Source: Sulfurovum sp. (GTDB lineage Bacteria; Campylobacterota; Campylobacteria; Campylobacterales; Sulfurovaceae). From it: a DNA stretch of 44,293 bases. The stretch covers positions 1 to 44,293 of the forward strand of contig JAAXPZ010000055.1 in the NCBI GenBank assembly GCA_012329065.1. The letters are read 5' to 3'. Below, piece by piece: positions 1 through 44,293 of the stretch. The translations under genes and the position numbers were made by a program. The notes under the pieces are model-generated. The model searched no databases, was not told the DNA's origin, and saw only the letters and a list, made by a program, of their open reading frames with translations. Within the stretch, counting starts at the first letter, position 1. Each line of letters opens with the position of its first letter.

Positions 1-882
1 GGCATTGTCATTTATCTTTGTTTCGCCGTTTGGTTTGTGGAGTATGCCGTTTTTGTGTAAAAACAGTACAAAGAGATAAGCTCCTATGCGTTTGTTTCCG
101 TCATTAAACGGATGTCCTTTGATTATGTAGTAGGGGAGATTGGCTGCTTTAGACTCAAGAGATGGCAAAAGGTCGATACCTCCAAAGCTTTGGTATATAT
201 TGAGCAGGTTGCCCTTGAACTCTCCTGCTTTTTCTTGTCCAAAAAGTGCTGTGGCTTCACCTTTTGCTATGAGTATTTTTTTAAGCTCCACTACCGCCTC
301 TTTTGCCTCATCATAATCTAAAACAAACCTCTCTGTTTTACTCTTTGGCACCTCTTCCAAACTCTGCTCATCATACCCTTGAAGCAACGCCCAGCTTTTG
401 GCGTAGTTGCTCACTATCTCTACAAAACCTTTTGCCTCTTTTACGCTTAACTCTTGGTTTTGTAATCCTTGCTTGATGAGTTGTATGGTTTTGTCTAGCT
501 CTTCTAGCTTTTTTTGTTGAAGTTTTTGTTGGTTGAGAGCATAGCCTTTTATGAGATACTCTTTTAAAACTTTTGTTGCCCATATACGAAATTGTGTTCC
601 TTGTTTTGATTTTACTCTATATCCTGTAGATATGACAACATCCAAATTATAATACATCACATCATAAGATTTTCCATCTGCTGCAGTTGTCCGGAATTTC
701 CGGACAACTGCATCTTTATCAAGTTCACCCTCTTTAAATACATTGTTGATATGCTCAGAAATAGTTTTTTTACTCTTTGCAAATAATTCTGCCATTTGGC
801 TTTGATTTAACCAGATCGTCTCACCTTCAACACTTATCCTTAACTCTACATTCCCATCTTCATATATAACTATATCACTCAT
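1..882 (-). CDS. rhuM: RhuM-family protein with Fic/Doc domain (3' end off window)
   Basis: An open frame of 294 codons starts at the ATG at 882 and runs off the left edge, so the C-terminus is missing. The N-terminal part is typical of the RhuM (virulence protein) family: MSDIVIYEDGNVEL, then LNQSQMAELFAKSKKTISEH, VVRKFRTT, YYNLDVVISTGYRVKS and FRIWATKVLKEYLIKGYAL. After a charged helical linker, a Fic/Doc domain carries the catalytic motif HPFNDGNKR at about residues 257-265. Fic domains usually transfer AMP or other phosphate groups to target proteins. The role of RhuM is not settled, but the gene often sits inside type I restriction loci, as here. Its ATG lies inside the end of the hsdM frame (8-base overlap), indicating translational coupling. 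I checked the frame by hand across the whole stretch and saw no stop. Confidence 0.88.
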   Translation of the reverse strand, partial: MSDIVIYEDGNVELRISVEGETIWLNQSQMAELFAKSKKTISEHINNVFKEGELDKDAVVRKFRTTAADGKSYDVMYYNLDVVISTGYRVKSKQGTQFRIWATKVLKEYLIKGYALNQQKLQQKKLEELDKTIQLIKQGLQNQELSVKEAKGFVEIVSNYAKSWALLQGYDEQSLEEVPKSKTERFVLDYDEAKEAVVELKKILIAKGEATALFGQEKAGEFKGNLLNIYQSFGGIDLLPSLESKAANLPYYIIKGHPFNDGNKRIGAYLFVLFLHKNGILHKPNGETKINDNA

Positions 883-1720
883 CTACAACCACCTTAGCCA
901 AGTTCTCATTTATCCGCTTATTGAGTTCTTGCTCCTGTTTCATCTGCTCTTGTAACTCTTTTTGTAGCTCAGAAAATCGCTCTTTAAAATCAAACTCATC
1001 ATCCACAACTTCAAGTCCCACATATCGCCCAGGAGTAAGCACATAGCTCAACTCTCGCACCTCTTTTAGGCTTATAGATTTACAAAACCCTTTTATATCT
1101 TCATACTCTTTGCCATTTTTCCAGTTAAGATACACAGAAGCGATATAGTCGGTGTCATCATTACTAAACTCTTTAGTTCTTCGGTTGATAAGCTCTCCCA
1201 TATTTCGTGAGTCTATGAAAAATATATCGTTTATCTTTCCTTGATGCTCAGTCACAAACTTTTCGGATTGAACAAACATACCGCCACTACCACAACAAGG
1301 ATCATATACTCTGCCTCTGTATGGCTCTAACATCTTTACAAGCAGTTCAACTACAGATTTTGGAGTGTAAAACTGCCCGCCTTGTTTACCTTCAGCAAGT
1401 GCAAACTCCCCCAAAAAGTACTCAAACACATGACCTAGCACATCAGCAGATCTTGCCTTAGCATCTCCAAAGGCGATGTTTCCTATGAGGTCTATAAGCC
1501 CACCAAGTGATTTACTATCGAGATTGTCTCGTGCAAACACTTTAGGAAGTACACCTCTTAAAGAGTTGTTCTCTTTTTCGATGGCATTCATAGCCTCATC
1601 AACAATCTTGCCAATGTTTGGTAGTTTTGCATTTGAGAGAAGAAATGACCATCTGGCAATTGGTGGAACAAAAAATACATTTTCAGCCTTATACTCATCC
1701 CTATCTTTTGTCATATCCAT
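875..1720 (-). pseudogene. hsdM: Type I restriction methylase HsdM, truncated and internally deleted
   Basis: This 281-residue frame is an N6-adenine methylase subunit of a type I restriction system, normally about 500 residues. The N-terminal helical region is absent: the protein begins inside the family at DRDEYKAENVFFVPPIARW, with an in-frame stop just upstream. The SAM-binding motif is present (YDPCCGSGGMFVQSEKFV, about residues 140-157). Immediately after, GKINDI is joined to FFIDSRNMGEL, a segment that in intact HsdM lies about 180-200 residues further on. The whole catalytic NPPF (motif IV) region is therefore missing through an in-frame deletion near 1220-1235. The C-terminal part (GFCKSISLKEVRELSYVLTPGRYVG) is normal. 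Without motif IV it should not methylate DNA. No hsdS or hsdR is in the window. I treat it as a remnant, though the reading frame stays open. Confidence 0.82.
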
Positions 1721-1840
1721 ATAGTCCTAAAATTATAATTAATATATTTTAGCCAAATTAACCTAAAGTTGATTATCTATTGTAACTTTTCTTTTTAGAA
1801 TTTTAGTAATCGATATCAATGATTTTATTTAGCATTTAGG

Positions 1841-1846
1841 TACAAT
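1841..1846 (+). promoter_or_regulatory. Likely -10 box (TACAAT) of flavodoxin gene
   Basis: TACAAT lies about 60 bases before the flavodoxin start in an AT-rich stretch. Campylobacterota promoters depend mainly on the -10 element, and the spacing fits. Assigned by eye only. Confidence 0.45.
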
Positions 1847-1904
1847 ATCTTATGATTGGGTTCAGACAAAAGAATTAGAACAAAACTCAACTAAAGGAAC
1901 AATG

Positions 1905-2408
1905 ATGTCTATAGCAATTATTTATGGAAGTAATGGCGGTGTCACTGAAGAAGTGGCAGAGAAAATTAAAGAAAAACTGTCACTAGAGGCAGACTTGATA
2001 GATATAGCAGATGGCGGTATAGAGGTTTTTGACAAATATGACAAAATGATCCTAGGCACATCAACATGGAATGATGGAGACCTTCAAGACGATTGGGATG
2101 ATATATACGATGATTTCAAAGAGCTTAGTTTTGATGGGAAAACCATAGCACTGTTTGGAGTTGGTGATCAGGAAGGGTTTGGCGACTATTTCTTAGATGG
2201 GATGGGCACTCTATACGATGCTGTATCAAAAAATGGTGCAACTGTTATAGGAGGTGAATGGTCTACAGATAGTTATGATTTTGAAGAGTCAGAAGCTGTA
2301 CGAGATGGAAGTTTTGTAGGTCTTGCTATAGATGAAGACAATCAAGACGAACTGACAGACGAACGCATAGAAAAATGGCTGAAAATCATAGAACCCGCTT
2401 TAAGCTAA
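1905..2408 (+). CDS. fldA: Flavodoxin (long-chain)
   Basis: A 167-residue flavodoxin, a small cytoplasmic FMN electron carrier. In Campylobacterota it accepts electrons from pyruvate and 2-oxoglutarate oxidoreductases and feeds respiratory and biosynthetic steps. The phosphate-binding loop is at the N-terminus (IIYGSNGGVTEEVAEKI), followed by the FMN-isoalloxazine loops around STWNDGDLQDDW and FGVGDQEGFGDYFLDGM. The latter includes the insertion that marks long-chain flavodoxins, and the length fits. Two ATG codons lie in tandem at 1902 and 1905. The second is 6 bases from the AGGA ribosome-binding site and is preferred, but 1902 remains possible. It converges on acnB, with a strong hairpin between them. 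Confidence 0.92.
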   Translation: MSIAIIYGSNGGVTEEVAEKIKEKLSLEADLIDIADGGIEVFDKYDKMILGTSTWNDGDLQDDWDDIYDDFKELSFDGKTIALFGVGDQEGFGDYFLDGMGTLYDAVSKNGATVIGGEWSTDSYDFEESEAVRDGSFVGLAIDEDNQDELTDERIEKWLKIIEPALS

Positions 2409-2414
2409 GCAGAT

Positions 2415-2446
2415 GACTAGGTCGGTAGAAAACAGACGACCTAGTC
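2415..2446. terminator. Hairpin terminator between convergent fldA and acnB
   Basis: A perfect 10-base inverted repeat (GACTAGGTCG, 12-base loop, CGACCTAGTC) lies between the ends of the two converging genes. The T-tracts are weak on both sides, so bidirectional termination is inferred from position and stem strength. Confidence 0.7.
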
Positions 2447-2464
2447 TCTCTAAATAAAATCTAT

Positions 2465-5032
2465 CTACTCTATCATTGCTGATAGAGACTCTTTGGATAC
2501 TTGATTGAAATTGAGATATCTATATACATCATCAAACATATCAGGCTTGATTTTGTCAGGTACGATTTCCATATACTCAGCCACTGTAGGCAACTTGCCT
2601 TTGAGGGCGACTACTGCTGCTAACTCTGCTGATCCTAGATAGACTTGGGAATCTTTACCTAGTCTATTGTCGAAGTTTCTTGTGCTGGTTGAGAACACAA
2701 AAGCTCCTTGATCAACTGATGCTTGGTTACCCATACATAGTGAACATCCTGGTATCTCAGTTCGAGCACCTGCCATGCCAAATACTGAATAATAGCCCTC
2801 TTCTTGTAGTGTTTTTTCGTCCATCTTTGTTGGAGGGCATACCCATAGCTTGGTCGGTACCTTACCCTCACCTCTAAGCACTTCACCTAAAGCCCTAAAT
2901 AGACCTATGTTTGTCATACAAGAGCCTACAAATACTTCATCTATCTCAGTTCTAAGACCAGCTGCATGAATCTCAGTAAGCGTCTTGACATCATCTGGGT
3001 CGTTAGGGCAAGCAAGAATAGGCTCTTTGATTTGATTCATATCGATTTCGATAATTGCCGCATAATCTGCATCAGAATCTGCCTCAAGAAGCTCTGGACT
3101 AGCAATCCAATCTCTCATCTTTTGAGCTCTTCTCTCTAGAGTAGCCTTATCCTCATATTCTTGTGCTATCAGTTCTTCTATTAGAGCAACATTGGACTCT
3201 AGGTATTCGATTATAGGTTCTTTGTTGAGCTTAACAGTACAGGCAGCTGCAGATCTCTCGGCAGATGCATCAGAGAGTTCAAATGCCTGCTCACATTTGA
3301 GATCTTCGAGTCCTTCTATCTCTAGCACACGGCCAGCAAAGATATTTTTCTTACCCTTTTTCTCCACAGTAAGCAGTCCATCCTTGATCGCTTGATGAGG
3401 AATGGCATTCACTAGATCCCTGAGTGTAATACCTGGCTGCATCTCACCCTTGAATCTCACTAGTACAGACTCAGGCATAGTCAGTGGCATCATGCCAGTA
3501 ACTCCAGCAAAAGCAACTAGTCCAGAACCAGCTGGAAATGAAATACCTATAGGGAATCTAGTATGTGAGTCTGCACCTGTCCCTACAGTATCGGGTGTAC
3601 AAAGTCTATTGAGCCATGAGTGGATGACTCCATCACCTGGGCGAAGGATGAAACCTTTTCTGCTCGTCCAAAAATCAGGTAAAGTATGCTGTAGATTGAT
3701 ATCCGCTGGCTTTGGGTATGCTGCTGTATGGCAAAATGACTGCATGACCATGTCTGCACCAAAATTCAATGCAGCAAGCTCTTTGATCTCATCCCTGGTC
3801 ATTGGTCCCGTAGTATCCTGTGATCCCACTGTAGTACAGATAGGTTCGCAATAGACTCCTGGCTTAACACCCTCAATGCCACAAGCCTTACCTATCATTT
3901 TCTGAGCCAGAGTAAATCCTTTGCCATCATCTTCTGGCTGAGAAGGTGTCATAAAGATATCACCAGCATCCATGCCTAGTGCTTCTCTTGCTCTTGCAGT
4001 CAGACCTTTACCGATAATAAGTGGGATTCTTCCTCCTGCTCTCATCTCGTCTGGAAGAGTATTTGGCTCTATAATAAACCTAGATATCACTTCACCATCT
4101 CTTTCTATCACGCCATCAAAGGGTTTAACGGTGATCACATCGCCAGTCTCAATCCCCTCTACTGGTGCCTGAATAGGAATACAGCCACTATCTTCCGCTG
4201 TATTGAAGAAAATAGGTGCGATAATATCACCAATTACAATACCGCCAGTTCGCTTGCCTGGTATAAATGGAATGTCCCTACCCATATGCCACTGCACTGA
4301 GTTGATACCAGACTTCCTTGAGCTACCAGTACCTACAACATCGCCTACATAAACAAGTGGGTGACCTTTTTTCTTGAGTTCGTCCATGGTATCGAGAGGA
4401 TTGTCCATTCTGTTTATAAGAAAAGAATTGGCATGTAGAGGAACATCAGCTCTAGTAAAAGCTTCTGATGCGGGAGAGAGATCATCTGTGTTGGTCTCTC
4501 CTGGAATCCTATATACTGTTACGGTAATCTCTCTGTCCATCTCTTTTTTATTTGTAAACCACTCAGCATTTGCCCATGCAAGAAGTATCTCTTTGGCTTT
4601 TTCGTTACCCTCGTCCGCCATTGCCTTGACATCGTTGAAGGCATCATATACCAATATAGTGTTTTTGAGCTGTTCTGCGGCAGTGTCTGCTACTTCTCCA
4701 CTCAAGTTCAATGCTTCCACTAGCGGCTTTACATTGAACCCACCAAGCATAGTACCAAGTATCTCACAGGCTTTAGTAGCATCTATGGCTTCGCACTGAG
4801 TTTTGCCTTGTACGATATCATTTAAAAAAGCAGCTTTTACATAAGCGGCATCATCCACACCCGCTGGAACTTTCTGTGTAAATAGATCCAGGGCATAATC
4901 TACATCTGCAACTTGTTTTGCCTTAAGTAGCTCTACTAGGTCTGCAACCTGATCTGCTGTCAATGCCAATGGTGGCACATTTAACTCTGCACGCTCAGCT
5001 GTATGAGCCTTATAATCTTCCAATAGTGACAT
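2465..5032 (-). CDS. acnB: Aconitate hydratase B / 2-methylisocitrate dehydratase
   Basis: An 855-residue AcnB-type aconitase, which interconverts citrate and isocitrate in the oxidative or reductive TCA cycle. It may also act on 2-methylisocitrate. The order is the AcnB one: N-terminal HEAT-like helical domain (from [20 protein letters not shown]), swivel domain ([40 protein letters not shown]), then the Fe-S domain. The three [4Fe-4S] ligands are visible in VGSCMTNIG (about residue 702) and CSLCMGNQ (about 760 and 763). Length equals the family norm (about 850-865). AGGAG stands before the ATG, and a palindrome lies upstream at 5114-5131. AcnB apoprotein is known to bind mRNA in some bacteria, but nothing here tests that. 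Confidence 0.97.
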
Positions 5033-5113
5033 TCGTAAACTCCTGATTTGTTATTATGGGTTTGATAACTGATAGTAGCAAAAATAGGAAATGTAGCAGA
5101 TAAAAATTTATAA

Positions 5114-5131
5114 ATAACTAACTGTAGTTAT
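5114..5131. promoter_or_regulatory. Palindrome upstream of acnB, possible operator
   Basis: Perfect 7-base arms, ATAACTA and TAGTTAT, separated by ACTG, about 80 bases upstream of the acnB start. Shape and place fit a dimeric repressor or activator site. The regulator is unknown. Confidence 0.35.
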
Positions 5132-5319
5132 ATTTAGTGTATCGGATTGTTACAGCCTGACAATTTTAGTTCAAGCTACTTCGTACTATAATGATATCAA
5201 CAAATACAGGGTGAAGGAGATACAGCATGAAAGTATGCCGTTGCAATATATTTTTTAGACTAAGAACTAAAACTATACTGCTTCTTAATCGCTATATCCC
5301 TAGATGCCCTTATTATACA

Positions 5320-5362
5320 CCTTGTTTCGCATTCCGAAGAACAGGCGTGCACCCTCCTTTTT
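5320..5362 (-). mobile_element. Tiny remnant of an IS1595-like element start
   Basis: On the minus strand, AAAAAGGAGGG and ATGCGAAACAAGG repeat the ribosome-binding site and first codons (MRNK) of the decayed transposase at 40172-40503. The two blocks are further apart here (19 bases, against 6 there), and the frame after MRNK stops after a few codons. It may be a relic of another copy of the same element; the match is short, so confidence is low. Confidence 0.3.
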
Positions 5363-5387
5363 CCTCTTAATATCATAAACTAAAATC

Positions 5388-5414
5388 TACAATATAGTGT
5401 TCTATAGCTAGAAC
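5388..5414 (+). promoter_or_regulatory. metE promoter -10 box with overlapping palindrome
   Basis: TACAAT at 5388-5393 is followed five bases later by a perfect palindrome with arms GTTCTA and TAGAAC around TAGC (5399-5414). The palindrome would cover the transcription start, a usual place for a repressor site. A second weaker pair, AACTA and TAGTT, follows. MetE is normally regulated by methionine or B12 status, but no known motif such as MetR or SAM boxes is evident. Confidence 0.4.
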
Positions 5415-5448
5415 TAACCATTATAGTTAATATACAAAAGGAATAATC

Positions 5449-7722
5449 ATGTCAAAAAATTGGATTATAGGCTTTCCTAGAATTGGTGAGCAGAGAGAAT
5501 TAAAAAAAATACTAGAAAAGTTTTGGGCAAGAGAGTGCTCATTTGATGAAGCAGAGAAAGTTGCTAGAAAACTAAAAGAAAGACACTGGAGATATCAACA
5601 AAGTGCAGATATAGAGCATATCAGCTCAAATGACTTCTCTTATTATGACAATATGCTCGACACCTCCATTATGCTTGGAGCTATACCTAGTAGGTTTACA
5701 GGTTTAAAAGATGAGGAATTATACTTCTCTATGGCAAGAGGAAACAATGACGCTGTAGCTATGGCCATGACCAAATGGTTCAATACTAACTATCATTATA
5801 TCGTTCCAGAACTCTCAGCAAAGGATAGCTATAGCCTTAATGCAAAAAAAATACTGGAAGAATATAATGAGGCAAAAACACTTGACATAAAAACCAAAAT
5901 CAATCTTATAGGCCCTATTACATATCTAGGTCTCTCCAAAAGGATAGATGGAGATGATACTTTTGAGCTACTATACAAGATACTTCCGATATATGAAGAG
6001 TTGCTCTCTGAGATATCAAAACTTGACAAGAATATCATCGTACAAATAGATGAGCCATATTTTGCCAAAAATGCAGACCCGAAGATATTAAGCTTAATCA
6101 AACCTACATATGACAGGCTGACTAGTGTGGCATCTAACATCGATATAGCAGTAGTCAGCTATTTTGAACATTCTACAGAAGCTACCAAGGTGCTAGTGAA
6201 TACAAAAATATGGGGTATAGGTCTTGACTTTATATATGGAAAAGAGAACCTAGAGAGCCTAAATGTCATAGCTTCAAATAATAAGCAGCTAATAGCTGGT
6301 ATAGTAGATGGTAGAAATATATGGAAAAATGACATAGACGACACTCTACTGCTGTTGAATCAGATAGGTAGAACTGTTCCTAGCAAGCAACTAATCATCG
6401 CCAGCTCATGCTCACTCCTTCATGTGCCTTTTACTTTAAAATATGAGGAGAATATGAAGCCAGAGATCAAATCATGGCTTAGCTACGCAGTTGAAAAATT
6501 AGACGAAGTATCATTGGTATCAAAGCTATACTTTGATGATGAAAAATCACTTAGTCCAAGAGACAATGAACATATCAAGACTAGCAGAGTTGACAATATA
6601 AACAGAAGAAACTCTGTACTTATTCATGATAAAGCTGTACAAAAAAGAGTTGCAAATATCGGTAAATGGGAAAGAGACCTACAATTTGATGAACGAATAA
6701 AGATACAAAGAGAAAAAATGGACTGCGGTATATTGCCAACTACAACCATAGGCTCATTCCCTCAAACAGTAGAAGTCAGAAAAGCTAGAAGAGACTACAA
6801 GAGTGGCAACTTAGACCATAGTAGCTATATTGATGAGATGAGAAACTATATAGACGAGTGCATAGAGTTCCAAGAAGAGTGCGGAATCGATGTGTTGGTA
6901 CATGGTGAACCAGAACGAAATGATATGGTAGAGTACTTTGGTGAACAGCTCAAGGGGTATGGCTTTAGTCAGAACGGCTGGGTGCAAAGCTATGGAAGCA
7001 GATGTGTCAAGCCTCCGTTTATATATGGCGATATAAGTCGCCCAAGGCCGATGACTGTAGAGTGGATATCTTATGCACAGAGCAAAACAGATAAAATTAT
7101 GAAAGGCATGCTTACTGGACCAGTGACCATACTAAACTGGTCATTTGTACGAGATGATATACCCAGATCTGAAGTATCCAAACAAATAGCTCTGGCAATC
7201 AGCGATGAAATATCAGATTTGCAAGATGCAGGCATACAGATTATCCAAGTAGATGAAGCTGCATTCAAAGAAGGATACCCTTTAAGAGAAGCAAACATCC
7301 CCACATACGAAGCATGGGCGGTAAGGGACTTCAAAATCGCTGTAAGTACTGCCAAGCCAGAGACACAAATACATACGCATATGTGCTATAGTGACTTCAA
7401 TGACATAATCCGCACAATAGAAGCAATGGATGCAGATGTGATATCTATAGAGACATCAAGAAGTGGCAATAGGTTACTACAGATATTCAAAGAAGCTGGA
7501 TACAAACAAGAAGTAGGGCCTGGAGTATATGACATACACTCACCGCGAATACCTAGTGTAGATGAGATGGTGAAACAAATTAATCTACTACTCGAGGTTC
7601 TCCCCAAAGAGCAGTTATGGATCAATCCAGACTGCGGACTAAAAACCAGAAAATGGGAAGAAGTAAGACCTAGCTTGAGAAATATGGTAGAGGCTGTAAG
7701 GACTATCAAAAAAGAGATTTAG
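5449..7722 (+). CDS. metE: Cobalamin-independent methionine synthase
   Basis: A 757-residue MetE, which moves the methyl group of 5-methyltetrahydropteroyl-triglutamate to homocysteine, the last step of methionine synthesis, in the cytoplasm. Both barrels are present. The N-terminal one begins GFPRIGEQRELKK, and the catalytic one begins LPTTTIGSFPQTVEVRKARR. Zinc and homocysteine site residues are visible in THMCYSDFND (His and Cys near 643-645), the IETSRS segment, and NPDCGLKTRKW (Cys near 729). Length matches the family. An AAAGGA site precedes the ATG. The gene stands alone between divergent acnB and the convergent YeeE pair. Confidence 0.97.
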   Translation: MSKNWIIGFPRIGEQRELKKILEKFWARECSFDEAEKVARKLKERHWRYQQSADIEHISSNDFSYYDNMLDTSIMLGAIPSRFTGLKDEELYFSMARGNNDAVAMAMTKWFNTNYHYIVPELSAKDSYSLNAKKILEEYNEAKTLDIKTKINLIGPITYLGLSKRIDGDDTFELLYKILPIYEELLSEISKLDKNIIVQIDEPYFAKNADPKILSLIKPTYDRLTSVASNIDIAVVSYFEHSTEATKVLVNTKIWGIGLDFIYGKENLESLNVIASNNKQLIAGIVDGRNIWKNDIDDTLLLLNQIGRTVPSKQLIIASSCSLLHVPFTLKYEENMKPEIKSWLSYAVEKLDEVSLVSKLYFDDEKSLSPRDNEHIKTSRVDNINRRNSVLIHDKAVQKRVANIGKWERDLQFDERIKIQREKMDCGILPTTTIGSFPQTVEVRKARRDYKSGNLDHSSYIDEMRNYIDECIEFQEECGIDVLVHGEPERNDMVEYFGEQLKGYGFSQNGWVQSYGSRCVKPPFIYGDISRPRPMTVEWISYAQSKTDKIMKGMLTGPVTILNWSFVRDDIPRSEVSKQIALAISDEISDLQDAGIQIIQVDEAAFKEGYPLREANIPTYEAWAVRDFKIAVSTAKPETQIHTHMCYSDFNDIIRTIEAMDADVISIETSRSGNRLLQIFKEAGYKQEVGPGVYDIHSPRIPSVDEMVKQINLLLEVLPKEQLWINPDCGLKTRKWEEVRPSLRNMVEAVRTIKKEI

Positions 7723-7807
7723 CCCTCTTCTTTATTTGCGTTTAGTTTGTAAATGAGGATAAAAAGCAACAACAATAATTTAGGGTACTTATGGCTAGAG
7801 TTACTCT

Positions 7808-8371
7808 TTATATTTTCTTACTGGCAGGAAGTATAAAGGCTATGATAATAAATAGTATAGCCAATCCACCCGCTACGGACATAGTAGACACACCCTCTAT
7901 CAAGATATGATAGTTACTGACACCAGTATCTACCAATGTTGCTTTGCCGTCAAATAGTTTGTCAAATAGTACTGTGTCTTTGATGTCACTATATATCACC
8001 ATGTAGACAAAAGCACCCAATAGTCCTCCAAGTATAAATACCCATGCATCTTTGCGTCCTGTGCCAGCTACGGCAACGCTAGTGCCTAGACAGAATCCAG
8101 ACAATGCCCAACCTGCCCCAAATATCACAGCACCCACCACGACACCCACATAAGCTGTTTTTACGCTAAAATGCGGAGCAATAAGACCCATGTTTGCTGA
8201 AATAAATAACAGCAAACTACTAGTACCTATTGCCATCAGTATCACCTTGACCAAATGTGCGTCCTTTAGTCGTAGCATATCTATAATCCTCTGCGGATTT
8301 GCCGCACCTGATCTGTACAATACAAATCCAAATAATAACCCAAATACGATTGCTAAAACAGTCTGTGTCAT
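7808..8371 (-). CDS. YeeE/YedE sulfur-transport protein, C-terminal-half subunit
   Basis: A 187-residue membrane protein with four to five hydrophobic segments, the second of a pair of half-length YeeE/YedE (DUF395) proteins. It carries the family signature GAGWALSGFCLGTSVAVAGTGRKDAW, with the conserved cysteine in GFC. Full-length YeeE (TsuA) brings thiosulfate into the cell by relaying it between conserved cysteines. Split pairs such as PmpA/PmpB are common in sulfur oxidisers. The partner gene ends 9 bases upstream, so the two are co-transcribed. Transport of thiosulfate or another sulfur species is inferred from the family. No tusA or sox gene is adjacent. Confidence 0.85.
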   Translation of the reverse strand: MTQTVLAIVFGLLFGFVLYRSGAANPQRIIDMLRLKDAHLVKVILMAIGTSSLLLFISANMGLIAPHFSVKTAYVGVVVGAVIFGAGWALSGFCLGTSVAVAGTGRKDAWVFILGGLLGAFVYMVIYSDIKDTVLFDKLFDGKATLVDTGVSNYHILIEGVSTMSVAGGLAILFIIIAFILPASKKI

Positions 8372-8380
8372 ACCTATCTC

Positions 8381-8959
8381 CTATCTCTTATAAAGTATTC
8401 TAGCAGTTGGCACAGCTACTAAAAATGTCACTATGGCAAACATATAGCCACTCACAGATGTCTGCATCATACCACTCATCATATGCCCACTAGAACACCC
8501 TCCAGCAAGCCTAGCACCAACAAGCACTAGAAATCCACCTAAAAATACAAACAAATACCTCTTGGTGGAAGAAGAGCCAAAATTGTCACGCCAAACTTTT
8601 GGCATACTTCTGTCCTCTTTGCTATCTGGGCTTGACTGAAGCCTATATGCCAAAAAGCCACCCATAAACATAGCGATAACAAATATAAAACTATAATTTA
8701 CAGGATTAGCAATATTTTTGGCATATTTTCCTCCACTCTTATTTAGATAGGTATTTGGGCTAGAGTAGCCTTTTTTTGCCTTCTCATCTTTTACTACAAG
8801 GTCTTTGGATATACTATTCCATACTATGCCATCAAGTATCACAAACTGAGTCGATACACCTATAGGCTTGACTACTGCAACAGTTACAAAAAACACCAAG
8901 CCCAACAATATTCCGCTAGAAAGCCAGTTCCATTCTCTGTTTCTTAAAAAGCCTATCAT
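8381..8959 (-). CDS. YeeE/YedE sulfur-transport protein, N-terminal-half subunit
   Basis: A 192-residue membrane protein, first gene of the split YeeE/YedE pair. It starts MIGFLRNREWNWLSSGILLG, then has a soluble loop with a lysine-rich stretch (about residues 55-80). Several membrane spans follow with the signature GARLAGGCSSGHMMSGMMQTS, where the cysteine after GG is the conserved one. Together with the downstream half it would form a complete TsuA-like channel for thiosulfate or a related sulfur compound. The split into two genes is seen directly; the substrate is inferred. Confidence 0.85.
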   Translation of the reverse strand: MIGFLRNREWNWLSSGILLGLVFFVTVAVVKPIGVSTQFVILDGIVWNSISKDLVVKDEKAKKGYSSPNTYLNKSGGKYAKNIANPVNYSFIFVIAMFMGGFLAYRLQSSPDSKEDRSMPKVWRDNFGSSSTKRYLFVFLGGFLVLVGARLAGGCSSGHMMSGMMQTSVSGYMFAIVTFLVAVPTARILYKR

Positions 8960-9057
8960 AATTATCCTTATTTAATAATTTAGATTATTGTACAATAAAT
9001 AAGATAATAATCAAATAAATTTATGATAAAATTAATTCTTAGAGAAGTAGACGAGGA

Positions 9058-11388
9058 CTAGAGTATCTCTCTCTGTCCCTTGGCATTGGGTTCTGATAGC
9101 ACACCTGTATGTGTGAGTTGGTCTATGAGATTGGCAGATCGGTTATAGCCGATCTGGAGCTTTCTTTGCAAATAAGAAATAGAAGTTTTTTTGTCAGAAA
9201 GTATGACATCTCTTGCCTGCTCATATAAATCATCAAGATCCATATCTTGCTCATCGTCACCTCCAAAAGTACCACCTCCTACAATCAAGTAGCTCTCATC
9301 GTACTCAGGCTCTCTCTGAGCTTTGAGGAATTCTGCAATCTCCTCAATCTCCTCTTCTTTGACCCACGGTGCATGAATACGCACTAAACCTACAGTACCT
9401 GGAGGAGTAAATAGTCCGTCACCCTGCCCCAATAAGCTCTCTGCTCCCATGGAGTCTAGTATAACCTTGGAGTCTATACGCTGACTGACACGATAGCTAA
9501 GCCTTGATGGTAAATTTGCCTTGATAATACCCGTTACTACATCAACACTTGGTCTCTGCGTGGCAACTACAAGGTGAATTCCGCAGGCTCTTGATTTTTG
9601 TGCCAATCTAGCAATAGAGTTCTCCACCTCTTTACCACCACTCATCATCAAATCAGCAAGCTCATCTATAATAACTACAATAAATGGCATAGATACATCT
9701 CCTGAACCATCCCTCTTGATTTTTTCATTGTAATTATCTATATTTTTGGTTCGCTTTTCTGCCATAAGTTGGTATCTTCTCTCCATCTCTGCAACCATAT
9801 TTGCCAATGCCGCTATAGCCTTTTTAGGTTCTGTTATAACTGGCGTGATGAGATGTGGTATATCATTATATGTACTAAACTCTAGCATCTTAGGGTCAAT
9901 CATCATGAGCTTTAGGTGCTCTGGATCGTTTCTATACAAAAGAGATATGAGCATCGCGTTGATACCAACAGACTTACCAGACCCAGTCGTTCCAGCTATG
10001 AGTAGATGCGGTAGCTTTTTTAAATCTGTGACAAAAGGATTGCCCACGATGTCTTTGCCCAATGCTACTGTCAAAGGGGATTTTGATTCTTTAAAAAGAC
10101 TGCTTTCGAGTATATCTCGTAGATATATAGTATTTCTGCCCTCATTGGGTATCTCTATGCCCACTACATCTCGTCCAGGTATGGGTGCTTGTATGCGTAT
10201 AGTCTCTGCAGAGAGTGCCATGGCCAAATCATCCTGAAGTCCAAGTATCTTGGATACCTTAACATCAGGAGCTGGCTTGAATTCAAAGGTAGTAACCAGC
10301 GGACCTGTATAGGTGCGGACTATGTCTCCATTGATCCTAAACATTTTTAGCTTCTCTAGAAGGTCGCCAGATTTTCTATCTATTTCAGCTTCGTTGACCC
10401 TTTTTATAAGCTTTGGTGCTCTCTGTAGAAAATCGATTTTCGGTAGTCTGAAGTTTCTTGGCTTATCTACCTTACCTTTTTCCATCTGTGCCAATATTTT
10501 CGAATTCTCTTCAAGCTCATCAACAATTTTTACAGAACTTTTTTTACTTACCTTTGCTAGCCTGCTAGCCTTTGGAGTAGCTGGTGCAACACTCTTTTCT
10601 TTGATCCTACTCGGTTTAATAGCTTTCTCCAGCTCTACCGTTGCCTCAATACCTTCCATGTGTGTATTGTTTCGAGGTGGCTCAATATAGTCATCTATCG
10701 ATTTTGTATATCTAGGAGTAATGATTCCGTCATCTTCCTCTTCTACCTCTTTCACGGGATCCAGCGGCATATGCAAGATATCCTCTATTTCTCTTTTTCT
10801 CTGAAAGTTAAAAGGGTTTTGAAAGATTGACCTGACAGTACTATATATAGAGTTTAGAGACATGATTTTATCACTCTGTGTGTGTACCGCTGGATCCTCC
10901 TGATAAGTATCCGAGTACTCCTCTTCTTCTCTGTTTTTTTTTAAAAAAGACTTTATCTTTTGGCTCAATTTATCAAAATTATACTCATCATCTACTACTA
11001 GCACCAATGCCAATAAAAAGTTCATAAGCCAAAATAGCCACATGCCTGCCTTGCCAATAAATGGTAACAGAGCTACAAGTATTTCTCTACCGACAAAGCC
11101 TGCATTTTTCAAATCAACCACAAGCGATTGAAATAATACCAATGAAATAAAGAAAAGCATCCAGCCAACATACCCATCTAGCCTCTTCAGTAGCCAAGGC
11201 TTTTTATAAAACAGGTACAATGGATAAAATAATAACAGGAGATTAACATAGGCAAGATAACCAAAAAGTTCAATATTAGTGTCACCGATGGTCTTGCCAA
11301 TATTACCCACAAGGGAAGTATCATGAAATATAGTAGAAAATGCTCCAAACAATAATAATATAGCTGTGACAATAATCGTAATCTTCAC
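9058..11388 (-). CDS. ftsK: DNA translocase FtsK
   Basis: A 776-residue FtsK/SpoIIIE translocase that pumps chromosome ends through the closing septum and activates dimer resolution. Four membrane segments occupy about residues 1-135. A charged, low-complexity linker runs to about 330 and is followed by the RecA-like motor. Walker A is AGTTGSGKSVG (about 465-475) and Walker B is VVIIDELADLMMSGG (about 566-580). A C-terminal winged-helix gamma domain, which recognises polar DNA motifs, covers about 715-776 (LQRKLQIGYNRSANLIDQL). The linker is short compared with E. coli, as in other Campylobacterota. The gene is monocistronic, with its start about 200 bases from the divergent HU gene. Confidence 0.97.
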   Translation of the reverse strand: MKITIIVTAILLLFGAFSTIFHDTSLVGNIGKTIGDTNIELFGYLAYVNLLLLFYPLYLFYKKPWLLKRLDGYVGWMLFFISLVLFQSLVVDLKNAGFVGREILVALLPFIGKAGMWLFWLMNFLLALVLVVDDEYNFDKLSQKIKSFLKKNREEEEYSDTYQEDPAVHTQSDKIMSLNSIYSTVRSIFQNPFNFQRKREIEDILHMPLDPVKEVEEEDDGIITPRYTKSIDDYIEPPRNNTHMEGIEATVELEKAIKPSRIKEKSVAPATPKASRLAKVSKKSSVKIVDELEENSKILAQMEKGKVDKPRNFRLPKIDFLQRAPKLIKRVNEAEIDRKSGDLLEKLKMFRINGDIVRTYTGPLVTTFEFKPAPDVKVSKILGLQDDLAMALSAETIRIQAPIPGRDVVGIEIPNEGRNTIYLRDILESSLFKESKSPLTVALGKDIVGNPFVTDLKKLPHLLIAGTTGSGKSVGINAMLISLLYRNDPEHLKLMMIDPKMLEFSTYNDIPHLITPVITEPKKAIAALANMVAEMERRYQLMAEKRTKNIDNYNEKIKRDGSGDVSMPFIVVIIDELADLMMSGGKEVENSIARLAQKSRACGIHLVVATQRPSVDVVTGIIKANLPSRLSYRVSQRIDSKVILDSMGAESLLGQGDGLFTPPGTVGLVRIHAPWVKEEEIEEIAEFLKAQREPEYDESYLIVGGGTFGGDDEQDMDLDDLYEQARDVILSDKKTSISYLQRKLQIGYNRSANLIDQLTHTGVLSEPNAKGQREIL

Positions 11389-11558
11389 CCACTCTCCTTA
11401 AAATCAGATACTTTTCTATTACCATATTATAACATATGAAAATTAGAGTATGATGCAAAATAACCGCCATAACATGTAAAAATGGGTATTTTTAAGTATT
11501 TTATCTTGACTTCAAAACATATTATTACTATTTATTTGCTATTTTTTTACAAGTTTGA

Positions 11559-11564
11559 TACAAT
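11559..11564 (+). promoter_or_regulatory. -10 box (TACAAT, preceded by TGA) of HU gene
   Basis: TGATACAAT lies 27 bases before the HU start codon, close to the ideal arrangement for a short leader. Seen by eye. Confidence 0.5.
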
Positions 11565-11590
11565 TAATCATCAAAACCAAAGGAAGAAGC

Positions 11591-11863
11591 ATGAAAAAAG
11601 CAGAATTTATTGCACAAGTAGCATCGAAAAGTGGCTTGTCCAAAAAAGATACCGAAGCTGTGGTCAACAAAGCACTTGAGACTATCACAGAAGCTCTTAT
11701 CAAACGAGACTCTGTCTCTTTTCTGGGCTTTGGATCTTTTACTGCCACAAAAAAAGAAGCTAGAGAAATCACCATACCAGGTACAAACAAAAAGGTCAAA
11801 GTGCCTGCTAAGCATAGTGTCAGATTTAAGCCTGGCAAGCTTCTAAAAGAAGCTGTTAAGTAG
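11591..11863 (+). CDS. hup: DNA-binding protein HU
   Basis: A 90-residue histone-like protein that bends and compacts DNA as a dimer. The sequence is a clean HU: MKKAEFIAQVASKSGLSKKD, the beta-core FLGFGSFTATKKEAREI, and the arm and end ITIPGTNKKVKVPAKHSVRF with FKPGKLLKEAV. The start at 11591 is chosen because GGAAGAAGC stands just before it and the 90-residue length is exactly that of HU. An upstream in-frame start would add a non-conserved tail. It is expressed alone, followed by two tRNA genes. Confidence 0.96.
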   Translation: MKKAEFIAQVASKSGLSKKDTEAVVNKALETITEALIKRDSVSFLGFGSFTATKKEAREITIPGTNKKVKVPAKHSVRFKPGKLLKEAVK

Positions 11864-11956
11864 AGGGTACTCTCAAAGGAATTTACAAAGGTGCCCTAAA
11901 GCTTCTTTTAAGTCCTGCTTGATTACAATTCCACTCACCTTTTTTAAGACATAGAT

Positions 11957-12042
11957 GCCTCGGTGGTGGAATTGGTAGACACGCTAGACTCAAAATCTGG
12001 TGGGCTTTGCCCGTGTCGGTTCGAGTCCGACCCGAGGTACCA
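11957..12042 (+). tRNA. tRNA-Leu(CAA)
   Basis: An 86-base gene including an encoded CCA. The acceptor stem is GCCTCGG with CCGAGGT. The anticodon stem CTAGA/TCTGG encloses the loop CTCAAAA, giving anticodon CAA. There is a long variable arm typical of class II leucine tRNAs and a T arm with GGTTCGAGTCC. Confidence 0.96.
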
Positions 12043-12088
12043 CAAAATAATCGCATTATGAGTCCAATTTGATTCATTCATTTTAGGT

Positions 12089-12163
12089 GCGGGCGTAGCT
12101 CAGCGGTAGAGCATAACCTTGCCAAGGTTAGGGTCGACGGTTCGATCCCGTTCGCCCGCTCCA
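12089..12163 (+). tRNA. tRNA-Gly(GCC)
   Basis: A 75-base gene with encoded CCA. The acceptor stem is GCGGGCG with CGCCCGC. The anticodon stem TAACC/GGTTA encloses the loop TTGCCAA, giving anticodon GCC. The T arm contains GGTTCGATCCC. It lies 46 bases after tRNA-Leu and could share its transcript. Confidence 0.97.
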
Positions 12164-12188
12164 TATACTCGAATCCAAAACTTTTTGA

Positions 12189-12194
12189 TATAAT
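12189..12194 (+). promoter_or_regulatory. Extended -10 box (TGaTATAAT) before ubiX
   Basis: TATAAT preceded by TGA, 33 bases upstream of the ubiX start and just after tRNA-Gly. It would drive the ubiX-coaD-tmk-hisS run. Confidence 0.5.
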
Positions 12195-12226
12195 CATAAA
12201 CTAAAAAAAACAGAAGGACACTTCTA

Positions 12227-12754
12227 ATGAAGCTTGCTTTGGTGATTACTGGTGCATCTGGCGTTGAGCTTGGGAAAAAATTTGTTGACTTTCTGCCCAA
12301 AGATATCGAAGTGCACATTGTAGTCTCTGACAATGCTTTAACTGTTGGAAGTTTCGAAAATAGAGATGTTGCTATTTATCGTCTTGCTAATATCGCAGCC
12401 TCTATATCTAGCGGATCTTTTCAAATCGATGCAACTGCCATAATCCCCTGCTCCATGAATACGCTTGCCAAGATAGCCTGTGGTATCAGCGATAACCTTG
12501 CGACTAGGGTGGCTGCTGTGGCACTAAAGGAGCAGAAAAAACTTCTGCTTGCGCCAAGAGAGTTACCATTTTCGTCCATAGCTTTAGAGAATATGCATAA
12601 GCTATCCTCTCTAGGTGTCATTATAGCTCCTCCAGTGATGGGGTATTATTCCGAAAATAACACCTTAGAAGAGATGGAAAAGTTTATCATAGGTAAATGG
12701 TATGATGCTTTGGACATAAAACATGATCTCTACAAAAGATGGGGTTGCGATTAA
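12227..12754 (+). CDS. ubiX: UbiX-family flavin prenyltransferase
   Basis: A 175-residue flavoprotein of the UbiX/Pad1 family, which attaches a dimethylallyl group to FMN. This makes the prenylated cofactor used by UbiD-type decarboxylases, in Campylobacterota probably for menaquinone synthesis. Visible marks are the N-terminal Rossmann start LALVITGASGVELGKKF, the central SFQIDATAIIPCSMNTLAKIACGISDN-like segment (about residues 65-90) and LAPRELPFSSIALENM. AGAAGGA precedes the ATG. It is the first of four same-strand genes. The N-terminal half is somewhat divergent from E. coli UbiX, but the FMN-binding motifs are kept. Confidence 0.9.
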   Translation: MKLALVITGASGVELGKKFVDFLPKDIEVHIVVSDNALTVGSFENRDVAIYRLANIAASISSGSFQIDATAIIPCSMNTLAKIACGISDNLATRVAAVALKEQKKLLLAPRELPFSSIALENMHKLSSLGVIIAPPVMGYYSENNTLEEMEKFIIGKWYDALDIKHDLYKRWGCD

Positions 12755-12858
12755 AAATACACTTCAACAAGCTCAGCAACCAAAATGAAGAATTTTGGTA
12801 TTATTGCCGTAGCAGGTAAATACACCAATTTACTACAAAATTCCAAAGGATTTTTATC

Positions 12859-13332
12859 ATGAGGCGTGCGATTTACCCTGGTACTTTTGATCCCATTACT
12901 ACTGGTCATCTAAATATTATCGAACGAGCATGCAATATGTTTGATGAAGTCATCATTGCTGTGGCAAACTCGGAGTCAAAACAACCCATGTTCTCCCTTG
13001 AAATGCGTATCAAAATGATAGAAGCTGTTACATGCGATTTGTGTAATATTAAAATTATTGGCTTTAATAGTCTGCTTGTGGATTTATCAGATAAACTTGA
13101 TGCCAATATCGTCATCAGGGGGTTGAGAGCTGTAAGTGACTTTGAGTATGAGCTACAAATGGGATATGCCAATTCATCACTCAAAAAAGAACTCGAGACT
13201 ATCTATCTGATGCCTAGTTTAGAGTATGCTTTCATCAGCTCTTCTGTGGTGCGTACTATCTTGAATTTTGGAGGCAAAGTTGATCATATCGTTCCTCCAA
13301 AAGCACTTGAACTCATCAAATGTGACTGTTGA
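12859..13332 (+). CDS. coaD: Phosphopantetheine adenylyltransferase
   Basis: A 157-residue CoaD, which joins 4'-phosphopantetheine and ATP to form dephospho-CoA, the penultimate step of coenzyme A synthesis. It has the nucleotidyltransferase motif GTFDPITTGHLNII near the N-terminus, IRGLRAVSDFEYELQM in the middle and the C-terminal FISSSVVRTI motif. Length is typical. Its TGA stop shares its last base with the ATG of tmk (TGATG), so the two are translationally coupled. Confidence 0.97.
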   Translation: MRRAIYPGTFDPITTGHLNIIERACNMFDEVIIAVANSESKQPMFSLEMRIKMIEAVTCDLCNIKIIGFNSLLVDLSDKLDANIVIRGLRAVSDFEYELQMGYANSSLKKELETIYLMPSLEYAFISSSVVRTILNFGGKVDHIVPPKALELIKCDC

Positions 13333-13907
13333 TGTATATACTGTTTGAAGGCATTGATACCTGTGGAAAGAGCACACAGATAGGGCTGCTCTCACAAAAG
13401 TATCCCGATATCATTTCAACATATGAACCTGGCGGTACTGCGTTTGGTAAAAATGCTAGAGATATACTTCTTGGTAGCACACTCAACTCCAAGCGTGCTG
13501 AATTGTTATTGTTTTTGGCAGATAGGGCTGAACATTTTGTGGAGGTCATCAAGCCAAATGCAGATAAAACTATTATCTCAGATCGCGGTTTTCTCTCTGG
13601 GATTGGTTATGCGTTGGCAAATACTGGTGTCGAATTTGATGAACTTGTGCATCTCAACAGATTTGCACTAGAAGGTCATTTTCCAGATAAAATAATCATC
13701 TTTAATATAGATATGAAAACCCTAAAAGAGCGTACTTCTGCCAAATCTCTAGATGGTATAGAGCTTCGAGGTTTGGAGTATCTCATATCAGTACAGGCAC
13801 ACATGCAAGAGAGCCTCAAGAAACTAGATATAGATTATCTAGAAGTAGATGCAACTGATAGCATAGAGCATATCCATCAAAAGATATTGAGCTATTTAGA
13901 GCTATAA
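13332..13907 (+). CDS. tmk: Thymidylate kinase
   Basis: A 191-residue dTMP kinase that makes dTDP for DNA synthesis. The P-loop is FEGIDTCGKSTQI, the DR motif lies in ISDRGFLSG and the lid segment is KERTSAKSLDGIELRG. The start is set at the ATG at 13332, which overlaps the coaD stop as TGATG. A TTG three bases earlier is possible but unneeded. Co-transcribed with coaD. Confidence 0.96.
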   Translation: MYILFEGIDTCGKSTQIGLLSQKYPDIISTYEPGGTAFGKNARDILLGSTLNSKRAELLLFLADRAEHFVEVIKPNADKTIISDRGFLSGIGYALANTGVEFDELVHLNRFALEGHFPDKIIIFNIDMKTLKERTSAKSLDGIELRGLEYLISVQAHMQESLKKLDIDYLEVDATDSIEHIHQKILSYLEL

Positions 13908-13922
13908 TTCTATAAATCCCAA

Positions 13923-13946
13923 GGGGCAATCACCAAAGATTGCCTC
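13923..13946 (+). other. RNA hairpin 1 in tmk-hisS spacer
   Basis: A nine-pair stem, GGGGCAATC with GATTGCCTC (one G.U pair), and a six-base loop, starting 16 bases after the tmk stop. No T-run follows, so it is not a standard terminator. It could be an mRNA-processing or leader structure. Confidence 0.4.
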
Positions 13947-13958
13947 CATATTACCTGC

Positions 13959-13981
13959 AGGGCACTCTTGATGGGTGCTCT
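13959..13981 (+). other. RNA hairpin 2 in hisS leader
   Basis: An eight-pair stem, GGGCACTC with GGGTGCTC (two G.U pairs), around the loop TTGAT, extended by one A-T pair outside at 3'. It ends 21 bases before the hisS ATG, and the AAAGG ribosome-binding site lies outside it. Confidence 0.4.
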
Positions 13982-14002
13982 TCATATGCAAAAGGTGCAA
14001 CT

Positions 14003-15214
14003 ATGATAAACCCACTCCGTGGTATGAAAGACATATCGTTTGATGATAGTGCTCGCTTTACTCATATTGTCAAAATATCAATTGAAGTTGCCAAGAGATA
14101 CGGCTATAACTATATAGAGACACCAATACTTGAAGAAACTACACTTTTCAAGCGATCTGTGGGCGAAAGCTCAGATATTGTCGGCAAAGAGATGTATCAG
14201 TTTGTAGACAAAGGTGGCAATGATGTCTGCATGAGACCTGAAGGCACTGCTGGTATAGTGCGTGCTTTTGTTTCTGCCAAGCTAGATCGCCAAGCTATGA
14301 AGCACAAGTTTTACTACTATGGGCCTATGTTTCGCTATGAAAGGCCGCAAAAAGGCAGACTTAGGGAGTTTCATCAGTTTGGCTGTGAGAGCTTCGGGGA
14401 GTCTTCTGTCTATGAGGATTTTACTATTATAGGTATGGTTGCGCAAATATTTAATGAGCTGAATATAGGATATGACCTACTTGTAAACTCGCTTGGTTGC
14501 CCTAAATGTATGCCAGTATATCGTATAAACTTGATTAGTTTTCTTTCTGTTATCAAAAATGAACTATGCGAAGATTGCAACAGACGCATAGATACTAACC
14601 CTATCCGTGTACTCGACTGTAAAAATAAAAAATGCCAGTCACTCCTAGTAGACTCTCCAAAACTCATCAACAACCTATGTGCAGAGTGTGATGAAGATTT
14701 TAAAAAGCTAACAGAGTTGTTAGGCAAGACAGATATTGGCTATAAAATAGACACAAATCTAGTAAGAGGCTTGGACTACTACAACAAGACTGCATTTGAG
14801 TTTATCAGCAATGATATAGGTTCTCAGTCAGCAATAGCTGGTGGCGGTCGATATGACAAGTTAGTAGAGTATCTTGATGGTAAATCCACTGCTGGTGTTG
14901 GATTTGCTCTAGGAATAGAGAGAATCATGGAGTTAGTTAAAATACCTCAATCCCAAAGAGAAGGTTACTATATGGGTATCATGACTCCAGATGCCATAGA
15001 TAGTATACTTTTACTTGCTGTACAGAAAAGAAAAAGCAACAAAGCGACAGTAGAGTATAAATCCAAAGGTTTCAAGAGCCACATGAAAGGTGCTGACAAA
15101 GCTAATGCTAGATATGCCCTACTCATTGGTGAGGATGAATTAAAAAATGGAACCGTATGGATCAAGGATCTTGATAGCGGAGAGGAAAAGACAATTTTAG
15201 TGGATGACATATAG
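14003..15214 (+). CDS. hisS: Histidyl-tRNA synthetase
   Basis: A 403-residue class II synthetase that charges tRNA-His. Motif 1 surrounds RYGYNYIETPILEE, motif 2 is YYGPMFRYERPQKGRLREFH, the histidine loops are LVRGLDYYNKTAFEF and AGGGRYDKL, and motif 3 ends GVGFALGIERIMEL. A cysteine-rich insertion (CPKCMP, CEDC, CKNKKCQ, CAEC, about residues 165-235) probably binds zinc, as in many bacterial HisRS. The start at 14003 (MINPLRGMKDIS) fits the family and has AAAGG upstream; a longer frame from 13940 lacks both. It converges on modB with only 4 bases between stops. Confidence 0.96.
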   Translation: MINPLRGMKDISFDDSARFTHIVKISIEVAKRYGYNYIETPILEETTLFKRSVGESSDIVGKEMYQFVDKGGNDVCMRPEGTAGIVRAFVSAKLDRQAMKHKFYYYGPMFRYERPQKGRLREFHQFGCESFGESSVYEDFTIIGMVAQIFNELNIGYDLLVNSLGCPKCMPVYRINLISFLSVIKNELCEDCNRRIDTNPIRVLDCKNKKCQSLLVDSPKLINNLCAECDEDFKKLTELLGKTDIGYKIDTNLVRGLDYYNKTAFEFISNDIGSQSAIAGGGRYDKLVEYLDGKSTAGVGFALGIERIMELVKIPQSQREGYYMGIMTPDAIDSILLLAVQKRKSNKATVEYKSKGFKSHMKGADKANARYALLIGEDELKNGTVWIKDLDSGEEKTILVDDI

Positions 15215-15218
15215 AGTA

Positions 15219-15911
15219 TTATATTCCTATGCCACGCCTCTGCCTCCCATTAAACACATAAACAGCCAATAGCACTAAAAAGCTTGCCAATAGCATGATA
15301 CCACTATAGATATGAGCTGTGCCATATTCCATCGTCTCCACCATCTCATATATCGCTACTGAGGCGACCTTGGTCTCTGCTGGAATAGATCCTCCAATCA
15401 TCAACACTACACCAAACTCCCCTACTGTATGAGCAAAAGTTAGGATCAATGCAGTAAGTAGAGCGGGTTTTATATTAGGGAGTGCCACCTTTAGCATCGT
15501 GTGTACCTTGCTTTTGCCACTCACATATGAAGCCTCAAGCATATGTTTGTCTAGACTTTCAAATCCACCTTGTAAAGGCTGCACCATAAAAGGAAGTGAA
15601 TAAAAACAGCTTGCTATTACCAAACCTGTAAAATTAAAAACCAAACTCACATCAAAAGTATCTTTAAAAAATGAGCCTAACGCAGAGTGCTGAGACAATG
15701 CCACAAGCATATAAAATCCAATAACAGACGGGGGCAGTACAATAGGTAATGCCGTTATGGCTTCAAGGAAAGGCTTAAATCTTGACTTTGTCTGCGATAA
15801 GTACCAAGCAAAAGGAAGGCATATAGCAAACAGTATCACCGTTGTAACTCCTGCCAATTTAAAAGAAAGAAAGAATGGCGTAAAATCCATATTTTGAATT
15901 ATCTCAATCAA
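15219..15911 (-). CDS. modB: Molybdate ABC transporter permease ModB
   Basis: A 230-residue inner-membrane permease with about five to six spans. It carries the coupling motif for the ATPase, EASYVSGKSKVHTMLKVALP, followed by AHTVGEFGVVLMIGGSIP, which is typical of ModB/CysT permeases. It brings molybdate (or tungstate) through the membrane for molybdoenzymes. Its start overlaps the TOBE gene stop by 4 bases. ModC, the ATPase that normally follows, is absent here: hisS converges 4 bases after the modB stop. Confidence 0.95.
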   Translation of the reverse strand: MIEIIQNMDFTPFFLSFKLAGVTTVILFAICLPFAWYLSQTKSRFKPFLEAITALPIVLPPSVIGFYMLVALSQHSALGSFFKDTFDVSLVFNFTGLVIASCFYSLPFMVQPLQGGFESLDKHMLEASYVSGKSKVHTMLKVALPNIKPALLTALILTFAHTVGEFGVVLMIGGSIPAETKVASVAIYEMVETMEYGTAHIYSGIMLLASFLVLLAVYVFNGRQRRGIGI

Positions 15912-16318
15912 GCCAAGACCTCCACAATAGATAATTCGCTTGCTTTGAGCATAACAACAACCCTATCTCCTGCTCGTAGCTTCATCTTTTGTGAAGCTTC
16001 AAGTGTGATTATTGCTTCAAATACAAAGTCGCCTATGGAAAGCAAAATACTACTCAAGAGTAAACCGTTACGCACCTCCGTGATAAATGCTGGAACTAGA
16101 TTTATGCAACTGAGCATAGTATCAAATCCAGCACCTCTATCCACTGCAAAAGTGATATGGCTGGGCTTAATAGCCAACACAAGCTCTGAGCCCATAGATA
16201 TATTGTCTCCTAACTCCAAACTAATCATACTCAAGGAAATACCAGCAAAGTCAAATTTGACGATATTTAAATTACCCTCAGAACGAATCTCGGTCACTAC
16301 TGCGTTAAACTGATTCAT
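15908..16318 (-). CDS. TOBE-domain molybdate-binding protein
   Basis: A 136-residue protein made of two short beta-rich modules of the TOBE/Mop type (MNQFNAVVTEIRSEGNLNI and an LSCINLVPAFITEVRNG repeat, each followed by a hydrophobic stretch and a DRVVVMLKASEL-like ending). Such proteins store or sense molybdate in the cytoplasm. It sits between modA and modB with 4-base overlaps on both sides, so it is made together with the transporter. It has no DNA-binding helix-turn-helix, so it is not a full ModE regulator. Confidence 0.85.
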   Translation of the reverse strand: MNQFNAVVTEIRSEGNLNIVKFDFAGISLSMISLELGDNISMGSELVLAIKPSHITFAVDRGAGFDTMLSCINLVPAFITEVRNGLLLSSILLSIGDFVFEAIITLEASQKMKLRAGDRVVVMLKASELSIVEVLA

Positions 16319-17058
16319 GGCAGACTATATCCATATTTTGAGAAAATCTTAGCAGCCTCGTCTGAAAAAATAAAATCATAAAATTCCTTAACAGCTCTAT
16401 TGTGTTCCCCATTCTTTAATATAACTATACCTTGCTCAATAGGTGTATAAAGTGTCAAATCCACCTCTTTGTAATGAATATGTTCTTTTAAATGTCGTAA
16501 GGCGGGAGCAAAAAGAGATGATTTTGCTATAAAACCTATATCAGCTGCTACCATAGTGTGGGCTACTGTCTGAGCAATAGATTCTCCATAAACAAGCTTT
16601 GGCTTGATGTCTTCAAGCAAGGCACTTTTCTCTAATGCTTCAAAGGATGCCATGCCATATGGAGCAATTTTTGGGTTGGCTATAGCAATCTTTCTAATAC
16701 TAGAATCTAAAAGCAATTTAAGGCCTTTAGAGAAATCTTGCTCTGTTCTACTCATAAGCACCAATGCACCATGAGCATATATTTTTGGCTCATTGATCGC
16801 CAATCCATCACGATAAAGTGCCTTTGGGTACCTCATATCTGCTGCCATCAATAAATGATATGGAGCAGCATGCCTGATCTGTGCCACCAGTTTTCCAGTG
16901 CCACCGAGTGTAGTCAAAACTTTAGTATTTGGATGCTGAGTATTGAATGTCTTTATTAGTTCTTGGGTGGCATAGCTGACATTGGCAGCCATGGCAATCC
17001 TGATTGTCTCAGCTTGTAATGAAATAGTTAATAAAATCAAAATTAGTATTTTTAGCAT
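16315..17058 (-). CDS. modA: Molybdate-binding periplasmic protein ModA
   Basis: A 247-residue substrate-binding protein. A signal peptide (MLKILILILLTISLQAE, cleavage near AE-T) is followed by the ModA core IRIAMAANVSYATQEL, LGGTGKLVAQIRHAAPYHLLM-type binding loop, IAIANPKIAPYGMASFEAL and AADIGFIAKSSL. It captures molybdate or tungstate and hands it to ModB. It starts 24 bases after comF and overlaps the TOBE gene by 4 bases. Confidence 0.94.
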   Translation of the reverse strand: MLKILILILLTISLQAETIRIAMAANVSYATQELIKTFNTQHPNTKVLTTLGGTGKLVAQIRHAAPYHLLMAADMRYPKALYRDGLAINEPKIYAHGALVLMSRTEQDFSKGLKLLLDSSIRKIAIANPKIAPYGMASFEALEKSALLEDIKPKLVYGESIAQTVAHTMVAADIGFIAKSSLFAPALRHLKEHIHYKEVDLTLYTPIEQGIVILKNGEHNRAVKEFYDFIFSDEAAKIFSKYGYSLP

Positions 17059-17081
17059 TAGATATTATACAGCAAATCCTA

Positions 17082-17657
17082 TCAATCTCTAGCATCTGCC
17101 AGCGTGAGTGCAAATAGCACCTCCACACCATGTCTTGATAACTCGATCTGTGCCTCCTGGAGTGTTACCCCTGTAGTTACAATGTCATCAATCAAGATAG
17201 CCTCCACTTCCCTCTTGCCTGTGTATGAGAAATCTCTAGGATGATCTAGGCGATACTGCAAAGTTTTACCCGCATAAGAGATACTATTTTGTGCCAATAA
17301 GCTAGCGTGTGAGGTCAATATCTTTGGGCTTTTGGCATAATGACTTAAAACTGCTGTATGCGAGTAGCCACTGCGAACTTGCTCATCTATGGCAATCATT
17401 GTCACATATTCATCTATCTCTGCTGCAAACTTGGTAATAAACGGTCTGATAAACTGTTTGGAAAAATATTTATATATCCTAAATCCTGATGCTGTATGTT
17501 TTGTAAGCAAAAACGGCTCTATTGTGGAGTACTTAAAGAGGCTTACTACCTCCAGAGTTCCTACTTTTCTTTTGGTAATTGTAGGAGAAAGTAGCTTTTT
17601 ATGGCATCCTTGACATATGACTACCAAAGAGAGCCCGTGACAACTCACGCAACGCAT
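17082..17657 (-). CDS. comF: ComF-family phosphoribosyltransferase-like protein
   Basis: A 191-residue ComF/GntX-type protein. It begins with a zinc-ribbon pattern (MRCVSCHG then CQGCHKK) and ends in a PRTase fold with the PRPP loop ILIDDIVTTGVTLQEA. ComF helps DNA uptake in naturally competent bacteria, but its exact activity is unclear, and many non-competent species keep it. The ATG at 17657 overlaps the cysE stop (TGATG). A TTG three bases upstream is a less likely start. Confidence 0.88.
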   Translation of the reverse strand: MRCVSCHGLSLVVICQGCHKKLLSPTITKRKVGTLEVVSLFKYSTIEPFLLTKHTASGFRIYKYFSKQFIRPFITKFAAEIDEYVTMIAIDEQVRSGYSHTAVLSHYAKSPKILTSHASLLAQNSISYAGKTLQYRLDHPRDFSYTGKREVEAILIDDIVTTGVTLQEAQIELSRHGVEVLFALTLADARD

Positions 17658-18361
17658 CAATCTTTCATAGACTTAATAAAGGTTTGATAAACCTCTTCAA
17701 GTTCATGATCCTTCTTTTTCATCGTCTCTAAATCTCCAGTCTGTATAGTATGCTCAAGCACTGCTATTCGCTTGACAAGATATTCAAAAAGTTCTTTGTT
17801 AATATCTGGCATGACATTGTGGCTCAATGGTATTTTGTTATCTATTCGTTTAGTCATGTGTGCAGGGACACCTACGGCAGTACACTCTGCATCTACATCA
17901 GTTACCACCACTGAATTGGCTCCTATTTTTGCCTCTCTGCCTATAGTGATATTGCCCAAGACTTTTGCACCAGCACCGATTACAGCACCATTCTCTACAG
18001 TTGGATGTCTTTTGCCACAAGAGAGACTGACTCCACCTAGTGTCACCTGCTGATATATCAAGACATCATCACCTATGATAGTGGTTTCACCTATGACTAC
18101 GCCAGTTGCATGATCCAAAAAAACTCTTCTGCCTACTTGTGCACCAGGGTGTATGTCTACACTTGTTAAAAACCTTGAGACACCAGAGACGAACCGTCCT
18201 AAAAGCCTAAAGTTTTTTTGCCAAAACCAGTGAGAAAAACGATGAAAAAAGATAGCCCATAGACCTGGATAATTTAAAAAAAGCTCAACATTGGAACGCA
18301 GAGCTGGGTCGTTTCGTTTTACAGTTCCGAAATCCTCTTTGATTAGTGAAAAAAGAGTCAT
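17657..18361 (-). CDS. cysE: Serine O-acetyltransferase
   Basis: A 234-residue SAT, which acetylates serine with acetyl-CoA to form O-acetylserine for cysteine synthesis. The N-terminal helical part (LIKEDFGTVKRNDPA, YPGLWAIFFHRFSHWFW) is followed by a hexapeptide-repeat left-handed beta-helix with the catalytic DIHPGAQVG and HATGVVIGETTIIGDD. The C-terminal tail ends with a charged helix instead of the usual ...I that docks into CysK, so complex formation is uncertain. The start overlaps the speA stop by 4 bases. Confidence 0.95.
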   Translation of the reverse strand: MTLFSLIKEDFGTVKRNDPALRSNVELFLNYPGLWAIFFHRFSHWFWQKNFRLLGRFVSGVSRFLTSVDIHPGAQVGRRVFLDHATGVVIGETTIIGDDVLIYQQVTLGGVSLSCGKRHPTVENGAVIGAGAKVLGNITIGREAKIGANSVVVTDVDAECTAVGVPAHMTKRIDNKIPLSHNVMPDINKELFEYLVKRIAVLEHTIQTGDLETMKKKDHELEEVYQTFIKSMKD

Positions 18362-20241
18362 TTGTGACCTTTGATTTTTGGTGTTATAATAGCCTGTATA
18401 GTCTTAAGATAAGAGTTTTCACTCAGATAAAGATACAGCTTGCCTAAGATATCCTGTTTTTGCATATCGTCCATAAGCTTAGAGTCCACAATCATCTTCT
18501 TGAGTCTTCTGTCTATTTCATCTGTATCATAATCCAGATCATCAAGAACATCCATGAGATTTTGGGCATCTATGGTATCTTGTAGTCTATACTTTCCGCT
18601 CTCGTCAAAAGTCACAACTATCTCTGTAGGATGCGTAAAGAGATTATGTTGCATGCCAAGTACCTCCTGGTATGCACCTGTGAGGAAAAAGGCCAAAAAA
18701 TACTCTTCATCTTCTACGCTTATATCATGTAGTCTTAGAGGGAGAGAAGCATCAAAGGCTATTTCGCCGTCACTATCGCAAGTGATATCCCATATGCTTG
18801 CAGGATGCGTTGCTTTTTGTGAAAGTTTAGAGATTGGCATGACTGGAAAATTCTGCCCCAAGCCCCAAACATCAGGCAGAGACTGAAATATGGAGAAATT
18901 CACCAGATACCTCTCTTGTATTCTACTCTCAAGTCTTTTTAGCTCGTTTGTATCCTCATCTTTGAGCAATATGATAGCTCTCTTTATGATGAGATTGACA
19001 AGAATTTCAGTATTGGATCGATCCTCTAGATCTATATATCCTAGATCAAAAAGTGTCAACAGGCTCTCCATGTGATCCAGTGCATCGTGCAGATACTCTT
19101 TGGCATTGGATCGTTTGATGGTTTTATAAAGCTCGTACAACTCTTGCACAAGCGGTGGATTGACCTCCTTTAGTCTCAAGCCATTCTCGTGATACTCTTG
19201 AGAAAATAGCTCAAGTACAGGAGCAATAAGAACTGCGTGAGAAGCCGCAATATATCTGCCAGACTCTGTATATATATCTGGCTCATCAACCCCCTTGCTT
19301 CTAGCAATCTCTTGCATCAAAAAGACCACATCGTTGGCAAACTCTTTTAGTGAATAATTCCTATCTTGTGATGAGCTATGCTGTGAGTATTCTACTGCCA
19401 AGCCACCTCCTATATTGATAGCCTTTAGTCCCTGTGCACCTCTCTGCTTGAGTCCTGCATAAATATTTCCAGCCTCCCTTAGAGCCTTTTTGAGAGGATT
19501 TATCTCACTCATCTGAGATCCGATATGAAAATGTATCATTGTAAATCTATCTGCAAGCCCATGCTTTGAGAGGATATCGTATGCCTCGAGAAGCTCTGTA
19601 GATGTCAAGCCAAATTTAGAGCCATATCCTCCACTCTTCGCCCATGAGCCAATACCTGAGCTGTGAAGTCTAACTCTCATACCAATGTCGGGTGATACAG
19701 GTTTTGAACGCCCTTTGTTGAACTCATGATAAACATCCATGATAGCCTCAAGTTCAGTGAGTCCTTCGATTGTTACAGTGATATTATGCCCACACATTGC
19801 AGCTATAAAGATCAAAGCAATCATCTCTTTGTCCTTGAAGCCATTTACTGTGAGTGGTGCAGTGAGTGGTGTTTTCGCCATAGCTATGATCAGCTCTGCT
19901 TTGCTTCCAGCTTCTAATCCATATTGATATTCTTGTGATACTTTTATCAGATGGTTTATAAAATTTGGATACTGGTTCACCTTGAGAGGAAAAAGTGCAT
20001 GAAATTTTCCTTTGTACTCAAACTCATGCTGAGCCTCTTTAAATACAGCAAAAAGCTTATCTATTTGCTTTTTGATAAGATGTGGAAATCTTAGCAGTAT
20101 TGGGCCCCTATAGCCTTGCGATCTGATATCCTCTGTAATCTCAAGCAGTGCTGGCTTGCAAGCATGGTTAATCCTGATATCATCATTATCTATAATAAAA
20201 TTGTCATCTCCCCAGATATCGATACCAAAATTTTGCTTCAC
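18358..20241 (-). CDS. speA: Biosynthetic arginine decarboxylase
   Basis: A 627-residue PLP enzyme that turns arginine into agmatine, the first step of polyamine synthesis by this route. The alanine-racemase-like barrel holds the PLP lysine in HALFPLKVNQYPNFINHL, then AGSKAELIIAMA and the MIHFHIGSQ motif. The glycine-rich phosphate loop is INIGGGLAVEYSQH and the substrate part is DIYTESGRYIAAS. The C-terminal half has the WDITCDSDG signature. Length is typical of SpeA (about 610-660). The next genes are cysE and comF in the same run. Confidence 0.96.
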   Translation of the reverse strand: MKQNFGIDIWGDDNFIIDNDDIRINHACKPALLEITEDIRSQGYRGPILLRFPHLIKKQIDKLFAVFKEAQHEFEYKGKFHALFPLKVNQYPNFINHLIKVSQEYQYGLEAGSKAELIIAMAKTPLTAPLTVNGFKDKEMIALIFIAAMCGHNITVTIEGLTELEAIMDVYHEFNKGRSKPVSPDIGMRVRLHSSGIGSWAKSGGYGSKFGLTSTELLEAYDILSKHGLADRFTMIHFHIGSQMSEINPLKKALREAGNIYAGLKQRGAQGLKAINIGGGLAVEYSQHSSSQDRNYSLKEFANDVVFLMQEIARSKGVDEPDIYTESGRYIAASHAVLIAPVLELFSQEYHENGLRLKEVNPPLVQELYELYKTIKRSNAKEYLHDALDHMESLLTLFDLGYIDLEDRSNTEILVNLIIKRAIILLKDEDTNELKRLESRIQERYLVNFSIFQSLPDVWGLGQNFPVMPISKLSQKATHPASIWDITCDSDGEIAFDASLPLRLHDISVEDEEYFLAFFLTGAYQEVLGMQHNLFTHPTEIVVTFDESGKYRLQDTIDAQNLMDVLDDLDYDTDEIDRRLKKMIVDSKLMDDMQKQDILGKLYLYLSENSYLKTIQAIITPKIKGHK

Positions 20242-20280
20242 CGCTCTTCCTCACATATTTAATTAACTCCCGGAGAAGTA

Positions 20281-21279
20281 TTATCTATACTCAGAAACAA
20301 ACTTACACATATCCATCAACCTCTCTGTATAACCCCATTCATTGTCATACCATGCTAGTACTTTGGCAGTATTGCCATCAACAACGCTAATCATATCTGG
20401 CACAAAAGTACAACTATAAGAGGATCCCATAAAATCGCTTGAGACTCTTTTATCATAGTCTATTTCTAAAATGCCTTTAAAGGTTGTCTTTGATTCTCTC
20501 TCAAACACAGACACTATCTCTTCTGTACTTGTCTCTCTCTTGAGGTTAACTGTTAGGTCTACTACGGAAACATTTGTCACTGGCACACGCATGGCATATC
20601 CATTGAGCTTACCTTTTAGGTGTGGCATTACCAAACCTATCGCCTTGGCTGCTCCTGTAGTGGTAGGAATCATGTTCACTGCTGCAGCACGAGCACGACG
20701 CATATCTTTTTTGTGTTTCACATCAAGCAAATTCTGGTCATTGGTATAAGCATGAATAGTGGTCATGAGCCCATTTGCTATACCAAATTCATCATCAAGT
20801 ACCTTTACAATTGGCGCCAGCCCATTAGTAGTACAACTAGCATTAGAAATGATAGCTTGACCCTTGTAGCATCGTGTATTTATGCCCAGTACAAATGTAG
20901 GAGTATCATCCTTGGCTGGTGCTGACATCACTAGATGTTTGACACCATTTTTGATAAAAGGTTGTGCTTTTTCAGTAGTCAAAAATACTCCTGTGCACTC
21001 CATAACTACTTCAGTGCCAACAGAACCAAAGTCAAGCTTCTGCGGATCTCTTTCGCTGAATAGCCGTACCTTTTGCCCTCCTACTTCTATATGCTTAGCA
21101 TCAAGCATTTTTGCCTCTATGCCTCTATGTACCGTATCGTACTTGAGTAGATATACCAGCATGTCTGCTGTGGCTGTAGAGTTGATAGCTACCAACTCCA
21201 TGTCATCTCTTGCTATTGCTATCTTAATCGCGATTAGTCCGATTCTGCCTGTGCCGTTGACTGCAACTTTTACTCCCAT
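20281..21279 (-). CDS. gap: Glyceraldehyde-3-phosphate dehydrogenase, type I
   Basis: A 332-residue GAPDH acting in glycolysis or gluconeogenesis. It has the Rossmann start VKVAVNGTGRIGLIAIKIAI, the catalytic cysteine in ISNASCTTNGLAPIVK (about residue 149), the catalytic histidine region MTTIHAYTNDQNLLD and the end WYDNEWGYTERL. It reads NGTGRIG where most have NGFGRIG. It lies between a small unknown gene and speA, all on one strand. Confidence 0.96.
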   Translation of the reverse strand: MGVKVAVNGTGRIGLIAIKIAIARDDMELVAINSTATADMLVYLLKYDTVHRGIEAKMLDAKHIEVGGQKVRLFSERDPQKLDFGSVGTEVVMECTGVFLTTEKAQPFIKNGVKHLVMSAPAKDDTPTFVLGINTRCYKGQAIISNASCTTNGLAPIVKVLDDEFGIANGLMTTIHAYTNDQNLLDVKHKKDMRRARAAAVNMIPTTTGAAKAIGLVMPHLKGKLNGYAMRVPVTNVSVVDLTVNLKRETSTEEIVSVFERESKTTFKGILEIDYDKRVSSDFMGSSYSCTFVPDMISVVDGNTAKVLAWYDNEWGYTERLMDMCKFVSEYR

Positions 21280-21325
21280 GTCCCTCTCCTATATAGAAAT
21301 TGGCTACATTTTAGCAAAATTTCAA

Positions 21326-21529
21326 TTAACTATCCTCTCTTGAGAGCTTATCTACCATCCGAATGCTATCAATTGCGTTATTTAGTATCTTTTTAGTAGA
21401 CGCAAGTGGCTTCATCCTAATGTTTGTCTCTTGCTTGTCAAGACTCTCATCTGCCACTATCTCTATCACCTCTTTTTCAAGTTCTGCGATAATTTCATTG
21501 AGTTTAGATTCTATTAATTTTATATCCAT
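21326..21529 (-). CDS. Small conserved helical protein of unknown function
   Basis: A 67-residue acidic, mostly helical protein (MDIKLIESKLNEIIAELEKE and KKILNNAIDSIRMVDKLSRE), with no motif I recognise and no membrane segment. It follows mog by 8 bases and precedes gap on the same strand, and its codon use looks like its neighbours'. A GATGGATATAAA context gives a modest start. The alternating pattern of leucine and isoleucine suggests a short coiled coil. Confidence 0.65.
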   Translation of the reverse strand: MDIKLIESKLNEIIAELEKEVIEIVADESLDKQETNIRMKPLASTKKILNNAIDSIRMVDKLSREDS

Positions 21530-21537
21530 CGTGCAAC

Positions 21538-22071
21538 TTACTTCTCTTTTGGTCTAAAAGTTTTAATCACCTCTTCGTTTGTTTCCATATAGCCACCACC
21601 TATGAGATCTATACAATATGGAACAGCTGGAAATACAGCATCGAGGCACTCTCGGATTGATTTTGGTTTGCCTGGTAGATTAATAACTAGAGAATCATTG
21701 CATATACCAGCTGTTTGACGAGAAAGGATGGCTGTGGGGACATATTGCAAGCTGACAGACCTCATCAACTCACCAAAACCAGGCAGTAATTTCTGGCAGA
21801 CTCGTTCCGTAGCTTCTGTTGTGACATCCCGTTTCGCTGGTCCTGTGCCGCCAGTGGTGACAACAAGGTCACATTTTTTATCCCTGCACAACTCTACTAT
21901 CGTCGACTCTATTATACTTTGCTCATCTGGAATACATCTATACTCATACTCGCATTCATTAAGCAAATACTCTTTCATAGTATCCATTATAGCCACGCCA
22001 GAGATATCCTCATATATACCCTGAGATGCTCTATCGCTTGTGGTGATGACACCTATTTTTATTTTATCCAT
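21538..22071 (-). CDS. mog: Molybdopterin adenylyltransferase (MogA/MoaB family)
   Basis: A 177-residue protein that activates molybdopterin with AMP before molybdate insertion. It has the family motifs IGVITTSDRASQGIYEDISG, VVTTGGTGPAKRDVTTEAT (nucleotide and pterin site) and NLPGKPKSIRECLDAVFPAV. Length fits MogA/MoaB. It lies in the same strand run as modA-modB further downstream, in keeping with a molybdenum-dependent lifestyle. Confidence 0.93.
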   Translation of the reverse strand: MDKIKIGVITTSDRASQGIYEDISGVAIMDTMKEYLLNECEYEYRCIPDEQSIIESTIVELCRDKKCDLVVTTGGTGPAKRDVTTEATERVCQKLLPGFGELMRSVSLQYVPTAILSRQTAGICNDSLVINLPGKPKSIRECLDAVFPAVPYCIDLIGGGYMETNEEVIKTFRPKEK

Positions 22072-22144
22072 GATAACTCCATAGTGTTATTGTTTTAAAA
22101 ATAATACCACAACTACCATTATATTGCCACCTCGACAAAGGAGT

Positions 22145-24354
<2,210 letters not shown>

Positions 24355-24387
24355 CAATCCTCTTTTTGCAACCCAACCCATAGTACA

Positions 24388-25842
24388 CTACAGACCTAGT
24401 CCAAAATCCTTAATGATATTAAAAGCTGCTGTGCGACCATCTCTTGCTGCTGTTACGGCTAGATCTGCACCTGTTACCCCATCTCCACCTGCAAAAATTC
24501 TTCTATTTGAGGTTCTTTTATCTTTGTCTACAATAATCTCTCCCCATCTACCAGCATTAATCTGAGCTGTGCTATACCAAGCAAACTCATGGTTGTCAAA
24601 TCCTAGTGCCAAGATAATCACATCACATTCTAGCTCAAACTCACTGTCCTCGACCACACTTAACTTTCTTCTACCATCCTCCCCAGGCTCTCCAAGTGCA
24701 GTTTTTTCACATATGAGCCCTTCGACATGATTTCCTTTATCTACAATAACCTCTTTGGGGGCTGTATAGAATTCAAATATGACGCCCTCCTCCTGAGCGT
24801 TAATACGCTCTTTTGCAGAACCTGGCATATTGTCTGCATCTCTTCTATAGGCACAACGAACCGATTTTGCCTTCATCCGCACAGAAGTCCTAACTGCGTC
24901 CATCGCAGAATCACCACCACCTATGACTATCACATTTTTGTCTTTAAGAATATTTTCATAGAAATCTTCAAAAACACCCTTTTGAGCATGAGTGAGAATG
25001 TCCATTACTTGATAAACACCATGAGACTCCTCATTTTTCATCCTAGCTCCTCTTCCATCAGGAGCCCCTACTCCCACAAAAATAGCATCGTACTCATCAA
25101 TCATTTCTTTCATCTGCTCTGGCTTATCGATATAACTATCTAGATGAAGATGCATTCCTGCCTCCTGCATCCACTCAAATCGTCTCAGAATGACCTCTTT
25201 TTTTATTTTAAAATTAGGGATTCCATAAGTAAGAAGTCCACCAGGTCTATCTGACTTCTCAAACATATCTACCTCTACACCAGCTCTTAGTAAAAAAGTA
25301 GCGCAACTCATACCTGCAGGACCGCTCCCTATAACAGCCACTTTTTTACCACTTTTTGGTACATTTTGTCCATAGTCTGGCACTAGACCCATTTGAAATG
25401 CCTGTTCATTTAGATAAGTCTCTATTGCTCCAATGGTTACAGAACCACTCTCTGTTTTGGATATTGTACAACCACCTTGACAAAGATTGTCATGAGGGCA
25501 TATCATTCCCAAAATCTCTGGAAAAGGAGATGTTTCGTTGCTTAACTCAAATGCTTTTTTGATGTCGCCATTTTTAGTAGCCTCTATCCAGAGGGGAATT
25601 TTGTTCTCAAGCGGACATCCTGTACGACAAAAGCTAAACTCGCTACTCATGCCTTTAAGTAAGTCGATAGGACACTTAATACATCTACTTGACTGCCTAT
25701 CAGCCTCCTCTCTGTTAAAAAGAAAGTAAGTTGGGCTAAAATCAACCTTTCTTAATGCAGCTTCTCTTTTTCTTGGAGTTTCTTTTTTGACCTTGAGATA
25801 CTGTTTCTTTTTACTTACCACTTTACTTGCCACTTCACTCAT
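24388..25842 (-). CDS. GltD-like NAD(P)H-dependent Fe-S flavoprotein
   Basis: A 484-residue member of the glutamate synthase beta-subunit family. Two N-terminal cysteine groups for [4Fe-4S] clusters are present (CIKCPIDLLKG with FCRTGCPLENKIP, and CPHDNLCQGGC). The FAD site is VAVIGSGPAGMSCATFLLRA, and the NAD(P)H site is VIVIGGGDSAMDAVRTSVR. The C-terminal FAD motif is ITGADLAVTAARDGRTAAF, written here from GVTGADL. Such subunits pass electrons between NAD(P)H and partner proteins. No gltB is nearby. Instead the gene overlaps hypA by 4 bases at the end of a hydrogenase operon, suggesting it serves as the pyridine-nucleotide arm of that enzyme. This partnership is inference. Confidence 0.88.
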   Translation of the reverse strand: MSEVASKVVSKKKQYLKVKKETPRKREAALRKVDFSPTYFLFNREEADRQSSRCIKCPIDLLKGMSSEFSFCRTGCPLENKIPLWIEATKNGDIKKAFELSNETSPFPEILGMICPHDNLCQGGCTISKTESGSVTIGAIETYLNEQAFQMGLVPDYGQNVPKSGKKVAVIGSGPAGMSCATFLLRAGVEVDMFEKSDRPGGLLTYGIPNFKIKKEVILRRFEWMQEAGMHLHLDSYIDKPEQMKEMIDEYDAIFVGVGAPDGRGARMKNEESHGVYQVMDILTHAQKGVFEDFYENILKDKNVIVIGGGDSAMDAVRTSVRMKAKSVRCAYRRDADNMPGSAKERINAQEEGVIFEFYTAPKEVIVDKGNHVEGLICEKTALGEPGEDGRRKLSVVEDSEFELECDVIILALGFDNHEFAWYSTAQINAGRWGEIIVDKDKRTSNRRIFAGGDGVTGADLAVTAARDGRTAAFNIIKDFGLGL

Positions 25843-26180
25843 TGATTATCCTTTAACTCTATATACTCTATATGCATCTCTTGACCTGTCATGACCTCTG
25901 TATTACCACCCTCACAATGGGGGCAGAAGAAATTATAACTATCTACCATTGCCTCTTTGGCACAATCAGTACATCGAATTGTAATATCTATAAGATTTAT
26001 TGTCATGCTGGCATCAGAACAGACAGTATCTTCTTTGAATATATCAAAGCTGTCTTTGAGAAAGTGTGGCTCTATGCCACTCATCTTCCCTATCTTTGTC
26101 ACCACCTTCTCTACAGGCTTACCCTTTGCATGTTTTTCACAAAGATCAAGCATAGACATTACGATAGAATACTCATGCAT
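25839..26180 (-). CDS. hypA: Hydrogenase nickel-insertion protein HypA
   Basis: A 113-residue HypA, which delivers nickel to the hydrogenase large subunit with HypB. The nickel-binding start is MHEYSIVMSML (a Tyr after MHE, within family variation), and the zinc site is two CxxC pairs (CTDC and CPHC, about residues 70-90). It lies between the ferredoxin gene and the GltD-like gene, overlapping the latter by 4 bases. The other hyp genes are not in the window. Confidence 0.94.
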   Translation of the reverse strand: MHEYSIVMSMLDLCEKHAKGKPVEKVVTKIGKMSGIEPHFLKDSFDIFKEDTVCSDASMTINLIDITIRCTDCAKEAMVDSYNFFCPHCEGGNTEVMTGQEMHIEYIELKDNQ

Positions 26181-26186
26181 CGATAT

Positions 26187-26726
26187 TTATCCTTTCTGGC
26201 TCATCATTAGATTGAATTCTACATGGTCGATCATGCTTATTGCGTCAGTTGGACAAATACTTATACAGGCTTGTTTACCGTTCTCTCCGCCACAAAGGTC
26301 GCAGGTAAGTGACACCATTTGACTAACAGGTGCATCTGGCTTGGTATTGGTAGCCATTGTTACAGCTCCATATGGGCATACCATATCACAGCTTGTGCAT
26401 CCGATACAGTCACTCTCATAGTATTTCACATAGTCTTCTTCAAAACGAATAATATCCACTGGGCAGGCTTCCAAACATGGAGCATCAGGACATTGCATGC
26501 ACTGTAGTGGTGCTGTCTTACCATCTATGGTCACAACTTTATTTCTCGAAGGCTCTATCTCTTCTCCTCTGCCAATCATTGCATAAACAGTATCTATGTC
26601 TGCGTCCATATGGCTGGCAGAACATGCAAGTTCACAATTAATACAACCTATGCATTTATCAGGATCGGCGTATATGAATCTATTGTTTCTAGTGACACTT
26701 TCAGTGCTGTTTCTGATTTCACTCAT
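26187..26726 (-). CDS. Four-cluster ferredoxin subunit (HycB/HydN type)
   Basis: A 179-residue protein with four [4Fe-4S] motifs in order: CIGCINCELACSASH, CMQCPDAPCLEACP, CIGCTSCDMVCPYG and CDLCGG..CISICPTDA. This is the electron-transfer subunit type of formate hydrogenlyase, DMSO reductase and related complexes. Its place between the large subunit gene and hypA suggests it carries electrons to or from the hydrogenase small subunit. It has no signal peptide, so the complex is cytoplasmic. Confidence 0.92.
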   Translation of the reverse strand: MSEIRNSTESVTRNNRFIYADPDKCIGCINCELACSASHMDADIDTVYAMIGRGEEIEPSRNKVVTIDGKTAPLQCMQCPDAPCLEACPVDIIRFEEDYVKYYESDCIGCTSCDMVCPYGAVTMATNTKPDAPVSQMVSLTCDLCGGENGKQACISICPTDAISMIDHVEFNLMMSQKG

Positions 26727-26734
26727 ATTCTTTC

Positions 26735-27832
26735 CTACCTATCTGTGCATGAAATGCATGGGTCTATACTGTTAAGAATCATCGTTACATTATCCACTTT
26801 ATCACCAAGAATCATCACTTTTAGTGCTTCCCAGTTTGTAAATGTAGGTACTTTCCATCGCATTCTTACTGGTTTTTGGCTTCCATCAGTTTTGAGGTAA
26901 TAGATAAGCTCCCCCCTAGGTGCTTCTGTTCTCACCACAGCCTCTCCAGCAGGGATGTGTGGTCTCTTGTCCACATAGGTATCACCCTCAGGCATATCTG
27001 CGACGACATCTCGTATAATTCTCACAGCCTCCAATATATCCCCAAATCTAGCCATCGCTCTAGCATGCACATCACCTTCTTTTCTGAGGCTAAGAGTGAC
27101 ATTTGGTTGAAGCTCTGGTCTATAAGCATATAGCCCGTATGGAGCCATGACCCTGACATCATTATTGATTCCACTTCCTCTAGCTACTGGGCCTGTTACA
27201 CCGATCTCAAGTGCATCTTCTAGTGGCAACACTCCAACACCTACAGTTTTAGTTTTCAGCTCTTCATCATTCTCGTAACGCTCTTTAAGATCTCTTATTT
27301 TTGGCTCTACAGTATCAAGTGTGTCTAGTATGATTTTTACCTTTCTATCATCAAGGTCATATTTGGTTCCTGTAAGAAGGTTGGAACTCATATCCATTCT
27401 ATTGCCCCATATTACCTCTTTGAGATCCTGCATATGTTCACGGGTATTCATAGTGTCTTTCATAAGCTCATGCGTATGTGCAATATGTGTAAGCATAGAG
27501 AGGTTAAACATATCTGATGCTACTCTTTTGACTTCATCAGCAACTACTCTTAATGCTTCTGCTCTCAGAGGTATCGTGATGCCCGATATCTTCTCTACTG
27601 CCATGGCATAAGTCATCGGGTGATTGTTAGAGCAGAGCGAACAGACCCTCTCTGTCAATATAAGATTTTGCATAAAGTTCTTTTTGGTTACTAGAGACTC
27701 CATACCCCTATGGATAAACCCATTAATGATCTCAACCTTCTCAACCATTCTATGCTCGTCTACTTCTAACTTGAAATAAACAGACTCTTCAAGTTCAGTG
27801 TGAAATGGTCCTATCTCTATCTTTTCACTCAT
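26735..27832 (-). CDS. Group 4-type [NiFe] hydrogenase large subunit, no C-terminal extension
   Basis: A 365-residue catalytic subunit related to CooH, EchE, the C-terminal part of HycE, and NuoD. Both nickel-binding cysteine pairs are present: RVCSLCSNNHPMTYA near residue 65, and DPCISCTDR at the very end. The TAG stop follows the final arginine directly. Most large subunits carry a further peptide that a protease removes after nickel insertion; here none is needed. All four ligands are cysteine, with no selenocysteine. The length equals Coo-type subunits. The start overlaps the upstream subunit gene by 4 bases. Confidence 0.93.
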   Translation of the reverse strand: MSEKIEIGPFHTELEESVYFKLEVDEHRMVEKVEIINGFIHRGMESLVTKKNFMQNLILTERVCSLCSNNHPMTYAMAVEKISGITIPLRAEALRVVADEVKRVASDMFNLSMLTHIAHTHELMKDTMNTREHMQDLKEVIWGNRMDMSSNLLTGTKYDLDDRKVKIILDTLDTVEPKIRDLKERYENDEELKTKTVGVGVLPLEDALEIGVTGPVARGSGINNDVRVMAPYGLYAYRPELQPNVTLSLRKEGDVHARAMARFGDILEAVRIIRDVVADMPEGDTYVDKRPHIPAGEAVVRTEAPRGELIYYLKTDGSQKPVRMRWKVPTFTNWEALKVMILGDKVDNVTMILNSIDPCISCTDR

Positions 27833-28335
27833 ACCTTAACCCCTTTGTTGACTTGACTCCACAATACATCTGTATCACTCACGCCCATCTGTATTTTCGA
27901 TAGAGATATATACTCATTAAGTACACCTTTGGCTATCGAATAATCCAAAAAAAGTCTATCTTTTGTTGGATGTCCGACAGGCTCAACATCATACATTTCA
28001 CGCAGCTCTCTCTCTGCCCAGTCAGCACTCCTGAGTATAGGTGTTATGGATATCACTGTTTTATCATTTGTATTGATCTGTGCATTCATAATCATGCCAT
28101 TTATGTCAAAATGATAAATGACCGTATGTGTACCATCCATCTCATTCAAGTAGCCTGTCGCAACAACACAACGACCTTTGAATGACTTGACAGCTTTTGC
28201 GACCACTTCCATATCTCTCTTGTCATGTAGCACTATCCAGCTGTTACTGTTTCCATAATGATCCACATCCTCTTTTAGCTCATAATCACCAAACAGTTTA
28301 TTTTTAATAGCATCATTAAACTCTTCTATGCTCAT
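27829..28335 (-). CDS. Hydrogenase subunit of the NuoC / 30-kDa type (CooU-like)
   Basis: A 168-residue protein equivalent to the N-terminal part of HycE and to NuoC: AVKSFKGRCVVATGYL, then VIYHFDINGMIMNAQI and the family ending SADWAERELREMYDVEPVGHPTKDRL split over about residues 120-150. It bridges the small and large subunits. The start at 28335 (MSIEEFNDAIKNKL) overlaps the stop of the small subunit gene as ATGA. A longer frame upstream is only the overlap. Confidence 0.92.
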   Translation of the reverse strand: MSIEEFNDAIKNKLFGDYELKEDVDHYGNSNSWIVLHDKRDMEVVAKAVKSFKGRCVVATGYLNEMDGTHTVIYHFDINGMIMNAQINTNDKTVISITPILRSADWAERELREMYDVEPVGHPTKDRLFLDYSIAKGVLNEYISLSKIQMGVSDTDVLWSQVNKGVKV

Positions 28336-29210
28336 GCGTACATCCTTTTGAAATTTGCCTCTTTTCTGCACTTGGAGCAGATGGTTGTATCTAACTTTTT
28401 GACATCATCATGCACATAGCCTTTGCCTAATAATCCTCTAGATGGTGGCATATAAGAATCTCCGCAACTACTACAATCACTAGGTTTTATTATTTCCGAA
28501 TTGACATCTTCAAATTTCTCACTCTGTAGCTTAACGGTGTCAAAGCTATTGGTAGAAAAGATAGCTCCAGTTGGACAGAAGTAAGCACAGTTTCCGCAGT
28601 AGCAGCAGGAGTTGTGCCAGATATTATGTACATGACCTTGTGCTATTTCAGTAATTTTGATAGCAGTAGAAGGACAAACTGTCTCACAAGTCCTACAGGC
28701 AGTACACATATCAGGGTTTAAATCCATTCTTCCCCTAAAGCTCTCTGGGGCAGAAAAGTCTTTAAAAATAGTATCAATGGTTTTTGGAATATCCTCACCA
28801 TTCATTACCTGATTAAGTACCTTTATACCTTTTGCAATCCCCTCTGCAATCGATTGAGGTCTTGGAGGGCAGCCTGCCACATTGACATTGACATCAACTA
28901 TTTTATCAGTTGGTCCGTTGATTGCATATGAGTCTCTAAAAATACCGCAAGTCACTGCGCAAGTGCCTACCCCAACAACCACATAGGGATGTCGTATCTT
29001 GCCCACTGCACTTTTCAAAAAAGACTCACTTCTGGCAGTTAGTGGGCCTGTAATTGCAATGATATTCGCATCTTTAATATCCTCTACCATCTCTACACCC
29101 AAAGTCGATACTCCAAATTTCTCGACCAGTATAGTTGGCATAAATTCAACATCACATCCGTTACAGCTTCCAGTATTTATCCTGAATAGCTTTGGCACAA
29201 CTTCGCTCAT
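28332..29210 (-). CDS. Hydrogenase small subunit fused to ferredoxin domain
   Basis: A 292-residue fusion. Residues 1-150 are the NuoB/HycG-type small subunit with the proximal cluster cysteines in NTGSCNGCDVEFMP, VGVGTCAVTCGIF and VAGCPPRPQSI. Residues 165-225 hold two [4Fe-4S] motifs (CTACRTCETVCPS and CCYCGNCAYFCPTGA). The tail adds two further CxxC pairs (CSSC and CSKC), possibly a zinc site. In Coo systems the two parts are separate genes (cooL, cooX). GAGGA precedes the ATG. It is the first gene of the operon, and no membrane subunit gene (CooM/K, HycC/D, EchA/B type) is present on either side. Confidence 0.92.
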   Translation of the reverse strand: MSEVVPKLFRINTGSCNGCDVEFMPTILVEKFGVSTLGVEMVEDIKDANIIAITGPLTARSESFLKSAVGKIRHPYVVVGVGTCAVTCGIFRDSYAINGPTDKIVDVNVNVAGCPPRPQSIAEGIAKGIKVLNQVMNGEDIPKTIDTIFKDFSAPESFRGRMDLNPDMCTACRTCETVCPSTAIKITEIAQGHVHNIWHNSCCYCGNCAYFCPTGAIFSTNSFDTVKLQSEKFEDVNSEIIKPSDCSSCGDSYMPPSRGLLGKGYVHDDVKKLDTTICSKCRKEANFKRMYA

Positions 29211-29275
29211 ATTAAATCCTCAAAATTTATAAAAATTAAGGCTAACAGAACAAAGCTTGATTTTTTATTATTATC

Positions 29276-29293
29276 ACTGAATAGCTATTCAGT
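29276..29293. promoter_or_regulatory. Perfect 18-base palindrome upstream of hydrogenase operon
   Basis: ACTGAATAGCTATTCAGT reads the same on both strands and lies 66 bases before the first hydrogenase gene. On the minus strand a TAATAAT -10-like box follows it closely. It is a good candidate operator for a dimeric regulator. The form loosely resembles ArsR/SmtB-type sites (TGAA..TTCA), but the regulator is not identifiable. Confidence 0.5.
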
Positions 29294-29481
29294 AACTTAT
29301 GGATATAGTAACGAAATTATGGGCTATATCTAACTGTTATGCCAACATAACTAATATCCCTATTTGCACCAATAGTAACAACAAAATATTTATTTTGGAG
29401 ATATATAATAATGCTTTTGGTTATCAAGATAAATAGCTTATCAACTAAATATCAATTAATTTACTATTTGTGGTTTTTGTG

Positions 29482-29487
29482 TATAAT
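29482..29487 (+). promoter_or_regulatory. -10 box (TATAAT) of tRNA-Sec
   Basis: A consensus TATAAT, preceded by TGTG, 19 bases before the 5' end of the mature tRNA. Confidence 0.5.
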
Positions 29488-29505
29488 AGCGTTCTCCCAA
29501 ACAAA

Positions 29506-29605
29506 TGGGGGGCATGTGACCCTGGTGGGCACCCCGGGCTTCAAACCCGTGTGTCTGGGCGGTTGACCGTCTGGAGGGAGGTTCGATTCCTCCGCCTTCT
29601 CGCCA
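29506..29605 (+). tRNA. selC: Selenocysteine tRNA, anticodon TCA
   Basis: About 100 bases including encoded CCA. The anticodon loop is CTTCAAA (anticodon TCA, reading UGA). The long extra arm is GGGCGG with CCGTCT around TTGA. The T arm is GGAGG-TTCGATT-CCTCC, and the 3' acceptor strand is GCCTTCTC followed by G and CCA. All this is typical of bacterial tRNA-Sec, so the organism probably makes selenoproteins such as formate dehydrogenase. The 5' acceptor strand is unusual: TGGGGGGC gives three G.U pairs and a T/C mismatch at the first pair. The exact 5' end (29506 or 29507) is therefore uncertain. Confidence 0.88.
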
Positions 29606-29641
29606 ATATATGCTGAGTTCAACCCTTTAGTACAACACACC

Positions 29642-29845
29642 TCAAATCAGGCAACTATTCAGACTTTCTCGTATTTGTACAATATATACATGCTTATTGA
29701 AATATGCTTCAATATCTTCTTTGATTGCCACTAGTCCAAATGTGGTGTATGAAAATGGTTTTATGTTGTTCTCCTTTTGGGTTATGTTTGGTTTGCCAAA
29801 TTTAAAATATTTAACAGCTCCCAACCTCACATGGCACGGCAGCAC
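29642..29845 (-). pseudogene. Small ORF, possible remnant of a nucleotidyltransferase C-terminus
   Basis: The 67-codon frame has coding-like sequence only from about residue 24 on (KENNIKPFSYTTFGLVAIKE, then DIEAYFNKHVYIVQIRESL). This resembles the last part of MNT-type nucleotidyltransferases (a helix followed by a K-VDLV-like strand). AAAAGGAGAACAAC precedes the point where the conserved part begins, but the codon there is ATA, not a start. The N-terminal part of the frame overlaps, in another frame, the tail of the broken YidD-like gene. Probably a decayed fragment; the family link is weak. Confidence 0.3.
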
Positions 29846-30710
29846 CTACGCCACATGCAGATGCAGAAGAACCAACTGCATCTCCACCACAAGAAGCTCC
29901 ACTGCAGACCACACAATAATCTCCACCACAAGAAGTTCCATCTCTGCGTTTGTCTTTCTTTAAGATTTCATAAGCTTCTTTACACTACTTGGTTGAAGCT
30001 CTATAGGCTTTCATACCTGCGATAAATCCAGCTTTTTTAAATGCCTCTTTGGTTGTGCTAGAACAAGTTCCATCTTGATAGAGTTCTCCTTTAGCACATT
30101 GGTACTTTTTTCTAGGGGAGAGAAATTTTTGGTAGATAGCTATCAAGAGTAGACCTATTTCTCGTAAGAGAAACAGTGGGATTATCAGCAAAAGTAACCA
30201 TGGTGATATTCTCATATTAATACGCAATAAACCGTTATCTTGAAATTTTATATCTTTTACAGAAGAGAACCAAGAGATTTTATCTAAAGCTTTTATAGGG
30301 ATTTTAATAGCTTCTAATCTACTTTTCAATACACCCTTAACCTCTTTTATTTGTATCAATTTATTGACCTTTAAAGAGAGAAGTTCAAATGATAACAATT
30401 TACCATGTAATTTTGGTATCGCTTTACTAAGTACAATTATGTTCATAGATTTTTTAGGCAGAAACTTAGCAAATTTATTTACATGACTTACTTTTACAGA
30501 TGCACTTACTTTAGACTCCACAATATTGCGTGATATACCTAATATATCAATGTGATTGATAGTTACAACAAAGCCTTTTTTATCAATGTTTATAGGTAAC
30601 TTTTTATCCAAAGCGTTTTTAATAGTAGATTGCTCTATTTCTAAAGTATAGCTATAAAATAATGAACCCAATAGTAAAATAACTACAAAATATCTTAAGT
30701 AATTTGACAT
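29811..30710 (-). pseudogene. YidD-like membrane protein gene split by an in-frame amber codon
   Basis: The first 241 codons encode a signal or anchor segment (MSNYLRYFVVILLLGSLFYS), a soluble domain resembling the DUF1439 lipid-binding fold, and a membrane helix. A YidD-type module follows (LLIAIYQKFLSPRKKYQCAK, then CSSTTKEAFKKAGFIAGMKA). A TAG stands at 29985-29987 directly after RASTK. The same frame stays open for 57 more codons, starting CKEAYEILKKDKRRDGTSCG and continuing as a Gly/Cys-rich tail with eight cysteines up to TAA at 29811. CKEAYEILKKDKRRD looks like the natural continuation of the family, so a GAG or CAG codon probably became TAG. Either a recent nonsense mutation or read-through. 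YidD helps membrane protein insertion. Confidence 0.7.
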
Positions 30711-30943
30711 AAATATATTCCCCTAAAATAATACGATAAGAATTTTATCATAAGTTAGGTTATATTTTATCTGTCAAGCACCCCAGCTCCCAATACCTAT
30801 TTCCATTAAACCCAAACTCTTGAATGAGATCTAGCTCTAGCTTGTGTGTAGTCTTAGTGTGGCTTATATGTCGTTTAGGGTTGCTATCTTATGTTCCATA
30901 TTATTTTCTTTCTATGCAGATAGTGGTGGCTTCAGTCCCACCT
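30711..30943. other. Spacer with possible coding relic
   Basis: No intact gene. On the minus strand around 30770-30870 a short open stretch reads KTTHKLELDLIQEFGFNGNR, then YWELGCLT, which looks like decayed coding sequence, but it has no start and I cannot name it. Confidence 0.3.
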
Positions 30944-31573
30944 TTATAAATTATTGGGACTAAAATCTCCACTTCTAAGAGTTCGCATTATCTCTATTGT
31001 TTCATTGTCTATGGTAGTATTACGTTCTTTTAAATGCTTCAATATCATATCAAATCTCTCTTCATCTAGGTGCTGACCAAATTTAAATTTACACGACACA
31101 GTACTAGGCACTATCTTCACCACTGCTGTGGCTCCCAGTGCTTTATCATAGGCTGCATTGCTAAAAGGTTTGTAGTCTCCCTCTGGTTGGAGCTTTTGCA
31201 TCATCGCTTCAAACATCATGGCTTTCTCTTCTCTGTTTTCTACCACCTCTGCCACACCATCTATACTAACAGACTTAAAAAAGTGTGTCGCAGGACATGC
31301 CAAGCCATCGGTAGAGCTAAAAAATGAAGCGATTATAGAGTAGCTCTCCACCACAGAGAAAGAGACATGAGGGTTTTGCTTTAGCATCTTCATCTTTTTG
31401 TTCTTTAACGCACCATAAAAATAGATGTTCTCCTCTATTTGTACAAAGTTTAGAGGTACCGCATAAGCTTTAGTTTCGTTACATACTGCTAGCGTACCGT
31501 ACTCTGCTTTTTCTAGTACTTCGTTTATGATATTTTTGTCTGTGATTTGGAATACTTTTTTACGGTTTTCCAT
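30944..31573 (-). CDS. Pyridoxamine 5'-phosphate oxidase-related flavin-binding protein
   Basis: A 209-residue split-barrel protein of the PNPOx-like/NimA group. It has the typical opening (ITDKNIINEVLEKAEYGTLA, then YAVPLNFVQIEENIYFYGAL) and VSFSVVESYSII. Such proteins bind FMN or a related cofactor and reduce small molecules; the substrate cannot be told. It directly follows the EamA transporter gene with no gap, and both diverge from a MocR regulator, suggesting one function unit linked to vitamin B6 or an amine. Confidence 0.85.
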   Translation of the reverse strand: MENRKKVFQITDKNIINEVLEKAEYGTLAVCNETKAYAVPLNFVQIEENIYFYGALKNKKMKMLKQNPHVSFSVVESYSIIASFFSSTDGLACPATHFFKSVSIDGVAEVVENREEKAMMFEAMMQKLQPEGDYKPFSNAAYDKALGATAVVKIVPSTVSCKFKFGQHLDEERFDMILKHLKERNTTIDNETIEIMRTLRSGDFSPNNL

Positions 31574-32461
31574 TTAGTGCCTTACTGTATTTAATGTTTT
31601 TATAGGCATTCTCTTTCCAAGCCATACAAACCATACTACCAATGTAGAGAAGACAAATATTTGAATATTTAGCTTTTCGTCAAGTAAGTAATATGATGCT
31701 ATTAATGTTATAAATGTTTGCATCAATTGTACTTGACTCACTCTTGCTATACCTCCGATAGAAAGTCCCTTGTACCAGAAAAAGAAACCAAATAATTGAC
31801 TCATAACTGTTAAATATAAAAAACCAAAATAGGTAGATAATGGAAAATCAAATAATCTATTGGGTACATAATAAATAGTTGGCAATACAATAAAAGGAAA
31901 TGAAAGTACCAATGCCCAACAAATCACTTGCCATCCTCCTAGTTCTATAGAGAGTTTAGCACCTACTGCATAGCCCATACCAACCAATGAAACTGCTATA
32001 AATAAATTTAAATCGGCATACTGAAATGAACCACCACCTTCCCATAATGCATATACAATAACCAGTGATGTACCTATGAAACTTACCACCCAAAACGAGA
32101 AACTAGGCTTGTCTTTAGAAATTATAGTACCAAATACAGCTGTTACTAGAGGCAAAACACCAATGACTACTGCACCATGAGATGCAGGTACCGACTGCAT
32201 TGCTATGGCTGTGAAAATAGGAAATCCTATTACCACTCCTAGGGCAACTACTACTAGTTGATATATTTGTTTTTTTGTTGGTATATCTTTTGAAAATTTC
32301 CATAATAGAACAATAGCAATAAATGTAGCAAAGACAGAACGACCCAAACCAATAAATATAGGATTAAGGTAAGGTATTATCATCTTAGTCATCGGTAAAG
32401 TCAATCCAAAAATTGTTACTCCCAATAAACCTAACAACATTCCTTTAGTTTCTTTTTTCAT
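31574..32461 (-). CDS. EamA/DMT-family transporter
   Basis: A 295-residue membrane protein with ten hydrophobic segments in two EamA repeats (GMLLGLLGVTIFGLTLPMTK at the start, then IGLGRSVFATFIAI, and FLYLTVMSQLFGFFFWYKGL in the second half). It would export or import small metabolites such as amino acids. AGGAGGTAAT precedes the ATG. First gene of the two-gene operon with the PNPOx-like gene. Confidence 0.9.
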   Translation of the reverse strand: MKKETKGMLLGLLGVTIFGLTLPMTKMIIPYLNPIFIGLGRSVFATFIAIVLLWKFSKDIPTKKQIYQLVVVALGVVIGFPIFTAIAMQSVPASHGAVVIGVLPLVTAVFGTIISKDKPSFSFWVVSFIGTSLVIVYALWEGGGSFQYADLNLFIAVSLVGMGYAVGAKLSIELGGWQVICWALVLSFPFIVLPTIYYVPNRLFDFPLSTYFGFLYLTVMSQLFGFFFWYKGLSIGGIARVSQVQLMQTFITLIASYYLLDEKLNIQIFVFSTLVVWFVWLGKRMPIKTLNTVRH

Positions 32462-32495
32462 ATTACCTCCTACAAATTTTTATGCTATTATACGT

Positions 32496-32511
32496 CTTAT
32501 CTGTACTTATC
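32496..32511. promoter_or_regulatory. Direct repeat CTTATC x2, candidate MocR site
   Basis: CTTATC occurs at 32496 and 32506, exactly ten bases apart, in the 87-base spacer between the EamA operon and the MocR gene. MocR regulators often bind direct repeats. No binding data can be inferred from sequence. Confidence 0.35.
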
Positions 32512-32548
32512 ACAAGATACAAAATATTTATAATTTTAAAGGACAGTT

Positions 32549-33919
32549 TTGTATATATTGGACGAAAAGAGCAAAATCCCATTACACCTACAGCTCTACA
32601 ATGAGCTAAAAAATAACATCAGCACCAACTACCAAGCAGGAGATAAACTCCCCTCCATACGCAAAGTAGCTACGCTTTACAACCTTAGTAAAACCACAGT
32701 AGAGTCTGCCTATTCTCAGCTATATGCAGAAGGGTACATAGAGAGCCGTCCCAAATCTGGGTATTATGTGAGTGAGCTATATTTTGATGCCTTTAAGTCT
32801 AATGCACCTCAATCCTCTACACCAAAAACACAAATATATAGATATGATTTCTTTCCTGCACAATTATGTGCAAAAGATTTTCCACTCAAAACATGGAAGC
32901 GTTTGGCTACCAAGGCACTAGATGACTCTACAGATTTTGGGAGTTACCCCGATGGTCAAGGTGAGTTGGTGCTTCGAGAGCAAATAGACAAATATCTTAT
33001 GGCTTCGCGTGGGGTAGTCTGTACCGCTGAACAGATAGTCATTACATCAGGTTTTATAGACAGCATGAGACTACTAGCCTCCTTGCTCAAAAAGACCCAT
33101 ACACACTTTGGCATCGAACATCCAGGGTATCGTATAGCACGCAAAGTCTTTGATGAATTTGGATACCACATAGACTACATCGATGTTGATGACAAAGGTG
33201 TCAGTCTACAAAGCATTAAGCAAAGCAAAGCCCAAATACTCTACATCACACCCTCTCATCAATACCCCACAGGCGTGAGTATGCCCATTACACATCGTCA
33301 TAAGCTCCTAGAACTTATGCACCAAAGAAAGGGACTCATCATAGAAGATGACTACGACAGCGAACTACGCTACACTACCCGCCCCATCCCTGCGTTGCAA
33401 GGCTTAGACAAGTATGATTCTGTAGCATATCTAGGTACTTTTGCAAAATCTCTCTCACCTGCTATCCGTGTAGGCTATATGGTGCTGCCACAGTGGCTGC
33501 TCACACGATACAAAGAGAGCTACGATGCCCACTTCGCCAAAGTTTCACTATCTACACAGCTTACCCTCTCGCGTTTCATGGCAGAAGGACACTACGACAG
33601 ACATATACGCAAAATGAGAACCCTCAACCGTAAAAAACACAATCTCATGCGTGACACCCTAAAAGCCACACTAGGTGACAGCATGCAGATAGTCACAGAG
33701 GGAGGAGGACTAGCCATCCTCATACACCCTACTGTACCTTTTGATTGGGAAAAATTTAAGAGTTTAGCAGAAGAAGCTCATATCAAAATTTACCTTGCCA
33801 AAGAACGCTGCGGTGGAGAGTTTGAAGCTGTGCGTATGGGCTTTGGTGGGCTTAGTGAAGAGGAGATTTTGGAGGGAGTAAAAGTGTTTGGTGGGGTGTG
33901 GAGAGGGGCTATGGTTTAA
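32549..33919 (+). CDS. MocR-type transcription regulator (GntR plus aminotransferase domain)
   Basis: A 456-residue regulator with an N-terminal GntR winged helix (HLQLYNELKNNISTNYQAGD, KLPSIRKVATLYNLSKTTVE, about residues 12-60). A fold-type I aminotransferase domain binds PLP through the lysine in GTFAKSLSPAIRVGYMV (about residue 300). The domain also shows TPSHQYPTGVSM and IEDDYDSELRY. It reads PLP or an amino-compound and controls neighbouring genes. The start is TTG at 32549 with AAAGGA upstream, and the family start MYILDEKSKIPLHLQLY supports it. Divergent from the EamA/PNPOx operon, its likely target. Confidence 0.92.
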   Translation: MYILDEKSKIPLHLQLYNELKNNISTNYQAGDKLPSIRKVATLYNLSKTTVESAYSQLYAEGYIESRPKSGYYVSELYFDAFKSNAPQSSTPKTQIYRYDFFPAQLCAKDFPLKTWKRLATKALDDSTDFGSYPDGQGELVLREQIDKYLMASRGVVCTAEQIVITSGFIDSMRLLASLLKKTHTHFGIEHPGYRIARKVFDEFGYHIDYIDVDDKGVSLQSIKQSKAQILYITPSHQYPTGVSMPITHRHKLLELMHQRKGLIIEDDYDSELRYTTRPIPALQGLDKYDSVAYLGTFAKSLSPAIRVGYMVLPQWLLTRYKESYDAHFAKVSLSTQLTLSRFMAEGHYDRHIRKMRTLNRKKHNLMRDTLKATLGDSMQIVTEGGGLAILIHPTVPFDWEKFKSLAEEAHIKIYLAKERCGGEFEAVRMGFGGLSEEEILEGVKVFGGVWRGAMV

Positions 33920-34379
33920 ATAATATCATATTTAGCAGACTGTTACTAATTCTAAAATCAGACTTTTTAAAGGTATCAACAATCTTGGCAATTTCTCTTT
34001 TAGACATCTTGTTCTCCAGATACAAAAACCTCAATATACCCACTAAACCCACAATCTTAATACCTTTTTCTTGTGCATATTTAAACCTTTTTTTCATCAA
34101 TAATAAGAGGTAAGTCTTTTTCTAAAGCCAAAGTAATTGCTGCTGATTCACCGCTATCTAACTCTACATGTATGGTGTTGAACAGTGAGCTATCTTTATA
34201 TTTTTCAACAACAATAAATCCTTTTTTCATCTGTTTGTCCAAATAGTTTTTTGCATACTCTTTTTGTGTTACTTCTTGATGCACTTCATAGGGAATGATA
34301 GCAGTTTTAACAAACGCTTTCAGTATACGAAACTCGTCTATGTTGATAAGTGTAATTAAAACTGTTGCATCTGAAACTA
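33909..34379 (-). pseudogene. DUF3368 PIN-like toxin, frameshifted
   Basis: Two frames together make one DUF3368 protein: IVSDATVLITLINIDEFRIL (from 34376), then ELDSGESAAITLALEKDLPL up to LIIDEKK. After a shift it continues as RFKYAQEKGIKIVGLVGILR and ends SDFRISNSLLNMILFK. The shift lies in a run of seven A at about 34089-34095; eight A would restore the frame. No ATG, GTG or TTG exists at the expected start just after the antitoxin stop, where the codon is ATA. PIN-like toxins are usually RNases. The gene follows its antitoxin directly, and its 3' end overlaps that of the MocR gene by 11 bases. Probably inactive. Confidence 0.75.
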
Positions 34380-34718
34380 TTATTTTTTGGTAATCTTTTT
34401 GGCTACTTTTAATTGAGCATCTAGTTCATCTGCATCATATTCCATCCAATCTATGCCATGATGATTCAGTATTTGCATCGCCTCTTGCTTGTCTATTCCC
34501 ATAATCTCCGCCATCTTTCCCATAGAGATAAGCTCCTGCTTATACTGCTCTAGTGCTACAGTTTTTTTGATGCCCATTGAGAGTGTATCATCATTAAGCG
34601 GTATCGTGATACCTATGGGTTTACCATACTTAGTGACAAATACAGACTCGTTGTTTTCTAGGTATTTGGTCATATTGGACGGGTTGTTTTTGAGGTCTCT
34701 TATAGATACTGTTTGCAT
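34380..34718 (-). CDS. Antitoxin: Phd/YefM-type N-terminus with UPF0175-like C-terminus
   Basis: A 112-residue protein. Residues 1-45 follow the Phd/YefM fold (TVSIRDLKNNPSNMTKYLEN, VFVTKYGKPIGITIPL), which binds DNA. The C-terminal part (MGIDKQEAMQILNHHGIDWM, EYDADELDAQL) matches UPF0175, the usual partner of DUF3368 toxins. The pair is a type II toxin-antitoxin module with the antitoxin first. AAGGAAGGC is upstream of the ATG. The toxin next to it is broken, so the antitoxin may now act only on itself or on related toxins. Confidence 0.8.
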   Translation of the reverse strand: MQTVSIRDLKNNPSNMTKYLENNESVFVTKYGKPIGITIPLNDDTLSMGIKKTVALEQYKQELISMGKMAEIMGIDKQEAMQILNHHGIDWMEYDADELDAQLKVAKKITKK

Positions 34719-34856
34719 ATGCCTTCCTTTATTTAAAATACTATGTTTTGTGGGTACATTATAGTGAAATGTCTAATCTATTTCAATAACCTACAAAATC
34801 TATATTTTCTGCATCACTTATCCAATGTAAGTTTTCAATTTTCATCTATCTACTCT

Positions 34857-35228
34857 TCACCCATTCTTCCTCATCTCTTCATCACAAACCATAACCTCAC
34901 CAACTTCACTGCCCACCTCATCACCCCAAACTAACATTTGTTCAAAGATAGGTATGAGTCCTTTCCCATAAGATGTAATGGTATATTCAACTTTTGGAGG
35001 GACTACTGGGTAGACTTTTCTAGTGACAAGTTGATTTTTTTCCAAATCTCGTAAGGTTTGGGTGAGCATTTTTTGGGTGATGCCGTCTAATTTTTTACGA
35101 ATTTCTCCATAGCGTAAAGTCTCATCTCTCAGATACCAAAGTATAAGCCCCTTCCACTTGCCAGACACCATGTCAAGGGCAAAGGCGAAAGAACAGGCAT
35201 ACTCTTTTTCATCATATTTTAGCTTCAT
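34857..35228 (-). CDS. HxlR-family transcription regulator
   Basis: A 123-residue winged-helix regulator: CSFAFALDMVSGKWKGLILW, LRYGEIRKKLDGITQKMLTQ, LRDLEKNQLVTRKVYPVVPP, VEYTITSYGKGL. HxlR proteins often sense electrophiles or redox stress through a cysteine; here the cysteine at about residue 12 is in the usual place. The start at 35228 has AAAAGGAACCTA upstream and matches the family; a longer frame to 35369 reaches over the neighbour's promoter. Divergent from the MdaB-like reductase, which it likely controls. Confidence 0.9.
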   Translation of the reverse strand: MKLKYDEKEYACSFAFALDMVSGKWKGLILWYLRDETLRYGEIRKKLDGITQKMLTQTLRDLEKNQLVTRKVYPVVPPKVEYTITSYGKGLIPIFEQMLVWGDEVGSEVGEVMVCDEEMRKNG

Positions 35229-35334
35229 TAGGTTCCTTTTAGTATGTATATACCTTTTTGGGTAGTTCTTGACATAATAACATATTGATGATAAAGTTTC
35301 AATATCTAATAATTTATAACAAAAAAGGCACACC

Positions 35335-35886
35335 ATGAACATACTTGTAGTAACAGGTGGATATTCCATCTTTGATGCAAAGGGTCAACTCAACGGTTTT
35401 TTAGCACATTTAACAGAAAAGAACCTCAGTGATAAAGGGCATAAGGTTAAATTTTCAGACACCACTAAAGATACCTATGATGTAGACAGAGAGGTAGAAA
35501 AACTTCTTTGGGCAGAGAGCATCATCTATATCACACCCATCATGTGGTTCAACATGCCAGCCCCTATGGTAGAGTGGTTAGACAAAGTGCTTCTCTATGA
35601 AAAAACCTTTGTCATCACAGAAGAGTATGGAGAAGGCGGACAGCTCTTGGCAGACAACTTCATGATAGTAGCTACCTCAAACATGAAAAGCTCAGACCTA
35701 GGCAAAGGCTTTGTGATGAAAGACACGCCTCATATAGATGGCGTACTACAGCCACTCATCATGACAAACAATTATCTAAATGTAAGAAATCAAATACCTA
35801 CATTTCATGCAGGAGATGTCATAGCAGGCGATACTTCATGGATAGAAGATGCGTATTTAAATCATTTAGATAAACATATTAAATAA
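35335..35886 (+). CDS. mdaB: NAD(P)H-dependent quinone reductase, MdaB-like
   Basis: A 183-residue flavodoxin-fold reductase. It has the FMN loop ILVVTGGYSIFDAKGQLNGF, then IIYITPIMWFNMPAPMVEWL and the C-terminal FHAGDVIAGDTSWIEDAYLN. MdaB reduces quinones by two electrons and protects against oxidative stress. TTGACA lies 67 bases upstream with a plausible -10. Divergent from the HxlR gene and followed 13 bases later by the chimeric ORF that starts like a nitroreductase. Confidence 0.9.
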   Translation: MNILVVTGGYSIFDAKGQLNGFLAHLTEKNLSDKGHKVKFSDTTKDTYDVDREVEKLLWAESIIYITPIMWFNMPAPMVEWLDKVLLYEKTFVITEEYGEGGQLLADNFMIVATSNMKSSDLGKGFVMKDTPHIDGVLQPLIMTNNYLNVRNQIPTFHAGDVIAGDTSWIEDAYLNHLDKHIK

Positions 35887-35899
35887 AAAGGTCATACAT

Positions 35900-36712
35900 A
35901 TGATAAACGATTTTCAAAAAGCAATGGACTCTAGACACGCTGCAAAGAATTTGATAAGAACAAAACTATCTCCGCTGAAGAGATACTCATTATTGGCAAC
36001 TGCATTGGGGGCTCTACTCTATGCGGAACAAGGCAAGATCGATATGCATGGAGGCAAAGATACTGCCCAAAATGTACAGATTTTCTATGGCAAAGTACTA
36101 GAAATCAAATCTGCACAGAGATATAAATACCTCAAAGTAGATGAAGGGGGCAAAGAGATCTGGGTAGCTATAGCAGATGCACCTGTCTCTATAGGGGATA
36201 AGATCGGCTACGACAAAAAAACCATTATGAAAAATTTCAAAAGCGAAGCACTAGATAAAGAGTTTGCAGAGATTATCTTTGCCTCCAAAGTGCAGCTGCC
36301 ACAAAAGAAGATACAGACACTAGGTGGCATGATAAAGTCAACGGCAAAAACTACAACAAACGACAATATAGATGATCAAAGCACCTCTTCAGAGTCTTTT
36401 AGCAAACAAGATACTTACACCATAGAAGAGATATATAGATGGAAGGATAAGCTATCCAATCAAACAGTAGCAATCAAAGGTAACATCACAAAAGTTTCTA
36501 AAAATATCATGAATAAAGACTGGATACACCTTGTCGACGGAACTGGCAATAAAGCTGATAAAAACAATGATTTGATTCTCACCGCTGCCTCTACTGATAT
36601 TAAGGTTGGTGATGTCGTCATAGCAAAAGGAAAATTGGCAATAGACCAAGACATAGGTAGCGGGTATTTCTATAAAGTCATCATAGAAGACGCAGAGTTT
36701 AGCAAGCAATAA
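35900..36712 (+). CDS. Chimeric ORF: nitroreductase start joined to NrfJ-like/OB-fold secreted protein
   Basis: The 270-residue frame begins MINDFQKAMDSRHAAKN, the start of an NfsB-like nitroreductase. After a one-base loss in a T-run the DNA continues, in another frame, to read FDKNKTISAEEI of the same family. At about 35975 it passes into KRYSLLATALGALLYAEQ, a signal peptide in the main frame. The rest is one NrfJ-like domain (QIFYGKVLEIKSAQRYKYLK, WVAIADAPVSIGDKIGYDKK, MKNFKSEALDKEFAEIIFAS) and one OB-fold domain (about 180-270; VAIKGNITKVSKNIMNKDWI, LVDGTGNK). The original start of the secreted protein probably was where CTG (35975) now stands. Whether a working protein is exported is unknown. 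Confidence 0.7.
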   Translation: MINDFQKAMDSRHAAKNLIRTKLSPLKRYSLLATALGALLYAEQGKIDMHGGKDTAQNVQIFYGKVLEIKSAQRYKYLKVDEGGKEIWVAIADAPVSIGDKIGYDKKTIMKNFKSEALDKEFAEIIFASKVQLPQKKIQTLGGMIKSTAKTTTNDNIDDQSTSSESFSKQDTYTIEEIYRWKDKLSNQTVAIKGNITKVSKNIMNKDWIHLVDGTGNKADKNNDLILTAASTDIKVGDVVIAKGKLAIDQDIGSGYFYKVIIEDAEFSKQ

Positions 36713-36717
36713 CTCAA

Positions 36718-37185
36718 CTATCTCCTCATTGTTGCAGATATCCTTTTGGTGTCTGCTAGCATCTCCATAGCATCCACTATACATTTACAAACTATATCTG
36801 CTACAAGCATCGTACCTACTGCACATCCCTCTTCGCCAACAATAGCGATAGAAATCACAGCGGTCTTTAGCATCTTTTGATCATTGTTCCCATTGCCAAG
36901 AGCTATAGTCTTTGTGGCTCCTAGCTTCTCTATAAGAGCTGCTTTTTCCTTGGTATGGTTGTCACTGCTGAGCACCATTACTTCCAAATCAATACCATCT
37001 AGTTCAGACTCTACAGTACCGAAAGTATCAGCAGTTATCACAAATACGCGATAGTGCTTAGCGATTTTTTCAAGCAGTGCCCCTGTCTCTATATCTATAC
37101 TACCGCCAGTTGCCAGCGTACCATTGTAATCAAAAACTATATTCTCTATTTCCAATGTATCATAATTCGGTATCTCTATAGTCAT
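36718..37185 (-). CDS. HAD-superfamily soluble phosphatase (P-type ATPase-like)
   Basis: A 155-residue HAD protein with motif I FDYNGTLATGG (Asp nucleophile; the second acidic position is Asn, as in this subfamily), motif II in FVITADTFG, and motif III/IV in ALGNGNNDQKMLKTA. It resembles the catalytic part of P-type ATPases without membrane segments. Function unknown. It converges on the preceding ORF with 5 bases between stops. Confidence 0.85.
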   Translation of the reverse strand: MTIEIPNYDTLEIENIVFDYNGTLATGGSIDIETGALLEKIAKHYRVFVITADTFGTVESELDGIDLEVMVLSSDNHTKEKAALIEKLGATKTIALGNGNNDQKMLKTAVISIAIVGEEGCAVGTMLVADIVCKCIVDAMEMLADTKRISATMRR

Positions 37186-37391
37186 ACTTTCATCTCCAAG
37201 TCATTTTTGTTTCAAAAGAAATTTATGCAGATTCTATCATATCGTTGCCTCGTAAGACATTGAGGGGTTTGGGGTGCTTCTGCCTTAGACTATCTTGCAT
37301 TACATCAAATTGTGACATAGTACTAGGTATGCTATAAATTTGGACTACTTGACCTCTATCATGGATTCAAAGCTGTCATCTATAGTGTTCA

Positions 37392-37742
37392 TCACAGTAC
37401 CTTGCGTATATGGGCACCTATAGTATCTGCAGCTACATCTGCTAGCTCTGCAGATCTTGTGGGCGTAAAATATTGCGATAATTCTACAAAAGCACCATAA
37501 GCTATTAGCAAAGCTAGAGCTCTCCAGTAACTTATCCTAAATCCTAACCTAAGCAGTAAACCAAGCACGACAAAAGCAAATACATGATTGCCTTTGTCTG
37601 ACCACCCTAGCTGTGGTGCCTTTTCTTGTGGAAGCATAGCAAGTAGATATATAGCAACGATACAGAACAGGAAAGCCACTCCAAAAAACTTCTTGTATCT
37701 ATATAGAGGATATCTGCTCAACAATAAACTCCGCAAATTCAT
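37392..37742 (-). CDS. VanZ-like membrane protein
   Basis: About 116 residues with three to four membrane segments and the VanZ pattern WSDKGNHVFAFVVLGLLLRL, LLIAYGAFVELSQYF, RSAELADVAADTIGAHI. The family is widespread, and its role outside vancomycin resistance clusters is unknown. I choose the ATG at 37742 (MNLRSLLLSRYPLYRYKKFF), 44 bases inside the end of hemH; an upstream ATG at 37787 would overlap even more. No clear ribosome-binding site, so translation may be coupled to hemH. Confidence 0.78.
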   Translation of the reverse strand: MNLRSLLLSRYPLYRYKKFFGVAFLFCIVAIYLLAMLPQEKAPQLGWSDKGNHVFAFVVLGLLLRLGFRISYWRALALLIAYGAFVELSQYFTPTRSAELADVAADTIGAHIRKVL

Positions 37743-38640
37743 CACTATCATTAGGGCATTTGGCGACTCTGTAGTCTTCATAGCCAATCTTTTGGGCTAT
37801 ATCTCTATGCTCAATTTCCAGCTCAAAAACTGTCTCTGAATTGTCTATAGTAAATGCTAGGGGGTATATCAGCACCTTTAAATTATTTGGCTTTCTAAGC
37901 ACATCTACTAAATTGGGCTCCAGCCATGCACCACCCCCTATTTTGGATTGATACACCAACCTGATATCTCCAAAATGCACACCCTCGTTTCTAAGTCTCT
38001 CTTTGATTCTATAAGCATTGACTTCTACATGATTAGCATAAGGGTCACCCGCTTCTACAATCTTCATCGGCAAGCCATGAGCAGATAGCAACAGCTCATA
38101 CTCTTGTGGATCCTGAGTACTCAGTGCCTCCTTTATGCCATCAATTTGCATCTGCAGATATTTGTCAGACACATAGTATGGCTCTACAGTAACAATCTCT
38201 GGCTTATAGCCCAAGAGCTCACATTGCCACTGTACATCCTCTACTGATGATAGCGTTGTAGTCGTAGAATAATGTGGATACATTGGGAAAAGTACGATAT
38301 CATCTATCCCCTGCTTGCTAAATTCGTTCAGAGCTTTTGAGGAGAATGGAGGCACATATCGCATCCCAGCACGCACTGGCATACCGCATAAGCTCTCTAC
38401 CTTTTTGCATAAAGATAGAGTAGTTTCCGTCAAGGGTGATTTGCCACCTATTGCCTGATAATTCTCTTTTGCCTCATCTAGTCTTTTTTTTATGATTATA
38501 CTACCAACGAGTTTTCGCATTTGTTTGCTCATAGGCAAGATATACTTATCAGCAAACATATTTTTCAAGAAGAGTTCTACTTCATCGATACTGTTTGGGC
38601 CACCCATATTGAGTAACAACACACCTTTTTTCAAATCCAC
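37699..38640 (-). CDS. hemH: Ferrochelatase
   Basis: A 313-residue HemH that inserts ferrous iron into protoporphyrin IX, the last step of protoheme synthesis. It opens GVLLLNMGGPNSIDEVELFL, has FPMYPHYSTTTTLSSVEDVQ, the catalytic histidine in LLSAHGLPMKIVEAGDPY and YQSKIGGGAWLEPNLVDVL. Length is typical. The VanZ-like gene overlaps its end. Confidence 0.96.
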   Translation of the reverse strand: MDLKKGVLLLNMGGPNSIDEVELFLKNMFADKYILPMSKQMRKLVGSIIIKKRLDEAKENYQAIGGKSPLTETTLSLCKKVESLCGMPVRAGMRYVPPFSSKALNEFSKQGIDDIVLFPMYPHYSTTTTLSSVEDVQWQCELLGYKPEIVTVEPYYVSDKYLQMQIDGIKEALSTQDPQEYELLLSAHGLPMKIVEAGDPYANHVEVNAYRIKERLRNEGVHFGDIRLVYQSKIGGGAWLEPNLVDVLRKPNNLKVLIYPLAFTIDNSETVFELEIEHRDIAQKIGYEDYRVAKCPNDSDEFAEFIVEQISSI

Positions 38641-38723
38641 AACTCCCCTATAGTTTATAAGATATTATCAAATTTTTGGTTTAATCTGGGTTTAGAGGTA
38701 GTCAATAAATATACTAATAGATA

Positions 38724-38987
38724 TTAGTCCTTCGTTAAGTCTTTGTAGATATCTTGTAGTGTCTTGTAAAATCTTTCTTTTATTTCAATGCCTATCAGTA
38801 GACCAAATGCTGCTCCAAATGCCGCCCATCCTGAGCCATATTCATCAAGCAGAGCATACCCCATAGCAGCAAATAACATCATCGATATTAAAAGTTTGAT
38901 ATCAAAACTGATAGCCCTGCGAAGTAGCATAGCTATCCATACGAGTAGAGCAACAAAAAGCATAAAAAGAACTACTATTCTCAGCAT
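38724..38987 (-). CDS. Small membrane protein of unknown function
   Basis: An 87-residue protein with three hydrophobic segments (MLRIVVLFMLFVALLVWIAM, FDIKLLISMMLFAAMGYAL, WAAFGAAFGLLIGIEI) and a charged C-terminal tail. It follows the TRAP binding-protein gene by 17 bases, but is too short for the DctQ subunit (usually about 160 residues, four spans). I do not recognise it. Confidence 0.65.
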   Translation of the reverse strand: MLRIVVLFMLFVALLVWIAMLLRRAISFDIKLLISMMLFAAMGYALLDEYGSGWAAFGAAFGLLIGIEIKERFYKTLQDIYKDLTKD

Positions 38988-39004
38988 CGATCTACCTCTC
39001 TATA

Positions 39005-40057
39005 TTATTTGCCCTGAATATAATCCAGGTCAGACATGATCGTCCACTCTCTAGATTTTTTCATATAGGCTCTTTGAGACTCAATGATCTCCTTGAATAG
39101 CGGACTTTGTTTACTGTATTTTTCTACCAACTCATCATTGGCTGCCCTTAGCTTATCCATGATCTCTTTTGAAAAAGTCCTCACTTTGATATGGGGGTAC
39201 TCACTCTTCATTTTTGCCCAGCCTTCTGAGTTCATGTGATAAAATTCAAGATACATATTGTATGCTGCTAGCTTCATGGCATTTTTGAGTATTGCCTTGT
39301 TTGTATCATTTAACTTTTCAAAAGCTTTTTTATTGACCAAAAACTGTGCCTCTGCACCAGGCTCATGCCATCCTGTATAGTAGTATGGTGCAACCTTATG
39401 AAAGCCCATAGCTATATCCATGCCAGGCCCAATCCACTCTAGTGCATCTATAGTTCCACGATCTAGAGAGGTGTATAGCTCACCTGGTGGTATGTTGGTC
39501 ACTGCCACACCAAGCTTGGAAATCACCTCACCAGCAAATCCAGGTATCCGCATACGCAAGCCTTTGAGGTCTTCGGCACTTTTTATCTCTTTTTTAAACC
39601 AGCCGCCCATTTGATTGCCAGTGTTACCGCCAGAAAATGAGAGTAATCCATACTTCGCATGAGCCCTATCCGCAAACTCTTGACCACCACCAAACTCAAC
39701 CCACGCCATTCGCTCTGGTGCTGTCATGCCAAAAGGCATCGTTGTAAGTGGCATAAGGTTGATATCTTTACCTTTCCAAAAATACGAAGTAGTGTGCCCC
39801 ATCTGATACTGTCCTCCCTTGACCATATCAAATATGCCCATTGGTGCTTTGTGCTTATTGGATGAATCCACACGGATAGTAAATTTTCCATCACTCATCT
39901 GCTCTACATATTTTGCCACATTTTTGGATGCAGTTATGATAGGGACAAGCCCATCACCCCAAGTAGTCGCCATCTTCCATTTGACCTTATCACCCGCCAT
40001 CACAGACACCGTGGTCACTGCCAGTGACAATAGTATAATTTTTTTACCAATACTCAC
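39005..40057 (-). CDS. TRAP transporter substrate-binding protein (DctP/TakP type)
   Basis: A 350-residue periplasmic binding protein. The start is GTG at 40057 with GGAGAAATA before it, followed by a signal peptide (KKIILLSLAVTTVSVMAGDK). The frame open further upstream lacks both. The core WKMATTWGDGLVPIITASKN, DLKGLRMRIPGFAGEVISKL, LDRGTIDALEWIGPGMDIAM and YYYTGWHEPGAEAQF resembles the 2-oxo-acid binding TakP group. It hands its ligand to DctQ/DctM membrane subunits, which are not in the window on either side. Ligand is inferred from the family only. Confidence 0.9.
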   Translation of the reverse strand: MSIGKKIILLSLAVTTVSVMAGDKVKWKMATTWGDGLVPIITASKNVAKYVEQMSDGKFTIRVDSSNKHKAPMGIFDMVKGGQYQMGHTTSYFWKGKDINLMPLTTMPFGMTAPERMAWVEFGGGQEFADRAHAKYGLLSFSGGNTGNQMGGWFKKEIKSAEDLKGLRMRIPGFAGEVISKLGVAVTNIPPGELYTSLDRGTIDALEWIGPGMDIAMGFHKVAPYYYTGWHEPGAEAQFLVNKKAFEKLNDTNKAILKNAMKLAAYNMYLEFYHMNSEGWAKMKSEYPHIKVRTFSKEIMDKLRAANDELVEKYSKQSPLFKEIIESQRAYMKKSREWTIMSDLDYIQGK

Positions 40058-40171
40058 TATTTCTCCTTTGAAAGTTTTATGTAGGCATTCTACAATATGG
40101 ATGCTTAGGGGAGTACTGTTTTTTGTGTATGTCATGAAGATTGTCAACCGTGGAGTTAAAATAAGTAGGTA
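40058..40171. other. Spacer upstream of TRAP gene
   Basis: About 110 bases between the GTG start of the TRAP gene and the IS remnant. It holds the likely TRAP promoter, but I could not assign a convincing -10. Confidence 0.4.
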
Positions 40172-40503
40172 TAATGGTTAATCCATTTATCAAATCTTGC
40201 ATATACTTTTTCCATACTTCTTTATGTCTTAATCTTGCCAAGGGTGTTGTACTTAGAGCATTAATGTTTTATGACACTCTTTACATTTGTAGCGTTGCAA
40301 CCTTGACCTGTAACCCCATTTATAAATCGATGTTGTACCACAGTGAGGACAATGACTTACTTATCCTATTGTATCTTGGCTATACAATCTTCTAATGTTT
40401 TAATTGAGCATTTTTGTTTGAGTTGATTTTATAGTTGTTTAGATTGTGTTGGTGTAAGTGTGTTTACTTGGCATAAAAGCCTATGGAATGCCTTGTTTCG
40501 CAT
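40172..40503 (-). pseudogene. Decayed IS1595-family transposase, 5' third
   Basis: From the ATG at 40503 the minus strand reads MRNKAFHRLLCQVNTLTPTQ, SKQL and a stop. After frame changes come the zinc-ribbon CPHCGTTSIYKWGYRSRLQR with YKCKECHKT, and, after another one-base shift, ALSTTPLARLRHKEVWKKYM, QDLINGLTI. This order is that of the N-terminal region of IS1595 (ISSod11-like) transposases, which are about 300 residues. The helix-turn-helix and the DDE domain are missing. AAAAAGGAGGG precedes the ATG. At least three frame disruptions make it a clear relic. It lies directly upstream of the TRAP gene. Confidence 0.78.
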
Positions 40504-40815
40504 ATCCTTGCCCTCCTTTTTGAAGAACTCATTCTTTAGTATACCGCTTTTCCACCTTTAATGCGAATATGGCCAGTTCCCTGACCCTAGAGTTTAATGG
40601 AGTTTTGCATCTGGGCATTTGGGGATAGAGGGATCTGGTGATTTGTGATTTGTTTCGAAGAAATGAATCATGAATCACCTGACGCCCTCGGTGAGATACA
40701 GAAACATTTTTGATGTTAGAATCTAGTGTAAATCTTGGATTATGTGACATGGGTTATTTTAGCGTGTTTTGGCTTTGAGGACAAAATAGAGTTGTAATTG
40801 TTACCTGACCCCTAA
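40504..40815. other. Repeat-rich non-coding stretch left of the cassette array
   Basis: It contains three copies of CCTGACCC-like words (40575-40582, 40677-40684 partial, 40804-40812) and a long hairpin (40637-40679). A 73-codon frame on the minus strand (40529-40750) spans the hairpin and resembles nothing I know, so I do not call it a gene. The CCTGACCCCTA at 40804-40814 is the complement of the tandem-repeat core at 44118-44175. Confidence 0.5.
40637..40679. repeat. REP-like hairpin, 20-pair stem with GAA loop
   Basis: The arms at 40637-40656 and 40660-40679 pair along 20 positions, with four of the pairs G.T (wobble in RNA) and all others Watson-Crick. The loop is GAA. The outer right end runs into CACCTGAC, the same word as in the repeats at 44082-44175. 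It looks like a REP or small transposable hairpin element. Confidence 0.55.
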
Positions 40816-40867
40816 TTTCTTCATTATTTGCAGGTTCAAAATAAGGAAAGTAAATTAAATCTTTCAT
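40816..40867 (-). pseudogene. Truncated cassette gene, N-terminus only
   Basis: From the ATG at 40867 (with AAAAAAGGACAAAC before it) the minus strand reads MKDLIYFPYFEPANNEE. This opening is typical of uncharacterised proteins that start with an LIYFPYFE motif and are usually hundreds of residues long. At about 40815 the frame runs into the repeat word GGGGTCAGGT and stops soon after (open to about 40762). It lies directly after attC1, where the first gene of the next cassette is expected. Cut off by the repeat or by a deletion. Confidence 0.55.
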
Positions 40868-40882
40868 GTTTGTCCTTTTTTA

Positions 40883-40951
40883 AGATAACGGTCGAGGAGA
40901 GCAATAGTTTTCCCGCTAGGGTAAACTATTGGCTCCTGCGTTTTGTTAGAC
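40883..40951 (-). other. attC-like recombination site 1 (69 bases)
   Basis: Read on the minus strand: core GTCTAAC (40951-40945, fits RYYYAAC), then GGAGCCAATAGTTT pairing with AAACTATTGCTCTCC around ACCCTAGCGGG, with an extra unpaired base. The distal core is GTTATCT (40889-40883), which keeps GTT but is degenerate. The TAA stop of the methyltransferase lies inside the first core. Same length and central sequence as attC2. Confidence 0.78.
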
Positions 40952-41698
40952 TGTTTTGTAAGCTTTTAATCTTAACCTTACATAATCAGCCACCCAACCA
41001 TTTTTTTCAGAATAGATTTTTGGTTTTAAAATCTCTCTTACTTCTTCTTTGAATTGACTTTTCTGTTCTTCTGTCAAATGAGAGATTATCCCATTTGCAA
41101 ATATATCTAACCAATTTGAAATATCATCAACTTTAGTTGGTCTTGGAATAAGTTCAATATATTCTACTTTAAAACCATTGTTCTCTAACAATTGTTTGTA
41201 ATCACTGTCTTTTGGAAAGTTCCAAGGGTTATTAAAATTTCCAAATTCTGGATATTTGTTAAAAACTTCTTCCATGGCATCTGTTAAAAATTTTATATTT
41301 CCATAACCTCCAAATTCTGCAATAAAGCGTCCTTTATCTTTTAAAGATTTTAAAATTTTCTTTATTGATTTTTCATCTTCTTTTACCCAATGTAAAACTG
41401 CATTAGAGAATACTGCATCAAATTCATTTTCGAATGTTAATTCAGTAGCACTCATAACAGAAGCTTCAATACCTTTTTCTTTTGTTTTTTGCACCATGCT
41501 TTCACTTAAATCTACAGCTATTATTTTTGAGTTAAATTTTTCAATTTCTACTGCAAGTGTGCCATCTCCACAACCCAAGTCTAAAATTATTTCATTTTCT
41601 TGTGGATTTAGAAGTTCCACGACAGGAAAAGCTAAATTTGATACAAAATCAGCATGTTTTTTATATTTGCCTGCATTCCATTGGTTTGTATTACTCAA
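40946..41698 (-). CDS. SAM-dependent methyltransferase, Tam-like (cassette gene)
   Basis: A 250-residue class I methyltransferase. It opens NTNQWNAGKYKKHADFVSNL, has the SAM motif IILDLGCGDGTLAVEIE (about residues 38-55), then IAVDLSESMVQKTKEKGI and FDAVFSNAVLHWVKED. The pattern is that of trans-aconitate 2-methyltransferase, which methylates small acids; the substrate here is not certain. The start is TTG at 41698 with AAAGGA before it, only 22 bases from the upstream attC2 core. The TAA stop is inside the attC1 core GTCTAAC. Strongly AT-rich. These features mark it as an integron gene cassette. Confidence 0.88.
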   Translation of the reverse strand: MSNTNQWNAGKYKKHADFVSNLAFPVVELLNPQENEIILDLGCGDGTLAVEIEKFNSKIIAVDLSESMVQKTKEKGIEASVMSATELTFENEFDAVFSNAVLHWVKEDEKSIKKILKSLKDKGRFIAEFGGYGNIKFLTDAMEEVFNKYPEFGNFNNPWNFPKDSDYKQLLENNGFKVEYIELIPRPTKVDDISNWLDIFANGIISHLTEEQKSQFKEEVREILKPKIYSEKNGWVADYVRLRLKAYKTV

Positions 41699-41713
41699 TT
41701 ATGTTCCTTTGTT

Positions 41714-41782
41714 GTCTAACGGTTGAGCTGAACGATAATTGAACCGCTAGGGTAAATTATTCGTTCCTGTGTTTTGTTAGAT
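41714..41782 (-). other. attC-like recombination site 2 (69 bases)
   Basis: Read on the minus strand: core ATCTAAC (41782-41776) and distal core GTTAGAC (41720-41714), both fitting the consensus RYYYAAC and GTTRRRY. Between them GAACGAATAATT pairs with AATTATCGTTC with one extrahelical A, the bulge that gives attC strand choice. The central CCCTAGCGG and the AAAACxCAGGA next to the core are shared with attC1. It separates the restriction-modification gene from the methyltransferase. Confidence 0.85.
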
Positions 41783-41788
41783 GTTGTA

Positions 41789-43807
41789 CTAAAATCTTAA
41801 TTGTAAATTTAGCTTAAATTCAATACGGTTATTATTCTGGATAATTAATCCATATTTATGTCTTGAAGTTGATGGGGTATCTAATTTGATATGCTCATAC
41901 AAATAATTTTTCATATTCTCAATATCTATAATATGAAAAGTAACTAAATCTCCAGTTGATTTTACAACTATTGTTCCATTGCTTTCATATTTACCATCCC
42001 ATTTTTTTCCTGCAAATAACCCAAGTAGTATTGCAACTAGCAATCTTTTTACTTTATCAATTAACATCTCTTTATCGTTAATTGATAATTTCACTAAAAT
42101 ATCTGTTTCATCGCATATATAATCTACTATATCTGTTAATTTTGATATTCTATTTTTATAAAAAGCTAATAAAATATAGCCTATTATATATGGCATATTA
42201 CTATCAATCATTTTTAAATTGTAATTCATTGTCTCTTTTTCAGCTTTTAAAAAACTAAATTCACCATTATTGGAGATAATTGTTTCAATCCTATCTTTTA
42301 ATTTGGTTTTTGTTGATATATTATTTATTTCTGTAATTAAATTTGTATTTAGATTTTTAATTTCAAATATAAAGTTTGTATTTCCTGAAGCATTTAGTAG
42401 AGTTGGTTTGCTTCCTAAGTATGATTTAATTCCAAAACCTTCATTTTCTTTAACAAAAGTAGAATGTTCAATATCTAATGATATGTCAGCTTTTTGAGAA
42501 TTAGTTCCTCCTTTTGCTACTGTGAAACCTAATTTATTTTGTATAATTTCAAAATCTGGTATCTCAAATGTGCCTGTTCCATTTTTAATTTTATTAACAA
42601 TATTTTCAAGAGTGGCATTATTTATAATGCTACTAATATTGATGTCTTTTTTAACTTTTGAGTTTTTATCTATTGAGCTAACTAATTCTTGATTTATAAG
42701 TTCAAAATCTAAATTAAGATTTTGTGTGGTAACTTTTTTTATTAGAAAAAGATCTCCTGTTGAATTTAAATCTTTATCAGATAAAAGTAACTTTTGTTCT
42801 AGTAGTAATTTAACAAAAGTATATAATTCAGTCCATTCACCTTTATTGTTTGTTTTTTTCATATTTTTATTCCTTTTTTCTAGTGAAAACATATACGCAA
42901 CAATTTTCTTGCCAACTTCTTTTACTGCATCTATTGCAACACTATTTCCTAACTGTTTCATCGCTTGAGTTTTGGCAACAGGAAAATGATAATCTTTAGG
43001 AAAACCTTGCATTTTTTGAGCTTCTTTAAAAGATAATCTTTTTACTTCCCCATCAACTAGATATGAATCCCAATTTCGTCTATCATTAATATCTGAACCC
43101 CTACCACCAACACGCAATGTAAAACCTATGTCCCTAGAGCAATCTCCTCCCCAAACATCACTCATTGTAAACTTTAAAGGAACTTTTGGTGGAAAATTAA
43201 AACCTTTTAATATACCTTCATTTTTAAATCCAACCATAAATGTTCTTGGTCTTAATTGTGGTAGCCCATAATCAGAAGCTTTTACTATTTGATAATAGAA
43301 AGAATATCCTAATTCTTGTGTTAATATATGCTCAATAGTTTTAAATGTATTACCATTATCGTGATTTACCAATCCTCTTACATTTTCTAAGAAAAATACT
43401 TTAGGTTTTTTAACTTTTATAATTTCTGCTATATCAAAAAAAAGATTGCCTCTTTCAGATTTGGAAGTATCATCAAATCCTTGTTTTTTTCCAGCTTGGC
43501 TAAATGGCTGACAAGGAAAACCTGCACATAATATGTCAAAATCAGGTATTTCTTGAGGCATTATAGTTTTAATATCTTTATTAAATAAATCATTTTCGAA
43601 TAAATATGGTGATATTTTTTTAAAATTATATTCATATGTTTTTCTAGCATTTTCATCAATTTCTGATGCAAATACACATTTACCACCTAATTCATGAAGT
43701 GCTAAATGGAAACCACCTATACCAGCGAATAAATCTATAAAGGTAAAGTTTGTTTTACTGAAATTATCATTGGAGAAAAAATTTATTTTTGCTATTTGTT
43801 TTGTCAA
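41789..43807 (-). CDS. Fused cytosine-5 DNA methyltransferase and HpaII-type endonuclease (cassette gene)
   Basis: A 672-residue single-chain restriction-modification protein. Residues 1-310 are an m5C methyltransferase: motif I FTFIDLFAGIGGFHLAL, the catalytic cysteine in AGFPCQPFSQAG (about 98), ENV in FFLENVRGLVNHDNG, QLRPRTFMVGF, a target-recognition part with TLRVGGRGSDINDRRNWDSY, and AMKQLGNSVA near 290. From about 325 to 672 it resembles the HpaII endonuclease family (NNKGEWTELYTFVKLLLEQK, FGIKSYLGSKPTLLNASGN, LLVAILLGLFAGKKWDGKYE). HpaII cuts CCGG; that target is inference. The start is TTG at 43807 behind a perfect AGGAGG. The TAG stop is 6 bases before attC2. AT-rich and framed by attC sites. 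Confidence 0.87.
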   Translation of the reverse strand: MTKQIAKINFFSNDNFSKTNFTFIDLFAGIGGFHLALHELGGKCVFASEIDENARKTYEYNFKKISPYLFENDLFNKDIKTIMPQEIPDFDILCAGFPCQPFSQAGKKQGFDDTSKSERGNLFFDIAEIIKVKKPKVFFLENVRGLVNHDNGNTFKTIEHILTQELGYSFYYQIVKASDYGLPQLRPRTFMVGFKNEGILKGFNFPPKVPLKFTMSDVWGGDCSRDIGFTLRVGGRGSDINDRRNWDSYLVDGEVKRLSFKEAQKMQGFPKDYHFPVAKTQAMKQLGNSVAIDAVKEVGKKIVAYMFSLEKRNKNMKKTNNKGEWTELYTFVKLLLEQKLLLSDKDLNSTGDLFLIKKVTTQNLNLDFELINQELVSSIDKNSKVKKDINISSIINNATLENIVNKIKNGTGTFEIPDFEIIQNKLGFTVAKGGTNSQKADISLDIEHSTFVKENEGFGIKSYLGSKPTLLNASGNTNFIFEIKNLNTNLITEINNISTKTKLKDRIETIISNNGEFSFLKAEKETMNYNLKMIDSNMPYIIGYILLAFYKNRISKLTDIVDYICDETDILVKLSINDKEMLIDKVKRLLVAILLGLFAGKKWDGKYESNGTIVVKSTGDLVTFHIIDIENMKNYLYEHIKLDTPSTSRHKYGLIIQNNNRIEFKLNLQLRF

Positions 43808-43866
43808 GTTATATCCTCCTGATTTATTTTTGTAATAATACCTAAAATTTAAAATATTAATGTGTC

Positions 43867-43953
43867 ATCTAACGCCGCAAATCACCGGCGGCAAAAAGCA
43901 GAGCGAGGAATGAGCGGCGCTTTTTGCTGTCCGAGTGCATGTGATTGTTAGGG
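43867..43953 (-). other. attC-like recombination site 3 (87 bases)
   Basis: Read on the minus strand: core CCCTAAC (43953-43947; first base off consensus), AATCAC, CAGCAAAAAGC, then GCTTTTTGC, GTGATT and distal core GTTAGAT (43873-43867). The arms AATCAC/GTGATT and AAAAAGC/GCTTTTT pair. It is GC-richer and of a different subtype from attC1 and attC2. It separates the restriction-modification cassette from a cassette whose gene end is at 43958. Confidence 0.78.
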
Positions 43954-43957
43954 GCAT

Positions 43958-44059
43958 TTAAACACCATTCCTCGCTGATTTAATGTCAAGAAGGTTTATC
44001 TGGTTTATCTTGTCCTTATGAATGACAAAAGTAAGCCTTGCTGGGTACTTGAATCGCAT
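43958..44059 (-). pseudogene. Possible C-terminal end of a disrupted cassette gene
   Basis: The minus-strand frame reads MRFKYPARLTFVIHKDKINQ, then INLLDIKSARNGV and TAA, ending 4 bases before the attC3 core, where a cassette gene should stop. The open frame extends up to the repeats at 44082 and breaks there (stop near 44102). There is no ribosome-binding site at the ATG, so this is likely a gene end cut by the repeats. I do not recognise the family, and it may be non-coding. Confidence 0.35.
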
Positions 44060-44081
44060 TTCGCTAATTCGAAAAGTCCAC

Positions 44082-44175
44082 AGAGGCCTAGGGTCAAAGG
44101 CCTAGGAAGGCCTAGGAGGCCTAGGGGTCAGGTGAGAGGCCTAGGGGTCAGGTGAGAGGCCTAGGGGTCAGGTGA
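44082..44175. repeat. Tandem repeats of GGCCTAGGGGTCAGGTGAGA
   Basis: Three copies of the 20-base unit at 44118-44137, 44138-44157 and 44158-44175 (last lacks two bases). They are preceded by three shorter versions of AGGCCTAGG(A/G) at 44083-44117. The core word GGGGTCAGGT recurs in reverse at 40803-40812. No spacers of CRISPR type. Confidence 0.8.
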
Positions 44176-44185
44176 TAATGATAAC

Positions 44186-44287
44186 TCATTTCCTACTCCT
44201 CTTCAGCACACCATACACAATAAATTGTGATAGTCTGCTGATAATGTGGTGCTTTCCTGCTAGTTCTATGCGGGGTTTTCTGGTCAT
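44186..44287 (-). pseudogene. Fragment of REP-associated tyrosine transposase (RAYT)
   Basis: The minus-strand ATG at 44287 begins MTRKPRIELAGKHHIISR, the standard N-terminus of Y1-type REP-associated transposases. It then changes into LSQFIVYGVLKRSRK and stops at 44186, 34 codons in all, where the family needs about 150-300 residues and its HUH and Tyr motifs. It sits next to the tandem repeats, which fits the known link of RAYTs with REP sequences. The second half may be the original C-terminus joined by internal deletion. Confidence 0.6.
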
Positions 44288-44293
44288 CATCAC

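Follow-up and report, generated by a model that had tools for sequence, protein, structure and literature searches.

A membrane arm is regarded as necessary for group 4 hydrogenases and complex I. What, then, is made by an operon that encodes a hydrogenase of this kind together with a GltD-like flavoprotein and no membrane subunit? The operon in question lies on the minus strand at positions 24388-29210 of a 44,293-nucleotide stretch of Sulfurovum sp. DNA (the window, meaning the whole stretch analysed), and its source genome, from Campylobacterota, comprises 1.94 Mb in 82 contigs with an estimated completeness of 100%. A preliminary description had reported six genes here, with nearly all junctions overlapping or nearly touching and no membrane subunit, and all three observations were borne out: the genes were found as follows, they are spaced by -40, -4, +8, +6 and -4 bases in gene order (the first value being a 40-base overlap of the CooU-like gene with the small-subunit gene), and none of their proteins matched any membrane family.

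28332..29210, minus strand: small subunit, a fusion of CooL (NuoB-like, proximal cluster) and CooX (Pfam Oxidored_q6 + Fer4)
27829..28371, minus strand: CooU-like subunit (NuoC / 30 kDa family), GTG start (Pfam Complex1_30kDa)
26735..27832, minus strand: CooH-like [NiFe] hydrogenase large subunit (Pfam/NCBIfam, PDB relatives, trees)
26187..26726, minus strand: CooF/HydN-like four-cluster ferredoxin subunit (NCBIfam AegA N-terminus / HydN)
25839..26180, minus strand: HypA nickel metallochaperone (Pfam HypA, 101 bits)
24388..25842, minus strand: GltD-like flavoprotein with FAD, two [4Fe-4S] and NADPH motifs (Fer4_20 + Pyr_redox_2)

The GltD-like gene is the last of this tightly coupled operon and is followed by nifS after a gap of 79 bases; no NADHdh or antiporter subunit was found among the adjoining minus-strand ORFs, and promoter and terminator scans gave no excess over shuffled sequences. 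The same gene set recurs in relatives of Sulfurovum, Sulfurimonas, Hydrogenimonas and Sulfurospirillum, and the six-gene order (or seven, with CooL and CooX separate, as in Nautiliales and most Sulfurospirillum relatives) recurs across Campylobacterota of several families. The nearest operon belongs to a Sulfurovum MAG, with 94% identity in the large subunit, and dN/dS against the nearest relative is 0.02-0.05 where dS is computable, dS being near or beyond saturation. The recurring gene order and the low dN/dS together indicate that the operon is not a chance arrangement.

Strong purifying selection on the operon also argues against decay, a possibility raised by earlier work on what is apparently the same system, the 'Ech-like' hydrogenase EchEDFC of S. 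multivorans, in which CooL and CooX are separate genes (PMC5357620, PMC6242987). This enzyme lacks membrane genes and was considered possibly non-functional by Kruse et al. 2017 (PMC5357620), given negligible echE transcripts and no encoded CO dehydrogenase; assays of the soluble fraction gave low activity or none detected under the conditions used (PMC5357620, PMC6242987). That the operon is a non-functional leftover of a CO-induced hydrogenase, in the course of decay, is nevertheless extremely unlikely, because in addition to the selection the NiFe and Fe-S ligands are intact across families, and five of six Ech-like subunits were detected in the S. cavolei proteome (Kruse et al. 2018, PMC6242987). 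Term searches of the two Sulfurospirillum papers (PMC5357620, PMC6242987) found no mention of a GltD-like protein.

As far as its sequence tells, the large subunit belongs to a real hydrogenase. It carries CxxC pairs at residues 64/67 and 359/362, with C64/C67 and C359/C362 invariant and aligned to those of its best solved relatives, P. furiosus MbhL (6cfw) and E. coli HycE (7z0s), and it retains both the paired acidic residues of the beta1-beta2 loop and the Arg and Asp of the canopy (residue roles from PMC9474812). It terminates right after DPCISCTDR, without a C-terminal extension; all members of its clade likewise stop just behind the last ligand. The CooX part of the small subunit has two [4Fe-4S] clusters and, like HycF, a CxxC..CxxC metal site at its C-terminus, the CooF-like subunit has HDCR HycB3/HycB4 as PDB relatives, and the position of the CooU-like gene is conserved across every locus with flanks. 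The source genome also contains hypD, and hypA is likewise present in the operons of membrane-bound relatives.

To which group 4 lineage does this hydrogenase belong? In a large-subunit tree, CooH fell in a 44-sequence clade (SH-aLRT 99) apart from the Hyf and Ech enzymes of the same genome; the references in this tree did not extend to the CooH proteins of R. rubrum and C. hydrogenoformans, and we infer the HydDB 4c label. Members of the clade come from Campylobacterota, Desulfobacterota and Bacillota, one of them being a CooS-linked Desulfosporosinus locus (L094) with the order antiporter-like protein (1270 aa), NADHdh, NuoB, ferredoxin, NuoC, large subunit, HypA, HydN-like ferredoxin and CooS. 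Because this layout is that of CooMKLXUH-HypA-CooF-CooS, the genes of the window can be read as CooL+CooX, CooU, CooH, CooF and HypA, plus GltD; the CooS-adjoining ferredoxin of L094 occupies the same slot as the CooF-like gene here. The 'group 4-type hydrogenase' of the preliminary description is thus narrowed from a generic group 4 enzyme to a stripped CO-induced (CooLXUH-CooF) hydrogenase. It shares the L, X, U, H, F and HypA subunits and their order with the CO-induced hydrogenase CooMKLXUH-HypA-CooF, and differs in having no CooM/CooK, no nearby CO dehydrogenase, a fused CooL-CooX, lost contact features and an added GltD. The genome's own Ech cluster (contig C16) was considered as a Coo-like candidate and rejected, as it forms a separate clade in the large-subunit tree. 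CooS was not found near the operon and, among all fetched clade loci, is present only in L094; a CO dehydrogenase near the operon of Sulfurospirillum SCADC, cited by Kruse 2017, was looked for, and none was found within about 9 kb (L082/L169).

CooM and CooK, which are expected of Coo (HydDB 4c) hydrogenases, are absent from the operon, and a search of the genome for membrane genes, as suggested by the preliminary description, found NADHdh-type subunits only as parts of complex I and of one Hyf and one Ech cluster. Since each of the latter two clusters comes with its own large subunit, of a different clade, there is no spare CooK, and with all NADHdh genes accounted for by these three systems we rejected the possibility that the operon's membrane subunits are encoded elsewhere. 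In a class-wide sample, the hydrogenase clade was present in 24 of 397 genomes. Campylobacterales-type members of the clade all lack membrane genes and all carry GltD except one (L073), on a contig too short to reach the position of GltD. By contrast, the members from Desulfobacterota and Bacillota, wherever the flanks are long enough, all have membrane subunits (Pfam PF00361, PF00146), with CooK/CooM-type genes upstream, and lack GltD.

Could the soluble module instead borrow the membrane arm of another complex? The interface loop SP[KR][HQ][AS]D is present in all membrane-bearing operons examined and in 5/5 references (as SP/NP-[KR]-[HQ]-[AS]-D in Ech, Hyf, HycG, HyfI and complex I NuoB), and no membrane-less operon has it. 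In membrane-bearing operons, Nautiliales included, the CooL version reads GSPKHAD; in E. coli HycG the motif is at residues 75-80, within the segment 69-80 that forms one of four loops at the interface of the soluble and membrane arms in the FHL structure (PMC9474812). HycF has an N-terminal amphipathic helix near the membrane surface, found in all solved structures of the superfamily (PMC9474812), and the matching CooX segment (MAGFFKIAIRNFL...) is retained in membrane-bearing operons and missing from membrane-less ones. The small subunit of the window accordingly has neither the SP[KR][HQ]AD loop nor the CooX membrane-surface helix. At position 119 of CooH, all membrane-bearing (14/14) and all other sequences (21/21) have Gly, and the membrane-less ones have His or Lys (27/27), although these rows, like those for the loop and helix, are not independent, as one or two losses explain all. 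The interface motifs are gone while NiFe ligands and canopy residues are retained, and because contact features are lost wherever the arm is gone, these patterns argue that the soluble module does not use the membrane arm of another complex.

In place of a membrane arm, the operon encodes a GltD-like protein with a two-cluster N-terminal domain and an FAD/NAD(P) domain, in which seven Cys and Glu141 are invariant. Its Fe-S ligands, FAD motif and YRRDxxNMPGS segment are common to NADPH-dependent GltD, and this segment makes NADPH a likelier nicotinamide than NADH. An insertion of ~10 residues between the first Fe-S cysteine pairs (RCIKCP-IDLLKGMSSEF-SFCRTGC) is common to the operon GltDs and absent from the gltB-type GltD sequences compared; a docking role for it would be a guess, and an AlphaFold model from an 8-sequence alignment (pLDDT 60) was set aside for placing it. 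In a phylogenetic tree, the operon GltDs formed one clade (99), with one stand-alone paralogue of the source genome (contig C70) nested inside, and this clade was sister to, not within, the gltB-adjacent GltDs of Campylobacterota (97). The GltD-like protein therefore does not cluster with gltB-partnered GltD; such clustering is what the preliminary description had named as contrary to its proposal. The subunit appears to be a duplicated glutamate-synthase small subunit of Campylobacterota. The claim of a GltD-like protein without GltB holds for the operon, near which no gltB was found, and fails for the genome, which has a gltBD pair (contig C45) and a gltB without gltD (C78).

These gltB genes raise the question of whether the protein is just an ordinary small subunit of glutamate synthase whose gene happens to sit among those of a hydrogenase. 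Two carriers (G034 and G050) have gltB and no other standard GltD, and N. profundicola GAmH_1024 has been annotated as a GltS partner (PMC2628731). However, the operon-type GltD was found in exactly 6 of 60 related genomes, all six with the hydrogenase, and was absent from the 54 relatives without it, nearly all of which have gltB. Three genomes (G044, G055 and G058) have both a gltB-adjacent and an operon GltD, two (G007 and G026) have gltB and no GltD besides a complex-I-linked protein, and the operon type is a separate clade with a unique insertion, so this explanation is very improbable. Across 46 operons, pairwise distances correlated with those of the large subunit for GltD (r=0.96) as for CooU (0.97) and CooF (0.95), values that also reflect shared descent. 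The GltD-like protein could still have a different electron acceptor, or additionally work for glutamate synthase.

Taken together, the operon probably encodes a soluble, reversible H2:NADP+ oxidoreductase of the cytoplasm that evolved from the CO-induced hydrogenase CooMKLXUH-HypA-CooF. CooH would split H2 at its NiFe site, the clusters of CooL and CooX would relay electrons to the CooF-like ferredoxin, and this would feed the [4Fe-4S] domain and then the FAD of the GltD-like subunit, which would give hydride to NADP+, or the flow would run in reverse; the single path H2 - CooH - CooL - CooX - CooF - GltD - NADP+ is the simplest reading. NADP+ would be preferred over NAD+, and the assembled complex is predicted to be soluble. 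Transfer from H2 to NADP+ is downhill at ordinary or moderate H2, whereas the reduction of ferredoxin by H2 depends on energy from the membrane, so an NADP-linked enzyme could dispense with a proton-coupled arm. The most likely use would be NADPH for biosynthesis when H2 is present. Of the soluble enzyme exchanging electrons between hydrogen, ferredoxin and NAD(P)H that had been proposed earlier, the GltD-coupled soluble NAD(P)H link is well supported by the clade and by the absence of a leftover CooK; exchange with free ferredoxin is not, the ferredoxin here being a CooF-type subunit.

A parallel for the pairing of ferredoxin and GltD exists in AegA / YgfT of E. coli, in which a HydN/CooF-type ferredoxin is joined to a GltD domain in a single polypeptide with no hydrogenase operon. 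Here the ferredoxin and GltD-like genes are separate, with HypA in between. We rejected the reading of a split AegA, as the AegA GltD domain falls with E. coli GltD in the tree and the likeness of the modules is therefore convergent; this independent fusion shows that a ferredoxin of CooF/HydN type can be combined with a GltD domain into a single unit of electron transfer.

Two other electron routes were weighed. In the first, flavin-based bifurcation in the GltD-derived subunit would have replaced proton pumping in a membrane-free hydrogenase of the complex-I superfamily: a GltD-type FAD as in NfnB would let two H2 reduce one NADP+ and one ferredoxin in the cytoplasm without a membrane potential, or the process would run backwards. 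NfnB/NfnL, which bear the bifurcating flavin, are homologues of GltD (PMC8097209), and autotrophs using the rTCA cycle need low-potential ferredoxin, which the lost arm would otherwise have powered. Bifurcation is nonetheless unlikely, given that the operon GltD groups with glutamate-synthase GltD and far from Nfn in the tree, the operon has no NfnA-like subunit, which with its FAD and [2Fe-2S] would form the high-potential branch, and a membrane-bound Ech is already present in the genome to serve ferredoxin. In the second, the enzyme would be an H2:ferredoxin or ferredoxin:H+ hydrogenase acting as a fermentative H2 valve, with GltD as a loosely associated or regulatory reductase. Sulfurospirillum authors rank the enzyme as H2-producing by similarity (PMC6242987), and CooF-type ferredoxins may act as electron hubs. 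This we consider quite unlikely, since the GltD-like gene ends the tightly coupled operon, strictly co-occurs with the hydrogenase and evolves with it, and since uncoupled H2 oxidation to ferredoxin is unfavourable.

How an H2:NADP+ oxidoreductase may have arisen is suggested by Nautiliales, in which six loci (L074, L156-L160) have both the arm and GltD in the order CooM-K-L-X-U-H-F-HypA-GltD. A careful large-subunit tree indicated that GltD was gained once, and because Nautiliales carry both elements, GltD would have joined first and the membrane arm been lost later. One further genome of the Nautiliales family (G050) has the membrane-free form. Another genome (G268) carries what is apparently the Sulfurospirillum 'Ech-like' form, with GltD. 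The best ML tree contains two losses of the arm, yet a single membrane-free clade was not rejected (AU p=0.245), and we therefore did not retain independent double loss. Under this scenario, a glutamate-synthase small subunit was presumably duplicated and joined a still membrane-bound enzyme, as in present Nautiliales; the NADP-linked flavoprotein would have made the pump dispensable, CooM and CooK would have been lost and the contact surfaces eroded afterwards.

Among the closest known systems is Nautilia Hyd-3 (CooFHKLMUX + NADPH-binding subunit, PMC10092268), which is the same operon, GltD-like gene included, and differs in retaining the membrane arm and interface motifs; for Nautilia PV-1, this membrane-bound Coo-type enzyme was proposed to make NADPH on account of its co-expressed NADPH-binding subunit (PMC10092268). 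A GltD-like gene also lies directly 3' of a soluble hydrogenase in the glutamate-synthase-linked [FeFe] group A2, listed as putative in HydDB and suggested to reduce NAD (PMC5037454), although its catalytic subunit is unrelated. HDCR and the NAD(P)-linked NiFe hydrogenases of groups 3b/3d are soluble too and tie H2 to formate or NAD(P)H, with other catalytic or flavin modules. The missing membrane subunits are already known from S. multivorans (PMC5357620), and a link between them and the NADPH proposal was not found in the open-access literature searched. What is new here is that these prior observations are joined, and that they are set beside the Nautiliales intermediate, the eroded interface, a GltD clade of its own for the operon and the strict co-occurrence of this GltD with the hydrogenase.

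For an enzyme superfamily thought to depend on its membrane arm, this lineage displays the steps of uncoupling, with a flavoprotein added first (Nautiliales), the arm then lost and the contact surfaces eroded, and it offers a natural control for telling residues of coupling from residues of catalysis. The authors of the N. profundicola genome located no standard NAD(P)H-generating route (PMC2628731), and the enzyme is a plausible H2-driven source of NADPH for rTCA autotrophs. It also suggests a rereading of the Sulfurospirillum enzyme that has been held possibly non-functional.

The hydrogenase operon is flanked in the window by the following genes:

22145-24308, minus strand: nifS and nifU, directly downstream of the operon
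29507-29601, plus strand: gene for selenocysteine tRNA, a short distance upstream of the operon and on the opposite strand to it
29985-30710, minus strand: YidD-like gene with stop codon TAG, its open frame continuing to about 29812

The nifS and nifU genes overlap by 59 bases. Beyond the TAG of the YidD-like gene lies an in-frame open tail of ~57 codons on the minus strand, rich in cysteine and glycine. On comparison with two relatives' genomes (G014 and G008), matches spanned the region of gene and tail with no stop, and the TAG may represent a nonsense mutation, a site of readthrough or an assembly error.

In many relatives, the operon is preceded by a Cys-containing protein of 93-99 amino acids, identified at loci L046 (7613-7897) and L063 (7336-7623) and at nine others. 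This protein matched no known Pfam or NCBIfam family and was not found in the window genome; its distant relatives are common across Campylobacterota.

Elsewhere in the window genome, contig C70 (L053) carries a GltD paralogue of the hydrogenase type that stands alone and shares the insertion seen in the operon GltD, and contig C78 (L101) carries a second gltB without an adjoining gltD; these two are possibly unlinked partners.

Coo-type operons were also found in other genomes. In Propionispira (L092), an aldehyde:ferredoxin oxidoreductase gene (697-2499) precedes a membrane-bound Coo-type operon. The Coo operon at L158 (G090) comprises nine genes and matches GAmH_1032-1024 of N. profundicola, in which GAmH_1024, annotated as a glutamate synthase partner, is likely the hydrogenase GltD.
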